Assembly: GCF_003668565.1 (NCBI RefSeq)
Contig: NZ_RCWJ01000001.1
Location: 930,001-994,000 of the forward strand
Reading direction: 5' to 3'
Source: Mycetocola zhadangensis
GTDB taxonomy: Bacteria > Actinomycetota > Actinomycetes > Actinomycetales > Microbacteriaceae
Length of the DNA stretch: 64,000 nt
Made by a program: the position numbers and the translations under genes. Positions 1 through 64,000 of this stretch are shown here, in pieces. Numbering within the stretch: the first letter of the stretch is position 1; each line of letters opens with the position of its first letter. A model generated the notes under the pieces. It worked only from the letters and a program-made list of their open reading frames with translations. It was not told the DNA's origin and made no database searches.

Positions 1-249
1 GGCAAATTGATCGTCACGACTCCTGTGGAAGAGCCGGTTGCGGTTCCGGCAGCAGGAGACAGCGTTGTGGTCGCGCTCGTCGGGCTTGGTTGGAGCGAGA
101 AGGTGGCGGTGCAGGCCGTGAGCGACGTGTTGAGCACTCACCCTGACGCAGAGACCGCGCCGGTGCAGACGGTGCTTCGACTCGCCCTCGCCCAGCTTGG
201 TCCCGCTCAGCACAGCACTTCCTCCGCATCGGCAGGAGCCCGCCAGTGA
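1..249 (+). CDS. ruvA: RuvA C-terminal part (truncated by window edge)
   Basis: This is the 3' end of the Holliday junction binding protein RuvA, which tetramerises on four-way junctions and recruits the RuvB motor. Only about 82 codons are present, open at the 5' edge of the window. A Pro/Ala-rich linker is followed by a helical segment of the type [17 protein letters not shown], which matches RuvA domain III, the part that contacts RuvB. Its stop codon overlaps the GTG start of ruvB by four bases, so the two are translationally coupled. The identification rests on domain III plus the adjoining ruvB; the junction-binding domains I and II lie outside the window. Confidence 0.85.
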
Positions 250-1271
250 GCGGATTCGAACTCACGACACCCGAGCCGATCTCAGAGGCGGAACTCGTCT
301 TCGAGGGCGCTCTCCGCCCGAAGAGCCTCGACGAGTTTGTCGGGCAAGCGAAGGTGCGCGGGCAGCTACAGCTCCTCCTGCAGGCAGCCGGAATCCAGGG
401 CAGAACCGCCGACCACATTTTGCTTGCTGGCCCTCCCGGTCTGGGCAAAACGACCCTGGCGATGATCGTGGCGCACGAGAGCGACAAGCCGCTGCGGATG
501 TCGAGTGGCCCGGCCATTCAGCACGCCGGAGACCTGGCCGCCGTTCTCTCGAGCCTTGTGCCCGGCGAAGTGCTGTTCATCGATGAAATCCACCGCATGG
601 CCCGGTCAGCCGAGGAAATGCTCTACCTGGCGATGGAAGATTTCCGGATCGACATCATGGTTGGCAAGGGGGCAGGGGCGACCTCGGTACCGCTGGATCT
701 GGCCCCATTCACGCTGGTCGGCGCAACGACGCGGTCAGGCATGTTGCCTAACCCGCTGCGGGACAGGTTCGGTTTCACAGCGCACCTGGAGTTCTATGAC
801 GAGTCGGAACTCGAGCAGGTGTTGTTCCGCGCGGCGCGCATGCTGAATTTCGACATCGACCGCGCTGGGCTCGCCGAGATAGCCGGTCGGTGCCGCGGAA
901 CTCCACGCATCGCGAACCGCCTGCTTCGCCGAGTTCGCGACTACGTCCTGGTTCACGGTGGCGCGGCCGATCTCAGCGCAGTGAAAGCAGCGCTCACCCT
1001 GTACGACGTTGACGAGCTCGGACTCGACCGGCTCGACCGCGCGGTGATGGAAATCATGCTGACTCGCTTCGGCGGTGGACCCGTCGGGCTCAACACCCTC
1101 GCGGTGTCCGTCGGAGAAGAAGCGGAAACGATCGAGAGCGTCGTGGAGCCGTTCCTCGTACGGATAGGGCTCATCACTCGAACACCCCGTGGCCGCGTGG
1201 CCACGCCGCAGGCGTTTGCGCATTTCGGCGCACCAAACCCTCAGGGTTCTTTCCTGCCCGGTGTTCTATAA
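246..1271 (+). CDS. ruvB: Holliday junction branch migration helicase RuvB
   Basis: RuvB (341 aa) is the hexameric AAA+ ATPase that, with RuvA, drives branch migration of Holliday junctions in recombinational repair. Walker A GPPGLGKT lies at residues 62-69, Walker B FIDEIH at 111-116, sensor-type VGATTRSG near 158-165 and the arginine-finger segment LRDRFGF at 171-177. The C-terminal winged helix begins near residue 260. Length is normal for the family. The GTG start overlaps the ruvA stop; no nearer ATG precedes the conserved [11 protein letters not shown] segment. RuvC would be expected just upstream of ruvA, outside the window. Confidence 0.98.
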
Positions 1272-1272
1272 T
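1267..1272 (+). promoter_or_regulatory. candidate -10 TATAAT before yajC
   Basis: A perfect TATAAT overlaps the ruvB stop codon, about 70 bases before the yajC start. No good -35 hexamer lies 16-18 bases upstream. It may give yajC-secDF its own transcription start in addition to read-through from ruvAB. Such a hexamer can occur by chance, so confidence is low. Confidence 0.3.
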
Positions 1273-1340
1273 TCAAGCTGGCCTCTCGGTCATTTTCCCT
1301 CCCATGCGGCCTCGTGGCTGCGAAAGGTTCTTTACCTCTT

Positions 1341-1736
1341 ATGGATCCATTAACCATCGGAATGCTGGTCATCCTGGCCGTCCTCATCTTCTTCATGTTC
1401 CGCAACGGACAGAAGCGCAAGAAGGACCAGGAGGCCCTGCTCTCGAAGGTTGTGCCAGGCGCTGAGGTCATGACGACCTTTGGACTGTTTGGAACCATCC
1501 TCGAAATGGATGAGGACACCAACAAGGTTCTGCTCGAGTCGAGCCCAGGAACGGTTGTCACCGTGCACCGTCAGGCCATCGCCAAGGTCGTCGAAGACGA
1601 GCCAGTTGTCGTTGCAGACAACGCCGAAATCGTCGAGGCCGATGACACGCACGTTGAACCGGCGACTGCTCTCCCCACCGAGTTCGACGCAACGACCGAC
1701 GTCACCGATTCACGTGACAAGAAGGCTGACCAGTAG
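1341..1736 (+). CDS. yajC: Preprotein translocase subunit YajC
   Basis: YajC (131 aa) is a small inner membrane partner of SecDF that associates with the SecYEG channel. One membrane helix is visible at residues 5-20 (IGMLVILAVLIFFMF), followed by the basic RNGQKRKKDQ stretch and the family core, here ...VVPGAEVMTTFGLFGTI, near residues 35-50. The C-terminal 40 residues are acidic, common in actinobacteria. I chose the ATG at 1341 because the protein then starts directly before the membrane helix; a GTG nine codons upstream is possible. It sits between ruvB and secD, the usual order. Confidence 0.9.
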   Translation: MDPLTIGMLVILAVLIFFMFRNGQKRKKDQEALLSKVVPGAEVMTTFGLFGTILEMDEDTNKVLLESSPGTVVTVHRQAIAKVVEDEPVVVADNAEIVEADDTHVEPATALPTEFDATTDVTDSRDKKADQ

Positions 1737-1776
1737 TCTCTCTGAGCAGGTAGTCACCGAGCAGTAAAACCAGAAG

Positions 1777-1809
1777 CGTTTCGCGCCGCCTGCGTGGCGG
1801 CGCGAAACG
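1777..1809 (+). promoter_or_regulatory. perfect 14-bp hairpin between yajC and secD
   Basis: The half-sites CGTTTCGCGCCGCC and its exact complement flank a five-base loop (TGCGT). The stem is entirely paired and very GC-rich. It stands 40 bases after the yajC stop and 23 bases before the secD TTG start. No T-run follows, so it is not a textbook intrinsic terminator; it could be a U-tract-less actinobacterial terminator, a partial attenuator, or an mRNA-stabilising processing stem that sets the yajC to secDF ratio. Confidence 0.7.
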
Positions 1810-1832
1810 GTCAGAGAAAGCTGAGTACGTAG

Positions 1833-3554
1833 TTGGCAAAGTCGAAGTCGACGCCGATCCGTAGAGCGAGTCGCTCACTGGTCTGGCTTGGCGTAATCAC
1901 CCTGGCACTTTTCGGCATTCTTGCCGGAGGAGTGATTTGGGGCAACGCCACCTGGGCCCCCAAGCTCGCCCTTGACCTCGAGGGCGGAACCCAGATCATT
2001 CTGCAGCCCAATGTCGAGAGCGGTGAGTCGGTCTCGACCGAACAGCTCAACCAGGCCGTAGGGATCATCCGCCAGCGCGTGGACGCCTCAGGTGTTTCAG
2101 AGGCCGAAGTCAACACCGAGGGCAGCAACGTTGTTGTCACTATTCCCGGTGAGGCAGACGAAGAGACTCGCAACCGCATTGAGGCGTCGGCGAAGCTCGA
2201 GTTCCGTCCCGTTCTGGTCGCCAGCCAACCAGCGAACACATTCGTCGGTGAGGACGGCAACGAGACTCCATACCCGACCCCGGATCCGGCGCTCCCTGAC
2301 ACTCCGGCAACGGAACCAACCGACGCGAGCGACCTCGCCTGGGTCACAGAAAAGCTTCAGGCTGAATTCCAGGCGTTCGATTGCGCAGCGCCTGTCGAGG
2401 CCGGCACGGTTCAGCCGGCTGACAAGCCGGTCATCGCGTGTGAGGTCGACGGCAGCGTCAAGTATGTGCTCGGACCTGTCGAGGTTGAGGGCTCCAAGAT
2501 CTCCGATGCCACCAACGGCATGCAGACCACCCAGACCGGTGCAACGACCGGCGCCTGGGTGGTCAACCTCGAGTTCGATGGTGAAGGCACTAAGCAGTTC
2601 GCCGCAGTAACCCAGCGCCTCAACGCGCTTCAGAGCCCGCAGAACCAGTTCGCGATCGTGCTGGACAACCAGGTCATCTCAGCACCGCAAACCAACGCCG
2701 TGATTGCCGATGGCAATGCAGAGATTTCCGGAAACTTCACTCAGGAGTCGTCGAAGTCACTCGCCGACCAGTTGAAGTACGGCGCACTGCCGATCAGCTT
2801 CCAGGTGCAGAGCTCAGATCAGATCTCCGCGACACTCGGGTCTGCGCAGTTGCAGATCGGAATCATCGCAGGAATCATTGGCCTCATCCTCGTCGCCATC
2901 TACACCCTGTTCCAGTACCGGTTGCTTGGGCTCGTCACCATCGCATCGCTCGTGGTCGCTGGCGTCCTGACCTACCTGGTCATTGCGATCCTGTCCTGGC
3001 GCAACGGCTACCGCCTGTCCTTGGCCGGCGTCGCAGGTCTGATCGTCGCGATCGGCTTCACGGCCGACTCCTTCATCGTCTACTTCGAGCGAATACGAGA
3101 CGAACTCCGTAACGGACGCGGTCTCGAATCTGCGGTTGAAGCAGGCTGGAAGCGTGCTAAACGCACAATCTACGCGTCAAAGGGCGTGAACCTCCTCGCC
3201 GCGGTCGTGCTCTACGCCGTTGCGGTAGGAAACGTCAAGGGATTCGCGTTCACGCTCGGTGTCACAACGATCATCGACGTCCTTGTCGTGCTGCTCTTCA
3301 CACACCCGGCGCTTCAGGTGCTCGCGCAGACGCGGTTCTTCTCCAGCGGCCACCCGCTGTCCGGGCTTGACCCCAATGCCCTCGGTGCCGTCTACCGTGG
3401 GCGTGCTCAGTTCCGCGCGCCCCAGGCTGCCGTCGCAGGCAAAACCACCAAGTCCAGCCGTGAGGCAGCCAAACGGCAAACGATCGCAGAACGCAAGCAG
3501 GCTGAACTGGTCGCCGCTGGCGCCGGCAAGAAGTCTGAGGAGAAGAAGTCCTAA
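1833..3554 (+). CDS. secD: Protein translocase subunit SecD
   Basis: SecD (573 aa) works with SecF as a proton-driven RND-type motor that pulls exported proteins through SecYEG from the outside. The first membrane helix is at about residues 16-34, the signature LALDLEGGTQI at 45-55, a large periplasmic region follows, and five further helices occupy roughly residues 345-500, including the SLAGVAGLIVAIGFTADSFIVYFER segment with its conserved Asp. The C-terminal 60 residues are basic and cytosolic. The start is an unusual TTG; it gives the expected short N terminus before the helix, and no ATG or GTG fits better. The stop overlaps the secF start by one base. Confidence 0.95.
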   Translation: MAKSKSTPIRRASRSLVWLGVITLALFGILAGGVIWGNATWAPKLALDLEGGTQIILQPNVESGESVSTEQLNQAVGIIRQRVDASGVSEAEVNTEGSNVVVTIPGEADEETRNRIEASAKLEFRPVLVASQPANTFVGEDGNETPYPTPDPALPDTPATEPTDASDLAWVTEKLQAEFQAFDCAAPVEAGTVQPADKPVIACEVDGSVKYVLGPVEVEGSKISDATNGMQTTQTGATTGAWVVNLEFDGEGTKQFAAVTQRLNALQSPQNQFAIVLDNQVISAPQTNAVIADGNAEISGNFTQESSKSLADQLKYGALPISFQVQSSDQISATLGSAQLQIGIIAGIIGLILVAIYTLFQYRLLGLVTIASLVVAGVLTYLVIAILSWRNGYRLSLAGVAGLIVAIGFTADSFIVYFERIRDELRNGRGLESAVEAGWKRAKRTIYASKGVNLLAAVVLYAVAVGNVKGFAFTLGVTTIIDVLVVLLFTHPALQVLAQTRFFSSGHPLSGLDPNALGAVYRGRAQFRAPQAAVAGKTTKSSREAAKRQTIAERKQAELVAAGAGKKSEEKKS

Positions 3555-4564
3555 TGGCAAGCCTCACCACATTCGGCAACGACCTGTTCACAGGCAAGCG
3601 CTCGTTCAACTTCGTCGGCAACCGCAAGATCTGGTTCAGCGTCGCGATTCTCCTCGTTGTCGCGTCCATCCTCGTCCCGGTCGTCAAGGGCGGGTTCAAC
3701 CTCGGCATCGAGTTCACCGGTGGCTCGCAGTTCACCGTCAACTCGATCGAAGATACAGACCAGAACAAGGCAACGGATGCTGTCGCCAGCGTCGTTCCTG
3801 ACGCGGTCTCGAAGGTCACAACGGTCGGCGATTCCGCCATCCGGGTGCAGACGAACCAGTTGACGCCCGCTGACACCAATGATGTGACTGCGGCCCTCGC
3901 GCAGGCGTACGACGTCCCGGAATCTGAAGTCACAACATCCTTCATTGGTGCGTCGTGGGGTCAGGACGTGACCAAGCAGGCAATCACAGGCCTCGTTGTG
4001 TTCCTCGCTCTGGCGTTCCTCACGATGGCCCTGTACTTCCGCACCTGGAAGATGTCAGCGGCCGCGATGATCGCACTGCTCGACGTTCTCGTCATCACCC
4101 TCGGTGTCTACGCCCTCAGCGGGTTCGAGATCAGCCCTGCCGCGATCATCGGCTTCCTGACGATCCTTGGGTATTCGCTCTATGACACAGTGGTGGTGTT
4201 CGACAAGATTCGAGAGAACACAACTGAGGATGGCGACAACGCGCCGCGCACCTTCGCGGAGAGTGTGAACCTCGCTGTGAACCAGACGCTTGTTCGCTCG
4301 ATCAACACGTCGATTGTGGCTGCACTGCCGGTCGCATCCATCCTCATCATCGGTGATTTCCTCCTCGGAGCCGAGACTCTGCGTGACATCTCGCTGTCGC
4401 TCTTCGTCGGCATCCTTGTGGCGACATACTCCACGATCTTTGTTGCCGCACCGCTCTACGCCCTGTTCCGTCAGAACGAACCGGAGATCAAGAAGCGTGA
4501 CGCTCGCGTCCTCGCAACTCGGGCGCGGTCGAGCTCGGAGTCCGCGGTCGTCCCCGCGGTCTAA
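3554..4564 (+). CDS. secF: Protein translocase subunit SecF
   Basis: SecF (336 aa) is the partner of SecD in the export motor. A first membrane helix spans about residues 24-43 (IWFSVAILLVVASILVPVV), directly followed by FNLGIEFTGGSQF, the family's N-terminal signature. A periplasmic domain runs to about residue 135 and five membrane helices follow, with ISPAAIIGFLTILGYSLYDTVVVFDKIREN near residues 193-222. The gene begins on the last base of the secD stop, so it is translationally coupled. In many actinobacteria apt lies between secF and rel; here it does not. Confidence 0.96.
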   Translation: MASLTTFGNDLFTGKRSFNFVGNRKIWFSVAILLVVASILVPVVKGGFNLGIEFTGGSQFTVNSIEDTDQNKATDAVASVVPDAVSKVTTVGDSAIRVQTNQLTPADTNDVTAALAQAYDVPESEVTTSFIGASWGQDVTKQAITGLVVFLALAFLTMALYFRTWKMSAAAMIALLDVLVITLGVYALSGFEISPAAIIGFLTILGYSLYDTVVVFDKIRENTTEDGDNAPRTFAESVNLAVNQTLVRSINTSIVAALPVASILIIGDFLLGAETLRDISLSLFVGILVATYSTIFVAAPLYALFRQNEPEIKKRDARVLATRARSSSESAVVPAV

Positions 4565-4609
4565 TACCGGTCGTGTACGCGGGATAATGGAAGCTTCGGA
4601 GGTGAGCGA

Positions 4610-6856
4610 ATGACGGAGACACAGTCGTCGAGCGCGTCCCTTCGACGCCTCGTTCCACGAATTTTCTCGAAGGCGCAGCCCGCAGGAGCGGTTGACCGGC
4701 TCGTTCGCACTGCACGACTGCACCACCCGAAAGCTGACCTCGCAGTCATCGAACGGGCCTATGTCGTTGCCGAGCGGGCGCATCGGGGGCAGAAGCGGCA
4801 GAGTGGAGAGCCGTACATCACACACCCGGTCGCTGTTGCCCAGATTCTCGCTGACCTGGGCATTGGGCCGAAGACGCTCGCCGCAGCTCTCCTGCACGAC
4901 ACAGTAGAGGACACGGACTACGGGCTCGACGAACTCCGCGCCGACTTTGGTGATGAAGTCGCGATGCTCGTCGACGGAGTCACCAAGCTCGACAAGGTGA
5001 AGTACGGCGAGAGCGCACAGGCGGAGACAGTCCGCAAGATGATCGTTGCGATGTCGAAAGACATCCGAGTGCTCGTCATCAAGCTCGCCGATCGTCTGCA
5101 CAACGCCCGCACTTGGGGCTTCGTCCCAGCTGCGAAGGCTGCCAAGAAGGCGACCGAAACGCTCGAGATCTACGCGCCCCTCGCGCACCGTCTCGGAATT
5201 CAGACGATCAAGTGGGAGCTTGAGGACCTGTCATTCGCCGTGCTCTACCCCAAGCTGTACGCCGAAATCGAAAGCCTCGTGAAACAGCGGACGCCGCAGC
5301 GTGAAGAGCTCGTGCAGACCGTCATCGACTCCGTCAATGAGGATCTCAAGGCGGCGAAGATCCGTGGCAAGGTCGTCGGTCGTCCCAAGCAGTATTACTC
5401 GATCTATCAAAAGATGATCGTTCGCGGTCGTGACTTCGACGAAATCTATGACCTCGTCGGAATCCGTGTCCTCGTCAATTCCGTCCGCGACTGTTACGCA
5501 GTGCTCGGAGCCATTCACGCTCGCTGGACGCCGATTCCCGGGCGTTTCAAGGACTACATCGCGACTCCCAAGTACAACCTGTACCAGTCCCTGCACACGA
5601 CAGTCATCGGTCCGCAGGGCAAGAGCGTCGAGATCCAGATCCGGACTCACGAGATGCACCAGCACGCCGAATACGGTGTTGCTGCGCACTGGAAGTACAA
5701 GGAGACCGTCAACGGCGGCAAGGGTGCGTCGAAGACGACCGAGAACGACATGGTGTGGCTGGCCCACATCTCGGACTGGCAAGCAGAGACCAGCGATCCG
5801 GGAGAGTTCCTCGACTCGCTCCGCTTTGAGATCGGCGCCAAAGAGGTTTACGTCTTCACGCCGAAGGGCCGTGTGATCGGTCTTCCTGCCGGGGCGACGC
5901 CCGTCGACTTTGCATATGCCGTCCACACCGAGGTCGGCCACCGCACCATGGGCGCGAAGGTGAACGGCAGGCTCGTACCGCTCGAATCTGAACTGAACAG
6001 CGGCGACGTCGTCGAAGTGTTCACGTCGAAAAACCCCGACTCAGGGCCGAGCCAGGACTGGCTCAGCTTCGTCAAGAGCACCCGCGCCCGAAACAAGATC
6101 CGTCAGTGGTTCACGAAAGAACGTCGCGACGAAGCTATTGAGCAGGGGAAGGATGCCATCGCTCGCGCGATGCGCAAACAGAACCTGCCGCTTCAGAAAC
6201 TGATGAGCCAGGACTCGTTCGCTGAAGTCGCATCTCAGATGCGGTACGAAGACGTCTCGGCACTCTATGCTGCCGTCGGCGAGGGGCACGTGTCGACGCA
6301 GTCGGTGCTCGAGAAGGTTGCGGCTCTGCTGCAGGGCGACAACGAAGCCGAGCAGGCTGCCATCGATTTCCCGGTGCGCGGACGCGCGCGCTCGGTCACA
6401 CACAGCGACTCAGGCGTTCTCGTCAGGGGTGCCCCCGACATTCTCGTGAAGCTGTCGAAGTGCTGCACGCCTGTTCCCGGAGACGACATCGTCGGGTTCG
6501 TAACGCGTGGATCTGGCGTCTCTGTGCACAGGAGTGACTGCCACAACGTCCAGGAACTCCTCAAGGAACCTGAACGCATGATCGACGTGGAGTGGGCACC
6601 GAGTTCGAAGAGCCTGTTCCTCGTCCACATTCAGGTTGAGGCGCTGGACCGCGCCGGTCTTCTGAGCGACGTGACCCGCGTGCTGAGCGAGCACCACGTC
6701 AATATTCTCTCCGCGACGGTTTCGACCTCGAACAACAGGCTGGCTATTTCCCGCTTCGTGTTCGAGATGGGCGACACAACTCATCTCGAGCGAGTCCTCA
6801 ACGCCGTGCGCAGGATCGACGCCGTCTACGATGTCTACCGCGTCAACGGGGGCTGA
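4610..6856 (+). CDS. rel: Bifunctional (p)ppGpp synthetase/hydrolase Rel
   Basis: Rel (748 aa) makes and degrades (p)ppGpp and so controls the stringent response. The HD hydrolase domain is intact (HDTVEDT near residues 93-99). The synthetase domain carries [20 protein letters not shown] around residues 312-331; the RxKD form is typical of bifunctional enzymes. A TGS domain starts near residue 410, a conserved Cys-Cys/His region ([14 protein letters not shown], later SDCHN) lies near 614-645 and a C-terminal ACT domain ends the protein. The ATG follows a good ribosome site (GGAGGTGAG). Its last 14 bases overlap the end of a convergent minus-strand gene. Confidence 0.97.
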
Positions 6857-7328
6857 CGATTCCCGTCACGAGCCGCGCGAGTCGCTGCTCTGCCGAGCTG
6901 AAACCGGGGGAGTGAGCACTCCGTCTGGTGAGATCGTGGAGGGTTCGACGTGGCGTTGTCACCCGGAGTCCCGCGATTAACACCTCGTCGTAGTCCCGCA
7001 GTCGAAGCTCCCGCTGCACAAACCTCGGGGCAAGGCGAACGCTTGCCCGCTCGTCGGCGCGAACGCACATTTCATGCTGCCATGGCGCGCTGTCCAGCGC
7101 GCCATGGATCCAGGCCGCAGTCCACCCGATGGCCACAAGATGCTCGGCCGCTCGCACATCGGGAAGCGCCGTTCGGAGCGCACTCGCGCGCAGGTCGGCC
7201 CTGTCGGGTTCATCAACGAGGATGAACACGTCATCCAGCCGGATGAGGTCACCGTCGCGGCAGGCCGCGCAGAGTTCAGCGAGCGGGAGGAATGCCGGAC
7301 CGAGCACGGTTGGCAAAAGTCTGGGCAT
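6843..7328 (-). CDS. AbiEi-like antitoxin-family protein (orphan)
   Basis: This 161-aa protein resembles short actinobacterial proteins usually labelled type IV toxin-antitoxin AbiEi-family antitoxins. The familiar layout is visible: [13 protein letters not shown] near the N terminus (winged-helix-like), [10 protein letters not shown] in the middle, and [13 protein letters not shown] near residue 125. I chose the ATG at 7328; the longer reading from a TTG at 7361 would start inside the terminator hairpin of the upstream gene. There is no recognisable Shine-Dalgarno. No AbiEii-type nucleotidyltransferase toxin lies nearby, so any antitoxin role is doubtful; it may be a stand-alone DNA-binding protein. 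Confidence 0.65.
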
Positions 7329-7352
7329 GAGCCCAGCCTGAGCTTCGCCCCG

Positions 7353-7400
7353 AAAAACCAAACGGCGGAAACGAATCTGTGAAGAATTCGCTCCCGCCGT
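7353..7400 (-). terminator. intrinsic terminator after the DUF349 gene
   Basis: Read on the minus strand, an outer stem ACGGCGG/CCGCCGT (7394-7400 with 7362-7368) encloses an imperfect inner stem built from GAGCGAATTC-like arms, followed by a T-rich stretch (the complement of 7353-7357). It lies 18 bases past the DUF349 stop and should end that transcript before the AbiEi-like gene. Confidence 0.7.
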
Positions 7401-7418
7401 CGCGGTTGTGGAGGCAGA

Positions 7419-8651
7419 TCAGGACAGTGCGTTGAGCCAGAGCTTCCGCGCCTCGAGGGCTTCAGTTGCTGCGTCGATCTTCGCTTTGTCGCCCGTCGCT
7501 TTCGCGTCCTCGAGCTCTGCCTCGAGCTTGGCGATTGCCGCGTTCAGCTGGCCGGCGAGACCCTCTGCGCGGGCCTTCGTCTCCGGGTTATTCTTCGTCC
7601 AGTTCTCCTCGTCGAGCTTCTTCAGGTGGTTCTCCACTTTGCGCAGTCGATCCTCGACGACGCGGACCTGGTCTCGAGGGACCTTGCCGATGTCGTCCCA
7701 GCGACGCTGGATCGACGCGAGAGCCGACCGCAGGGTGTCGCGGTTGTTCTCTTTGAGCAATGGTTCTGCCTCTTCGAGCAGAGCGAGCTTCGCTTTCAGG
7801 TTCTCGGCGTATTCGGCGTTATCGATGGCATCGATCTCCGACTTCGCGGCGTAGATCGCGTCGCCGGCTGCCTTGAAACGGGCCCAGAGGGCGTCGTCGT
7901 GGCGCTTGCCTGCACGACCGGACTTTTTCCACTCATCCAGAAGAGCGCGGTAACCGTGAATTCCGTCTGCACCCTTGGGGATCAGTGCTTCGGCCTGATC
8001 GATCAGCTGCTGCTTCCGACTCTTGGCGTCACGGTGCACGGAGTCAAGCTCGGCAAAGAAGGCACGGCGATTCTGCTCGATGGTGGACTTCGCCGTACGG
8101 AACCGTTTCCACAGCTCGTTCGCTTCACCCTTGGGGAGCTTCGGGCCCTCCTGCTGGTGCGTCTGCCACTGGGTGAACAAGGCGGTGATCTGTTCCGTCG
8201 TCGTTTTCCACTGGGCCTTGGCCGGGTCCTGTGCGGCAAGCTTCTCGGCCTCGACAACGATCGCGGTGCGGGCGGTGATCGCTTCGGCGACGGCAGCTTT
8301 CGCTTCTTCGCTCTGCTGCTCGGTCAGCTCGCCCACTGTGGAATCAAGCGCGGCAACCCGGGTCTTCAGGCTGTCGAGGTCACCGACGGCATTGGCGTTC
8401 TCCAGGGCCGTCGCGAGGTGTGCAACCGCTTTGGCCACGTCAGCCGCGGGGGCACCACGTTTGACGCGCTGCTCGAGGAGTGTGACCTGGCCGGCCAGTT
8501 CCGTGAACTTCCGTGTGAAGTAGGCGAGGGCTTCCTCGGCTGTGCCGTCGGGATACTGCCCAACCTCACGCCAGTTGTCGTCGCTCTCGCGCACGAAAAC
8601 GGCGCCGGACTCGTCTACACGACCCCATGGTTGCTGCTCAGAAATAGACAC
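7419..8651 (-). CDS. DUF349 domain-containing coiled-coil protein
   Basis: The 410-aa product consists mostly of charged helices rich in Ala, Glu, Lys and Arg, with repeated WKxxxRAGKRHDDALWARFKAAGD-type blocks that are characteristic of DUF349 repeats (three or more between residues about 110 and 330). A final coiled coil includes LNAAIAKLEAELEDAKATGD. Its function is not established; it should be cytosolic, with no signal or membrane segment. The GTG at 8651 is preceded by AAGGTGAG at ideal distance, which decides the start over an ATG nine codons upstream. A candidate -10 and a perfect inverted repeat lie in its leader. Confidence 0.9.
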   Translation of the reverse strand: MSISEQQPWGRVDESGAVFVRESDDNWREVGQYPDGTAEEALAYFTRKFTELAGQVTLLEQRVKRGAPAADVAKAVAHLATALENANAVGDLDSLKTRVAALDSTVGELTEQQSEEAKAAVAEAITARTAIVVEAEKLAAQDPAKAQWKTTTEQITALFTQWQTHQQEGPKLPKGEANELWKRFRTAKSTIEQNRRAFFAELDSVHRDAKSRKQQLIDQAEALIPKGADGIHGYRALLDEWKKSGRAGKRHDDALWARFKAAGDAIYAAKSEIDAIDNAEYAENLKAKLALLEEAEPLLKENNRDTLRSALASIQRRWDDIGKVPRDQVRVVEDRLRKVENHLKKLDEENWTKNNPETKARAEGLAGQLNAAIAKLEAELEDAKATGDKAKIDAATEALEARKLWLNALS

Positions 8652-8671
8652 GTGCCTCACCTTGCTTGAAT

Positions 8672-8689
8672 GTCGCACAGGTGTGCGAC
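8672..8689 (-). promoter_or_regulatory. perfect 8-bp inverted repeat in the DUF349 leader
   Basis: The half-site GTCGCACA and its complement TGTGCGAC are separated by GG. The repeat lies between the candidate -10 and the ribosome site of the minus-strand DUF349 gene, so it could be an operator just downstream of the transcription start or a small leader hairpin. It shares the core CGCAC...GTGCG with the longer repeat before the neighbouring cyclophilin gene. Confidence 0.5.
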
Positions 8690-8704
8690 CGGAAACTCTG
8701 GTCC

Positions 8705-8710
8705 AGCCTA
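8705..8710 (-). promoter_or_regulatory. candidate -10 TAGGCT for the DUF349 gene
   Basis: TAGGCT on the minus strand fits the actinobacterial TAnnnT pattern and the TAgnCT form seen before several other genes here. It would place the transcription start about 45 bases before the GTG codon, with the inverted repeat inside the leader. No convincing -35 is present. Confidence 0.35.
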
Positions 8711-8753
8711 TTACGTTGACCCCTCCCGGCGGGAAAGCTCAACGCCCCCTCGG

Positions 8754-9545
8754 CTATTGAAGGGTCACACTCGTGATGGCGACGGGGATTGCCGGAGCAC
8801 CATCGGTCAGGCCGTCCTTAATCCCCGCGTCGACGACCTGCGCCTTGAGTTCGTCCAGTCCGCTGGTCACTTGTCCAAGTACGGTGTATCCACCGGCTTT
8901 GTCAGACGGGATGGTTGTTTCCTCGTAGACGATGAAGAACTGGCTACCCATGCTGTAGGCATTGTCCTGTTGGCGCGCCATGGCGAGTGTCCCTGCGGGG
9001 TAGACGTTGTCCTCGGGTGCGTTCTCCACCGGCCCGTAGCTGTAGCCGGGGCCGCCCCCACCCGTGCCGTCGGGGTCCCCGCACTGGAGAACGAAGAATC
9101 CACCGTTCGTCAGGCGGTGGCAACTGACACCGTCGTAAAAACCACTCTGTGAGAGAGACACGAGCGAGGACACAGCCTGAGGGGCAGCAGCGCCGTCAAC
9201 CTCCACGCCGAGAGGCACGTCGTTGATCGTCATCGTCCCGGTCCACACCCTGCCCTCGGCGAGGTCTGCGTCAGGGACGTCACCCTCGTTAGCGCCGGCG
9301 GCAGGGGCGGACTCCGTGGGAGTCGGTGTGGCGGTCGCGACCGGAGTACCCGGGCCAGCCGAGAAGTAAGCGATTTGTCCTGCGGTCACTGCGGCCGCAA
9401 CGACGACTAGGGCGATCCCGGCGATCCAGTTGTCGCGCACCCGGCGCTTCGCCTTGTACTCGTGCATCGCACGGCGGGCTTTATACCCTTTGAGTCGTTC
9501 GCGGTTCTCGCGTGCCTGGCGCTCTTCGGACTTACTCGGTGCCAC
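8754..9545 (-). CDS. Membrane-anchored cyclophilin-type peptidylprolyl isomerase
   Basis: This 263-aa protein has a basic, coiled N-terminal cytosolic tail, one membrane helix at about residues 40-60 (IAGIALVVVAAAVTAGQIAYF), a Pro/Thr-rich linker and an extracytoplasmic cyclophilin domain from about residue 98. Catalytic-site features are present: CHRLT with the conserved Arg, FFVLQCGDPDGTG (normally FxxQGGDP), and MGSQFFI. It probably catalyses proline isomerisation in exported proteins. The GTG at 9545 follows GGAGG by seven bases, which favours it over an upstream ATG. The gene is separated from DUF349 by about 100 bases with its own promoter signals. Confidence 0.92.
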   Translation of the reverse strand: MAPSKSEERQARENRERLKGYKARRAMHEYKAKRRVRDNWIAGIALVVVAAAVTAGQIAYFSAGPGTPVATATPTPTESAPAAGANEGDVPDADLAEGRVWTGTMTINDVPLGVEVDGAAAPQAVSSLVSLSQSGFYDGVSCHRLTNGGFFVLQCGDPDGTGGGGPGYSYGPVENAPEDNVYPAGTLAMARQQDNAYSMGSQFFIVYEETTIPSDKAGGYTVLGQVTSGLDELKAQVVDAGIKDGLTDGAPAIPVAITSVTLQ

Positions 9546-9586
9546 GTGGAATCCTCCGTCGGATGGGCGCTTGTGCGCCGGTTCTC

Positions 9587-9609
9587 GAGACCGCACCCGG
9601 TGCGGTCTC
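9587..9609 (-). promoter_or_regulatory. perfect 11-bp inverted repeat at the cyclophilin gene 5' end
   Basis: The half-site GAGACCGCACC is followed after a single base by its exact complement. It lies 42 bases before the GTG start of the minus-strand cyclophilin gene and immediately downstream of a candidate -10. That position suits a repressor operator covering the transcription start, or an RNA hairpin at the very 5' end of the message. Confidence 0.6.
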
Positions 9610-9616
9610 CCGTTGA

Positions 9617-9646
9617 ACTTTACGGTGCTCGTTCTCTCGCGAGCAA
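9617..9646 (-). promoter_or_regulatory. candidate promoter of the cyclophilin gene
   Basis: On the minus strand TTGCTC (9641-9646) and TAAAGT (9617-9622) are separated by 18 bases. The -10 fits TAnnnT; the -35 keeps only the TTG core. The predicted start falls at the edge of the inverted repeat at 9587-9609. Confidence 0.35.
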
Positions 9647-9747
9647 AATGACGACCGCAACGGCGACGCTGCCGCGAAAGGTCGCGGATTTCGGTGTCAC
9701 ATCTGCAGCCTCCATTTCGTGTGGAGAGCGTTGTCGGTGACGGCGGC

Positions 9748-9753
9748 TAGCCT
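9748..9753 (+). promoter_or_regulatory. candidate -10 TAGCCT for a leaderless rarA mRNA
   Basis: TAGCCT is followed by six bases (TGAACC) and then the rarA ATG. With a usual 6-7 base gap between -10 and transcription start, the message would begin at the ATG itself. No Shine-Dalgarno is present, in keeping with leaderless translation, which is common in actinobacteria. Confidence 0.45.
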
Positions 9754-9759
9754 TGAACC

Positions 9760-11229
9760 ATGGCGAACACGACGGCAGGACTGCACTCAGGCAACGTCCC
9801 GCTCGCTGTTCGCATGCGCCCCAAGAGCCTTGACGAGGTTGCCGGCCAGCGCCACCTGCTCAAACCGGGGTCACCTCTTGTCAGCCTCGCCCACAGTAAG
9901 TCGGGAGACCAAGGCAGCGTTTCCGTCATTCTCTGGGGCCCGCCTGGCACGGGCAAGACAACTATCGCGCAGTCCATCGCGCACAGCTCAGGCCGCCGCT
10001 TCGTCGAACTCTCGGCGGTCTCAGCCGGAGTACGCGACGTTCGACAGGTGATGGACGAGGCCATGACGAGTCGTGACCTCTATGGACTCTCAACAGTGCT
10101 GTTCCTTGACGAGATTCACCGGTTCAGCAAGGCACAGCAGGACGCACTCCTTCCCGGCGTCGAAAACGGCTGGGTTATCCTGGTCGCCGCGACCACAGAG
10201 AACCCGTCGTTCTCCGTGATTTCCCCGCTTCTGTCACGCTCGCTCCTCCTCACGCTCGAACAGTTGAGCGACGATGACCTCCGCGTTGTTGTGGACCGAG
10301 CCATCGAAGACAAGCGCGGCCTCGGCGGCCGATTCGACGTAACGGATGACGCGCGAGACACGATTATCCGACTTGCGTCCGGTGATGCTCGGCGTGCGCT
10401 GACCGCGCTCGAGGCAGCATCCGTCAGTGCAGATTCGCTCTCCAACCCGCCAGCCGAAGGTGTTGCCGAGAGAGCGGAGTCCCCTTACAACGACGACCAC
10501 GATAACGACGACGGTGACCGCGATGACCGCGATGACGACGACGCCGTGGGCGACGAGCCGACGGTCGACGAAGTTTCCGCGCCTCGTCCCGTCATCACAG
10601 CCGACATCGTCGCCAGTGCGGTCGACCGCGCTCTTCTCCGGTACGACAGGAACGGTGACGAGCACTACGACGTCATCAGCGCGTTCATCAAATCCATTCG
10701 CGGCTCAGATGTCGACGCGGCGCTGCACTACCTGGCCCGGATGATCGAGGCGGGGGAGGACCCGCGGTTCATCTCGCGCAGAATCATTGTGAGTGCGTCG
10801 GAAGACATCGGGATGGCCGACCCTAATGCGCTGTCCGTTGCGGTGGCGGCCGCAGACGCCGTCCAGTTCATCGGGATGCCTGAAGGTCGGATCCCGCTGG
10901 CCCAGGCTGTCGTCTATCTTGCGACCGCCGCGAAGTCGAACGCGTCATACAACGCAATCAACCGAGCTATCGCTGACGTGCGAGCTGGCAACTTCGGCAG
11001 GGTGCCCAAGCCCCTGCGGGATGCCCACTATGCGGGAGCCAAGCGACTCGGTCACGGCAAGGGTTATAAGTACCCGCACGACGCAGATGTTGGAGTCGTG
11101 GAACAGCAGTACCTCCCCGACGAACTTCTCGGAGTCCGTTATTACCAGCCCACCCAGCACGGCAACGAACGAGATGTGTCTTCCCGGCTGGCAAAACTCC
11201 TCCGTATCGTTCGCGGTGGGCGGAGCTGA
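9760..11229 (+). CDS. rarA: Replication-associated recombination protein RarA (MgsA-type AAA+ ATPase)
   Basis: RarA acts at stalled replication forks. The AAA+ domain shows Walker A GPPGTGKT at residues 60-67, Walker [16 protein letters not shown] near 115-129 and sensor [12 protein letters not shown] near 144-155. The MgsA C-terminal domain is clear ([26 protein letters not shown] from about residue 307, then [14 protein letters not shown]). At 489 aa it is longer than the usual 430-450 because of an Asp-rich low-complexity insertion at about residues 243-272, between the lid and the C-terminal domain. The ATG has no ribosome site but a -10 six bases upstream. Confidence 0.95.
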
Positions 11230-11233
11230 GCCG

Positions 11234-11242
11234 TGTTAGGCT
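11234..11242 (+). promoter_or_regulatory. candidate extended -10 for rpsD
   Basis: TG-T-TAGGCT is an extended -10 of the TGnTAnnnT form, just after the rarA stop. It would produce a leader of roughly 150 bases before the rpsD GTG. The leader contains a 10-base palindrome GTGCCGGCAC at 11358-11367 and a weak hairpin near 11314-11331, which might serve r-protein autoregulation; no known motif is recognised. Confidence 0.35.
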
Positions 11243-11399
11243 TATTTCTGGCCTAGGCCCGGTTTGACTGTATGGCTGCACAGAATCGGGTTGACGGACA
11301 TGTTCTTTAGCCGAACTGTTCCGGCTCACCCCTCTTACTTTCCGGTTCGCTTTTTGCGTGCCGGCACAACATCGTCAGAGATTCCATCGAAAGGAAACC

Positions 11400-12029
11400 G
11401 TGTCTACCAAGTCACGTACCCGTAGCAAGACCCGCCTGTCGCGGTCACTGGGCATTGCCCTCACCCCGAAGGCAGCAAAGTACCTCGAGAAGCGTCCGTA
11501 CGCTCCGGGTGAGCACGGCCGCACCAAGCGCAAGACCGACTCCGACTACGCTGTGCGCCTTCGCGAGAAGCAGCGTCTGCGCGCCCAGTACGGCATCCGC
11601 GAGAAGCAGCTGAAGATCGCCTTCGAAGAGGCACGTCGCGTCAAGGGCCTGACGGGTGAAAACCTCGTCGAGATCCTCGAGACCCGTCTTGACGCTCTTC
11701 TCGTGCGTTCGGCTATCGCCCGCACCACAGCTCAGGCTCGTCAGATGGTTGTGCACCGCCACATCCTCGTTGACGGCCAGATCGTTGACCGTCCGTCCTT
11801 CCGCGTGAAGCCGGGCCAGCTCATCCACGTCAAGGCCAAGAGCGAAGGCACCGAGCCTTTCCAGGTTGCAGCAGCCGGCGGTCACGTCGATGTTCTTCCG
11901 AAGCTCCCGGCGTACCTTGAGGTCGAGCTTGACAAGCTGCAGGCTCGCCTCGTGCGCGCCCCGAAGCGCGCAGAGGTCCCCGTGACCTGTGAAGTCCAGC
12001 TCGTTGTTGAGTACTACGCAGCACGCTAA
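11400..12029 (+). CDS. rpsD: 30S ribosomal protein S4
   Basis: S4 (209 aa) binds 16S rRNA early in small-subunit assembly. The N-terminal part runs through TKSRTRSKTRLSRSLGIALTPK and YLEKRPYAPGEHGR, and the S4 RNA-binding fold follows (LETRLDALLVRSAIARTTAQARQMVVHRHILVDG near residues 88-125). There are no zinc-binding cysteines, so it is a zinc-independent form. I chose GTG at 11400, preceded by GAAAGGAAACC; the frame remains open 14 codons upstream but that extension is not part of the family. It is a stand-alone unit with its own terminator, as usual for rpsD in this group. Confidence 0.97.
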   Translation: MSTKSRTRSKTRLSRSLGIALTPKAAKYLEKRPYAPGEHGRTKRKTDSDYAVRLREKQRLRAQYGIREKQLKIAFEEARRVKGLTGENLVEILETRLDALLVRSAIARTTAQARQMVVHRHILVDGQIVDRPSFRVKPGQLIHVKAKSEGTEPFQVAAAGGHVDVLPKLPAYLEVELDKLQARLVRAPKRAEVPVTCEVQLVVEYYAAR

Positions 12030-12043
12030 ACACAGCACTATGA

Positions 12044-12080
12044 ACGGGGTCGCGGCTTATGCCGCGACCCCGTTTTTCTT
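12044..12080 (+). terminator. intrinsic terminator after rpsD
   Basis: A perfect 13-bp stem (ACGGGGTCGCGGC and its complement) with a TTAT loop is followed by TTTTTCTT. It begins 14 bases after the rpsD stop. This is the clearest intrinsic terminator in the window. Confidence 0.95.
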
Positions 12081-12174
12081 ACCCTGCACACCCTCACGGC
12101 GGCGGGTAAGGCATAACCGGTAGGATGAAATTCTGGTTGGAAAGCATCCGTCCCCTACCTCAGGAGGAGCACCT

Positions 12175-12420
12175 GTGAAGAACATTTTCTGGCTCGTCAC
12201 CGGCATCGCGGCCGGTTTCGTCGTTGCACACGAGATCAACAAGACCCAAAAGGGTAAGGAGTTCTTCTCCGATCTCGACGGAAAGCTCCGCGAATTCAGC
12301 GAGACGGTCGCTGACGCGTACAAAGAACGCGAGGCAGAGCTGCGCGAAAAGATCGACGAGCTCGCGAAAGACGCTGAGGACGCCATCGGCGGCCTCAACG
12401 CAGGCCCAGCTCAGAACTAG
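12175..12420 (+). CDS. Small membrane-anchored coiled-coil protein, unknown function
   Basis: The 81-aa product has a short hydrophobic segment at residues 3-18 (NIFWLVTGIAAGFVVA) followed by a charged amphipathic helix (FSDLDGKLREFSETVADAYKEREAELREKIDELAKDAEDA) likely to form a coiled coil. No catalytic motif is visible. The GTG start is decided by a strong AGGAGGAG seven bases upstream. A candidate -10 TAGGAT lies at 12121-12126. Similar small proteins sit between rpsD and alaS in related genomes as far as I recall; the function is not known to me. Confidence 0.85.
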   Translation: MKNIFWLVTGIAAGFVVAHEINKTQKGKEFFSDLDGKLREFSETVADAYKEREAELREKIDELAKDAEDAIGGLNAGPAQN

Positions 12421-12462
12421 AACACCCCCCTGCCCCGCGCAGATCCCTCCCCGAACGGACCC

Positions 12463-15120
12463 ATGAAGACCGCTGATATCCGCCAGCGCTGGCTAGAATT
12501 TTTCGCCGAGCGTGGCCACACCGTAGTTCCATCCGCATCACTCGTCTCAGACGACCCATCACTGCTTTTCACGGTGGCGGGCATGGTGCCGTTCGTTCCG
12601 TACCTCACGGGGCTTGTCCCCGCGCCGTACCCCCGCGCGACGAGCGTCCAAAAGTGCATCCGCACCAATGACATCGAGGAAGTCGGTAAGACGCCGCGGC
12701 ACGGCACGTTCTTCCAGATGAACGGAAACTTCTCGTTCGGTGACTACTTCAAGGAAGGCGCCATCAGTTACGCCTGGGAACTGCTCACCTCACCGGAGAG
12801 CGCAGGCGGGTACGGATTCGACGAGAAGGACCTCTGGGTCACCGTCTACAAGGACGACGATGAGGCCATCCGCCTGTGGAAGTCGGTCGCCGGTCTACCC
12901 GACGAGCGCATTCAGCGCCTCGGCATGGACACCAACTACTGGTCCACGGGCCAGCCTGGCCCCGCTGGCCCCTGCTCAGAGATCTTCTTCGACCGTGGAC
13001 CTGCCTACGGCCGCGACGGCGGGCCGGCGACTGACGACGACAGGTATGTCGAGATCTGGAACCTCGTCTTCATGCAGTACCTCCGCGGCGAGGGCAGCGG
13101 GAAGAACGACTTCGAGATTCTCGGCGACCTTCCGCGCAAGAACATCGACACCGGTATGGGTCTCGAACGCGTCGCCTTCCTCAAGCAGGGCGTTCAGAAC
13201 ATGTACGAGATCGACCAGGTCCGCCCGGTGCTCGACATGGCGTCTGAACTCTCCGGCCGTCGGTACGGCGCAGACCACACCGACGACGTTCGGATGCGCG
13301 TGATCGCCGACCACGTTCGGTCGTCACTCATGCTGCTCAGCGACGGCGTCACGCCGTCGAACGAGGGCCGCGGTTACATTCTTCGACGCCTCATGCGACG
13401 TACTGTGCGCTCGATGCGTCTCCTCGGCGTCGACACCGCAACGTTCCCCGAGCTGTTTGCTGCCTCCCGCGACGCCATGAAGGCCGCTTACCCCGAGGTC
13501 GAGCACGACTACAGTCGCATTTCACAGTCGGCATTCGGAGAAGAAGAAACCTTCCTCCGCACGCTCGCAGGCGGAACGACAATCCTCGACCTTGCTGTGG
13601 AGAAGTCAAAGGCCCACAGCAGCGCGAAGCTGCCGGGCGACACCGCGTTCCTGCTTCACGACACCTACGGATTCCCGATCGACCTCACGCTTGAGATCGC
13701 TGAAGAAGCGGGCTTGAGCGTCGATCGCCCAGCCTTCGACGCGCTGATGGCGAACCAACGCGCGCTGGCGAAGGCAGATGCCAAGGCCAAGAAGACGGCG
13801 ATGGCCGACCTCAGCGTGTACAGCGCGTTCCGGGCCTTCGGTGAGACAACATTCACCGGCTACACCGACCTCACCACTGAGTCCAAGATCCTCGGCCTCA
13901 TCGTGGACGGCCACTCGGTAACAAAGGCCGCAGCTGGGGACATCGCTGAGGTTATCCTCGCCGAAACCTCGTTGTATGCGGAGTCCGGCGGCCAGGAAGC
14001 CGACCAGGGCCTCATCGTCGGGCCCGGATATGAGCTGGAAGTTCTCGACGTCCAGAAGCCCATCAAGGGACTCATCAGCCACAAGGTTCAGGTCGCCAAG
14101 GGTGAGGTCGGTGTCGGTGACAGCGCAACGAGCGTCGTCGACCGCGAATACCGCAGGGGAGCGAAACAGGCCCACTCGGGAACACACATCATCCACGCAG
14201 CGCTTCGACAGGTCCTCGGCCCAAACGCGCACCAGTCAGGTTCGTACAACAAGGCTGGCTACCTGCGTCTCGACTTCTCTTGGAACTCCGGCCTGTCGGC
14301 TGAGACGCGAAGCGAGATCGAAGACATTTCGAACAACGCCATCCGTGACAACCTCGAGGTTGTCACGCGCGAGTTGCCGCTCGACGAGGCCAAGTCCCTC
14401 GGAGCAATGGCACTGTTCGGGGAGAAATACGGCAACGTTGTGCGCGTCGTCGACATTGGCGGCCCCTGGTCCCGCGAGCTCTGCGCCGGCACCCATGTGT
14501 CGTCAAGCGCCGAGATCGGCATGATCAACCTCGTCAGCGAATCGAGCGTCGGTTCGACCAACCGTCGCGTCGAGTCTCTTGTCGGGCTCGAGGCGTTCCG
14601 TGACCTCGCTGCAGAGCGCGCGATCGTTTCGCAGCTGACCTCGTCTCTCAAAACGCCGCGGGAACAATTGCCGGAGCGTATCGCCGACCTCGTGGCGAAC
14701 CTCAAGCAGGCGGAGAAGAAGATCCAGGCCTTCGAGGCGCGCGCTCTGACCGAACGGGTTCCTGCACTTGTTTCGACCCAGCACTCCGCGGGATCGTTCA
14801 CTGTGGTGACCGAGAACCTCGGAGTCCTCAACTCCGCCGATGACCTCAGACTGTTGGTCTCGACCGTGCGTGAGCGCCTTGGCTCTGTCCCGAGCATCAC
14901 GGCACTTGCCGCGACGGTCAACGAGAAACCGATCGTGATTGTTGCCACCAACGCCGAAGCGCGCGCTGCTGGAGCGAAGGCCGGTCTTCTGGCCCGCACC
15001 GCTGCTGGTGTGCTCGGCGGAGGCGGAGGCGGTAAGGACGACATGGCGCAGGGCGGGGGAACCGACGCGTCGGTGATCCCGGATGCACTCGCCGCGATAG
15101 TCGAAGCGGCAACGAGGTAA
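12463..15120 (+). CDS. alaS: Alanyl-tRNA synthetase
   Basis: AlaRS (885 aa) charges tRNA-Ala and edits Ser/Gly mischarging. The class II catalytic core is at the N terminus (RWLEFFAERGHTVVPSASL, then FTVAGMVPFVPYLTG). The editing domain has the zinc-binding HSGTH motif near residue 571 and CAGTH near residue 675. The C-terminal oligomerisation domain ends with a Gly-rich GGGGGGKDDMAQGGG segment found across the family. Length is normal. There is no Shine-Dalgarno before the ATG (the upstream sequence is C-rich); the start is set by the conserved KTADIRQRWLEFF beginning. Confidence 0.97.
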   Translation: MKTADIRQRWLEFFAERGHTVVPSASLVSDDPSLLFTVAGMVPFVPYLTGLVPAPYPRATSVQKCIRTNDIEEVGKTPRHGTFFQMNGNFSFGDYFKEGAISYAWELLTSPESAGGYGFDEKDLWVTVYKDDDEAIRLWKSVAGLPDERIQRLGMDTNYWSTGQPGPAGPCSEIFFDRGPAYGRDGGPATDDDRYVEIWNLVFMQYLRGEGSGKNDFEILGDLPRKNIDTGMGLERVAFLKQGVQNMYEIDQVRPVLDMASELSGRRYGADHTDDVRMRVIADHVRSSLMLLSDGVTPSNEGRGYILRRLMRRTVRSMRLLGVDTATFPELFAASRDAMKAAYPEVEHDYSRISQSAFGEEETFLRTLAGGTTILDLAVEKSKAHSSAKLPGDTAFLLHDTYGFPIDLTLEIAEEAGLSVDRPAFDALMANQRALAKADAKAKKTAMADLSVYSAFRAFGETTFTGYTDLTTESKILGLIVDGHSVTKAAAGDIAEVILAETSLYAESGGQEADQGLIVGPGYELEVLDVQKPIKGLISHKVQVAKGEVGVGDSATSVVDREYRRGAKQAHSGTHIIHAALRQVLGPNAHQSGSYNKAGYLRLDFSWNSGLSAETRSEIEDISNNAIRDNLEVVTRELPLDEAKSLGAMALFGEKYGNVVRVVDIGGPWSRELCAGTHVSSSAEIGMINLVSESSVGSTNRRVESLVGLEAFRDLAAERAIVSQLTSSLKTPREQLPERIADLVANLKQAEKKIQAFEARALTERVPALVSTQHSAGSFTVVTENLGVLNSADDLRLLVSTVRERLGSVPSITALAATVNEKPIVIVATNAEARAAGAKAGLLARTAAGVLGGGGGGKDDMAQGGGTDASVIPDALAAIVEAATR

Positions 15121-15123
15121 CGG

Positions 15124-15606
15124 GTGACGGGCGCTATGCGCACGGGAGTCCGCCTGGGCATCGACGTGGGAAAGGCCCGCGTCGGTGTCGCCCGCTCCGA
15201 TCTCCACGGGATGCTGGCGACACCGATCGAGACGGTCCAGCGGGCCACCGACGGGGACGCAGATATTCGGCGGATACTCGAGATCGCCGGTGACCTGGAC
15301 CCAATCGAGTTTGTCGTTGGCCTTCCACTCGCCCTGTCCGGTTCGCACACGGCGTCGACCAGCGATGCCGTGACGTTCGCTGAGAAGCTGGCGACAGCAT
15401 CCGCTATTCCTGTCCGCCTCGTTGACGAACGCCTCTCGACGGTGTCTGCCCATTCCGCGCTGCGGTCCTCGGGCAAAAAGGCCAGCCGATCCCGTAATAT
15501 TGTCGATCAAGTCGCTGCAGTGATCATCCTGCAGCATGCCCTCGACGCGGAGCGCGGCAGTTCACACCCTCCAGGTTCTCTCGTCGCACTGAGTGAAGGA
15601 TCTTAG
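15124..15606 (+). CDS. ruvX: Putative pre-16S rRNA nuclease RuvX/YqgF
   Basis: This 160-aa protein is the RNase H-fold enzyme YqgF, implicated in maturing the 5' end of 16S rRNA and also described as a Holliday junction resolvase homologue. The first strand holds the catalytic Asp (LGIDVGKARVGVARSD near residues 11-26), VVGLPLALSGS lies near 66-76 and VDERLSTVSA near 100-109 carries the second acidic site. A GTG at 15124 with GAGGT upstream is preferred to the ATG four codons later. It follows alaS by three bases, the usual alaS-ruvX-mltG order. Confidence 0.94.
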   Translation: MTGAMRTGVRLGIDVGKARVGVARSDLHGMLATPIETVQRATDGDADIRRILEIAGDLDPIEFVVGLPLALSGSHTASTSDAVTFAEKLATASAIPVRLVDERLSTVSAHSALRSSGKKASRSRNIVDQVAAVIILQHALDAERGSSHPPGSLVALSEGS

Positions 15607-15609
15607 GCC

Positions 15610-16893
15610 GTGACCCCCGAGCCACCCCAAGGCGACGATTCTTTCGACGCAATCCTGTCGTCGAAACGCGAAGAGCCCAACGCGCCAGCAACGCCGCCAT
15701 CGTCCGCGTCGGCTCCCACATCTCGCCGCGAGGCGCGAGAACAAGCCGAGCGCGCCGCTGCGGCGTCGACACGGTCGTCTCGCCGTGCTGCTTCGTCGCG
15801 AGAGTCGGCATACCCGCGCCGGGAGAAGGGGAGGCATCGGGGCCTGATCGCGTCGATCGTTACTTTGGTTCTGCTGGCTGGCATCGCTGGCGGCGGCCTC
15901 TATGTGTGGAACACATTTGAGCCGCAGATCCGGAGCGTGATGGGCTGGGAAGAGCCCATCGACTACGAGGGTCCCGGCAGTGGCGAAGTCCTCGTCTCCA
16001 TTGCGTCTGGTGACACCGGGCAGGATATTGCGCGAACCCTCAAGACCCGCGGCGTCACGAAGACGGTCGATGCTTTCCTTGAGGCCCTTCTGGATGAAAC
16101 CCCCGAACCCGTCTTCCATCCCGGCGTCTATTCGCTGAAGAAGGAAATGACAGCCAAGGGGGCGCTCACCGCGCTGCTCGACCCCGAGAGCAAGGTGGAG
16201 CGAACAGTTCTGGTTCGTGAGGGTATGAAGGGCGCTGACATTTTCGCCGAACTGTCAGCGGGGACCGACATCCCGGTTGCCGAGTTCGAAGCCGCCGTCG
16301 TCGACCCGACGATCTACGGGATCACCCCGACAGCTCCCTCGATCGAGGGCTGGCTGTTCCCCGCGCTCTACACGTTCGATCCCGATTTGTCGGCCCAGGA
16401 GATCATCCAGGTGCTCGTCGATCGAACGGTGACAGCGCTCGACGCGGCGGCTGTGCCTGTCGAAGACCGTGAACGCATCCTCACCATCGCGTCTGTGATC
16501 GAACGCGAGGCGCGCATTCCGGACGACTTCTATAAGGTCAGCCGGGTCATCCAGAACCGCCTGGCCGTGAACATGAAACTCGAGATGGACTCGACAGCGC
16601 AATACGGGGACACCACCAAAACCGATTCAGTCTGGTCGACGCAGGCAGCCCTCGAGTCGGACAACCCCTGGAACACCTACCAGCGCACCGGTTTGCCGGT
16701 TGGGCCGATCGCGAGCCCTGGCGACACGGCGATCGCCGCGGCCATGGTGCCGGCGGAAGGCTCCTGGCTGTTCTTCGTCACCGTCAACCTGGACACAGGA
16801 GAAACCGTCTTCACCAACACAGTCGAGGAGCATGAAGCGGCCGTCCAGCTGCTCAAAACATGGTGCGCAGAGAACCCGGACAAGGGCTGCTGA
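15610..16893 (+). CDS. mltG: Endolytic murein transglycosylase MltG
   Basis: MltG (427 aa) cleaves nascent peptidoglycan glycan strands and is thought to release them from the membrane. A disordered, Arg/Ser/Ala-rich cytosolic tail of about 78 residues precedes one membrane helix at 79-99. A LysM-like region follows (SGEVLVSIASGDTGQDIARTL), then the YceG domain with the catalytic Glu in IASVIEREARIP near residue 298 and the closing YQRTGLPVGPIASPG motif near 357-371. The GTG start is preceded by GAAGGA. Its stop codon overlaps the aroE ATG. Confidence 0.95.
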   Translation: MTPEPPQGDDSFDAILSSKREEPNAPATPPSSASAPTSRREAREQAERAAAASTRSSRRAASSRESAYPRREKGRHRGLIASIVTLVLLAGIAGGGLYVWNTFEPQIRSVMGWEEPIDYEGPGSGEVLVSIASGDTGQDIARTLKTRGVTKTVDAFLEALLDETPEPVFHPGVYSLKKEMTAKGALTALLDPESKVERTVLVREGMKGADIFAELSAGTDIPVAEFEAAVVDPTIYGITPTAPSIEGWLFPALYTFDPDLSAQEIIQVLVDRTVTALDAAAVPVEDRERILTIASVIEREARIPDDFYKVSRVIQNRLAVNMKLEMDSTAQYGDTTKTDSVWSTQAALESDNPWNTYQRTGLPVGPIASPGDTAIAAAMVPAEGSWLFFVTVNLDTGETVFTNTVEEHEAAVQLLKTWCAENPDKGC

Positions 16894-17759
16894 TGACCGA
16901 TCGGCTTGCCGTCCTCGGCTCTCCGATCGGGCATTCCAAGTCGCCGGTGCTGCATCGCACCGCCTACGAGATGCTCGATTTGGACTGGGAGTACTCGTCA
17001 CGCGAAGTCATCGCTCCCGAACTCGCCGCGATCGTGACTGGTCTTGATGCGAGCTGGCGCGGTCTGTCGCTGACGATGCCGCTCAAAGGTGCCGCGTTCG
17101 ATCTGGCGGGAACACGCGACACCATGGCTCTGCTCACCGGAGCTGTCAACACCCTCCGCGTTGTGGGCTCCGGTCCCACCCGAGCGCTGTTCGGGTTCAA
17201 CACTGATGTCGTCGGAATCACCCGGGCGCTTGCCGCCGTTGGAGTCAACCAGGCAACGCACGTGCACATCCTCGGGAATGGCTCGACCGCGGCAAGTGCT
17301 GTGGTCGCGGCTGCTGAGCTCGGCGCTCTTTCGGTTTCGGTTTTCGCCCGCTCTCCTCAGAAATCAGCGGCTCTCATAGACCTCGGTCGGCGCGCCGGGC
17401 TGACCGTCACTCTCGACACCTTCTCAGTCGCGCCGGACCGCCCGGAGCCGGAACTCGTGATCAGCACACTGCCAGGCGGTGCCATCGCTCCCATCGCATA
17501 TCCCACAGGAGTGCGGTCACGCTCAGCACTTCTCGACGTCGCATACGACCCATGGCCGAGCCGACTCGCTCTTGACTGGACGGATGCCGGTGGCACAGTT
17601 GCCAACGGACTGTCAATGCTGGTGCACCAGGCGCTGGTACAGGTGCGAATCTTTGTCTCCAACGATCCCTTTTCGGCACTGCCCAACGAAGAGATGGTGT
17701 TGTCCGCGATGCTGGCGTCGGTCGGTCTCGACCAGAACGGCGTCCCGCACACTCGCTGA
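16893..17759 (+). CDS. aroE: Shikimate dehydrogenase
   Basis: AroE (288 aa) reduces 3-dehydroshikimate to shikimate with NADPH in the chorismate pathway. The substrate loop SPIGHSKSP is at residues 10-18, the catalytic Lys lies in LTMPLKG near residue 65, and FNTDVVG appears near 107-113. The nucleotide-binding loop reads GNGSTAAS instead of the textbook GAGGxxxA, a variant seen in actinobacteria. The ATG overlaps the mltG stop (TGATG). It heads the run aroE-aroC-aroK-aroB-aroQ. Confidence 0.95.
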
Positions 17760-17806
17760 CCGACACACAGTCCGAGCGGGGTCGAGCGCTGTGGAAGGAT
17801 AGAGCC

Positions 17807-19021
17807 ATGCTTCGTTGGCTCACAGCCGGAGAGTCTCACGGCCCGGAACTCATTGCAATCGTCGAGGGTCTACCCGCCGGCGTTCCCGTCTCGCTCGGTG
17901 CCATTCGCGCCGACCTGGCCCGCCGCAAGCTCGGCTACGGCCGCGGTTCGCGGATGAAGTTCGAGCAGGATGAACTCCACATTTCGGGTGGTGTGCGCCA
18001 CGGCTTCAGCCTCGGCAGCCCCGTTGCCCTGCGCATCGGAAACACCGAGTGGCCGAAGTGGGTCGAGGTGATGAATCCGGAGCCGGTCGAGGAAACCGAG
18101 AAGTCCCGCGGACGGAGCGCCCCGTTGACACGCCCGCGCCCAGGTCACGCTGACCTCGTCGGCATGCAGAAGTACAACTTCGACGAGGCACGCCCGATCC
18201 TCGAGCGCGCCAGCGCCCGCGAAACAGCCGCACGGGTTGCGCTCGGTGCTGTCGCACGCGGCTTCCTTGCCGGACTGGGAATCACCCTCGTCAGCCACAC
18301 ACTGTCGATCGGGCCGGTCCGAGTCCCCGAGAACTCTGCCATTCCGGCGCCAACAGACGTCGACACGCTCGACGCAGATCCGCTGCGGTGTTTTGATGCG
18401 GCGACGAGCGCGCTGATGATCGCCGAGGTCGATGCAGCCAAGAAAGACGGTGACACGCTCGGCGGTGTTGTCGAGGTGCTCGCATACGGTCTTCCACCCG
18501 GACTCGGCTCGCACGTGCACTGGGACCGTCGTCTCGACGGCCAGCTCGCGCAGGCGCTCATGGGCATCCAGGCCATCAAGGGTGTCGAGGTCGGCGACGG
18601 CTTCCTCACGACGACGCGCCGCGGCTCCGATGCCCACGACGAGCTGTTCCAGATCGGCAACGAAATCGCCCGGTCGAGCGACAAAGCCGGCGGCACTGAG
18701 GGTGGCATGAGCACGGGTACCGTGCTCCGCGTTCGCGCAGGCATGAAGCCGATCGCCACCGTTCCGCACTCGCTGCGCACCGTGGACGTCGCAACGGGTG
18801 AGGCCGCTGGCGCACATCACCAACGGTCAGACGTTTGTGCGGTCCCGGCCGCCGGCGTGGTTGCCGAGGCCATGGTCGCGCTTGTCCTCGCGAACAGCGT
18901 TCTGGAGAAGTTCGGGGGAGATTCCCTCGAAGAGACACGGCGCAACATGGACTCCTACCTCGCGTCGATTCCGGTCGGGCTTCGCACGGCGAACACGTCC
19001 ACCTCGGACCTGCCCGCGTGA
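17807..19021 (+). CDS. aroC: Chorismate synthase
   Basis: AroC (404 aa) converts EPSP to chorismate using reduced FMN and ends the shikimate pathway. It begins [25 protein letters not shown], the family signature near the N terminus, with [35 protein letters not shown] near residues 107-142 and the last signature around [20 protein letters not shown]. Length is normal for the bacterial monofunctional form. GAAGGA is positioned before the ATG. Its stop overlaps the GTG of aroK by four bases. Confidence 0.97.
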
Positions 19022-19530
19022 CCGACGCTCGAGCGCTTTTCCCGCTGGTGTTCATCGGACCGATGGGAGCGGGGAAAACCCGCATCGGTCGTCGGGTCGC
19101 GAAAGCGCTGGATGTCCGCTTTCTTGACACCGACAAGATGGTGGTTGCTGAGCACGGGCAGATCGCCGAAATCTTCGAAACGCGGGGCGAGGCAGCGTTC
19201 CGGGACCTTGAGAGAGATGCTGTCGCTGAGGCTTTGTCGGAGCGCGCTGTCGTTTCGCTCGGCGGAGGAGCGGTGCTGCATGAGGACACGCAGAGGGCGC
19301 TCGCCCACACCACAGTTGTGTTCCTCACCGTCACGGCTGAAGCGGTCGCCGCGCGGATCAACACGTCGAAGCGCCCGCTGCTGAAGAACGGCACGGGCGA
19401 CTGGCAGCGGATCTACGACGAACGACGCACACTCTACGAATCTCTGGCAGTTGCAACGTTCGATACGTCGAACGAACCAATCGAAAGAATCGCGGCAAAC
19501 ATAGCCATCTGGGCGAAGGGACGAGCATGA
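19018..19530 (+). CDS. aroK: Shikimate kinase
   Basis: AroK (170 aa) phosphorylates shikimate with ATP. The P-loop GPMGAGKT is at residues 14-21, the shikimate-binding DTDKMV follows near 37-42, [13 protein letters not shown] near 54-66 carries the conserved Arg, and LGGGAVLH near 80-87 matches the GGG motif. The frame is open far upstream, but the GTG at 19018, overlapping the aroC stop as GTGA, gives the normal family length. It is coupled to aroB in the same way at its other end. Confidence 0.95.
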
Positions 19531-20621
19531 CAAACGACATCACGGACCGCGGCATCACCACTATTGAGGTGACGGGAACCGACGGCTACACCGTCGAAGT
19601 CGGTCGTGGCATCCTGGATCGCATCCCGGTCGCACTTGGCGACACCGTCCAGAAGGTTCTTCTCGTACACCCGCCGACGCTCAGCGAGAAGGCAGAGGCG
19701 CTGCGCGAGCAGCTCGCCGACCGCTACCAGGTGCTCCTGGCCGAGATTCCGGACGCCGAAACGGGCAAACGGGTCGAGGTCGCAGCGTTCTGCTGGCAGA
19801 TCATGGGCCAGGCCGACTTCACACGGACCGATGCGGTCGTTGGTTTCGGCGGGGGAGCGACCACCGACCTCGCCGGCTTCGTGGCCGCCACTTTCCTCCG
19901 CGGTGTTCGCCTGGTTCAGGTGCCGACAACGGTCGCCGGCATGGTCGACGCCGCCATCGGTGGCAAGACAGGCATCAACACCAACGAGGGCAAGAATCTC
20001 GTCGGCGCCTTCTACGCGCCGGCCGGCGTGATCGTCGACTTCAACCTGCTCGACAGCCTGAGCAAGAATGAGATCCTCGCCGGCTTCGCCGAGATCGCGA
20101 AGTGCGGCTTCATCGCCGAACCCGAGATCCTCGACCTCATCGAAGCGGACGTCGACCGGGTAACGGACCCGTCGACCGAAGAGTTCCGGCGCGTCGTCGA
20201 GCTGTCGATCGCGCTCAAGGCTCGCGTTGTCAGTGCCGATTTCAAGGAGGGCGGCGTTCGCGAGATCCTCAACTACGGGCACACCCTCGGCCACGCCATC
20301 GAACACGCCGAACGGTACCAGTGGCGTCACGGTGCGGCCGTCTCGGTCGGCATGATGTTCGCGGCCGAACTGTCCCGGCTGGCCGGGCGCCTGCCAGACG
20401 CCGTCGCCGACAGGCACCGCACCATTCTCGACTCACTCTCGCTGCCCACCGAGTACCCGGTCGGCCGCTGGAACACCCTCCTCGCAACCATGCAGCGCGA
20501 CAAGAAGGCGCGAGCAGGCATGCTGCGGTTCATTGTGCTCGACGACCTGGCCAAGCCCACGGTGCTTGCGGGCCCCGAGACGGCCCTGCTGTTCGCCGCA
20601 TACCAGGAGATAGGTTCATAA
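19527..20621 (+). CDS. aroB: 3-dehydroquinate synthase
   Basis: AroB (364 aa) cyclises DAHP to 3-dehydroquinate with NAD and a divalent metal. The NAD-binding FGGGATTDLAGFVAATFLRG lies near residues 110-129, VPTTVAGMVDAAIGGKTGIN near 132-151 and the metal ligands in GHTLGHAIE near 252-260 together with the conserved Glu of GFAEIAK. An AGGGACGAGC ribosome site precedes the ATG, which overlaps the aroK stop. No fusion to other aro domains is present. Confidence 0.96.
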   Translation: MTNDITDRGITTIEVTGTDGYTVEVGRGILDRIPVALGDTVQKVLLVHPPTLSEKAEALREQLADRYQVLLAEIPDAETGKRVEVAAFCWQIMGQADFTRTDAVVGFGGGATTDLAGFVAATFLRGVRLVQVPTTVAGMVDAAIGGKTGINTNEGKNLVGAFYAPAGVIVDFNLLDSLSKNEILAGFAEIAKCGFIAEPEILDLIEADVDRVTDPSTEEFRRVVELSIALKARVVSADFKEGGVREILNYGHTLGHAIEHAERYQWRHGAAVSVGMMFAAELSRLAGRLPDAVADRHRTILDSLSLPTEYPVGRWNTLLATMQRDKKARAGMLRFIVLDDLAKPTVLAGPETALLFAAYQEIGS

Positions 20622-20623
20622 TC

Positions 20624-21076
20624 ATGACCCGCATCCTGGTGCTTAACGGCCCCAACCTCGGCAGGCTTGGCTCCCGCGAACCCGACGTGTACGGCAACGC
20701 GAACCTCGACGACCTCCGTGCCATGCTCCAGTCCGCAGCGGGGAGCGAAGCGTCAATCGACCTGCGCCAAACCAACGATGAGGCCGAGCTGATCGGCTGG
20801 CTCTATGAAGCGACGGATGCCGCGGCGCCCGTCATCCTGAATCCTGCCGCTTTTACTCACTATAGTTACGCGCTTCGGGATGCCGCTGCTCTCGTCACGA
20901 AGGCCGGCATTCCGTTGGTCGAAGTACATATTTCCAACCCGCACGCCCGGGAGACGTTCCGGCACAACAGCGTCATCTCCGGTGTGGCCACCGGCGTTAT
21001 CGCGGGCTTCGGTTTCGATTCGTACCTGCTGGCGCTCGATGCAGTTCTCCGGCTCACAGCCGCTCGCCCGGAATGA
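20624..21076 (+). CDS. aroQ: 3-dehydroquinate dehydratase, type II
   Basis: AroQ (150 aa) is the dodecameric type II dehydroquinase. It opens with LVLNGPNLGRLGSREPDVYG (residues 5-24), including the flexible active-site loop with its Arg and Tyr, followed by LRQTNDEAELIGWL, NPAAFTHYSYALRDA near 77-91 and VEVHISNPHARETFR with the catalytic His near residue 101. The true start is the ATG two bases after the aroB stop; the frame is open far upstream inside aroB but that is an out-of-frame shadow. It completes the aro run. Confidence 0.95.
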   Translation: MTRILVLNGPNLGRLGSREPDVYGNANLDDLRAMLQSAAGSEASIDLRQTNDEAELIGWLYEATDAAAPVILNPAAFTHYSYALRDAAALVTKAGIPLVEVHISNPHARETFRHNSVISGVATGVIAGFGFDSYLLALDAVLRLTAARPE

Positions 21077-21090
21077 ACAGGCTCCTGCGG

Positions 21091-21096
21091 TAAACT
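21091..21096 (+). promoter_or_regulatory. candidate -10 TAAACT before efp
   Basis: TAAACT lies 59 bases before the efp ATG. The leader that would follow holds a small GGTCC-TCTC-GGACC hairpin near 21108-21121. There is no clear -35. It could give efp-nusB a promoter separate from the aro genes. Confidence 0.35.
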
Positions 21097-21154
21097 TGAT
21101 CCATCGGTCCTCTCGGACCACATTGTCTTCCCACTGAAATGGAACCCCCTCTTC

Positions 21155-21718
21155 ATGGCATCTACCGCCGACATCAAGAACGGAATTGTCCTCAACATCG
21201 ACGGCCAGCTCTGGAACGTCATTGAGTTCCAGCACGTCAAGCCAGGCAAGGGTGGCGCTTTCGTGCGCACCAAGCTGAAGAACGTTGTGTCAGGCAAGAC
21301 CGTCGACCGCACGTACAACGCAGGTGCGAAGATCGAGATCGAAAACGTCGACCGACGCGACTTCACCTACCTGTACAACGACGGTGAAGCGTTTGTTTTC
21401 ATGGACACCGCAGACTACGACCAGCTGACCGTTCCGGCCACCGTCGTCGGTGACGCCGCGAACTTCATGCTCGAGAACCAGGCTGTCACTGTTGCCCTCA
21501 ACAACGGCAACCCGCTTTATGTCGAGCTGCCGGCATCCGTCGTTCTTGAGATCACCTACACCGAACCTGGTCTCCAGGGCGACCGCTCGACCGGTGGCAC
21601 CAAGCCAGCGACGGTTGAGACCGGCTACGAGATCCAGGTTCCGCTGTTCCTCGAGCAGGGCACCAAGGTCAAGGTTGACACCCGCACCGGTGACTACATG
21701 GGTCGCGTCAACGACTAG
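21155..21718 (+). CDS. efp: Elongation factor P
   Basis: EF-P (187 aa) relieves ribosome stalling at proline runs. All three beta-barrel domains are present. The tip of domain I reads [15 protein letters not shown], with Lys32 at the position that is modified in some bacteria; no epmA or earP-type modification gene is in the window, and a Pro-rich YmfI-type loop is not seen. The C-terminal signature [13 protein letters not shown] ends the protein. The ATG has only a weak ribosome site. The stop overlaps the nusB GTG by one base. Confidence 0.96.
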
Positions 21719-22131
21719 TGAGCGCTCGAAGCAAGGCCCGCAAGCGGGCCATCGACATTCTGTATGGAGCCGACCTCCGCGACCTGACGCTGAGCGACGC
21801 GCTCACCGTTGAAGCGAAGCGTGCCGCAAGCGAGCCCGACCGTGAAGCCAGCTGGCTGTACGCGCGTGACATCGTCGACGGCATTGCTGACAACGCCGAG
21901 GAGATCGACGAGCAGATCGAGACCTACGCCCAGGGCTGGTCACTGGCACGGATGCCCGCTGTCGACCGCGCGATCCTGCGCATCGGTGTCTGGGAAATTC
22001 TGTTCAACTCCGAGGTACCCGCGGCCGTCGCGATCGACGAGGCCGTTGAGTCAGCGAAGACGCTATCGACCGATGACTCGGCCGGTTTCGTCAATGGACT
22101 ACTGGGGAAGATCGCCCAAGCCAACGGCTAG
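21718..22131 (+). CDS. nusB: Transcription antitermination protein NusB
   Basis: NusB (137 aa) forms the NusB-NusE complex that binds boxA in rRNA leaders. The sequence starts SARSKARKRAIDILYGADLR, a basic N terminus of the family, and ends with the typical RMPAVDRAILRIGVWEILFNSEVPAAVAIDEAVESAK and FVNGLLGKIA. The GTG start overlaps the efp stop. It is followed 15 bases later by a terminator, after which the conserved operon order is broken by a minus-strand block. Confidence 0.96.
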   Translation: MSARSKARKRAIDILYGADLRDLTLSDALTVEAKRAASEPDREASWLYARDIVDGIADNAEEIDEQIETYAQGWSLARMPAVDRAILRIGVWEILFNSEVPAAVAIDEAVESAKTLSTDDSAGFVNGLLGKIAQANG

Positions 22132-22146
22132 GACACGTTCTCGAAG

Positions 22147-22184
22147 AACGCCCGTCACCGCTTCGCGCGGTGGCGGGCGTTTTC
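22147..22184 (+). terminator. intrinsic terminator after nusB
   Basis: A 15-bp stem (AACGCCCGTCACCGC with its partner at 22167-22181, one G-T pair) has a five-base loop and ends in TTTT. It is the boundary between the aro-efp-nusB run and the minus-strand accessory genes and could also stop transcripts coming from the right, since the A-run on its other side is short. Confidence 0.85.
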
Positions 22185-22208
22185 TCGTCTGGGACGTGGG
22201 CAGACCAT

Positions 22209-23480
22209 TCAGCGAATCAACACCTCGCACCTCGCCACGATCTCCCCAGCGCCTCCCGATGCGGCAAGCTCATCGGCAACCCGGCCCGCTGCAGCGTGGA
22301 ACGACGGAGAGCTGGTGAGCTTTCGATAGGCGGCGGCTATTGCCTCGGGTGTCGGTGTACCTGTCCTGAGGTCGATTCCGACGCCGTTGTATGCGATCCT
22401 CGCCGCAATTTCCGGCTTATCGATGTCGCCACCCGCCACGATCAGCGGAATTCCGTGGCTCAATGCGGCGAGGACACCGCCCCATCCACCATTGGTGATC
22501 ATTACGCTCGTTCGGGGGAGAAGCTCGTCATAGTTCAGGAACCCGGCCACCCTGGCGTTCGATGGGATCTTGAATCCGGCCATCGGCTGGGCGGCGGGTC
22601 CGGTAGCAGCGACCACCAGCACAGGAGCATCCGCGAGTCCAATCATCGCCGGGCGCAGGAGGTCGTTCGGATCGACGTTCAATGTCCCCTGGGTGACGTG
22701 CACGATCGGCGTTGTTGCGGACTCGACGTCAGGCCACCACGGAGGACGTCGCGGGAGCGTCGGAATGGTGGTGCGAACGGTCCCGACGTAGTGAGTGGTG
22801 TCGGGCAGGTCGGAACGTGGGAAATCCAGTGACGCCAAACCCGCGACGCAGGTCAAGGTGGGCGAAACCCAGGCGCTGTCGAACCGTGTGGTTGTCGAAA
22901 CCAGTCCGGCGGATGCGCGCGTCTCGTTCCAGGCTCTGTGCAGTCCGCGGCCGAGGAGCGAGAATGCGCCCCGAAGGGCGGCGTCGCGAGCCCGTCCGAG
23001 ATGACCGACTCCGGGCCGGATGCCCAAGCCAGCCGGGGGAAGGTCCGGGCTTGGAGTGGTCAGAGGGACCAGAGAGAAGGTGGCCCACGGTGCTGGCGTG
23101 CTTTCGGCCACGAGCGCGGTGCCACAGCTCAGGCTGTCGGCAACTAGGAGCTGCCAGGGTCGCTCCTCCCACGCTCGCATCAGGTCTCGATGTTGCGCCG
23201 CACCGGTACGGATGAACAGATGCTCGAGGTTCGCGAGCGTCTGCCGCGGACCTTTCCTCCCTCGCAGCTGCGGAAACGTGGCCGCAAGGTCGTGTTCGTC
23301 GAAGTCGGGGGCATCGTTCCACAGCACACCGTGGGCACCGGCTTGAGCGAAACGATCGGCGTACGCTGCCCCGGTATAGACCCGCACGGTATGGCCACGT
23401 GCCACGAACTCTGAAACAACGGCAAGCACCGGGGCGACGTGTCCGGCGAACGGCATGACCGCGACCATGATTTCCGCCAT
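22209..23480 (-). CDS. GT1-family glycosyltransferase (UGT/MGT-like)
   Basis: The 423-aa protein has the GT-B layout of family 1 glycosyltransferases, which move a sugar from a nucleotide donor to a small acceptor. It begins EIMVAVMPFAGHVAPVLAVVSEFVARGH, the acceptor-side fold, and ends with a donor-side motif ITNGGWGGVLAALSHGIPLIVAGG near residue 345-368, followed by DKPEIAARI. The usual His of the donor motif is Asn, as in a known TNGG subgroup. The ATG at 23480 has GGGAGG upstream; a longer open frame reaching 24044 is not coding. It lies 95 bases downstream of a monooxygenase, suggesting a joint role in modifying a small molecule. Confidence 0.88.
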   Translation of the reverse strand: MAEIMVAVMPFAGHVAPVLAVVSEFVARGHTVRVYTGAAYADRFAQAGAHGVLWNDAPDFDEHDLAATFPQLRGRKGPRQTLANLEHLFIRTGAAQHRDLMRAWEERPWQLLVADSLSCGTALVAESTPAPWATFSLVPLTTPSPDLPPAGLGIRPGVGHLGRARDAALRGAFSLLGRGLHRAWNETRASAGLVSTTTRFDSAWVSPTLTCVAGLASLDFPRSDLPDTTHYVGTVRTTIPTLPRRPPWWPDVESATTPIVHVTQGTLNVDPNDLLRPAMIGLADAPVLVVAATGPAAQPMAGFKIPSNARVAGFLNYDELLPRTSVMITNGGWGGVLAALSHGIPLIVAGGDIDKPEIAARIAYNGVGIDLRTGTPTPEAIAAAYRKLTSSPSFHAAAGRVADELAASGGAGEIVARCEVLIR

Positions 23481-23575
23481 GTCGCCTCCCGTGTCGGTAC
23501 GCCATCCTCGCCAGTATGCGCGCACCAGACCCCGCTTCGGGAGGGGGCTGATCAGCCCGTCTGGTCGACCGAGCC

Positions 23576-24703
23576 CTAATCGAGCCGCCGAACCAGGGCT
23601 GCGACCGCTGCCCGACCAGCCCTGTTTGCGCCGATCGTTGACGACGAGGGCCCGTACCCCACCAGGTGAACGCGTGGTTCCTTTCGGACCGCAGTGCCGT
23701 CCATCGCGATGCCGCCACCGGACTCCCTCAGGTGCAATGGCGCAAGGTGGTCGAGAGCGGCTCGGAAGCCGGTGGCCCACAGGATGACATCGGCGCTGGC
23801 GAACCCGCCGTTGGCAAGCCGTACACCTTCCGGCTCGATCGCTGTGAACATCGGCAGACGGTCGAGCGCGCCCCGAGCGGCTGCTGCCCGTAGCGCAGGT
23901 GTCCAAATCAGGCCGGTGACGGACACGACGCTCCGCGGGGGAAGGCCCTGCCTCACGCGCTCCTCGACGAGGGCAACGGCGTGGGAGCCGGCGTTGCTGT
24001 CGAACTCGGAATCCCGCCACACCGGTTCCCGCCGGGTGAACCACGACGTCGTCGTCACGGCTGAGATCTCATCGAGCAACTGCACAGCGGAGATTCCACC
24101 GCCGACCACGACCACATGCTGCCCAGCGAACTCGTTCGCCGACACGTAGTCGGCTACGTGCAGTTGCCGGCCCTGAAACGTCGACTGGCCGGGGTACAGG
24201 GGCCAGAACGGGCGGGTCCAAGTTCCCGTTGCGTTGATCACGGCACGTGCACACCACGTCCCGACGTCGGACTCCACCTGGAGGCGGCCGTGGGGATCGT
24301 CGTTCGTACGGAATACTCGGGCAACCCGAACGGGCCGAACAATGGCGAGGTCGAGCTCACGCTCGTATTCCCCGAAATAGTCGGTGAGGAATTCAGAGCT
24401 TGGGGTCGCCGGGTCGACCTCCGGCTTCGGAATACCGGGCAGGTCACTTATGCCGTTCACCGTCGCCATCACGAGGCTCTTCCAGCGGTGACGCCACGCA
24501 CCGCCCGGACCGCTCTCGGCGTCTAGAACGACGTACGTGTAAGCATCCGTTCGAGATTTTTGTGCGCTCGCGGCAACGAAGCCTCGACGTTGCAAATGGT
24601 ATGCGGCGGAGAGCCCGGCTTGTCCAGCTCCGATCACAACGACATCGACATCACCAGCGACATTGACATGGGCGTCACCGAGTGAGGGAGTCGTGAGGGG
24701 CAC
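23576..24703 (-). CDS. Flavin-dependent monooxygenase / pyridine nucleotide-disulfide oxidoreductase family
   Basis: This protein of about 375 aa has two Rossmann folds: an FAD-binding VVVIGAGQAGLSAAYHL near the N terminus and an NADPH-binding VVVVGGGISAVQLLDEI near the middle. GPGGAWRHRW and the closing VILWATGFRAALDHLAPL fit the flavin-containing monooxygenase/CzcO-like group. The substrate is unknown. The start is uncertain: I take GTG at 24703, the nearest start before the first Rossmann strand; an ATG at 24799 would add 32 residues with no family resemblance. Together with the downstream glycosyltransferase it forms a minus-strand pair inside an otherwise conserved + strand region. Confidence 0.85.
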   Translation of the reverse strand: MPLTTPSLGDAHVNVAGDVDVVVIGAGQAGLSAAYHLQRRGFVAASAQKSRTDAYTYVVLDAESGPGGAWRHRWKSLVMATVNGISDLPGIPKPEVDPATPSSEFLTDYFGEYERELDLAIVRPVRVARVFRTNDDPHGRLQVESDVGTWCARAVINATGTWTRPFWPLYPGQSTFQGRQLHVADYVSANEFAGQHVVVVGGGISAVQLLDEISAVTTTSWFTRREPVWRDSEFDSNAGSHAVALVEERVRQGLPPRSVVSVTGLIWTPALRAAAARGALDRLPMFTAIEPEGVRLANGGFASADVILWATGFRAALDHLAPLHLRESGGGIAMDGTAVRKEPRVHLVGYGPSSSTIGANRAGRAAVAALVRRLD

Positions 24704-24897
24704 GTGTGGTGTAACTCTGCAGGCAGGCAAGTCCTTCCCACACGGGCGGATGGCGGGCGGCTTTGCACGCGAGAGCGATGTCGGTGGCTGGTGATTCACT
24801 TAACACATGAACACCTCGACAAGTGCTACCGGCACCGCCACATCGGGCGGTCGAAGGCGGAGCCGGCAGTGTCAGTGGTGGGTGGTGTACTGACCTT

Positions 24898-26391
24898 ATG
24901 AACACCTCGGTTGCTGTTCTTCCCGTCACAGACGACGCGGAGATCGTGGCGCTGGGTGATGTTCTTCATCATCTGTCCGAGGTTCTCGAAACTCTCGATC
25001 TGGATCACCTCGATCGACTCACCTCCGACACCGTCCTGTCGGTGGTTGCCCAGGCTGCTGCGCTCGGGAGAGGTGTCGAGACGGTTCTCGTCGCTGCGAG
25101 CCAGGAGGTCGCTGTCCGCAGCGATGCCGTGCTCGGCGGAGAAGGACTCGCGGCGCGCATGAATTACCCGCGTGCATCGTTTCTCATCGAGCAAGTGGCC
25201 GGTGTCTCGTCGGCGACAGCCAGCCGACTCATTCGCGTCGGATCCCGAACGAACACACGGGTAACCGTTGGGCAAACGCTCCCTCCGCTGTTCCCACATG
25301 TCGCGGAGGCGTTCCGCGCCGGGATGATCAGTGTCGAGACCGCAGACGTCATCACTCGAGAGCTCACCCTGGCCGCCCCTCGGGCGGACGTGGCACACCT
25401 CGAGGTGGCCGAGCAGACGCTGGTTGGTCAAGCCGCTGGTACGACAGACCAGCATGGCCTCCCGCTGCCGACTGACCTTGTCGCGATGCAGGCCCGCGCA
25501 TGGCGTGATCGGTTGGACGAAAAGGGGATTGAGCCACGAGCGGAGAAGGCGTTCAACAATCGCGACTTCTGGATGAGTCGAACTGCAAAGGACGGGCTCA
25601 TCAGGTTCGGCGGGCACGTCACCATCGATGTCGGCGCGAAGCTGCACGCGTTGATGGACGCCATCCTCAGCTCGCGCACGCAACCCCGATTCGTGGACGA
25701 AAATGCTGACGACACCATCGACTTTCCAGTGGCAGAGATGCTCGGCGCGAATGAACCCGTCGACGACCCTGTCGGCTTAGCAGGAACGGGCCAGGGTGGG
25801 CTGGTTCGCACCGAATCCGGCCGCGCCGGAAAGGTCCGCGACACTCGCAGCGCAGGGCAGCAGCGTGCAGACGTATTCGCCGCGATGATCGACGCCCTCG
25901 CCCGTTCGGCTGAGGTTCCGACCGTTTCGGGAGCAGCACCGACCGTCGTAGTCAGGGTGAGCGCCGATGTTCTCGAGCGGCGGTCCGGCACAGCAGACGT
26001 CGTCGGCATAAGCGACCCGCTCCCGTACTCCGCCGTTCAGCAGATACTCTGCGACAGCGACGTCGTCCCTGCATACCTCGACCCGGGTGGCGGGGTCGTT
26101 GCACTCGGGACGACCAAGAGGGCGTTTCACCGCGGCCAGCGCATGGCAATGATTGCGAGGGACGGACCTACGTGCGCTATGCCGGGTTGTCAAATACCCG
26201 CGACCGGCTGCGAGGGACACCACGTGGTGCGACACAGCGAGGGCGGACCCACCTCGGTGGACAACGGTGTGCTGCTGTGTTGGTTCCACCACCATATGGT
26301 CGATGCCGATATCTTCACCATCACCATGGAGAATGGCACACCGGTCTTCACGATCCCGGATTGGCTGCTTCGGAAGCCGTACTTCCGTTGA
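24898..26391 (+). CDS. DUF222 domain protein with C-terminal HNH endonuclease
   Basis: The 497-aa protein has the DUF222 (13E12-like) helical region in its N-terminal two thirds and an HNH nuclease at the end: CAMPGCQIPATGCEGHHVV with two metal-binding cysteines, then DNGVLLCWFHHHMVD, around residues 423-468. Such proteins are numerous in actinobacteria, often in variable regions, and their biological role is unsettled. The ATG at 24898 is preceded by a G-rich, poor ribosome site; the frame is open further upstream. It is the last gene of the block between nusB and pyrR, and no transposase or integrase accompanies it. Confidence 0.92.
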   Translation: MNTSVAVLPVTDDAEIVALGDVLHHLSEVLETLDLDHLDRLTSDTVLSVVAQAAALGRGVETVLVAASQEVAVRSDAVLGGEGLAARMNYPRASFLIEQVAGVSSATASRLIRVGSRTNTRVTVGQTLPPLFPHVAEAFRAGMISVETADVITRELTLAAPRADVAHLEVAEQTLVGQAAGTTDQHGLPLPTDLVAMQARAWRDRLDEKGIEPRAEKAFNNRDFWMSRTAKDGLIRFGGHVTIDVGAKLHALMDAILSSRTQPRFVDENADDTIDFPVAEMLGANEPVDDPVGLAGTGQGGLVRTESGRAGKVRDTRSAGQQRADVFAAMIDALARSAEVPTVSGAAPTVVVRVSADVLERRSGTADVVGISDPLPYSAVQQILCDSDVVPAYLDPGGGVVALGTTKRAFHRGQRMAMIARDGPTCAMPGCQIPATGCEGHHVVRHSEGGPTSVDNGVLLCWFHHHMVDADIFTITMENGTPVFTIPDWLLRKPYFR

Positions 26392-26530
26392 AACTGGGTC
26401 CCGAGCCAAGCTCCACAACCGCCGACCGCGAGAAGCGCGTCCATGACCACGACTGCTTGACGGCGTAACCTCGCAAAAATGTCCACTCACCGGCTGATAG
26501 AGTCGACCTCATCATTGACAACCTTTAACA

Positions 26531-26545
26531 CCGTCCGAGAGACGG
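26531..26545 (+). promoter_or_regulatory. candidate PyrR-binding hairpin at the pyrR ribosome site
   Basis: CCGTC and GACGG flank CGAGA, three bases before the AGGGAG ribosome site of pyrR. The loop region contains CCGAGA, which fits the CNGNGA core of known PyrR-binding loops. In mycobacteria PyrR represses translation from such a leader site (established for the relatives, inferred here). A candidate promoter further up is ATGACC (26443-26448), 17 bases, TAACCT (26466-26471), which would place the hairpin in the leader. The TTGACA at 26515 has no matching -10. Confidence 0.5.
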
Positions 26546-26559
26546 AGAAGGGAGTCGGC

Positions 26560-27099
26560 ATGAGTGCGCGCGTCGTACTTCAGCAGGCTGACATCGCCCG
26601 AGCGTTGACCCGGATTTCCCACGAGATCCTTGAGTCCAATCGAGGCGCAGACGACCTCGTTCTCCTGGGCATTCCAACCCGTGGCGTCATCCTCGCCGAT
26701 CGCATCGCTGCCCTCATCTCGGGTATCGCTGGCACGGCGATCGAAGCCGGATCACTCGACGTCACCATGTATCGCGACGACCTCGCGAAACACCCGACAC
26801 GAACCCCGGCGCCGACACACATTCCCGCGTCAGGCATCGACGGCAAGACCGTCGTACTGATCGATGATGTGCTCTACTCGGGCCGGACGATCCGCGCGGC
26901 CCTGGACGCCATCGGTGACATTGGTCGCCCACGAGCCGTGCGCCTCGCAACGCTCGTCGATCGGGGGCACCGAGAGTTGCCGATCCGCCCCGACTTTGTC
27001 GGCAAAAACCTGCCGAGCGCCCAAACCGAGCGGATCAACGTGCACCTGGTCGAGCTCGACGGAGCCGACCTCGTCTCTATTGATGAGGTGCGGGCCTGA
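26560..27099 (+). CDS. pyrR: Bifunctional pyr operon regulator / uracil phosphoribosyltransferase PyrR
   Basis: PyrR (179 aa) senses UMP/UTP and controls pyr mRNA; it also has uracil phosphoribosyltransferase activity. The PRPP-binding motif [19 protein letters not shown] is near residues 97-115, ILLGIPTRG-type [15 protein letters not shown] near 34-48 and MYRDDLAK near 70 are family features. The ATG at 26560 is chosen for its AGGGAG ribosome site; an ATG 27 codons earlier would cover the leader hairpin. The stop overlaps the pyrB ATG, the start of a tightly packed pyr operon. Confidence 0.96.
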
Positions 27100-28049
27100 T
27101 GCGTCACCTGCTTTCCACGCGAGACCTCAGCCGCGACGCAGCGATCGAACTTCTCGATGTCGCCGAAGACATGGCTGACACCCAGCTGCGCGAGGTCAAA
27201 AAACTCCCAACGCTGCGCGGCAAAACCGTCGTCAATCTCTTCTTCGAAGACTCCACCCGCACCCGAATCTCATTCGAGGCCGCGGCGAAACGCTTGAGTG
27301 CGGATGTCATCAACTTCAGCGCAAAGGGATCAAGCGTCTCGAAGGGCGAAAGTCTCAAGGACACCGCCCAGACCCTCCAGGCGATGGGCGCGGACGCCGT
27401 CGTGATTCGTCACCCCGCTTCCGGGGCGCCGCAGACACTCGCAACGAGCGGCTGGATCGACGCCGGTATCCTCAACGCCGGCGACGGCACCCACGAGCAC
27501 CCCACCCAGGCCTTGCTCGATGCGTACACAATCCGCAAGCGGGTGCACGGTTCAGCGTCACGAGGGAAGGACCTCGACGGACTTCGGGTGACTCTCGTCG
27601 GCGACGTGCTCCACTCGCGGGTCGCACGAAGCAACGTCTGGCTGCTCACGACACTCGGCGCGACCGTGTCCCTGGTTTCACCACCAACCCTCGTCCCCGT
27701 CAACACCACTGGCTGGCCCGTCGCCATCGGCTACGACCTTGACGAGGCGATCGAGGGGAAGCCGGATGTGATCATGATGCTTCGCATTCAGGCTGAACGG
27801 ATGCGTGACGCGTTTTTCCCCAACAGCCGGGAGTATTCAAAGCGCTGGGGCCTCGACGATGGACGACTGGGCAAGCTTCAGGCGACTACGATTGTCATGC
27901 ACCCCGGACCGATGAACCGGGGTCTGGAAATCTCCGCTGCGGCAGCCGATTCACCCCAATCCACGGTTCGTGAACAAGTGACCAACGGAGTTTCCGTGCG
28001 GATGGCCGCACTTTACCTGCTGCTGTCTGGCGATCGGGAGGACGCATAA
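27099..28049 (+). CDS. pyrB: Aspartate carbamoyltransferase catalytic chain
   Basis: PyrB (316 aa) makes carbamoyl aspartate from carbamoyl phosphate and aspartate, the committed step of pyrimidine synthesis. The carbamoyl phosphate motif [10 protein letters not shown] is at residues 51-60, the loop [16 protein letters not shown] follows near 77-92 and [12 protein letters not shown] near 134-145. No pyrI regulatory chain is present, so control is likely through PyrR. It overlaps pyrR by one base and is followed three bases later by pyrC. Confidence 0.97.
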
Positions 28050-28051
28050 TC

Positions 28052-29398
28052 ATGACGACACACACCTATGTCCTTCGCCGGGCGACCCTCGCAGACGGCA
28101 GCACCGCCGACATCCGTATTGCCAACGGAATCATCGCTGAACTCGGCGGCTCGCTCTCTGCAAACGGCGCGTCGGTCATCGACGCAGACGGGTTGCTCGC
28201 GCTTCCCGGCCTCGTCGACCTGCACACGCACCTCCGTGAACCGGGCTACGAGCAAAGCGAGACCGTGCTCACCGGCACCCAGGCCGCAGCGGCCGGCGGA
28301 TTCTCCGCCGTGTTCGCCATGGCGAACACCTCACCTGTCGCAGACACCGCTGGTGTCGTCGAACAGGAACTCGCACTCGGCCAGGAAGCCGGGTACGCCA
28401 CCGTGCAGCCCATCGGTGCCGTCACCGTCGGTCTCGCTGGCGAACAACTCGCCGAACTCGGCGCAATGGCGACATCGCGGGCACGGGTGCGTGTGTTTTC
28501 CGATGACGGCTCCTGCGTTTCAGACCCGCTGCTCATGCGTCGCGCCCTCGAATACGTCAAGTCGTTCGACGGTGTCATCGCGCAGCACGCCCAGGACCCC
28601 CGACTCACGGTCGGCGCCCAAATGAACGAGGGCGCTGTGTCGAGTGAGCTCGGCCTGCAGGGCTGGCCGGCCGTCGCTGAAGAGTCGATCATCGCTCGCG
28701 ATGTGCTGCTCGCCGAACACGTCGGTTCACGGCTGCATGTGTGCCACGTTTCGACGGCGGGAAGTGTGGACGTGATCCGCTGGGCCAAGGCTCGCGGCAT
28801 CGCTGTCACGGCCGAGGTCACGCCGCACCACCTGATGCTCACCGAAGAACTGGTTCGCAGTTACGACGCGAGGTACAAGGTGAACCCGCCGCTTCGGCGA
28901 CAGGAAGACGTGCTCGCGCTCCGCGAAGCGCTCGCTGACGGAACCATCGACATTGTCGCCACCGACCACGCACCGCATCCCACCGAACACAAGGACTGCG
29001 AGTGGGACGCGGCGGCCAACGGGATGGTCGGCCTTGAGTCGGCTCTCAGCGTTGTGCAGGCATCAGTGATCGACAACGGCCTGTTGACCTGGACGGACCT
29101 CGCTCGCGTGTTTTCGGCGACTCCGGCTCGAATCGGCCGCCTCTCGGGCCACGGGCAAGGCATCGTGCAGGGCGCTCCGGCACAGGTGCTGCTCTACGAC
29201 CCATCCGCCGCACGAGTCTTCGGCACCGAGCAGCTCGCGGGCAAGGGGATGAATTCGCCATATCTCGACCTCACGCTGCCCGGCCGGGTAGTTGCCACCT
29301 TCCACGACGGCTATGCCACCGTGCTCGACGGTACGTTGCGCCCGGCAGACGAAGTTGCGCAGGCCGCGCTCAGCAGAAGGGCAGGCTCGCATGTCTGA
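28052..29398 (+). CDS. pyrC: Dihydroorotase
   Basis: PyrC (448 aa) closes carbamoyl aspartate to dihydroorotate. The amidohydrolase fold shows the metal site DLHTHLREPGYE near residues 56-67, the second histidine regions HAQDP and VCHVSTAGSVD, and DHAPHPTEHKDCEWD with the catalytic Asp near 307. It is the longer class I form, typical of Gram-positive pyr operons where it pairs with PyrB. Its last eight bases overlap the following membrane protein gene. Confidence 0.96.
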   Translation: MTTHTYVLRRATLADGSTADIRIANGIIAELGGSLSANGASVIDADGLLALPGLVDLHTHLREPGYEQSETVLTGTQAAAAGGFSAVFAMANTSPVADTAGVVEQELALGQEAGYATVQPIGAVTVGLAGEQLAELGAMATSRARVRVFSDDGSCVSDPLLMRRALEYVKSFDGVIAQHAQDPRLTVGAQMNEGAVSSELGLQGWPAVAEESIIARDVLLAEHVGSRLHVCHVSTAGSVDVIRWAKARGIAVTAEVTPHHLMLTEELVRSYDARYKVNPPLRRQEDVLALREALADGTIDIVATDHAPHPTEHKDCEWDAAANGMVGLESALSVVQASVIDNGLLTWTDLARVFSATPARIGRLSGHGQGIVQGAPAQVLLYDPSAARVFGTEQLAGKGMNSPYLDLTLPGRVVATFHDGYATVLDGTLRPADEVAQAALSRRAGSHV

Positions 29399-29936
29399 TC
29401 GCCTGATTCCCGCCATTCTCGTTCTAGGGTTGCTCGCGCTTCTCCTGACCGGTATGTGGCTCGCCTGGCGCGCACGGGTGAAGCGAGACAGCGGAGTGTC
29501 GGCGGGGGAGCCGCTTCCAGACAGCGGCATCCACCCCGTGGTGACCACCGACGTCCTCTATGTAGCGACAACTCACGCCGGCCAGCCCCTCGAACGCCTC
29601 GCGATCCGTGGGCTCGCGTTCCGCGCCCGTGCCGAACTCATCGTCGCGACGGAGGGTGTAGTGCTCTCCGTTCCCGGACAGGAGCCGATCTTTCTGCCGG
29701 CCGCCAGCATCCGCTCGTCTCGTCCTGCAACGTGGACCATCGATCGCGTTGTCGAATCGGATGGCCTGATTGCGATCACCTGGCGAAGCGGTGAGACGGA
29801 TGCCGACAGTTACGTTCGCGTGATCGATCCGGCTCAACACACTTCAGTTCTCGACGCTCTCGCGTCACTTTCGTCGACCGGCCCGGATTCGTCCCCGCCG
29901 GCACCCACCACTTCCACCGAGAGGAAGAAATCATGA
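29391..29936 (+). CDS. Membrane protein of the pyr operon (Rv1382-like)
   Basis: This 181-aa protein has one N-terminal membrane helix (residues 5-24, [20 protein letters not shown]) followed by a soluble beta-rich region of about 130 residues that looks like a PH-type fold, and a Ser/Pro-rich tail. A protein of this kind stands between pyrC and carA in many actinobacteria, including Mycobacterium (Rv1382). Its function is unknown; the tight overlap with pyrC (eight bases) and carA (four bases) implies co-translation with the pathway enzymes. I chose the ATG at 29391 directly before the helix. Confidence 0.9.
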
Positions 29937-31096
29937 GCACATTCGGCTCAGCAGAACCCGCGGTCCTCGTTCTGGAAGACGGCACCCGCTATGTCGGACG
30001 CGCATACGGCGCAACCGGCAAGACACTCGGTGAGGTCGTCTTCTCGACCGGAATGACCGGATACCAGGAGACGCTAACCGACCCGTCGTACGCGGGGCAG
30101 ATCGTTCTCATGACGGCGCCCCACATCGGAAACACAGGAATGAACGCCGAAGACATGGAGTCGTCGCGCGTCTGGGTTGCCGGATACGTCGTGCGCGACC
30201 CCTCCCGCATGGTGTCGAATTTCCGCTCGGAGAACAGCCTCGACAGTGAGTTGACCCGCGACGGCATCGTCGGCATCAGCGGCATCGACACCCGCGCCGT
30301 CACTCGGCGGATTCGCTCGGGCGGTGCCATGCGAGCGGGCATCTTCTCCGGCGAGGACTTCCGCCTCTCGGAGGGTGACCAGCTTGACCAGGTTCGCCAG
30401 GGACCTGAGATGACGGGCCGCAACCTCTCCGGTGAAGTTTCAACCATCGACCCGTACGAGGTGCCTGCTCAGGGTGAGCGCATCGGCCGTGTCGCCGTGC
30501 TCGACCTCGGCATCAAGAAGTCGACGGTCACCTACCTCTCGGAACGCGGCTTCGACGTGCTCGTTCTGCCGCAGAATGTGACGGCTGACCACGTGTTGAG
30601 CCTCAAGCCGGATGCTCTCTTTTTCTCCAACGGCCCCGGTGACCCCGCAGCATCTGACGCGCACGTCACACTGCTGCGCGAGGTACTGCGCGAGAACGTG
30701 CCGTACTTTGGAATCTGCTTCGGCAACCAGCTGCTTGGCCGCGCGCTCGGGTTCGGTACATACAAGCTGCCGTTCGGCCACCGTGGCATCAACCAGCCCG
30801 TGCTCGACAAGACGACAGGCCGGGTCGAGATCACCTCGCAGAACCACGGCTTCGCTGTTGACCTGCCGATCGAGGGCGACCACCAGTCTCCCGAGGGCTT
30901 CGGTCGTGTCACCGTCAGCCACTACAGCCTCAACGACCAGGTCGTCGAGGGCCTGTCCTGCCTCGACATCCCGGCGTTCAGCGTTCAGTACCACCCGGAA
31001 TCCGCTGCTGGTCCGCACGACGCCAACCACCTCTTCGATCGCTTCCGTGACCTCGTGATCGCGAACAACCAGACTTCAGCAGGAGACGCAAACTAA
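29933..31096 (+). CDS. carA: Carbamoyl-phosphate synthase small subunit
   Basis: CarA (387 aa) is the glutaminase that supplies ammonia to CarB. The N-terminal domain holds [22 protein letters not shown] and the class I amidotransferase domain has the nucleophile in [15 protein letters not shown] near residue 263 and the His/Glu pair in [11 protein letters not shown] near 355. The ATG overlaps the preceding stop (ATGA) and the stop overlaps the carB start by one base. The product serves both pyrimidine and arginine synthesis. Confidence 0.97.
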
Positions 31097-34000
31097 TGCC
31101 AAAACGCGACGACATTTCCAGCGTCCTCGTCATCGGCTCGGGCCCGATCGTCATCGGGCAGGCCGTTGAATTCGACTACTCGGGAACCCAGGCATGCCGG
31201 GTGCTCCGCGAGGAAGGCGTTCGCGTCATCCTCGTGAACTCCAACCCGGCCACCATCATGACCGACCCTGACTTCGCCGATGCAACGTACATCGAACCGA
31301 TCACATGGGAAGTCATCGAGACGATCATTGCGAAGGAAAAGCCCGACGCGATCCTGCCGACGCTCGGCGGCCAGACGGCTCTTAACGCGGCCATCCAGCT
31401 GCACGAGCACGGCATCCTCGAGAAGTACAACGTCGAACTCATCGGCGCGAACTTCGAGGCCATCAACAAGGGCGAAGACCGTCAGATCTTCAAGCAGCTC
31501 GTCCTCGACGCCGGAGCCGACGTCGCCCGTTCGCACATCGCCCACACGGTCGAAGAGGCCGTCGGTTTCGCTGAGGACCTCGGCTACCCGCTCGTCGTCC
31601 GCCCCTCGTTCACCATGGGTGGCCTTGGCTCCGGCTTCGCCTACAACGAGGTAGAACTGCGCCGCATCGTCGGCGACGGCCTGCACCAGAGCCCAACCAC
31701 CGAGGTGCTCCTTGAGGAGTCCATCCTCGGTTGGAAGGAATACGAACTCGAGCTGATGCGAGACACAGCCGACAACACGGTTGTCGTCTGTTCGATCGAG
31801 AACGTCGACCCGGTTGGCGTTCACACGGGTGACTCGATCACCGTCGCTCCGGCCCTCACCCTGACCGACCGCGAGTATCAGAAGCTCCGCGACATCGGAA
31901 TCGACATCATCCGCGCCGTTGGCGTCGACACCGGCGGTTGCAACATTCAGTTCGCCATCGACCCGGCCGACGGACGCATCATCGTCATCGAAATGAACCC
32001 GCGTGTGTCGCGGTCGAGCGCGCTCGCTTCCAAGGCCACGGGCTTCCCGATTGCGAAGATCGCCGCCAAGCTCGCAATCGGATACCGCCTCGACGAAATC
32101 CCGAACGACATCACCAAGGTCACTCCGGCCAGCTTCGAACCGACTCTCGATTACGTCGTCGTCAAGGTTCCGCGGTTCGCGTTTGAGAAGTTCCCGGCAG
32201 CGGATGCCACGTTGACAACGACGATGAAATCCGTCGGTGAGGCGATGGCCATCGGCCGCAACTTCTCCTCAGCGCTGCAGAAGGCACTCCGGTCACTCGA
32301 GAAGCGCGGATCCAGCTTTTCCTGGGGCGACGAGTCCCGTTCGGTTGAGGAGCTGCTCGAAATCGCGAAGGTGCCGACCGACGGTCGAATCGTCGTTGTC
32401 CAGCAGGCACTTCGACTCGGTGCGACTCCGGAGCAGGTCTTCGAAGCTACCAAAATTGATCCGTGGTTCCTCGACCAGATCGTGCTCATCAACGAGGTCG
32501 CCGACTACATCCGTAACGCAGCGGTCCTCGACACCGAGGTACTCGTCACCGCCAAGAACCATGGCTTCTCTGACGTGCAGATCGGTCAGCTGCGCGGGTT
32601 CGGTGAGGCGCAGGTCCGCGAGGTCCGTCACATCCTCGACGTCCGTCCAGTGTTCAAGACTGTGGACACCTGCGCGGGGGAGTTCCCAGCGCTGACGCCG
32701 TACCACTACTCGAGCTACGACGCCGAAACCGAGGTTGCACCGTCTGACCGCCGCAAGGTCGTCATCCTGGGGTCAGGCCCGAACCGCATCGGCCAGGGAG
32801 TCGAATTCGACTACTCCTGCGTCCACGCCTCGTTCGCGCTGAGCGACGCCGGTTTCGAAACAATCATGATCAACTGCAACCCCGAGACCGTGTCGACGGA
32901 CTATGACACGAGCGACAGGCTGTACTTCGAACCGTTGACACTCGAAGACGTGCTCGAGGTCATCCACGCGGAGAGCCAGTCGGGTGAACTCGTCGGTGTC
33001 GTCGTTCAGCTCGGTGGGCAGACAGCGCTCGGCCTCGCAACCGGGCTCAAAGCCGCTGGCGTTCCCATCCTCGGAACAACCCCCGAGGCGATCGACCTGG
33101 CCGAAGAGCGCGGCGCTTTCTCACGCATTCTGACCGAAGCCGGGCTGCTCGCTCCGAAGAACGGCACAGCGACCGAGATCACCGGTGCCATCACCATCGC
33201 CGAAGACATCGGCTACCCCGTGCTCGTCCGCCCGAGCTTCGTGCTCGGCGGCCGTGGAATGGAAATCGTCTACGACACAGCTTCACTCGAGGACTATTTC
33301 GTCCGGATGGCCGGTCAGGGCATCATCGACGCGCAGCACCCGCTGCTCGTCGACCGGTTCCTTGACGACGCCATCGAGATCGATGTCGACGCTCTCTACG
33401 ACGGAACCGAGTTGTACATCGGCGGCGTCATGGAGCACATTGAGGAGGCCGGGATCCACTCCGGCGACTCGAGCTGCACGCTCCCACCGATCTCCCTCGG
33501 GCGTGCCCAGATCGACCGTGTCCGCGAAGCCACCCTCGCCATCGCGCAGGGAATCGGCGTTCAGGGCCTGATCAACGTTCAGTTCGCCATCGGTGCCGGC
33601 ATTCTCTACGTCCTCGAGGCGAACCCACGCGCGTCCCGCACGGTTCCGTTCGTATCGAAGGCGCTCGGCATCCCGCTCGCCAAGGCAGCGTCGCTCGTGA
33701 TGACAGGCACTACTATCGCCGAGCTGAAGGAATCCGGGCTCCTCCCACCCGTCGATGGCTCGCGGATCCCCATCGACTCGCCCGTCTCGGTGAAGGAAGC
33801 CGTTCTGCCGTTCAAGCGGTTCCGCACAGCAGACGGTCGCATCGTCGACTCCATCCTCGGACCAGAGATGCGCTCAACCGGTGAGGTGATGGGAATCGAC
33901 AAAGACTTCCCGCGCGCCTTTGCCAAGAGCCAGACCGCCGCATACGGGGGAATGCCACTCTCCGGAACCGTATTCGTCTCGGTTTCCGACCGCGACAAGC

Positions 34001-34389
34001 GCTCGATCGTGCTTCCGATCCTCCGGTTCCAGGAACTCGGCTACGACATTCTGGCCACGGAGGGCACCGCCGAGATCCTCAACCGCAACGGCATCTCGGC
34101 ACGCACTGTCCGGAAATACAGCGAGGGCGACGAGTCCACGCTCGGCGAACCGTCGATCGTTGAGCTCATCAACCGTCACGAAGTCGACATCGTCATCAAC
34201 ACGCCGTCGGGTCGGAGTGGCCGAGCCGACGGTTACGAGATCCGTGCTGCAGCGGTTGCTGAAGACAAGCCGCTCTTCACAACCATCGCCGAGCTGACCG
34301 CCGCTGTGGCATCGATCGAGGCGGTTCGCAACGGGTTCGACGTTCGCTCGCTGCAGGAATACGCCAAGGACAGGGCGTTGCGGGCATGA
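31096..34389 (+). CDS. carB: Carbamoyl-phosphate synthase large subunit
   Basis: CarB (1097 aa) makes carbamoyl phosphate from bicarbonate, ammonia and two ATP. It shows the duplicated ATP-grasp halves: [26 protein letters not shown] at the N terminus and [26 protein letters not shown] starting near residue 552, with matching [16 protein letters not shown] and [16 protein letters not shown] motifs. The last 150 residues form the MGS-like allosteric domain. Length is normal. Its stop overlaps the pyrF ATG. Confidence 0.98.
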
Positions 34390-35228
34390 CAGCGACGTTC
34401 GGGGAGCGACTCGAGCGAGTTTTTTCGGACTACGGGCGCCTGTGTGTGGGAATCGACCCCCACGCCTGGCTCCTGTCTGAGTGGGGCCTTCCCGACACCG
34501 CAGCCGGCACTCGCGAGTTCGGTCTCCGTGTGCTCGATGCCGTCGAAGGCAACGCCGGCATCGTGAAACCCCAGGTGGCGTTCTTCGAACGGTTCGGATC
34601 CGCCGGTTTTGCTGCGCTCGAGGATATCCTCGCCTCCGCACGATCCCGAGGCGTTTTTGTGATCGCCGACGGCAAGCGAGGCGACCTCGGAACGAGTGTC
34701 GAGGCATACGGGCAGGCCTGGCTCACACCGGGATCTCCGCTCGAGGCGGACGCTCTCACCGTGAGCGCATACCAGGGCGTCGGCTCCCTTGCCGCGCCAA
34801 GTGCACTGGCCGAGTCCACCGGCAAGGGACTTTTCGTCCTTGCGGCGACATCGAACCCTGAAGGATCCGAACTTCAACAGGCACGGATGCTGTCGGGCAC
34901 GACGGTTGCGCGAGCGATCGTCGACGAGGTCAACACCTGGAACGCCGCGCACAGCACAACGGGCCTCGGCTCGATCGGTGTCGTCATCGGCGCAACGTTG
35001 AACCTCGCCGATTTCGATCTCGACGTCGCTCCAACTCCAGCGCCTCCGGTACTCGCACCAGGCTTTGGCCACCAGGGAGCCTCTGTGCCGGCGATGCGTT
35101 CCATTTACGGTGCACTGACCAGCGGTGTCATCGTTTCCGAATCACGAAGCGTGCTCGGCGCTGGCCCGAACGGGATCCACGCCGCAGTACGCACTCGAGC
35201 AGAAGATGTGAGGCAGGCCAGTGCCTGA
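34386..35228 (+). CDS. pyrF: Orotidine 5'-phosphate decarboxylase (PyrF, type 2)
   Basis: PyrF (280 aa) makes UMP from OMP. It belongs to the longer, type 2 group common in actinobacteria: [18 protein letters not shown] near residues 19-36, [14 protein letters not shown] near 60-73 and the catalytic [12 protein letters not shown] near 95-106. The C terminus holds [11 protein letters not shown]. It follows carB with a four-base overlap and overlaps the mIHF-Gmk gene by eight bases. pyrD and pyrE are not in the window. Confidence 0.96.
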
Positions 35229-36150
35229 GCAAACAGTCCGCACCCCACCAGAAGTCGATCGGGTTGCGGCATCCCGCGCCGCTGTCGAGGCCAGGCGCAA
35301 GCGCGCAGAGGTGAAGAACAACATCGCAACTGGGACCGTTTCTGCCCTCACGGTGCTCGACGACGCCTTCGCGGACCCTGAGGGTGTCGCTGGACGAATG
35401 CGAGCCACAGATTTCCTGCTGAGCGTTCCCGCCATCGGGCGAACGAAGCTCACCCGAATTCTTGAGGACCTCAAAATCTCGCCATCCAAACGGCTCGGTG
35501 GGCTTGGACCCAACCAGCGCCTGCGCATCCGTGACTTCATCGCTGACCGCGAGTCGAAGAACCGCCAGCACAAGCGGTCACGGCTCATTGTTCTCGCCGG
35601 GCCGACCGCCGTCGGCAAGGGAACCGTTGCAACCCACATCCGGGAGAATTACCCCGACGTGCTGCTCTCAGTTTCCGCAACGACCCGCAGCCCGCGTCCT
35701 GGCGAAGTCGAAGGCATCAACTACTTCTTCGTCAACGACGAAGAGTTCGACAGGCTCATCGAAAACGGCGAACTTCTCGAGCACGCGACGGTTCACAACG
35801 CCTCTCGCTACGGAACACCACGCGGCCCCATCGACGAAGCGTTGAACAGGGGAGACAGCGTCCTGCTCGAGATTGACATCCAGGGTGCGCGACAGGTTCG
35901 CGAGGCCATGCCGGAGGCTACCCTCGTCTTCCTCCTCCCGCCGAGCTGGGACGAACTCGTCCGACGCCTCGTCGGCCGGGGCACCGAAGGCGCTGAAGAA
36001 CGGGAGCGGCGACTCGAGACCGCGCGGCACGAATTGGCTGCTCAGGACGAGTTTGACTACCGCGTCGTGAACGGCACAGTGGCTGATGCCGCCCAAGAGG
36101 TCGTAGACTTGATCCAGACTCGCGGCGCACGACCCCGGCGCACAGTGTAA
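35221..36150 (+). CDS. gmk: mIHF domain fused to guanylate kinase
   Basis: The 309-aa product has two parts. Residues 10-110 match actinobacterial integration host factor mIHF, a nucleoid protein: [47 protein letters not shown]. Residues 121-305 are a full guanylate kinase (GMP to GDP): P-loop [10 protein letters not shown] near 126-135, [22 protein letters not shown] near 149-170 and [12 protein letters not shown]. In Mycobacterium these are two adjacent genes; here the frame is continuous, with no internal stop or ribosome site that I can see. The GTG start overlaps pyrF. The fusion appears to be a Microbacteriaceae trait. Confidence 0.95.
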
Positions 36151-36193
36151 AAACTGTGCTCAGACGGGCGGACAGGCAGGTACCGATACCTGC
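36140..36193 (+). promoter_or_regulatory. two consecutive perfect 7-bp hairpins after gmk
   Basis: The first (GCACAGT, six-base loop, ACTGTGC; 36140-36159) covers the gmk stop codon. The second (GCAGGTA, CCGA loop, TACCTGC; 36176-36193) follows 16 bases later. No T-run follows either, so they may act as U-tract-less terminator elements, stability stems or operators upstream of rpoZ. Confidence 0.5.
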
Positions 36194-36272
36194 GTGTTCA
36201 CGATTGTGATGCAGCCGCCGATAGGCCTTCTTTCCAGAAATCCGCGACGCACGAGGAGTGTGAACTTCAGTT

Positions 36273-36530
36273 ATGGCTGAAAAACCCAAGGGAATCATTG
36301 ACCCGCCCATCGACGACCTGCTCAGCAAGGTTGACTCGAAGTACGCTCTCGTGATCTTCGCGTCCAAGCGCGCACGCCAGATCAACGACTACTACGCTGA
36401 CCTTCATGAAGGCAGCCTCTTTGACAACGTCGGACCGCTCGTCGACTCACAGGTCGAGGACAAGCCGCTTTCCGTTGCACTCCACGAGATCAACGAAAAC
36501 AAGCTCGTTGTGCGTCCCATCGCCGACTAG
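36273..36530 (+). CDS. rpoZ: DNA-directed RNA polymerase omega subunit
   Basis: Omega (85 aa) helps assemble RNA polymerase by binding the beta-prime C terminus. The sequence carries [33 protein letters not shown], the actinobacterial omega signature, and ends with [20 protein letters not shown]. It stands between gmk and coaBC, the usual actinobacterial position, after a 122-base intergenic region with two hairpins. A GAGGAG ribosome site precedes the ATG at some distance. A run of T follows the stop directly. Confidence 0.95.
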
Positions 36531-36545
36531 TTTTTTCTTTTCCCG

Positions 36546-37745
36546 ATGACAGACCCACTGAACGTCGTTGTCGGCATAACGGGTGGCATCGCCGCATACA
36601 AAGCGGTCGGTGTCATCCGTTTTTTCGTGAAACAAGGACATAACGTCCAGGTTGTCGCGACGGCCGGCGCGCTCAAATTTGTCGGCAGACCGACGCTTGA
36701 AGCAATCTCACGCAATCCGGTTCACACCGAGTTGTATGAAGGCGTCGCCGAAGTCCGCCACGTTGCCATCGGTCAGGCCGCGGATCTGATCGTGATCGCA
36801 CCGGCGACCGCGAACACCATCGCCAAGCTCGCCGCAGGTCTCGCTGACGATTTGCTCGGCAACACGGTGCTCGCGAGCACCGCGCCCGTCGTGATCGCGC
36901 CGGCCATGCACACCGAAATGTGGCAGAACCCCGCGACGGTTGCGAACATCTCGACACTCCGCGCGCGCGGAGTGTCGATTGTCGGTCCAGCCACAGGGCA
37001 GCTCACTGGAGCCGATTCGGGTCCCGGGCGGATGGAAGAGCCGGAAGCCATCGTCGCCGCAGCGCTGGATCGAATTCGTCCAGCGCGCCGGGACCTGGTC
37101 GGCACGCGAATCGTCGTCACAGCGGGTGGCACCCGCGAGCCCCTCGACCCCGTACGATTCATCGGAAACCGGTCGAGCGGAAAACAGGGGGTTGCGCTGG
37201 CCGAGGCCGCGCGTTCCCGCGGCGCGACGGTCACCCTGATCGCGTCGCACCTCGACGTTCCCGTCCCGGACGGCATTGAGGTCATCTCGGCGGCAACGGC
37301 CGCCGATGTTCAGAAAGCAGTGACGGATGCGGCGGCGACAGCGGACATCACAATCATGGCCGCCGCCATCGCCGACTATCGGTCGGCCGAGGTGAGCGAC
37401 AGCAAGATCAAGAAGGAAAAGACGGGCGATAAGCTAACGCTTTCGCTCGTCAAGAATCCAGACATCCTCGCTGGCCTCGCCGCGTCGAAACCGCGTGGAC
37501 TTGTCGTGGGTTTCGCCGCAGAAACCGCCGAATCTGAGGAGGAACTCCTCTCTCTGGGCACCGCGAAGCTTGCCCGCAAGGGATGTGACTTCCTCGTCCT
37601 CAACCGGGTGAGCTGGTCGGAAGGTTTCTCCACCGACCGTAATAGTGTCGTGGTCCTGTCCCGGGGCGGAGATATAGTGATGAAGGCTTCGGGCGAGAAA
37701 CTTGACGTTGCACACAGCATCCTCGACTCGCTCATTCCTCGTTAG
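36546..37745 (+). CDS. coaBC: Phosphopantothenoylcysteine decarboxylase / synthetase CoaBC
   Basis: CoaBC (399 aa) carries out two steps of coenzyme A synthesis: the C-terminal CoaB joins 4'-phosphopantothenate to cysteine using CTP, and the N-terminal FMN-dependent CoaC removes CO2. The N-terminal part has VGITGGIAAYKAV, EVRHVAIGQAADLIVIAPATANTIAKLAAG and PAMHTEMWQNPA; the CoaB part opens at RIVVTAGGTREPLDPVRFIGNRSSGKQG near residue 188. The 15-base gap after rpoZ is pyrimidine-rich (TTTTTTCTTTTCCCG) and gives no ribosome site, which is odd. Confidence 0.96.
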   Translation: MTDPLNVVVGITGGIAAYKAVGVIRFFVKQGHNVQVVATAGALKFVGRPTLEAISRNPVHTELYEGVAEVRHVAIGQAADLIVIAPATANTIAKLAAGLADDLLGNTVLASTAPVVIAPAMHTEMWQNPATVANISTLRARGVSIVGPATGQLTGADSGPGRMEEPEAIVAAALDRIRPARRDLVGTRIVVTAGGTREPLDPVRFIGNRSSGKQGVALAEAARSRGATVTLIASHLDVPVPDGIEVISAATAADVQKAVTDAAATADITIMAAAIADYRSAEVSDSKIKKEKTGDKLTLSLVKNPDILAGLAASKPRGLVVGFAAETAESEEELLSLGTAKLARKGCDFLVLNRVSWSEGFSTDRNSVVVLSRGGDIVMKASGEKLDVAHSILDSLIPR

Positions 37746-37778
37746 CCCCACCCGTACCCCGTCCCACTTGGAGTTGGT

Positions 37779-38972
37779 ATGACGCAACTGCGCCTGTTTA
37801 CCTCGGAATCTGTCACCGAAGGGCATCCAGACAAAGTTTGCGACCAAATCTCCGACAGCATCCTCGACGCCATGCTCGAGCAGGATCCACACAGCCGTGT
37901 CGCCGTGGAAACCCTCGTCACCACCGGCCTCGTCCACGTCGCAGGTGAGGTGACAACCGAGGCGTACGTCGAGATCCCCACCCTGATCCGTGACCTCGTC
38001 ACGTCGATCGGCTACGACCACTCCGACGTCGGTTTCGACGGGAAATCCTGCGGAGTGTCCGTGTCGATCGGTCAGCAGTCACCCGACATCGCACAGGGTG
38101 TCGACTCCGCATTCGAGGCACGTGAACAGTCCAGCTCCGACGCGCTTGACGCTCAGGGCGCAGGCGACCAGGGCATCATGTTCGGATACGCCACCACCGA
38201 GACACCGCAGCTGATGCCGGTGCCCGGATGGATCGCGCACCGGCTCGCGGAGCGGCTCGCCGAGGTTCGCAAGTCAGGCGAGCTCGACTACCTGCGCCCA
38301 GATGGCAAGACGCAGGCCACCATTGGCTACGACGGCATCACACCACGCACCGTTGAAACTATTGTTCTGTCAACGCAGCACCGCGACGGCATCGAGATCG
38401 AAACACTCCGCGCAGACGTGGAAGAACTCGTGATCAAGCCCGTTCTCGACTCAGTCGATCTCGACACCTCGAACGTGAATTTCCTGATCAATCCGACCGG
38501 ACGGTTTGTCATCGGTGGCCCGCAGGGCGACGCTGGGCTCACCGGCCGCAAGATCATCATCGACACCTACGGAGGAGCCGCACGCCACGGCGGCGGCGCG
38601 TTCTCCGGAAAAGACCCGTCGAAGGTTGACCGCTCAGCTGCGTACGCGATGCGCTGGGTGGCAAAGAACGCTGTCGCCGCCGGCTTCGCTGACAAGCTCG
38701 AGGTGCAGGTTGCTTACGCCATCGGCAAGGCGGCTCCGGTTGGCCTCTACGTCGAAACCTTCGGCACAGCCAAGATCTCTGAAGACACCATAGTTGATGC
38801 GATTCGCGAGGTCTTCGACCTGCGGCCCGCCGCCATCGTTTCCTCCCTCGACCTGCTTCGGCCGATTTACGCTGCGACTGCGGCATACGGTCACTTCGGT
38901 CGTGAGCTTCCCGATTTCACCTGGGAGCGCCTCGACCGGGTCTCCGAGCTGCAGAGCGCGGCCGGGTTGTAA
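37779..38972 (+). CDS. metK: S-adenosylmethionine synthetase
   Basis: MetK (397 aa) makes SAM from methionine and [26 protein letters not shown] is near the N terminus, [15 protein letters not shown] near residues 127-141 and [25 protein letters not shown] near 265-289 match the family signatures. A GGAG ribosome site precedes the ATG. The 33-base gap upstream is too short to hold a SAM riboswitch, and none is seen. It lies directly before priA. Confidence 0.98.
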
Positions 38973-38974
38973 CA

Positions 38975-41023
38975 ATGACCACACCGGCTGAAAGCACGCC
39001 GGTGAAGGCCGCCCCGGGGTCCGTTGCTCGGGTCGCCATCGATTCGCCACTCCCGCAACTGGACCACCTTTTCGACTACAGCATCCCCCCGGAGCTTGCC
39101 GAAACCGCGGTGCCAGGCGTCCGGGTCATGGTGCCGTTCCGGTCGGCCGGCCGGCTGAACCGTGGCTACATTGTCGACGTTGCAGCGAAGGCTGAGGGAT
39201 TCGATGGCACCCTGAGCGCGCTCGACTCGGTCGTGTCGCCCGTGCCCGTTCTCACCCAGGAGCTGTGGAGCCTGGCGCGCCGGCTCGCAGACAGGGCAGC
39301 CGGTTCGGCAACCGACATCCTCCGATTGGCGATCCCTCCGCGTCAGGTGCGGGTCGAGAAGGCGTGGCTGGCTGAGCAGGCGGCGACGACGCAGAACGGC
39401 GCTGAGTCCTCTTCGAAAACGGATGCCACTGACCTCACGTCCCAGCCGAATCCGACGCCGCTGCCCGGAATCACCGATTACCCCGAGTCGCTCGCGGAGG
39501 CGCTAGACGCCCGCGGCCGCGTCGCGCTTGCCGCGATTCCAACGGTGACCGACATTGGCGGCGCCTGGGTCGGCCGATGGGCTGTCACCGTCGCTGAACT
39601 CAGCGCCCGGGTTCTCGCTGGTGGGGCAAGCGTGATCGTCGCTCTCCCTGATTACCGCGACCAGGACCAGCTGTACGCCGCCCTGGAGCGCGTGATCCCG
39701 CCGGAACAGCTCACCCGGGTCGATGCGCGACAATCGAACGCCGAGCGATATCGATCCTTCCTCGACTGTCTGACGGCCGAGCCCCGTGTGATTGTCGGCA
39801 ACCGGTCTGCCGTCTACGCGCCAGCGGCGAACCTCGGCCTCCTCGTCGTCTGGGACGACGGCGACCCGCTGCACTCCGAACCGTTGTCGCCGTACGTGCA
39901 CGCCCGAGACGCGGCACTCGTCCGCCAGGAGGAGTCCGGCGCGGCACTGGTCTTTGCCGGCCACACTCGAAGCGCCGATGTGCAGCGCCTTGTCGAGATT
40001 GGCTGGGTCACCGCCGTTGCACCCACCCGGGTGTACACCCCTCGGGTAATGCTCACCGCAAATTCCGACACAACAGAGGCCGGGGCCGTCGCCGCGCGAA
40101 TCCCATCGATGGCGTGGCGCCAGGCCAGAGAAGCCCTGGCCACCGGCCCGGTCCTGGTGCAGGTTTCCCGGCCCGGGTACGCGCCGGTGATCGCCTGCGC
40201 GCGTTGTTCCCAGGCCGCCCGGTGCACCGCGTGCTCCGGCCCGCTCGGCATTCCACGCGCCGGAGCGCTGCCGGCCTGCACACTCTGCGGGGCGATCGCG
40301 AGCAACTGGGCGTGCGATCACTGTGAGGCAACCAAACTCCGCCTCGTTACCCGAGGAACAGGCCGAACAGCTGAGGAGCTCGGTCGTGCATTTCCCGGCG
40401 TGCGGGTTGTGGTGTCCGACGGTGAACGCCAGGTCGTCGGAGTGTCAGGATCGCCGGCTCTCGTTGTAGCGACACGAGGCGCCGAGCCCGTCGCCGACGG
40501 TGGATATGCTGCCGTTCTGCTGCTCGATGGCGACCGGATGCTCGCCGCTGAATCGCTGCGCATCGCCGAAGACTGCCTCCGCTGGTGGTCCAATGCGGCC
40601 GCGCTCTCAGCCCCGGGTGCTCCCGTCGTTCTCACCGGTGTCTCCGGCACCCTCGCAACCGCCCTCGCCACCTGGAATCAACCGGCGTTTGCGTCAGCAG
40701 AACTCGCCGATCGACGCGTCCTGCGCTTCCCGCCCGCTGTGCGCGTGGCATCCGTCACCGGGGAAGACGCTGCGGTGCGCGACGCTGTTGAAGCGGTGAC
40801 GGCCCTGGTTCCAGCGGATGTCCTGGGCCCTGTTCCAACGGAGGACGGTGTTCGGACGATTCTTCGACTCGATTTCGGCAAGGCACCGGCCGCCGCGCGC
40901 GAACTGCGGGCTGCGGTTGTGAAGAACGCGACAAAGCGGCGCAAACCACCGGCGGGCAAGGCGGTCTACCGGCAGGCTCCTACACTGAAAGTACGATTCG
41001 ACGACCCGGAGATCCTGTCATGA
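38975..41023 (+). CDS. priA: Primosomal protein N' (PriA) without helicase motifs
   Basis: This 682-aa protein aligns with PriA, the replication restart factor, but only as a shell. The N-terminal DNA-binding region is present (ARVAIDSPLPQLDHLFDYSIP). The ATPase motifs are missing: there is no GxGKT P-loop and the DEEH box reads VWDDGDP. Eight cysteines of the zinc module remain (CARC, CTAC, CTLC, CDHC near residues 409-449). This loss is known for actinobacterial PriA, which therefore probably acts as a structural primosome protein. Ala-rich linkers around residue 140 add length. Confidence 0.92.
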   Translation: MTTPAESTPVKAAPGSVARVAIDSPLPQLDHLFDYSIPPELAETAVPGVRVMVPFRSAGRLNRGYIVDVAAKAEGFDGTLSALDSVVSPVPVLTQELWSLARRLADRAAGSATDILRLAIPPRQVRVEKAWLAEQAATTQNGAESSSKTDATDLTSQPNPTPLPGITDYPESLAEALDARGRVALAAIPTVTDIGGAWVGRWAVTVAELSARVLAGGASVIVALPDYRDQDQLYAALERVIPPEQLTRVDARQSNAERYRSFLDCLTAEPRVIVGNRSAVYAPAANLGLLVVWDDGDPLHSEPLSPYVHARDAALVRQEESGAALVFAGHTRSADVQRLVEIGWVTAVAPTRVYTPRVMLTANSDTTEAGAVAARIPSMAWRQAREALATGPVLVQVSRPGYAPVIACARCSQAARCTACSGPLGIPRAGALPACTLCGAIASNWACDHCEATKLRLVTRGTGRTAEELGRAFPGVRVVVSDGERQVVGVSGSPALVVATRGAEPVADGGYAAVLLLDGDRMLAAESLRIAEDCLRWWSNAAALSAPGAPVVLTGVSGTLATALATWNQPAFASAELADRRVLRFPPAVRVASVTGEDAAVRDAVEAVTALVPADVLGPVPTEDGVRTILRLDFGKAPAAARELRAAVVKNATKRRKPPAGKAVYRQAPTLKVRFDDPEILS

Positions 41024-41051
41024 CCCCTCGCACCACCCACGCACCGTCCGC

Positions 41052-41969
41052 ATGAGGCTCATCTTCGCAGGGACCCCGTCCGTCGCCGTGTCCAGCCTGC
41101 TCTCACTGATCGAGAGCGATCACGAAATCGTCGCTGTGATCTCACGGGAGGACGCGCCACTGGGGCGCAAGCGAGTTCTCACACCGTCGCCGGTCGCCCA
41201 CGCAGCCGAGGAACGCGGTATTCCCGTGCTCAAGGCCAACCGTCTCACCGCAGAGATGGCCGAGACCGTTCGCGCACTGAACGCCGACCTCGGCGTGATC
41301 GTCGCGTACGGCGGTCTCGTGCGCGAACCGCTGCTGTCCACACCGCGGCTGGGCTGGATCAACCTTCACTTCTCACTTCTGCCAGCGTGGCGGGGTGCCG
41401 CGCCCGTACAGCGGTCGCTGATCGCTGGCGACACAGTGACGGGCGCGAGCGTTTTCCAACTGGTTCCCGCGCTCGACGCCGGCGATGTCTTCGGCACTGT
41501 CGAGCACCAGGTGTCGCCTGACGTCACCGCCGGAGCCCTGCTCGACGAGCTTGCCGCCGTCGGAAGTGATCTCCTGGTCTCTGTCGTCGACGACATTGCC
41601 ACGGGAACCGCCGTGGCCTTACCCCAGTCAGGTGAGGTCACGCTCGCGCCGAAACTCACTCTCGACGACGGCCGACTCGACTGGTCAGAGGATGCTGGCG
41701 CGCTCTATTCCCGGATCCGTGGCGTGACTCCTGAGCCGGGTGCACACACCACCATCGGTGGAGCCCGATTCAAAATTCTCGAAGCCAATCCACGGCCAGA
41801 GCTAACGCTCCAGCCTGGAGAGCTTGCCCTGCACGACAAGGTCGTGCTCATCGGAACCGGCTCAACGGCGCTCGAGCTGGTGTCTGTGCAGCCAGCGGGG
41901 AAGTCCGCGATGCGCGCAGCCGACTGGTGGAGAGGCCTCGGCCCCGATCCGCGAATCGTGGCAGAGTAG
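41052..41969 (+). CDS. fmt: Methionyl-tRNA formyltransferase
   Basis: Fmt (305 aa) formylates initiator Met-tRNA with 10-formyl-THF. The catalytic signature LHFSLLPAWRGAAPVQ lies near residues 104-119 and the N-terminal FAGTPSVAVSSL is typical. The C-terminal OB-like domain ends with MRAADWWRGLGP. There is no Shine-Dalgarno before the ATG; a TAnnnT-type TACACT at 40981-40986, inside the end of priA, could provide a promoter. It is followed nine bases later by the rRNA methyltransferase gene. Confidence 0.96.
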   Translation: MRLIFAGTPSVAVSSLLSLIESDHEIVAVISREDAPLGRKRVLTPSPVAHAAEERGIPVLKANRLTAEMAETVRALNADLGVIVAYGGLVREPLLSTPRLGWINLHFSLLPAWRGAAPVQRSLIAGDTVTGASVFQLVPALDAGDVFGTVEHQVSPDVTAGALLDELAAVGSDLLVSVVDDIATGTAVALPQSGEVTLAPKLTLDDGRLDWSEDAGALYSRIRGVTPEPGAHTTIGGARFKILEANPRPELTLQPGELALHDKVVLIGTGSTALELVSVQPAGKSAMRAADWWRGLGPDPRIVAE

Positions 41970-41978
41970 AGCCACACA

Positions 41979-43376
41979 ATGAATTCAGCACCTCCTTCCT
42001 CAGCTCAGGTCCAGCCAGCCCGCCGCGTTGCGTTCGACGTCATCTCCGCGGTAAGCAGGGACGACGCATACGCGAACCTTCTGCTTCCGACGTTAATCTC
42101 CCGTCAGGCGCTGAACACCGCAGACGCCGGTTTGGCCACAGAACTCACCTACGGGACGCTTCGGATGCGCGGCTACTATGACCGCGTGATCGCGATGGCC
42201 GCCAACCGCCCGGTCACCGACATTGATCCGGACATTCTCGATGTGCTTCGGCTCGGAGCGCACCAGTTGCTCGCCACCCGGGTGGCACCACACGCCGCAG
42301 TCAACGAGTCGGTTGCCCTGGCCCGAAGCGTCGGGTCCCGCTCCGCCGTCGGGTTCACCAACGGGGTACTGCGCACTCTGTCGCGCTCGACGCCAGAAGA
42401 GTGGAAAGAGCGGGTGCTCGCGACAACCAAGACCGCTGACGATCGCCTCGCGACCGAGCATGCCCACCCGGCATGGATCGTCCGCGCGTTCCGCCAGGCC
42501 CTCGCCGCCGAGGGCCGGCCGGACGAACTGGAAGCGCTCCTGGCCGCAGACAACATCGCTCCACGCGTCAACCTGATCGCGCTGCCGGGACTCGCGACAC
42601 CGCCGAACGACGCCGAACTGAACTCGCACTCGCCGTTCGGTTTCGTACTCGCAAGCGGCGACCCTGATGCGGCCATCCGCCACGAGTCGGGACGCCTGCG
42701 CGTACAGGACGAAGGCTCCCAGATCGCCGCACTCGCTCTCAGCAGGGCCAAACCCATCGCCGACCGGGAGCGCTGGCTCGACCTGTGTGCCGGGCCAGGT
42801 GGGAAGACCGCGCTCCTCGGTGCCGAAGCCGCACTTTCCGGCGCCGTTGTGACAGCCAACGAAGTGGTTCCGGCCCGAGCCGAACTCGTTCGACGTGCGG
42901 TCGCTCCCGTTCCAGGGGACATACAGGTCACCGAACTTGACGGCACCCTGGTCGGCGAGCTGCACCCGGAAAGTTTCGACAGGATTCTCGTCGACGCGCC
43001 ATGCACTGGGCTCGGTGCCCTGCGCCGTCGCCCCGAAGCCCGCTGGCGCAAGACCGCCAAGGATGTCGGTGACCTGACCAAACTGCAGCAGTCGCTTCTG
43101 CTGTCAGCGTTCGCCGCGCTCAAGCCAGGGGGAGTGCTCGCGTATGTCACCTGTTCGCCGCACCTGGCTGAGTCGCGCGGCGTTGTGCTCGACTCGCTCC
43201 GCCGTCTCGGTGACGCCGCCGAGCTCCTCGACACGGCCGCCGTCGTGCAAAACGTCGTGCGCGAACCGGTCGACCTCGGCGAGCAGCAGACGGAACGAGC
43301 CGGAACAACCGTTCAGTTGTGGCCCCACCGCCACGGAACTGATGCCATGTTCATCGCCCTTCTCACCAAGGTCTGA
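41979..43376 (+). CDS. rsmB: 16S rRNA (cytosine-5) methyltransferase RsmB (NusB-like N terminus)
   Basis: RsmB (465 aa) methylates C967-equivalent of 16S rRNA. Residues 10-150 form the NusB-like RNA-binding domain (ARRVAFDVISAVSRDDAYANLLLP). The SAM-dependent domain shows LDLCAGPGGKTALLGAEA near residues 267-284, VDAPCTGLGALRRRPEARWRK near 338-358 with one catalytic Cys, and AYVTCSPHLAES near 388-399 with the other. It forms a pair with fmt, as in many bacteria. Confidence 0.95.
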   Translation: MNSAPPSSAQVQPARRVAFDVISAVSRDDAYANLLLPTLISRQALNTADAGLATELTYGTLRMRGYYDRVIAMAANRPVTDIDPDILDVLRLGAHQLLATRVAPHAAVNESVALARSVGSRSAVGFTNGVLRTLSRSTPEEWKERVLATTKTADDRLATEHAHPAWIVRAFRQALAAEGRPDELEALLAADNIAPRVNLIALPGLATPPNDAELNSHSPFGFVLASGDPDAAIRHESGRLRVQDEGSQIAALALSRAKPIADRERWLDLCAGPGGKTALLGAEAALSGAVVTANEVVPARAELVRRAVAPVPGDIQVTELDGTLVGELHPESFDRILVDAPCTGLGALRRRPEARWRKTAKDVGDLTKLQQSLLLSAFAALKPGGVLAYVTCSPHLAESRGVVLDSLRRLGDAAELLDTAAVVQNVVREPVDLGEQQTERAGTTVQLWPHRHGTDAMFIALLTKV

Positions 43377-43392
43377 GCGCGCCGGACTTCGA

Positions 43393-43398
43393 TAGGCT
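43393..43398 (+). promoter_or_regulatory. candidate -10 TAGGCT for a leaderless rpe mRNA
   Basis: TAGGCT is followed by six bases (CGATCC) and the rpe ATG. There is no Shine-Dalgarno, so transcription would begin at or next to the start codon. The arrangement matches that before rarA base for base in spacing. Confidence 0.45.
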
Positions 43399-43404
43399 CG
43401 ATCC

Positions 43405-44085
43405 ATGTCGATCCGGATCAACCCGAGCATTCTGGCCGCTGACTTCGTGAACATGGAGAGCGCCCTGCACTCGATCAGTTCCGCTGACCTTGTGCACGTG
43501 GACGTGATGGACAACCACTTCGTTCCGAACCTCACCTTCGGACCGGGGATGGTCGGCCGAATTCAGGACGTGTCACCGATTCCGCTCGACGTGCACCTGA
43601 TGATCGAGAATCCAGAACGGTGGGCTCCGGGCTATGCCGAGCTCGGTGCGTTCTCAGTGACCTTCCATGCTGAATCGACGAGCGACCCGGTCGCCGTTGC
43701 ACGGCGCCTGCGCGAAATCGGATCTCGAGCCGGACTCGCGCTCAAACCCGGCACCGACGTCGAGCCGTATCTCGAGCTCCTCGACGAGTTCGACCAGATC
43801 CTCGTGATGACAGTCGAGCCCGGGTTCGGTGGTCAAAAGTTCATGCACGAGACCATGCCTAAGCTGCGTCTGCTCGCCGAGACGGCGACGCGAACCGGCT
43901 CGGAGCTGTGGCTTCAGGTCGACGGCGGCATCACTGAAGACACCATCGCTGTCGCGGCGGAAGCCGGAGCGAACACCTTCGTCGCCGGTTCAAGTGTGTT
44001 CGCCTCGGATAACCCCGCGTTGCAGATCGACACTCTGCGCCAAACGGCCTCTCGTCACGCGCACGACCACCGGGCGAATCGCTAG
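43405..44085 (+). CDS. rpe: Ribulose-phosphate 3-epimerase
   Basis: Rpe (226 aa) interconverts ribulose 5-phosphate and xylulose 5-phosphate in the pentose phosphate pathway. The TIM-barrel motifs are intact: [31 protein letters not shown] near residues 31-48 with metal ligands, [12 protein letters not shown] near 136-147 and VDGGITEDT near 172-180. No ribosome site precedes the ATG, but a -10 element lies six bases before it. hisE follows 13 bases after the stop. Confidence 0.96.
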
Positions 44086-44091
44086 TACCCT
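44086..44091 (+). promoter_or_regulatory. candidate -10 TACCCT for a leaderless hisE mRNA
   Basis: TACCCT directly follows the rpe stop and lies seven bases before the hisE GTG, with no ribosome site in between. This would start the hisEG transcript at the GTG codon. Confidence 0.4.
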
Positions 44092-44098
44092 GATACCT

Positions 44099-44362
44099 GT
44101 GAAAACATTCGACGATCTGTTCGCGGAGCTCTCTGTCAAGGCCGAAACCCGGCCGGAAGGCAGCGGCACCGTCCGCGAACTCGATGCTGGCGTCCACGCC
44201 ATCGGCAAGAAGATCGTCGAGGAGGCTGCCGAAGTCTGGATGGCCGCCGAATACCAGAGCGACACCGAGACCGCCGAAGAGATCTCCCAGTTGATCTATC
44301 ACCTGCAGGTCCTCATGATCGCCAAGGGACTCTCGCCTGAGGACGTCTATCGACATCTGTGA
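44099..44362 (+). CDS. hisE: Phosphoribosyl-ATP diphosphatase
   Basis: HisE (87 aa) hydrolyses PR-ATP to PR-AMP, the second step of histidine synthesis. The MazG-like core [18 protein letters not shown] (residues 38-55) and [14 protein letters not shown] carry the acidic metal ligands. The GTG at 44099 gives the normal length; the frame is open upstream inside rpe but that is a shadow. HisE is separate from HisI here, unlike the fused enterobacterial protein. hisG follows after 61 bases. Confidence 0.94.
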
Positions 44363-44423
44363 CGCCAGGGAGGCAACTCCCGACGCCATGTCGATCAGAC
44401 CACCACAAACGAGAGAATTTCCC

Positions 44424-45263
44424 ATGCTGAGAATCGCAGTGCCCAACAAAGGCTCACTCGCAGACACCGCCGCACAGATGCTGTCTGAGGCAGGCTACGC
44501 CGGTCGCCGAGACCCCAAAGAGCTTCACCTGATCGACGCCCGCAACGACGTCGAGTTCTTCTTCCTCCGCCCCCGAGACATCGCGACCTACGTTGGCTCA
44601 GGCGCGCTGGACGTTGGAATCACCGGGCGCGACCTGCTGCTCGATTCCGGCTCGAAAGCCGTCGAGATCGAAAGCCTCGGCTTCGGAGACTCCACATTCC
44701 GGTTCGCCGGGCCAATCGGCAAGTTCTCCACCCTCGAAGACCTCGCCGGGCTTCGCGTGGCCACCAGCTACCCTGGCCTCGTTGGATCCTTCCTGGCCGA
44801 TCACAACGTCTCGGTAGACCTCGTTCCCCTCGATGGTGCCGTCGAATCCGCTGTCCGACTCGGGGTAGCGGATGCTGTCGCTGACGTGGTCTCGACAGGT
44901 ACCACCCTGCGCAAAGCGGAATTGGACATCTTCGGGCCGGTGATTCTCGAATCAACGGCTGTGCTCATCGGTGCTCCGGAGGAAAAGGCCGGACTGGCCA
45001 CGCTGCGTCGTCGACTCCAGGGCGTGCTCGTTGCCCGCCAGTTCGTGATCATGGACTACGACCTTCCGGAACGCCTGCTCGATCAGGCAACGGCCATCGC
45101 GGGCGGCATTGAGTCTCCGACCGTCTCACCGCTCCGTGACAAGGAATGGGTCGCCGTTCGGGTGATGGTTCCTCGCGAGCGAACCAATCAGATCATGGAC
45201 GCACTCTACGAGATCGGCGCACGCGCCATCCTGGTGAGCGCGATCCACGCGGCGAGGCTTTAG
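44424..45263 (+). CDS. hisG: ATP phosphoribosyltransferase (long form)
   Basis: HisG (279 aa) joins ATP and PRPP in the first, feedback-controlled step of histidine synthesis. MLRIAVPNKGSLADTAAQML opens the protein, the domain II region holds DVGITGRDLLLD and the PRPP loop is in ADAVADVVSTGTTLRKAEL near residues 150-168. The C-terminal 75 residues form the regulatory domain of the long form, so no HisZ is needed. I prefer the ATG at 44424 to one 12 codons upstream because it begins at the conserved strand. Confidence 0.95.
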   Translation: MLRIAVPNKGSLADTAAQMLSEAGYAGRRDPKELHLIDARNDVEFFFLRPRDIATYVGSGALDVGITGRDLLLDSGSKAVEIESLGFGDSTFRFAGPIGKFSTLEDLAGLRVATSYPGLVGSFLADHNVSVDLVPLDGAVESAVRLGVADAVADVVSTGTTLRKAELDIFGPVILESTAVLIGAPEEKAGLATLRRRLQGVLVARQFVIMDYDLPERLLDQATAIAGGIESPTVSPLRDKEWVAVRVMVPRERTNQIMDALYEIGARAILVSAIHAARL

Positions 45264-45275
45264 GCGGAGCGGACG

Positions 45276-46040
45276 ATGACCGTAGCCTGCCGCGTCATAC
45301 CGTGCCTCGACGTCGCCGACGGGCGCGTGGTCAAAGGGGTCAACTTCCAGAACCTCCGCGACGCGGGAGACCCCGTTGAACTGGCCCGTCGGTACTACGA
45401 GCAGGGCGCAGACGAACTCACCTTCCTGGACGTCACAGCGACCGTCGATAACAGGGCAACGACCTATGACGTTGTGACGAGGACCGCTGAACAGGTGTTC
45501 ATTCCTCTCACCGTTGGCGGTGGCATCCGCAGTACCGAAGATGTCGCTCGACTGCAGGGAAGCGGAGCAGACAAGGTCGGCGTGAACAGCGCCGCCATCG
45601 CTCGGCCTGCTTTGCTCGGCGAGATCGCGGACCGGTTCGGCGCTCAGGTGCTCGTGCTTTCGCTCGACGTCAAACGATCACAAACGACGGAGTCGGGCTT
45701 TGTGGTGACCACGCACGGTGGGCGCACCGAGACAACGCTGGATGCCGTGGCCTGGGCGCGCGAGGCGATCGAGCGAGGCGCAGGCGAACTTCTCGTCAAC
45801 TCGATCGACGCTGACGGCACCAAGGAGGGTTTCGACCTCGAGTTGCTCGCACTGATGCGTGAGATCAGCACGGTCCCTGTGATCGCCTCTGGGGGAGCCG
45901 GGCGCGTCGAACACTTCCCGCCAGCCATCGCGGCCGGTGCGGACGCTGTGCTTGCCGCGAGCGTTTTCCACTCGGGCCAACTGACGATCGGCGACGTCAA
46001 ACGTGAACTTGCACACGAAGGGATCCTGGTGCGCTCATGA
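45276..46040 (+). CDS. hisF: Imidazole glycerol phosphate synthase subunit HisF
   Basis: HisF (254 aa) is the cyclase subunit that, with HisH, forms IGP and AICAR. The half-barrel motifs [15 protein letters not shown] (catalytic Asp near residue 11) and the later LSLDVKR (Asp near 130) are present, with [14 protein letters not shown] between and [12 protein letters not shown] near the end. hisH, hisA, hisB, hisC and hisD are not in the window. Its stop overlaps the hisI ATG by four bases. Confidence 0.96.
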
Positions 46041-46432
46041 GCGTCTCATCGACAATCGAGTCCATTTCGTTCAACGCGGACGGGCTCGTACCCGCGATCA
46101 TCCAGCAGTGGGACACCGGTGAGGTGCTCATGCTCGGCTGGATGAACGATGAGGCCGTTCGCCGCACACTGACCGAGGGCAGGGTGACCTTCTGGTCGCG
46201 GTCACGTTCGGAGTACTGGCGCAAAGGCGACACCTCCGGCAACGCGCAGTACGTGCGTGGCGCTTCGCTCGACTGCGACAACGACACGCTGCTCGTCCAG
46301 GTGGAACAGGTCGGCGTTGCCTGCCACACCGGAACACGGACCTGCTTCGACTCCCGCGACCTGAGCCCGGTCATCGGGGACATTCCTGACGCCGACTCCA
46401 GCGACTCAACTCCCGAGGGCGACGATGTCTAA
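46037..46432 (+). CDS. hisI: Phosphoribosyl-AMP cyclohydrolase
   Basis: HisI (131 aa) opens the purine ring of PR-AMP in histidine synthesis. [40 protein letters not shown] and the metal site [27 protein letters not shown] are fully conserved. The C-terminal tail of about 20 residues is acidic. The gene overlaps hisF at one end and trpE by eight bases at the other, so his and trp genes are physically coupled and no trp leader attenuator is possible here. Confidence 0.96.
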
Positions 46433-47969
46433 ACACTCGGCTCCGACATCTGCCGGCACAACAACGCACGCCGCCTTCCGGGACCTCACCGAGGATCACC
46501 GGGTGATCCCGGTCATCCGTGAACTCTTCGCTGACGGCGAGACACCGGTCGGGATCTACCGAAAGCTCGCGATCCACCGGCCGGGCAGCTTCCTGCTCGA
46601 ATCGGCGGAGCAGGGCGGCATCTGGTCGCGCTTCTCGTTCGTCGGAGTATCGAGCTTTGGAGTGCTCACCCAGACCGAGAACTCGGTCACCTGGCTCGAC
46701 TACGGCATGAACGCCAAACGTGCCCTGGGAAACATCGACACGCTCTCGCCGCTCGAGGCGATTTCCGAACTGCACAGGCGCTGGGAGACCGCGCCGATCG
46801 CTGACCACCCTCCGCTCACAGGCGGACTCGTCGGATTCATCGGCTGGGAGGCGATCCGGCAGATTGAACGCCTGCCGAACCAGCCGGTCCGCGAGTTCGA
46901 TGTCCCAGGTCAGGCGCTCTCGTTTGTCGCAGACCTCGTCGTCATCGACCACCGCACCGGCACGGTCCAGCTCATTGCCAACGTGCTCAACGACGGCCTC
47001 GACGACCGTGAAGCGCTGTGGGCAAACGCGCAGGACCGACTCGACGCGATGCAGACCCAGCTGGCGAAGCCGAGTGAAGCCTGGCTCGCCAACGTCGACC
47101 TCTCCACCCCACCATCGCCGACGCACCGCACCAGACGCGAGGATTTCCTCGACTCTGTGGTCACGGCGAAGGAGCACATCCGAAACGGCGACATCTTCCA
47201 GGTGGTCGTTTCCCAGCGCTTCGACCAGGAGTGCGTCGCAGACCCCATCGATGTGTACCGGATTCTGCGGAGCCTGAACCCGAGCCCGTACATGTACCTC
47301 ATCAACCTGCACACGGTGGATGGAACACCGTACTCGATCGTCGGCTCGTCGCCCGAGGCACTTGTGAAAGTGCAGAAAGGCCGTGTCTTCACACACCCGA
47401 TCGCCGGATCCAAGCCACGGGGCGAGACGCCGGAGCGCGATGTTGAGCTTGCGGCAGAGCTGGCCGCCGACGAGAAGGAACGCGCCGAGCACCTCATGCT
47501 GGTCGACCTGGCTCGAAACGACCTGCTCAAGGTGTGCACTGCCGGATCCGTCGAGGTCACCGAGTTCATGCGCATCGAGCGCTTCAGCCACATCATGCAC
47601 CTGGTTTCAAGCGTGGAGGGAGACCTGCGGAAAGACGCATCCCCCATCGACGTGTTCACAGCGACATTCCCCGCAGGAACGCTGTCAGGCGCACCAAAAC
47701 CGCGGGCGCTCGAAATTATCGACGAACTTGAACCCGCCCAGCGCGGCGTTTACGGGGGAGTGGTCGGCTACTTCGCCTTCTCCGGCGACACTGACCTGGC
47801 CATCGCTATCCGCACGGCCACCATCATGAACGGTGTCGCCCACGTCCAGGCGGGAGGCGGCCTCGTCGCCGATTCCGATCCGGACAGCGAATTCCTCGAG
47901 TCGCAGAACAAAGCAGCGGCCCCCCTCCGTGCCGTCGCTGTCGCCAACGCCATGACGAGGGTGAAGTGA
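46425..47969 (+). CDS. trpE: Anthranilate synthase component I
   Basis: TrpE (514 aa) makes anthranilate from chorismate with ammonia from TrpG. The N-terminal region includes SFLLESAEQGG (residues 57-67), the LLES motif involved in tryptophan feedback inhibition, which is intact. The catalytic part shows IFQVVVSQRFD, IVGSSPEALVKV, HPIAGSKPRGETPE and FPAGTLSGAPKPRALEIIDELEP. trpG and trpD are not nearby in the window. The start overlaps hisI; the stop overlaps the following membrane protein gene. Confidence 0.96.
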   Translation: MSKHSAPTSAGTTTHAAFRDLTEDHRVIPVIRELFADGETPVGIYRKLAIHRPGSFLLESAEQGGIWSRFSFVGVSSFGVLTQTENSVTWLDYGMNAKRALGNIDTLSPLEAISELHRRWETAPIADHPPLTGGLVGFIGWEAIRQIERLPNQPVREFDVPGQALSFVADLVVIDHRTGTVQLIANVLNDGLDDREALWANAQDRLDAMQTQLAKPSEAWLANVDLSTPPSPTHRTRREDFLDSVVTAKEHIRNGDIFQVVVSQRFDQECVADPIDVYRILRSLNPSPYMYLINLHTVDGTPYSIVGSSPEALVKVQKGRVFTHPIAGSKPRGETPERDVELAAELAADEKERAEHLMLVDLARNDLLKVCTAGSVEVTEFMRIERFSHIMHLVSSVEGDLRKDASPIDVFTATFPAGTLSGAPKPRALEIIDELEPAQRGVYGGVVGYFAFSGDTDLAIAIRTATIMNGVAHVQAGGGLVADSDPDSEFLESQNKAAAPLRAVAVANAMTRVK

Positions 47970-48580
47970 CCGAGGCAGCCTCGGTGCCGAAGGACAACGG
48001 CAAGCGCCTCAAGTACTCGCTCATGCTCGGCTCGCTCGTTCTGGCCGGGCTGACCCTGATCGCGTGGACGCAGCAGTGGCTGACCGTCACTCTCACCGAG
48101 CCCGGCGTAGAGCCGCTCCCAGTCGACGGCACAGTCGCGGCCCCCGCGCTGGCTGCACTGGCCCTCGCGGCACTCGCACTCGCCGCCGCCCTCGCGATCG
48201 CAGGCACAGCGTTCCGCTACATCCTCGGCGCCCTTCAGGTCCTGCTCGGCGGAAGCATCGTCCTCTCGGCGATCCTCGTTTTCACCGACCCGGTCGGCGC
48301 GGCAGAGCCGGCGGTGACGGATGCCACGGGCATCGCAGGTGCGGAATCCGTCGCTGCGATCGTGGAGACCGCCGTCCTCACGGCATGCCCGGTTCTCACC
48401 CTGGTCTTCGGAGTCCTGACCGCACTCGCCGGAGTGGGCATCGTCGCAACCGCCAGGCGCTGGCCGCGCTCGTCCAAGAAGTACTCCGCCGTTCGGGTTG
48501 AGCCGGTCGCGACCGCTGAAATGCCTGACGCCGTCGACAGCTGGGACGAACTGACTCGGGGCGACGACCCCACCAACTGA
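47966..48580 (+). CDS. Trp biosynthesis-associated membrane protein
   Basis: This 204-aa protein has four predicted membrane helices: residues about 15-35 (LMLGSLVLAGLTLIAWTQQWL), 52-75 (Ala/Leu-rich), 80-100 and 133-155. The family (Trp_oprn_chp) is defined by its constant position after trpE in actinobacteria; WTQQWLTVTL after the first helix is typical. Its function is unknown; transport or control of tryptophan or an intermediate is a guess. It overlaps trpE by four bases. A Lys/Arg tail follows the last helix. Confidence 0.92.
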   Translation: MTEAASVPKDNGKRLKYSLMLGSLVLAGLTLIAWTQQWLTVTLTEPGVEPLPVDGTVAAPALAALALAALALAAALAIAGTAFRYILGALQVLLGGSIVLSAILVFTDPVGAAEPAVTDATGIAGAESVAAIVETAVLTACPVLTLVFGVLTALAGVGIVATARRWPRSSKKYSAVRVEPVATAEMPDAVDSWDELTRGDDPTN

Positions 48581-48607
48581 CGGCGCACCGGGCCGCGACA
48601 CCCACCC

Positions 48608-48613
48608 GATAGA
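48608..48613 (+). promoter_or_regulatory. candidate -10 TAGACT before the HGxxPAAW gene
   Basis: TAGACT lies 34 bases before the ATG at 48648, in front of a T-run and a strong GAAGGAG ribosome site. It could provide a second start for trpCBA and the small membrane protein. No clear -35 is seen. Confidence 0.35.
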
Positions 48614-48647
48614 CTGAACCAGCACCAGATTTTTTTGAAGGAGACCC

Positions 48648-48878
48648 ATGAGCGAAGAGTCGAACGATCTCGGACACGGCCACTCACCAGCGGCGTGGAC
48701 CGCTGTAACCATCATGCTGATCGCCTTCGCGATCGGCACAGTGGCATTCTGGCTCGACATGCCCTGGCTCGTCTGGGCTTCAGCAGGCCTCCTCGTTGTC
48801 GGCGCGATCGTCGGCTGGATCATGTCGAAGATCGGCTACGGCGTCAACGGCTCAAAGTACATCGCGAAGGAGCACTAG
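48648..48878 (+). CDS. HGxxPAAW-family small membrane protein
   Basis: This 76-aa protein carries the motif HGHSPAAWTAV near residues 10-20, the signature of a small actinobacterial family located between trpE and trpC, and two membrane helices (about 20-37 and 42-60, WLVWASAGLLVVGAIVGWIM). It ends with GYGVNGSKYIAKEH. Function is unknown. A GAAGGAG ribosome site precedes the ATG, and trpC starts four bases after its stop, so expression with the trp genes is expected. Confidence 0.93.
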   Translation: MSEESNDLGHGHSPAAWTAVTIMLIAFAIGTVAFWLDMPWLVWASAGLLVVGAIVGWIMSKIGYGVNGSKYIAKEH

Positions 48879-48882
48879 GACT

Positions 48883-49653
48883 GTGCTGGCCGATCTCACG
48901 GCCGGCGCACTCTCCGACGCACGCGAGCGTGAACTCCAGCGCCCGCTTTCGCAGGTAGAGTCCGCCGCGCTTGCCGCGCCTCCCGCTCTCGACGCACTGT
49001 CAGCGCTCGCGCCTGCCGACCGCGTCAAGATCATCGCTGAGGTCAAGCGAGCGAGCCCATCGCGCGGACCGCTCGCTGATATCCCCGACCCCGCACAACT
49101 GGCTGTGTCGTACCAGACCGGGGGAGCAAGCGCCATCAGCGTGCTCACCGAGGGTCGCCGCTTTCAAGGGTCGCTCGCCGATCTGGAAAGCGTCCGCGAT
49201 GCGGTTTCCATCCCCGTGTTGCGAAAAGACTTCATCTCGATCCCGTACCAGGTGTTCGAGGCTCGCGCCGCAGGAGCCGATCTTGCGCTCCTGATCGTTG
49301 CGGCGCTCGACACGAAGACGCTGACCGAGCTTTACGGGCTGATCCGGGAACTCGGCATGACGGCGCTCGTTGAGACGCACAGCGCGGACGAACTCGAGCG
49401 AGCACTCGACCTCGGCGCTGAACTGATCGGTGTGAACGCACGCAACCTCTCCACCTTCGAACTCGATCGCGACCTCTTCGGCACGCTCGCGCCGCAGATC
49501 CCCTCAGGGGTGATCCGGGTGGCTGAATCCGCGGTGCTGGCGCCCGCCGACGTGGCTCACTACCGCGAGGCCGGCGCTGACGTCGTCCTCATCGGCGAAG
49601 CGCTCGTGACGAATGACCCCATCCTCACCCTCGGCGAATTCCTGGCGGTATAA
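48883..49653 (+). CDS. trpC: Indole-3-glycerol phosphate synthase
   Basis: TrpC (256 aa) closes CdRP to indole glycerol phosphate. [19 protein letters not shown] (residues 47-65), [25 protein letters not shown] and [15 protein letters not shown] hold the conserved Lys, Glu and Asn positions of the barrel active site. It is not fused to TrpF. The GTG at 48883 gives the expected [16 protein letters not shown] start; the frame is open upstream in the HGxxPAAW gene, as a shadow. trpB follows after two bases. Confidence 0.95.
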
Positions 49654-49655
49654 AA

Positions 49656-50867
49656 ATGGCACTTCGGGACGAAACAGGCCCATACTTCGGCGAGTTCGGT
49701 GGGCGTTTCGTGCCCGAATCCCTCATCGCCGCCCTCGACGAACTCTCGGAGGCGTGGGAACTCGCCAAGCTCGACCCCGCGTTCTCGGCCGAGCTGACCG
49801 AACTGCACAAGACCTACACCGGGCGGCCGTCACTCATCACCGAGGTACCCCGTTTCGCTGCGCACGGCGGCGGAGCACGCATGATCCTCAAGCGTGAGGA
49901 CCTCAACCACACGGGCTCGCACAAGATCAACAACGTGCTCGGCCAGGCACTGCTCACCAAGCGCATCGGCAAGACGCGCGTGATCGCTGAGACGGGAGCG
50001 GGCCAGCACGGTGTCGCCACCGCGACCGCCGCGGCCCTGTTCGGTCTCGACTGCGTCATCTACATGGGTGAGGTCGACACCGAACGCCAGGCTCTGAACG
50101 TCGCTCGCATGCGACTGCTCGGCGCCGAAGTAGTCGCTGTCAAGACCGGCTCACGCACACTCAAAGACGCCATCAACGACGCCATGCGCGACTGGGTGAC
50201 CAACGTCGACTCGACGAACTACATCTTCGGAACCGTTGCAGGCCCGCACCCGTTCCCCGCGATGGTGCGCGACCTGCAGAAGATCATCGGCGAGGAAGCC
50301 CGCGAACAGGTCCTCGCCCTCACCGGCAAACTTCCGGACGCGGTCGCCGCCTGTGTCGGAGGTGGATCGAACGCCATCGGCATCTTCCACGCCTTCCTCG
50401 ATGACGCCGACGTCGCCCTCTACGGCTTCGAGGCGGCAGGCGAGGGTGCCGAAACCCTCCGCCACGCCGCAACCATCACCAAGGGTCGCCCCGGCGTTCT
50501 GCACGGCGCACGCAGCTACCTGCTGCAGGACGAGGACGGCCAGACCATCGAGTCGCACTCGATCTCGGCTGGTCTCGACTACCCAGGTGTCGGTCCAGAG
50601 CACGCCTGGCTTGCCGATCTCGGGCGTGCAACCTACCGCCCGGTAACCGACGCTGCTGCGATGAGCGCACTTCGGCTGCTCAGCCGCACCGAGGGCATCA
50701 TTCCGGCGATCGAGAGCGCACACGCTCTCGCCGGCGCCCTCGAGCTCGGCAAGGAGCTCGGCAAGGACGCCACGATCCTCATCAATCTCTCCGGCCGCGG
50801 CGACAAGGACATGGAGACAGCCGGTCGGTACTTCGACCTCATCGACTCGGGAGCAGAACAATCGTGA
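49656..50867 (+). CDS. trpB: Tryptophan synthase beta chain
   Basis: TrpB (403 aa) condenses indole with serine using [26 protein letters not shown] opens the protein; the PLP lysine lies in [16 protein letters not shown] near residue 89, [21 protein letters not shown] follows near 109-129 and the phosphate-binding [10 protein letters not shown] near 234-243. Length is that of the standard TrpB1 form that pairs with TrpA. Its stop overlaps the trpA GTG by four bases. Confidence 0.97.
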
Positions 50868-51652
50868 CAAGCGTGGCATCCGCTCTTCAGCTCCGTCGCG
50901 ATAACGGAACCGGTTCGCTGATCGGGTACCTGCCTGCCGGGTTCCCCACGCTTGATGAGAGCGTCGACGCGGCCGTCGCCATCGCGGAGAACGGCGTGAA
51001 CGTCATCGAGCTCGGTTTGCCGTACTCGGACCCCGTCATGGATGGCCCTGTCATCCAGCAGGCGACACAGAAGGCCCTCGCGAACGGCTTCCGGCTCAAA
51101 CACGGCTTCGACGCTGTGCGCGCCATCACCGCGCAGGTCGACGTTCCCGTGCTCCTGATGACCTACTGGAACCCCGTCGTGCAATACGGCGTCGATCGGT
51201 TCGCCGACGACCTCGCCGCTGCAGGGGGAGCAGGGCTCATCACACCCGACCTGATCCCTGACGAGGCAGAGCCGTGGCTGAATGCCTCTGAGCGCACCGG
51301 ACTTGACCGGGTCTTCCTGGCAGCGCCGTCATCGACTCGAGCTCGCCTTCAGCAGGCCGTCGATTCGAGCCGCGGGTTCGTCTACGCCGTGTCGACGATG
51401 GGAATCACCGGCGCGCGCACAGACGTGGACTCAGCGGCGAAGTCGCTCGTGGCCCGGCTGCGCGAGGTCGGCGCCCAGAACGCCTGCGTCGGACTCGGAA
51501 TTTCAACCGCAGACCAGGTCCGTGAGGTCCTCGAGTACGCGGACGGCGCGATCGTCGGATCCGCCCTCGTCAAGGCACTTGCCACCGGCGGAATCGACAG
51601 TGTCGCCTCCGTCGCCAGGGAGTTGTCCCGCGGCACCCGAGCCCCGAACTAA
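50864..51652 (+). CDS. trpA: Tryptophan synthase alpha chain
   Basis: TrpA (262 aa) cleaves indole glycerol phosphate to indole, which passes to TrpB. The catalytic Glu and Asp lie in [21 protein letters not shown] near residues 46-66; [13 protein letters not shown] and [14 protein letters not shown] are further family motifs, and [13 protein letters not shown] forms part of the phosphate site. The GTG start overlaps trpB. lgt follows after 50 bases with its own ribosome site. Confidence 0.96.
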
Positions 51653-51702
51653 AGTTATACGCGCACGTCCGAAGCATTCCCCCGAGAAAGGCGTGGAGCT
51701 CA

Positions 51703-52674
51703 GTGTCCTTCCACCTCAGCATCCCCAGTCCAGACGTCAGCTCATTCCAGCTGGGCAACTTCACGATCCACTTTTATGCCCTCTGCATCCTTGCTGGCAT
51801 CATCGCGGCCACCTTCCTCACCAACGCGCGCCTGAAGCGCCGTGGCGCAGAGCCCTGGATCGTCCTTGACATCATCCTCTGGGCTGTGCCGTTCGGCATC
51901 ATCGGTGCCCGCGTTTTCCACGTGCTGACTCACCCGAACGACTACTTTTACGCCGGCGCTGATCTGCTCCGCACCCTCTACGTCTGGGAGGGCGGTATCG
52001 CCATCTTCGGCGCGATCCTCGGTGGCGCTGTCGGAGCGTGGCTCGGCTGCAGGATGACCGGTATCCGGTTCTGGACGTTTGCGGATGCCGTTGCTCCCGG
52101 ATTGCTGCTGGCCCAGGCCCTCGGCCGTTTCGGCAACTACTTCAACCAGGAACTGTTCGGCACACCGACCACCCTGCCGTGGGGACTCGAGATCGACTCC
52201 TCGAACCCGGCGTGGCCACAGGGCCTGCCCGAAGGCACACTCTTCCACCCCACCTTCCTCTACGAAGCGATCTGGAACCTGATCGGCGTCGTCGTCCTGA
52301 TCTTCCTCGAGCGCCGTTTCCGTCTGCAGTGGGGCAAAGTCCTCGGCCTCTACCTCATCTGGTACGGCCTCGGACGCACGGTCTGGGAGTCGATCCGCGT
52401 CGACCCGAGTGAGGTCATCCTCGGCCTGCGTGTGAACATCTGGGCTGCTCTGCTCGCCATCGTCGTCGGCCTGGTCATCGTGGTCGTTCAGTCGCGTCGC
52501 CACACCGGATTCGAGCCGAGCGCTTACGTTCCCGGCCGTGAGTGGGACGGCGGCGCGCCCGGTGTACAATCGACACACACGGATTCGGACTATGTGGATG
52601 TCAGCGAGCCTGACCACGCAGCTGTCGAATCGTCAGAGACCACCGCCACAAGCGAGATCGGCTCGAAATCCTAG
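51703..52674 (+). CDS. lgt: Prolipoprotein diacylglyceryl transferase
   Basis: Lgt (323 aa) adds diacylglycerol to the lipobox cysteine of prolipoproteins at the membrane. Seven membrane helices are expected; FTIHFYALCILAGIIAATFL forms the first. The signature LGRFGNYFNQELFGTPT lies near residues 139-155, with the conserved Arg and Asn, and HPTFLYEAIWNLIG follows near 183-196. The last 55 residues are an acidic cytosolic tail. GTG is the start, after GGAG. The trpA-lgt-gltB order is usual in this group. Confidence 0.96.
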   Translation: MSFHLSIPSPDVSSFQLGNFTIHFYALCILAGIIAATFLTNARLKRRGAEPWIVLDIILWAVPFGIIGARVFHVLTHPNDYFYAGADLLRTLYVWEGGIAIFGAILGGAVGAWLGCRMTGIRFWTFADAVAPGLLLAQALGRFGNYFNQELFGTPTTLPWGLEIDSSNPAWPQGLPEGTLFHPTFLYEAIWNLIGVVVLIFLERRFRLQWGKVLGLYLIWYGLGRTVWESIRVDPSEVILGLRVNIWAALLAIVVGLVIVVVQSRRHTGFEPSAYVPGREWDGGAPGVQSTHTDSDYVDVSEPDHAAVESSETTATSEIGSKS

Positions 52675-52818
52675 GATTGCCATTACCGGGCGGCTTCTAA
52701 AAACCGAGCGGTCACCTTCGAGCACAATGCTCAGCCCAATGTCGGGCAGGCGACCTCCTCAACCATTCAGGGCCACCGTTGTCCCGCGCAATTCCTAAGT
52801 ACGTGAGGACGGTAATCG

Positions 52819-55800
52819 ATGGAGCCCAGGCCCACCTTTTCACAGTTCAGCCTTGTTCCCCCCGCTCAGGGGCTCTACAACCCGGCTCGTGAGAAAGACG
52901 CGTGTGGCCTCGCCATGGTCGCGACGCTACGCGGCACGGCGGGACACGACATCATCGTGTCCGCGCTCGACGCGCTGCGAAACCTCGAACACCGCGGGGC
53001 GATCGGCTCCGACGCCGGAACAGGTGATGGTGCGGGAATCCTCACCCAGATCCCCGACGAGTTCCTTCGAGCCGTCACAGAGTTCGAGCTCCCGGCCGCA
53101 GGCGAGTACGCGGTCGGTATCGCCTTCCTCCCGCTCGACCTTGACACTCGTGCGACGCTGAAGGCCGGAATCGAGGAAATCGCAAGCTCCGAGGGGCTCC
53201 GTGTCCTCGGCTGGCGCGAAGTGCCCGTCGACGACTCTCACCTCGGCAAGCTCGCCTTCGATGCGATGCCAGCGTTCGAGCAGCTCTTCGTCACAAGTAC
53301 ACGAACGACGGATGCCGGGGGCTCGGTGAGCGGGATAGCTCTCGACCGCCAGACCTTCCGTCTGCGCAAACGCGCCGAGCGTGAAATCAACGCCTACTTC
53401 ATCTCGCTGTCCTGTCGAACCATGGTCTACAAGGGCATGGTCACGACGCTCCAGCTCGAACCGTTCTACCCTGACCTCAGCGACGAACGGTTCGCGTCGA
53501 AGCTCGCCATCGTTCACTCGCGCTACTCAACAAACACGTTCCCGTCCTGGCCACTCGCGCAGCCGCTTCGAATGATGGCGCACAACGGTGAGATCAACAC
53601 GGTTGAAGGCAACCGCAACTGGATGCGGGCCCGCCAGTCGCAGCTTGAAAGCGAACTGCTCGGCGACATCCGGCCACTGCTGCCCATCATCACCCCTGGC
53701 GCAAGCGACTCGGCTTCGTTCGACGAGGTACTCGAACTGCTGACGCTCACCGGCAGGACACTGCCACACGCCATGATGATGATGGTGCCTGAGGCATGGG
53801 AGAAGCAGAGCGGCCTCCCCAAGGAACTCCGTGACTTCTACGAGTTCAACTCCATGCAGATGGAGCCATGGGACGGTCCGGCAGCGCTGACATTCACCGA
53901 CGGCACCCTCGTCGGAGCCACCCTCGACCGCAACGGGCTCCGCCCGGGTCGCTGGCTCGAGACCACAGACGGCCTCATCGTCCTCGGCAGCGAGATCGGT
54001 GTCCTCGACATCGCTCCAGACCGGATCAAGCGCAAGGGACGACTTCGTCCAGGCAAGATGTTCCTCGTCGACACCGAGGGTCAGCGCCTGATCGAGGACG
54101 ATGAGATCAAGTCAACCCTCGCGGCGTCACAGCCCTGGGGGGAGTGGCTCGATGCCGGGCGTATCAACCTCTCCGACCTGCCCGAGCGTGAGCACATCGT
54201 TCACACACCAGCATCGGTGACCCGTCGCCAGCGCACCTTCGGCTACACCGAGGAAGAGGTCCGGATCCTCCTCAAGCCGATGGGCCAGAACGGCGCCGAG
54301 CCTCTCGGCGCCATGGGATCTGACACGCCGATCGCCGCGCTTTCGAAGCGCCCGCGATTGTTGTTCGACTACTTCACCCAGCAGTTCGCACAGGTCACCA
54401 ACCCGCCACTCGACTCCATCCGTGAAGAGGTTGTCACCTCGCTCAAGCTGGGCCTCGGCCCGGAGCGGAACCTGCTGAGCGCTGGGCCGGAGCACGCACG
54501 CCAGGTGGTGCTCGACTTCCCGGTCATCGACAACGATGAGCTCGCCAAGATCCAGCACATCGATCCGCGGCACGGTTCGCGCACCACAACAACCATTCGT
54601 GCGCTGTACCGGTTCGACGAAGGACCAAACGCGCTTCGTGACCGACTCGACGCCATCTGCACAGAGGTCGACGAGGCTATCGCCGCCGGTGCCCTGTTCA
54701 TTGTGATCAGCGACCGCGACTCCAACAAGGACCTCGCGCCCATCCCTTCGCTGCTCAGCCTCGCCGCTGTGCACCACCACCTGATCCGCGCCGAGAACCG
54801 GCTCAAGGTGGGCATCGTCGTCGAGGCCGGGGACGTTCGCGAGGTTCACCACGTCGCTACCCTGATCGGCTACGGCGCATCAGCTGTGAACCCCTACCTC
54901 GCCATGGAAACCTGCGAAGACCTGGTACGTAGCGGCGCGATCACCGGGGTGACCGCCGAAAAGGCCGTGCGCAACGTGATCTACGCGCTCGGCAAGGGTG
55001 TTCTGAAGATCATGTCCAAGATGGGCATCTCAACGGTGTCCTCCTACGCAGGCGCACAGTGCTTCGAAGCCGTTGGGCTCAGCTCGGAGTTCGTCGACCG
55101 GTACTTCACCGGAACCGAATCGACTCTCGGTGGTGTTGGCATCGACGTCATCCAGGCAGAGAACCTGAAGCGTCACGAAGCCGCATACCCGCTCAACACT
55201 GCGAAGATCTCGCACGAACGGCTCGAGACCGGCGGCGAGTACTCCTGGCGCCGCGACGGTTCGCCGCACCTGTTCAACCCGGACACGATCTTCCGGCTCC
55301 AGCACTCCACCCGCACCCGCCGGTACGACATCTTCCGTGACTACACGCGGATGGTCGATGACCAAGCCGAGAATCTGATGACGCTGCGCGGGCTGTTCAA
55401 GCTCCGCACCGGCGACCGCCAGCCGGTTCCCATCGACGAGGTCGAATCCGTCGAATCGATCGTGAAGCGATTCTCCACTGGGGCGATGAGTTACGGCTCG
55501 ATCTCCGCCGAGGCTCATGAGACGCTCGCCATCGCGATGAACCGCCTCGGCGCGAAGAGCAACACAGGTGAGGGTGGTGAGGACACCGAGCGACTTCTCG
55601 ACCCGGAACGCCGCAGCGCCATCAAGCAGGTCGCTTCAGGACGCTTCGGCGTCACGAGCATGTACCTCACTCACGCCGACGATATCCAGATCAAGCTCGC
55701 CCAGGGCGCGAAGCCGGGTGAGGGTGGTCAGCTGCCACCGACGAAGGTGTACCCGTGGGTGGCGCGCACTCGTCACGCAACGGCCGGCGTCGGGCTCATC

Positions 55801-57396
55801 TCGCCGCCTCCCCACCACGACATCTACTCGATCGAAGACCTCAAGCAGCTCATCTTCGACCTCAAGCGGGCCAACCCGTCAGCACGGATTCACACCAAAC
55901 TGGTCAGCCAGTCCGGGATCGGAGCCGTCGCTGCTGGAGTGGCTAAGGCGCTCTCGGACGTCATCCTGGTCTCCGGGCACGACGGAGGAACCGGCGCGAG
56001 CCCGCTCAACTCCCTCAAACACGCCGGTACCCCGTGGGAGCTCGGTCTCGCCGAGACCCAGCAGACGCTCATGCTCAACGGCATGCGCGACCGGGTAGTG
56101 GTGCAGGTCGACGGTCAGCTGAAGACCGGCCGCGACGTCATCATCGGTGCTCTGCTCGGCGCTGAGGAGTTCGGCTTCGCCACTGCACCGCTGATCGTCT
56201 CCGGTTGCATCATGATGCGCGTCTGCCACCTCGACACCTGCCCGGTCGGCGTCGCAACACAGAACCCTGTTCTCCGTGAACGTTTCGGCGGCAAGCCGGA
56301 ATTCGTTGTGAACTTCTTCCAGTTCATTGCTGAGGAAGTCCGTGAGTACCTCGCTGCGCTGGGCTTCCGAAGCCTCCAGGAGGCGATCGGGCACAACGAG
56401 CTCATCGATACGAACACCGCCATCCAGCACTGGAAGGCATCGGGACTCAACCTTGAGCCGATCCTGGTCGGGCCGAAGTTCGCCGAGTCGGAACCGCGGA
56501 CGCAGTCGCGCAGCCAGGAGCACGAACTCGACAAACACTTCGACGTTCAACTCATCGCCGAAAGCCGCAACGTGCTGGATCACGGAGGCCGGGTGTCGAT
56601 CAGCCTGCCGATCCGCAACACGGAACGTGCCGTCGGAACCATGCTCGGGCACGAGGTGACCCTGCGTCACGGCGAGAACGGTCTTCCGTCCGGTTCCATC
56701 GAGGTCCGCCTCACCGGATCGGCCGGCCAGTCCTTCGGTGCCTTCCTGCCGAGCGGAATCACGCTCCGTCTGGAGGGTGAATCGAATGACTACGTCGGTA
56801 AGGGGCTCTCCGGTGGCGAGATCGTGATTGCGCCGCCGAAGGGCAGCGCCTTCGCGCCTGAAGAGAACGTGATCGCGGGCAACGTCATCGGCTACGGCGC
56901 GACGCAGGGAACGATGTTCCTCTCGGGTGCCGTCGGCGAACGGTTCCTCGTCCGAAACTCGGGCGCCACAGCCGTCGTCGAAGGTGTCGGTGACCACGCC
57001 CTCGAGTACATGACAGGTGGCCTCGCCCTCATCCTCGGCGAAACGGGCAGAAACCTCGGCGCCGGAATGTCGGGGGGCACCGCATACGTCTACCGCCTTA
57101 CCGCGGAGAAGGTGAACCGTGAGGCTCTCGCGTCGGGTGAGCTTGAACTGTCTTCGCTCGGAAGCGCAGACCTGGAGATCGTCCGCGACCTGCTCGAGCG
57201 TCACCACACCGAGACCGGTTCGCCCCTCGCGGCTCGTTTGCTCGCCGAAGGCGAATCGGGTCTCGCGGAATTTGTCAAAGTCCTGCCCCGCGACTACGCA
57301 GCAGTGCTGCGTACCCGTCAGGACGCCGTCGCCGAGGGACTCGATCCCGACGGAGATGTCGTGTGGGGCCGAATCCTGGAGGTAACCGGTGGCTGA
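52819..57396 (+). CDS. gltB: Glutamate synthase large subunit (GltB)
   Basis: GltB (1525 aa) turns glutamine and 2-oxoglutarate into two glutamates. The class II amidotransferase domain starts at Cys29 ([14 protein letters not shown]), which should become the N terminus after removal of the short propeptide. The FMN-binding synthase domain includes [36 protein letters not shown] and [18 protein letters not shown]; the 3Fe-4S cluster cysteines are in [15 protein letters not shown] near residue 1133. The Gly-rich GXGXG-like C-terminal barrel ends the protein. A GAGGAC ribosome site precedes the ATG, after a 144-base gap in which I see no clear promoter. Confidence 0.97.
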
Positions 57397-58846
57397 TCCG
57401 AAAGGCTTCCTGAAGGTCACAGAACGCGAACTGCCGAAGCGCAGGCCCGTCCCGATCCGTCTAATGGATTGGAAAGAGGTCTACGAGCAGGGCGACCCGA
57501 CACAGCTTCGCCGTCAGGCGGGGCGCTGCATGGACTGCGGAGTGCCGTTCTGTCACCAGGGCTGCCCCCTTGGCAACCTCATTCCCGAGTGGAACGACCT
57601 CACCTGGCGCGGGGAAGGTCGCCAGGCGATCGAACGCCTGCATGCCACAAACAACTTCCCGGAGTTCACGGGCAGGCTCTGCCCCGCACCGTGCGAGAGC
57701 GCCTGTGTGCTCGGAATCAATCAGCCTGCGGTAACCATCAAGCAGGTTGAGGTGTCGATCATCGACCAGGCATTCGCCAACGGCTGGGTCGACTCACACC
57801 CACCGGAAAGCCTCACGGGCAAGACCGTCGCCGTCGTCGGCTCAGGACCGGCTGGTCTTGCCGCCGCACAGCAGCTCACTCGCGCAGGTCACACGGTTGC
57901 CGTGTACGAACGCGACGACAGAATCGGTGGTTTGCTGCGGTATGGCATCCCCGATTTCAAAATGGAAAAGAAGCACATCGATGCTCGCCTGAAGCAGATG
58001 ACCGACGAGGGAACGCGGTTCCGGGCCGGGGTGAACATCGGCGTCGACATCAGCTGGGACGCTCTTCGTGCACGGTACGACGCCGTCGTTATCGCAACAG
58101 GTGCGATGGTCCCGCGCGACCTGCCGATCCCGGGTCGGGACCTGGCCGGTGTGCACTTCGCTATGGACTACCTGGTGCAGCAGAACAAAGCGGGTGCCGG
58201 TGACGACGTGCCAGGGCAGATTTCTGCCGAGGACAAGCACGTCGTGGTTCTCGGCGGAGGTGACACCGGAGCGGACTGCATCGGGACAGCGCACCGCCAG
58301 GGCGCGGCAAGCGTGACGAACCTCGCCATCGGACAGCAGCCGCCGACCGCCCGCACCGACGCTCAGCCGTGGCCGATGACGCCGACCCTGTTCGAGGTGT
58401 CCAGCGCTCACGAAGAGGGTGGCGAACGCCAGTACCTCGTTTCGACCGTCGAATTCCTCGCCAATGAGTCGGGGGAGGTGCGCGCGATCCGCGTGGCCGA
58501 AACCGAATTCGTTGACGGACGCCGTGTTCCGAAAAGCGGAACCGAGCGCGAGATCCCCGCTGACCTCGTGCTCCTCGCTCTCGGCTTCACCGGCCCTGAA
58601 TCCCACGACCTAAACAGCCAGCTCGACCTGCCGTTCGACGCCCGCGGCAACGTGGAACGTGACGGCGAGTACGCAACGAGCGAACCCGGCGTCTTCGTCG
58701 CCGGAGACGCTGGCCGCGGCCAGTCACTGATCGTCTGGGCCATCGCGGAGGGTCGCGCAGCGGCAGCCGCTGTCGACAAGTACCTCGAGGGTGAGACGGA
58801 CCTTCCAGCTCCGGTTCGCCCGACGGATCGCGCTCTCGCGCTCTAG
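57389..58846 (+). CDS. gltD: Glutamate synthase small subunit (GltD)
   Basis: GltD (485 aa) feeds electrons from NADPH to GltB through FAD and two 4Fe-4S clusters. The N-terminal cysteines appear in [17 protein letters not shown] (residues 47-63) and [12 protein letters not shown] near 96-107. FAD-binding [17 protein letters not shown] is near 150-166 and the NADPH site [17 protein letters not shown] near 286-302. The GTG start overlaps gltB by eight bases. A candidate -10 for pyk covers its stop codon. Confidence 0.97.
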
Positions 58847-58849
58847 ACT
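58844..58849 (+). promoter_or_regulatory. candidate -10 TAGACT for pyk
   Basis: TAGACT overlaps the gltD stop codon and would start a leader of about 85 bases before the pyk ATG. It is identical to the -10 proposed before the HGxxPAAW gene. A -35 is not recognisable. Confidence 0.35.
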
Positions 58850-58940
58850 TGGACCGCGTGTCCATCCCGCCCCTTTTTTGAAATCCCGCCACAACACCAA
58901 GCCAGAGCGCGCATGCGCAGAAGCACGGAGAACGACAAGT

Positions 58941-60383
58941 ATGAGACGAGCCAAAATCGTCGCTACCCTCGGGCCGGCAACCGCCAGCTATGAGGACATT
59001 CGGGCCATCATCGACGCAGGGGTGAACGTCGCCCGGATGAACCTGAGCCACGGAACCTACGACGTCCATGAGGGCGTCTACGCGAACGTGCGCAAGGCCG
59101 CAGCCGATGCAGGGCAGCCCGTCGCTGTGCTTGTCGACCTCCAGGGACCCAAGATTCGCCTGGGGAAGTTCGAGGGTGGCCCATACGAACTCGCGAAGGG
59201 TGACATCTTCAAGATCACAACGGAAGATGTACTCGGAACCAAGGAGCTCTCAGGCACCACGTTCAAGGGCCTTCCTCAAGACGTGAAACCAGGAGACTTC
59301 CTCCTCATCGACGACGGCAAGGTCAAGGTCAAGGTTCTCGAGACCGACGGAGTCGTCGTGACCACCGAGGTCATCGTCGCCGGAGCCGTCTCCAACAACA
59401 AGGGCATCAACCTGCCAGGTGTTGCGGTGAACGTTCCCGCTCTGAGTGACAAGGACGAGGCCGACCTCCGGTGGGGCCTCAAGCTCGGCGCTGACTTCAT
59501 CGCGCTCTCCTTTGTGCGCAACGCCGAAGACATCAAGCGTGTTCACGAGATCATGGACGAAGAAGGCAAGCGCCTCCCCGTCATCGCCAAGATCGAGAAG
59601 CCCCAGGCTGTCGATCACCTCGAGGAGATCATCGAAGCCTTCGACGGCATCATGGTTGCCCGCGGTGACCTCGGCGTCGAGCTTCCTCTCGAAGCTGTGC
59701 CGATCGTTCAGAAGCGTGCCGTCGAGCTGTGCCGCCGCATGGCCAAGCCGGTCATCGTGGCGACACAGATGCTCGAATCGATGATTTCAAGCCCGATCCC
59801 GACCCGCGCGGAGACCTCCGACGTCGCGAACGCCGTTCTCGATGGTGCTGACGCGGTCATGCTCAGCGGCGAGACCAGCGTCGGCCAGTACCCGGTGATC
59901 ACCGTGCAGACCATGGCACGCATCATCGAGTCGACCGAGGAGCACGGACTCGAACGCATCGCTCCGCTCGGCACCAAGCCGCGCACACAGGGCGGTGCTA
60001 TCACCCTCGCGGCGAGTGAGGTTGCCGACTTCGTCGAGGCCAAGTTCCTCTGTGTCTTCACCGAGTCCGGAGATTCAGTTCGCCGGATGGCGCGTCTCCG
60101 CACCCAGATCCCCGTTTTGGGACTCACGCCGGATGAAGGCATCCGTCGTCGGATGCAGTTGAACTGGGGCGTCGAAACGTTCCTCGTTGACCGTGTCACG
60201 CACACGGATGCCATGTTCGGGCAGGTCGATGACATCATGCTCGGTCTCGAAAAGGCCGCTGTCGGTGACAAGGTCGTCGTGATCTCCGGTTCCCCTCCCG
60301 GAATCAGCGGCTCGACCAACGACCTGCGTGTGCACAAGGTCGGTGACGCGCACCACGGTGCCGCACCCGCCTACCAGAACTAA
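58941..60383 (+). CDS. pyk: Pyruvate kinase
   Basis: Pyk (480 aa) makes pyruvate and ATP from phosphoenolpyruvate in glycolysis. MRRAKIVATLGPATASYEDI opens the protein, ARMNLSHGTYDVHE holds active-site residues, and the signature LPVIAKIEKPQAVDHL near 212-227 precedes the ARGDLGVELP segment near 238-247 and MLSGETSVGQYP. The C-terminal domain ends normally. The ATG at 58941 is set by the conserved start; the frame is open 50 codons upstream, overlapping gltD, but that extension has no family counterpart. A terminator follows. Confidence 0.97.
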   Translation: MRRAKIVATLGPATASYEDIRAIIDAGVNVARMNLSHGTYDVHEGVYANVRKAAADAGQPVAVLVDLQGPKIRLGKFEGGPYELAKGDIFKITTEDVLGTKELSGTTFKGLPQDVKPGDFLLIDDGKVKVKVLETDGVVVTTEVIVAGAVSNNKGINLPGVAVNVPALSDKDEADLRWGLKLGADFIALSFVRNAEDIKRVHEIMDEEGKRLPVIAKIEKPQAVDHLEEIIEAFDGIMVARGDLGVELPLEAVPIVQKRAVELCRRMAKPVIVATQMLESMISSPIPTRAETSDVANAVLDGADAVMLSGETSVGQYPVITVQTMARIIESTEEHGLERIAPLGTKPRTQGGAITLAASEVADFVEAKFLCVFTESGDSVRRMARLRTQIPVLGLTPDEGIRRRMQLNWGVETFLVDRVTHTDAMFGQVDDIMLGLEKAAVGDKVVVISGSPPGISGSTNDLRVHKVGDAHHGAAPAYQN

Positions 60384-60398
60384 CCAGTCGCACGACGA

Positions 60399-60429
60399 AA
60401 CGCGGACCCGAACGGGTCCGCGTTTTGTT
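60399..60429 (+). terminator. intrinsic terminator after pyk
   Basis: AACGCGGACCCG is followed after two bases by its exact complement and then TTGTTGTT-type T-rich sequence. The stem begins 15 bases after the pyk stop. It also lies just past the 3' end of the convergent small acidic gene and may serve both. Confidence 0.85.
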
Positions 60430-60451
60430 GTTCCGAGCTCGCGCGGCGGAC

Positions 60452-60625
60452 TCAGATGTCGTCGAGGGGGAGTTCGCCGTCGAGGTCGAACTCCGTGTCG
60501 TCGATGGGACGCTCTTCGTCGAGACCCGCGACGGCATCAACCGGTTCGTCGTCGTCTGGGAGCACCTCGAGTTCGTCGTCTTCCGGGGCAATCAGGGTGC
60601 CGTCGTCGTCTGACAGGTTCGTCAT
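60452..60625 (-). CDS. Small acidic protein, unknown function
   Basis: The 57-aa product, MTNLSDDDGTLIAPEDDELE onwards, is extremely acidic (more than a third Asp or Glu) with no basic patch, membrane helix or cysteine. Evidence that it is real: a GGGAG ribosome site eight bases before the ATG, a candidate -10 at 60671-60676 on the same strand, and an internally consistent composition with the wobble bias of this genome. I do not recognise a family; it may be intrinsically disordered. A longer reading with 15 more residues lacks support. Confidence 0.65.
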   Translation of the reverse strand: MTNLSDDDGTLIAPEDDELEVLPDDDEPVDAVAGLDEERPIDDTEFDLDGELPLDDI

Positions 60626-60670
60626 GTGCGCTGTCTCCCTTCTTTTCGCTCGGGCGGTCGCCCGACACAA

Positions 60671-60680
60671 ACCCTAGGCT
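60671..60680. promoter_or_regulatory. overlapping divergent -10 elements
   Basis: ACCCTAGGCT contains TAGGCT on the + strand (60675-60680, towards the DUF6328 gene) and TAGGGT on the minus strand (60671-60676, towards the small acidic gene). The two share two bases, so polymerase binding in the two directions would be mutually exclusive. Confidence 0.35.
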
Positions 60681-60722
60681 GAGGTTTACGTCGGTTCAAG
60701 CCCGCGACGGAAGGAAGCTCAG

Positions 60723-61253
60723 ATGAGTAACGCGGCCCCTCAAAGTTCCGACCACCCGAGCGCAGACGCCGATGATCAGCGTGACGAAACAGAGTCGGAA
60801 CGCTCCGATCGCAACTGGATCGACCTGTTGCAGGAACTGCGGGTATTGCAGGCTGGCACACAAATTCTCACCGCGTTCCTTCTGGCGATTGCGTTCCAGC
60901 CCCGTTTCACCGAGCTGGATGACTTTCAGCGCATGCTCTACCTCGCACTGGTCTCGGTTTCCATTCTTACAACCATCCTGAGCCTGCTCCCGGTGAGTCT
61001 TCATCGGCTGCTCTTTCGCCGCCAACTCAAGGGTTCGACGGTGGCCATCGGCGACGCGATGGTACGAGCCGTCCTCGTCGGCGTGTCGTTGACGACGATC
61101 GGCACAGCGATGCTCATCTTCGACTTTGTCGTGAGCCGGGCGGCCGGTTTTCTCGCCGCAGGATCCCTCACCGCTGTGCTGGTCACCCTCGGGCTTGTTC
61201 TACCGCTTGTGGTCCGGCGAGGGTCACCGCCGGACCCGGACGGTCCGAACTGA
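60723..61253 (+). CDS. DUF6328 family membrane protein
   Basis: This 176-aa protein has an acidic, disordered N terminus of about 30 residues, then the family core NWIDLLQELRVLQAGTQILTAFLLAIAFQPRF (residues 31-62) and four hydrophobic segments at about 45-60, 72-92, 112-133 and 140-163. It is an integral membrane protein of unknown function seen widely in actinobacteria. GGAAGGAAG precedes the ATG. It is divergent from the small acidic gene and lies 69 bases before ku. Confidence 0.88.
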   Translation: MSNAAPQSSDHPSADADDQRDETESERSDRNWIDLLQELRVLQAGTQILTAFLLAIAFQPRFTELDDFQRMLYLALVSVSILTTILSLLPVSLHRLLFRRQLKGSTVAIGDAMVRAVLVGVSLTTIGTAMLIFDFVVSRAAGFLAAGSLTAVLVTLGLVLPLVVRRGSPPDPDGPN

Positions 61254-61322
61254 GAGCTGCCTGAGCGAACCGTGCATGTCAAGAGCTAGGCAACGGCTGG
61301 GAAACGGTGTTCACTGAACCCT

Positions 61323-62150
61323 ATGAGAGCAATTTGGAAGGGCGCCATCACGTTCGGCCTCGTCAACGTGCCCGTCAAGGTTTACAGCGCAACCGAAGAT
61401 CACGACATCCCGCTTCACCAGGTCCACGACGAGGATGGTGGTCGCATCCGCTACCAGCGACGCTGCGAGGTCTGCGGCAAGATCATCAAGTACGAAAACA
61501 TCGACAAGGCCTTCGACGACGGGGAACGTACCGTCGTCCTGACTGCTGAGGATATGGCATCCCTCCCGCAGGAAAAGAGCCGGGAGATCGAGGTCGTCGA
61601 ATTCGTTCCGACCGAACAGGTTGACCCGATCATGTTCGACCGCAGCTATTTTCTCGAACCAGACTCGTCATCATCGAAGGCGTATGTTCTCCTGCGTAAG
61701 ACGTTGGAATCCACCGAGCGGACAGCGATTGTTCGCTTTGCCCTGCGTCAGAAGACACGGCTGGCAGCGTTGCGGGCGCGCGACGGTGTGCTCGTGATCC
61801 AGACACTGCTCTGGGGAGACGAGATCCGCGCTGCCGAGTTCGACAGCCTGAAAGAGCGGGTTCGAATCTCCGCCAAGGAGCTTGAGCTGTCGAACGCGCT
61901 GGTCGACAGCTTCGCCGACGACTTCAAGCCCGACCAGTTCTCCGACGAGTACCAGGAAGAATTGCGCACCCTCATCGACGCGAAACTGGAGCAGGGCGAG
62001 GCCCTCGACACGGATGCCACCTTCGGCGAGACCGAGAAGGAAGAGGAATCCGGGGAGGTCATTGACCTGATGGAAGCCCTCCGTCGCAGCGTCGAAAAGT
62101 CGCGAGACGCCAAGAAGAAGAAAGCCCCGTCGAAGAAAAAGCCCGCCTAA
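61323..62150 (+). CDS. ku: Bacterial non-homologous end-joining protein Ku
   Basis: Ku (275 aa) forms homodimeric rings on double-strand DNA ends and recruits ligase D. MRAIWKGAITFGLVNVPVKVYSAT is the family start; IRYQRRCEVCGKIIKYENI near residues 43-61 and AYVLLRKTLESTERTAIVRFALRQKTRLAALR near 120-151 are characteristic. The C-terminal tail is Lys-rich (KKKKAPSKKKPA), as in many Ku proteins with extended DNA-binding tails. No ribosome site is visible before the ATG. No ligD is in the window, so its partner must be elsewhere. Confidence 0.96.
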   Translation: MRAIWKGAITFGLVNVPVKVYSATEDHDIPLHQVHDEDGGRIRYQRRCEVCGKIIKYENIDKAFDDGERTVVLTAEDMASLPQEKSREIEVVEFVPTEQVDPIMFDRSYFLEPDSSSSKAYVLLRKTLESTERTAIVRFALRQKTRLAALRARDGVLVIQTLLWGDEIRAAEFDSLKERVRISAKELELSNALVDSFADDFKPDQFSDEYQEELRTLIDAKLEQGEALDTDATFGETEKEEESGEVIDLMEALRRSVEKSRDAKKKKAPSKKKPA

Positions 62151-62171
62151 GTTCCGGCGAACGCTTACACG

Positions 62172-63671
62172 TCAGTTGCGCAGCCCGGTCACGGAAGGGC
62201 CCTCGAGCACGTCGCCTGTCGCGCTGAATCGCGAACCGTGAAGCGGGCAGTCCCAGGACCGCTCGACATCGTTCCAGGCGACGATGCCACCGAGGTGTGG
62301 ACAGACAGCGGAGGTGCGTGAGACGACCCCGTCGACGCGGCACACGGCGACAGGCTTGACGCCGTCGCGAACGACGACGCCTTCGCCCTCCGCTGGCCCG
62401 TCCTCCGGCAGGCTTGAGAGCTCAGCACCAACCCAGCCCTTGGCGAGGTCGCCGGCCACGGTCGCCCCAGCGGCAAGCGTTGTGCGAATGGCGCTGCCCG
62501 TCGGCACCCGGCCGCGAAGAGCGGTTGCCCAGCCGGGGGCTGTGTCCGCGAACTGCCCTGCGAGTGAGATACCGGCTGCTGCTGCGTTCGCCATTCCCCA
62601 TTTGTTGTAACCGGTAGCGACGAACACGTGATCGTCACCCGGGGAGATCGGGCCGAAGTGGGGGAGCCCGTCTGAGACCCGATAGTCCTGTGCCGACCAG
62701 GAGTGCGTCTCGGTTAACGCTCCGAAAGTCCCCGCGGTCCAATCGGCCAGATCGGCCACACGTGCTGCGGTCGGCTGGCCTGTTCCGACCCGGTGGTCGT
62801 TGCCTCCAACCACGAGGTAACGGCCGTCCGGCTGTTCCGAATCGCGGACGGAGCGTGACGGAGAGTCGACGGACAGATACATCCCGCTGAGCGCCGGCTG
62901 GTCCCAGCGATAGGCCAGAGCATAGGAGCGGTGCGCCTGGATAGTTGCGAACTGCGCTCCGCGCTTGAGGAACGGCATGCCGGTCGCCAGGACGACACGG
63001 TCACCCCGAACGTCGCCGCGTTCCGTCTCCACCACGCACGGAGAGCTTGAGTGGACGTCGAGCCCGCGGACTCCCTCGATGATGATGCCACCGTTGCGGC
63101 GGACAGCAGCGGCCAGCGCTGCAAGCAGCTCAACAGCATCGAGTTGGAACTGGCCGGGGAGGCATACCGCCCCTGTGATGTCGACGGGAAGCTCGAGGGA
63201 CGACAGTGCGGTAACGCCGAGTCCGAGAGACGACGCCGTCTCAAGTTCAGCCTCGATGGTCGGAGCGCCCTCGTCCGTTGCCGCGTAAGTAATGGCATCC
63301 CGGACCTCGATCGTCACTCCTTCGGTCTCGGCGAACGCCCGGATCCACTCCTGCCCGGCACGGTTGGCGGACACGTAGGCCTCAAGCAACTCCCGTGGCA
63401 CCGTCTTGTCGAGTGAGGAAAGCTGGGACCCCTGCAGCAGGGAAACCTTGCCTGTGGTGTGCCCGGTGGACACCGCCCCGATGTATCGAGCCTCAAGCAC
63501 AACGACCGAGCTGCCCTGTTCAAGGAGAGTGAGGGCGGTTGCAAGTCCGGTCAGGCCAGCGCCAAGCACGACAACGTCAGCGGAGAGTCCGTCGCGCCAG
63601 GGATCCGTCTCGATACGGTTCGGGCGATCGAGCCAAAGCGAGGGTCCCTGGGGGACTGAGGGCGTTGTCAT
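62172..63671 (-). CDS. FAD-dependent oxidoreductase with C-terminal Rieske domain
   Basis: The 499-aa protein has a DAO-type FAD domain (VVVLGAGLTGLATALTLLEQGSSVVVLEA, residues 33-61; GHTTGKVSLLQG near 70-81; VFVATGYNKWGMANAAAAG near 349-367) followed by a Rieske 2Fe-2S domain with CPHLGG and CPLHGSRF near residues 458-484. This DadA-Rieske fusion is known in many bacteria but the substrate is unknown. It is predicted to be cytosolic. A CAGGAGAC ribosome site supports the ATG. It converges on ku and diverges from an SDR gene across 251 bases that hold a bulged GGCGAA/TTCGCC hairpin near 63766-63790 and no clear promoter. Confidence 0.93.
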   Translation of the reverse strand: MTTPSVPQGPSLWLDRPNRIETDPWRDGLSADVVVLGAGLTGLATALTLLEQGSSVVVLEARYIGAVSTGHTTGKVSLLQGSQLSSLDKTVPRELLEAYVSANRAGQEWIRAFAETEGVTIEVRDAITYAATDEGAPTIEAELETASSLGLGVTALSSLELPVDITGAVCLPGQFQLDAVELLAALAAAVRRNGGIIIEGVRGLDVHSSSPCVVETERGDVRGDRVVLATGMPFLKRGAQFATIQAHRSYALAYRWDQPALSGMYLSVDSPSRSVRDSEQPDGRYLVVGGNDHRVGTGQPTAARVADLADWTAGTFGALTETHSWSAQDYRVSDGLPHFGPISPGDDHVFVATGYNKWGMANAAAAGISLAGQFADTAPGWATALRGRVPTGSAIRTTLAAGATVAGDLAKGWVGAELSSLPEDGPAEGEGVVVRDGVKPVAVCRVDGVVSRTSAVCPHLGGIVAWNDVERSWDCPLHGSRFSATGDVLEGPSVTGLRN

Positions 63672-63922
63672 GACGAATGTCTCCTGGTTGAATCCGCCGG
63701 GTGGGCGGTGCCAGGGTTGCAGGATTCTCTGCGCCCGCTGGCGCGGCGGCTCGTCCGACCGTAGCGGGGCGAACGGTGTTTCGCCACCCCTTGAGCGTCC
63801 GAATTTGTGCCGCGTATTGTTGGGGCAGTTTCCGGCGATTGGGGACGCACGCAGCGACTCAGCGGAGTGTGTCCGCCGTTCAAACGCCGGACCGGAAGTC
63901 GATACTCAAGGAGAGAGAGCAC

Positions 63923-64000
63923 GTGGCAACCCAGGCGCAGAATCCGGACCCGAGAAACAAGTACCACGTCGGAGGTTTCCCCAAACAGGAGCAGGACCAG
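63923..64000 (+). CDS. N terminus of a probable SDR-family oxidoreductase (cut by window edge)
   Basis: Only 26 codons are present. The reading DPRNKYHVGGFPKQEQDQ closely resembles the N-terminal tail of YhdF/YhxD-type short-chain dehydrogenases, which begin with a similar KY...FP-Q segment before the NAD-binding fold. The GTG at 63923 has AAGGAG upstream at good distance. The Rossmann motif lies beyond the window, so the call is provisional. Confidence 0.6.
   Translation, partial: MATQAQNPDPRNKYHVGGFPKQEQDQ

What the first reader, a model, noticed from the sequence alone, without database searches (positions are those of the whole stretch)
26531..26545. Possible PyrR translational-repression hairpin at the pyrR ribosome site
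A CCGTC/GACGG stem holding a CCGAGA (CNGNGA-type) loop lies three bases before the AGGGAG of pyrR. PyrR is known to bind such loops, and in mycobacteria it represses translation of pyrR itself. Since pyrR to gmk form one overlapping run, this single element could control the entire pyr operon and the mIHF-Gmk fusion.
Basis: partly seen in the sequence, partly recalled or inferred. Interest (0 to 1): 0.55.

Follow-up and report, generated by a model that had tools for sequence, protein, structure and literature searches.

The report
PyrR hairpin covering pyrR ribosome site
Just before the pyrR gene lies a small RNA hairpin, kept across most of the actinobacteria examined, that probably lets the PyrR protein shut off translation of the pyrimidine operon when pyrimidines are plentiful; here its binding loop has lost one base.

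Summary
Alone it is no more than chance: 25 such stem-loops, this one included, occur in the window. Conservation makes it convincing. All 81 leaders compared carry it, 77 with the hexaloop and 4 with a pentaloop. A covariance model matches 222 of 248 genomes of the order and 192 of 296 of the phylum, with compensatory changes in both stems. The element is larger than reported: a lower stem (26522-26526 with 26547-26551) covers most of the Shine-Dalgarno. A conserved -10 box (81 of 81) puts the transcription start near 26510 (inferred), and no terminator was found. Most likely PyrR, probably with UMP, holds the hairpin closed and represses translation of pyrR and, by coupling, of the overlapping run to gmk. 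Such control is published for Mycobacterium smegmatis. Modest novelties: a loop one base short in several genera; a second copy at carB in 14 of 14 two-hit genomes of one family; tandem hairpins in three genomes. Binding and UMP response are untested.

The parts
26498..26503 (+). -10 box TAGAGT (extended -10 form TGATAGAGT); inferred transcription start about 26509-26511
   Evidence: TANNNT starts 27-40 bases before the core in 81 of 81 leaders; 200 shuffles: mean 3.25, maximum 10. A TTG-type -35 box in only 2 of 81. The start position is inferred from usual -10 spacing, not mapped.
26517..26519 (+). outer stem, 5' arm GAC (pairs with GTC 26554-26556)
   Evidence: Columns 7-49, 8-48, 9-47 of A1: 8-48 is A-U in 39, G-C in 21, G-U in 4, unpaired in 7 of 71 leaders; 9-47 unpaired in 3; 7-49 unpaired in 26 of 71
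26522..26526 (+). lower stem, 5' arm CCTTT: anti-Shine-Dalgarno
   Evidence: Its two C and first two T columns stay paired in all 71 leaders; the third T (column 16) in 66 of 71; predicted pairing with 26547-26551
26527..26530 (+). internal loop AACA between the stems (with A26546 opposite); place of the purine-rich bulge of Bacillus PyrR binding loops
   Evidence: Conserved TAA; the (weak) RF00515 alignment puts UAA at the same place
26531..26535 (+). upper stem, 5' arm CCGTC
   Evidence: Arm pairs CCGTC/GGCGG 69, CCGTC/GACGG 10, GCGTC/GGCGC 2 of 81 leaders
26536..26540 (+). terminal loop CGAGA: PyrR-type recognition loop with the N base of CNGNGA missing
   Evidence: Hexaloop CNGNGA in 77 and pentaloop CGNGA in 4 of 81 leaders; 5 of 5 congeners CAGAGA
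26541..26545 (+). upper stem, 3' arm GACGG
   Evidence: Paired with 26531-26535
26547..26551 (+). lower stem, 3' arm GAAGG, overlapping the Shine-Dalgarno
   Evidence: Unpaired probability 0.13 to 0.00 in the 26510-26565 fold
26549..26554 (+). Shine-Dalgarno AGGGAG of pyrR; 26549-26551 and 26554 paired, 26552-26553 unpaired in the predicted fold
   Evidence: Sequence; unpaired probabilities; relatives read AAGGAGG, AAGGGAG or AAGGGGG here
26554..26556 (+). outer stem, 3' arm GTC
26560..27099 (+). pyrR (179 aa)
   Evidence: Matches solved PyrR proteins: 1non 4.2e-53, 1w30 8.7e-53, 1a3c 2e-52; best hit an ancestral PyrR, 4p81, 4.4e-56; Pfam Pribosyltran
27099..36150 (+). rest of the run under the same leader: pyrB, pyrC, bPH-domain ORF, carA, carB, pyrF, H2TH (mIHF-like)-Gmk fusion
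   Evidence: Gaps between successive genes -1, +2, -8, -4, -1, -4, -8 bases, with start codons chosen by me for the bPH ORF (29391) and the fusion (35221); Pfam of pyrB, pyrC, bPH ORF, carA, pyrF and the fusion; carB named from its sequence, not run through Pfam

Best explanation
The leader of the pyr operon folds into a two-tier hairpin: an upper stem with a PyrR-type loop, and a lower stem whose 3' strand is part of the Shine-Dalgarno of pyrR. When pyrimidine nucleotides are high, PyrR (with UMP, by analogy) binds the loop, the internal bulge and the top of the stem, and locks the hairpin closed, so ribosomes cannot start pyrR. Because the following genes overlap or abut, their translation falls as well. 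When UMP is low, PyrR lets go and the hairpin opens. Shown here: sequence, conservation, compensatory changes, overlap with the Shine-Dalgarno, no terminator found by scan, association with pyrR. Inferred: transcription start, PyrR binding, the UMP signal, coupling to downstream genes. In this genome the loop is one base short; recurrence in other genera suggests that binding survives.
For: Element in 81 of 81 leaders, 346 of 398 family genomes by exact pattern (the reversed control pattern in 5) and 43 of the 44 pyrR leaders found in 48 of the 52 pattern-negative genomes. Compensatory changes: 42 double-change cells against 7.0 shuffled, and at most 24 when slid, on A3; 27 against 11.7, at most 15 when slid, on A1. 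Lower stem covers much of the SD. -10 box just upstream in 81 of 81; no terminator found. PyrR co-occurrence in the order: 19 of 20 with the element, 2 of 20 without, Fisher 6e-8 (related genomes, so not independent). 33 of 33 measured elements end 7-132 bases before the aligned start of pyrR. In one family 14 of 14 two-hit genomes carry one copy at pyrR and one at the start of carB. RF00515 aligns with the same CCUUU-UAA-stem-AAGG layout, though at a chance-level score. PyrR of the window resembles solved PyrR proteins.
Against: No binding, expression or start-site data. The window loop departs from the CNGNGA consensus. RF00515 score 16.3 (E 4.7), far below its cut-off of 54, and 0 of 10 relatives reach it. 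On A1 two of the five covariation measures do not stand out: 3 pairs with double changes against 2.0 shuffled (29 of 500 shuffles as high), and 11 pair types against 10.6 (284 of 500); pair 11-45 is unpaired in 38 of 71 leaders, the window among them. A3 was fitted to the model and its sources were picked by hand. In the phylum 16 of 20 sampled genomes without a model hit still have pyrR, so the link is not universal, or the model misses deep variants. G448 has a marginal hit (E 0.0067) but no PyrR. At E 0.01 per genome a few of the 222 and 192 matches are expected by chance. The hairpin alone is common by chance in this GC-rich window.
Confidence: 0.9

Rival explanations
1. The window copy is a decayed PyrR site: the hairpin family is real, but the one-base loop deletion in this strain has weakened or abolished PyrR binding, so the operon here is partly unregulated.
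For: The deletion is absent from 5 of 5 congeners, so it is probably recent; the PyrR protein also carries a residue (A60) that differs from all five congeners (P60).
Against: Pentaloops recur: exact pattern in 11 of 398 genomes in 4 genera, 7 of them in genus g11 (10 sampled), plus related forms in L138 and L215. On a PyrR tree the label needs five changes, two of them forced by well-supported branches. The rest of the window element is intact and scores 62 bits.
Confidence: 0.2
2. The leader works by transcription attenuation, as in Bacillus, with the hairpin as anti-antiterminator.
For: Same layout as the RF00515 binding loop.
Against: No terminator-like site in 26380-26700; only about 50 bases separate the inferred start of transcription from the ATG; the 3' arm of the lower stem is part of the SD in the 71 aligned leaders.
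Confidence: 0.04
3. The conserved stretch is a DNA operator for a repressor protein, not an RNA hairpin.
For: It contains an inverted repeat near the promoter.
Against: It lies downstream of the -10 box; changes are compensatory and include G-U pairs, which DNA binding would not explain; the position is locked to the SD.
Confidence: 0.03
4. Plain SD-masking structure that sets a low basal translation rate or senses temperature, without PyrR.
For: Most SD bases are paired in the predicted fold even without protein.
Against: Loop letters C-N-G-N-G-A are conserved although unpaired; the element goes with pyrR across the order; it recurs at carB, another pyr gene.
Confidence: 0.05

Closest known systems
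PyrR-dependent translational repression of the pyr operon in Mycobacterium smegmatis (Fields and Switzer 2007; only the title seen, in reference lists; paper not held, content recalled)
   Same: Actinobacterial pyrR leader, PyrR-type hairpin next to the pyrR ribosome site, no attenuator (recalled)
   Different: The window has a five-base loop; no binding test here
PyrR binding loops of the Bacillus subtilis pyr operon / Rfam RF00515 (passages of PMC7430163)
   Same: CCUUU...AAGG lower stem, UAA bulge, short upper stem and G-N-G-A loop letters aligned by cmscan
   Different: No terminator found; score 16.3 against a cut-off of 54; lower stem doubles as SD; loop one base short

Membership tests
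Rfam RF00515 PyrR binding site | score at or above the curated gathering score (54 bits) | tested here: not met
   16.3 bits, E 4.7; 0 of 10 relatives at gathering. The model runs to 115 positions, well beyond the hairpin; so not filed as an RF00515 member
PyrR binding loop (ARUCCNGNGAGGYU consensus; the reviewed form ARUCCAGAGAGGYU seen, the N version recalled) | CNGNGA hexaloop | tested here: not met
   Window CGAGA; met in 77 of 81 leaders compared
PyrR binding loop (ARUCCNGNGAGGYU consensus; the reviewed form ARUCCAGAGAGGYU seen, the N version recalled) | short upper stem, internal bulge and lower stem | tested here: met
   Folds and pair counts; the window bulge AACA is three purines of four
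PyrR binding loop (ARUCCNGNGAGGYU consensus; the reviewed form ARUCCAGAGAGGYU seen, the N version recalled) | binds PyrR with UMP | not testable with these tools
   Needs a binding assay
Actinobacterial pyrR-leader hairpin (model R1, defined here) | R1 match directly upstream of pyrR | tested here: met
   62 bits, E 2.2e-15, the only match in the genome at E up to 10; the window is one of the 71 sequences in the model, so it matches by construction
PyrR translational repression (M. smegmatis type) | hairpin masks the pyrR SD, transcription starts upstream, no terminator | tested here: met
   transcription start inferred only, masking predicted only
PyrR translational repression (M. smegmatis type) | repression by uracil that depends on pyrR | not testable with these tools
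   Needs a reporter and a pyrR deletion
PyrR protein | sequence relation to solved PyrR proteins | tested here: met
   1a3c 2e-52, 1non 4.2e-53, 1w30 8.7e-53

The most novel reading that the evidence does not exclude
PyrR in these actinobacteria reads a reduced loop in which the variable base of CNGNGA is dispensable, so a five-base loop is a working alternative that arose more than once. The hairpin behaves as a movable module: in one family carB carries its own copy, and in three genomes it is doubled into two hairpins inside one SD-masking stem, possibly for sharper, cooperative repression.
Probability: 0.5. Interest if true: 0.45.

Novelty: new variant of a known kind. Interest (0 to 1): 0.35.

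Why it matters
It gives a compact, testable model for pyrimidine control across the window's phylum (Actinomycetota, as judged from the named relatives): one roughly 40-base element that carries both the PyrR-type loop and the ribosome site. The natural loop deletion, the carB copy and the tandem form are ready-made variants for learning which loop bases PyrR reads; the work on the Bacillus loop is cited in a review (passages of PMC7430163). The covariance model finds the element where the current Rfam model did not reach its cut-off (window and 10 relatives).

Tried and rejected
Rfam at gathering threshold on the window and on ten relatives: nothing. Sigma-70 promoter scan of 26380-26700: 0 hits; the -10 box was found by comparison instead. 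A first -10 count gave 71 of 81 because the search interval stopped short of the nearer sites; one search replaces it. Hairpin as attenuator: rejected for lack of a terminator. The idea that pattern-negative genera had lost the element was rejected: the pattern was too strict (CTTGAA, CTTAAA, changed upper stems). The idea that the whole genus g49 has tandem hairpins was rejected: two of its nine sampled genomes do (L157, L158). Weak second R1 hit in G468 (E 0.005): no pyr protein matched its locus. Paper searches: PyrR with pentaloop 0 papers, PyrR with Microbacteriaceae 0 papers; broader searches, of which only the listings were seen unless named elsewhere. These cover only the open-licence library, and none looked for tandem sites by name.

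Rows dropped or chosen: the 80 relatives are the best 80 of 430. 81 leaders became 71 in A1 because identical trimmed leaders were removed. In one search, 48 of the 52 pattern-negative genomes were searched; G099, G101, G177 and G196 were left out. Of the 17 genomes of family f20, 14 had two hits and were followed; G489, G578 and G600 had one. Searches tested 40 genomes each, chosen by hand: 20 of the 26 without a match in the order, 20 of the 104 in the phylum, and 20 with a match in each. Distances cover 33 of the 39 genomes with both hit and pyrR; G403, G407, G408, G412, G418 and G432 were not entered (in G418 the match and pyrR overlap by three bases). The tree holds 15 pentaloop rows, but L039 and L197 have the same leader and contig length and are probably one genome; one row (L149) got no loop call, and 53 of 100 inner branches are weak.

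Full report
What is there. The window lies in a genome of 3.32 Mb, by its relatives one of Microbacteriaceae; the nearest named record found is Mycetocola manganoxydans, PyrR 91% identical. pyrR starts at 26560. Upstream, CCGTC (26531-26535) pairs with GACGG (26541-26545) around the loop CGAGA. Taken alone the stem-loop is unremarkable: scanning the window for a five-pair stem around CNGNGA or CGNGA gave 12 on the + strand, this one included, and 13 on the - strand, against 5.55 per strand in mononucleotide shuffles, and folding z-scores range from -2.93 to -0.04 depending on the stretch.

Conservation. A scan of named genomes with PyrR gave the best 80 of 430 relatives. With the window that makes 81 leaders, and all 81 have the element: loops CTGTGA 29, CAGAGA 16, CCGTGA 11, CGGAGA 9, CAGTGA 7, CCGAGA 3, CGGTGA 2, CGAGA 3, CGGGA 1. 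An exact pattern matched 346 of 398 genomes of the family; the reversed control pattern matched in 5. Of the 52 without a match I searched 48: 44 have pyrR, and the model found the element in 29 of 30 and 14 of 14 of their leaders, three of them only weakly (20-24 bits). The one left, L146, has a double hairpin. The model R1, built from 71 distinct leaders, matched 222 of 248 genomes of the order and 192 of 296 of the phylum at E 0.01 per genome, a level at which a few chance matches are expected, and only one place in the window's genome.

Structure. On the 71 leaders 92.1% of cells pair, with 27 double-change cells against 11.7 in shuffles and at most 15 when partners are slid; two other measures there do not stand out (3 pairs with double changes against 2.0; 11 pair types against 10.6), and the pairs 7-49 and 11-45 are unpaired in 26 and 38 of 71. 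On 90 further matches, most of them from outside the family or from its divergent genera (87 distinct, the window's own copy among them), 93.1% pair, eight pairs show changes on both sides, and there are 42 double-change cells against 7.0 shuffled and 24 at most when slid. That alignment was fitted to the model, so it leans towards it, and I picked its 90 sources from the loci at hand. The upper stem changes as C-G to U-A or G-C, and U-G to U-A, C-G or G-U. The lower stem CCUUU/GAAGG is almost fixed, as expected if its 3' strand is part of the Shine-Dalgarno. In the fold of 26510-26565 the bases 26547-26551 and 26554 are nearly always paired, while 26552 and 26553 are free.

Promoter. All 81 leaders carry TANNNT starting 27-40 bases before the core; shuffles of the same upstream stretches give a mean of 3.25 and a maximum of 10. 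In the window it is TAGAGT at 26498-26503, so transcription should start near 26510 (inferred). The whole hairpin then lies in a leader of about 50 bases, and no terminator-like site was found in 26380-26700. That leaves translation as the step most likely controlled.

Link to PyrR. In the order, 19 of 20 genomes with the element have pyrR; 18 of 20 without it lack pyrR (Fisher 6e-8). The exceptions are G448 (marginal hit, no pyrR), G399 (partial pyrR match) and G560. Fourteen of the 20 genomes without the element belong to one family (f4), so the rows are not independent. In the phylum the contrast is weak: 20 of 20 with, 16 of 20 without (p 0.11). The 33 measured elements all end 7-132 bases before the aligned start of pyrR. 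In family f20, 14 of the 17 genomes seen had two hits, and in 14 of 14 one copy stands before pyrR and one at the start of carB. In G476, where I looked at 11 kb, carB is separated from carA by a long open frame on the other strand (L222 1311-5690), and the model match ends three bases before the carB start. This is natural evidence that the element belongs at the ribosome site of pyr genes that may head a transcript.

The short loop. The five congeners in the collection have CAGAGA; the window lost one base. The exact pentaloop pattern occurs in 11 of 398 family genomes, in four genera: the window (g1), 7 in g11, 2 in g33, 1 in g32. Of the ten g11 genomes in that sample, 7 have the pentaloop, 2 the hexaloop and one (G348, L138) a related form with A at the closing position, as does L215. 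On a PyrR tree of 105 rows the 15 pentaloop rows, of which two are probably one genome, need five changes; two are forced by well-supported branches. Recurrence and retention in one genus suggest that it works; it is not proof.

Operon. The run pyrR-pyrB-pyrC-bPH ORF-carA-carB-pyrF-gmk has gaps of -1, +2, -8, -4, -1, -4 and -8 bases, so translational coupling is plausible. The last gene is a fusion of an H2TH (mIHF-like) domain with guanylate kinase. Internal promoters were not tested.

Literature. B. [quoted passage not shown] Repression of translation by PyrR in M. smegmatis is the title of Fields and Switzer 2007, seen only in reference lists (passages of PMC13328217 and PMC6455119); the paper is not held. 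A comparative survey of RNA motifs includes the PyrR site (RF00515) among its motifs, and Corynebacteriaceae and Mycobacteriaceae among its groups (passages of PMC3766115). Passages of PMC2753549, PMC10942264 and PMC2965389 added nothing decisive; the first shows that a promoter upstream of mycobacterial pyrR has been aligned and tested in E. coli. The kind of control is therefore known; the variants described here did not turn up in the searches named in Tried and rejected.

Noticed in passing
L146 about 1439-1498 (G087); L157 about 1435-1498 (G383); L158 about 2033-2104, minus strand (G331): Two PyrR-type hairpins side by side inside one SD-masking stem, in three genomes of two genera; for L157 the predicted fold prefers another pairing.
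   Followed up: partly
L222 1104-1155 and 9804-9856 (G476), and loci L225-L252: A second copy of the hairpin at the start of carB in 14 of 14 two-hit genomes of one family of the order.
   Followed up: yes
window 35221-36150: H2TH (mIHF-like) domain fused to guanylate kinase as the last gene of the pyr run.
   Followed up: no
window 29391-29936: Bacterial PH-domain-like ORF (bPH_11) between pyrC and carA, overlapping both.
   Followed up: no
window 24823-26391: DUF222-HNH gene directly upstream of the pyr promoter, a type often repeated in actinobacterial genomes (recalled).
   Followed up: no
window 26560-27099: PyrR residue A60 differs from P60 in all five congeners, in the same lineage that lost the loop base; possibly unrelated.
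   Followed up: no
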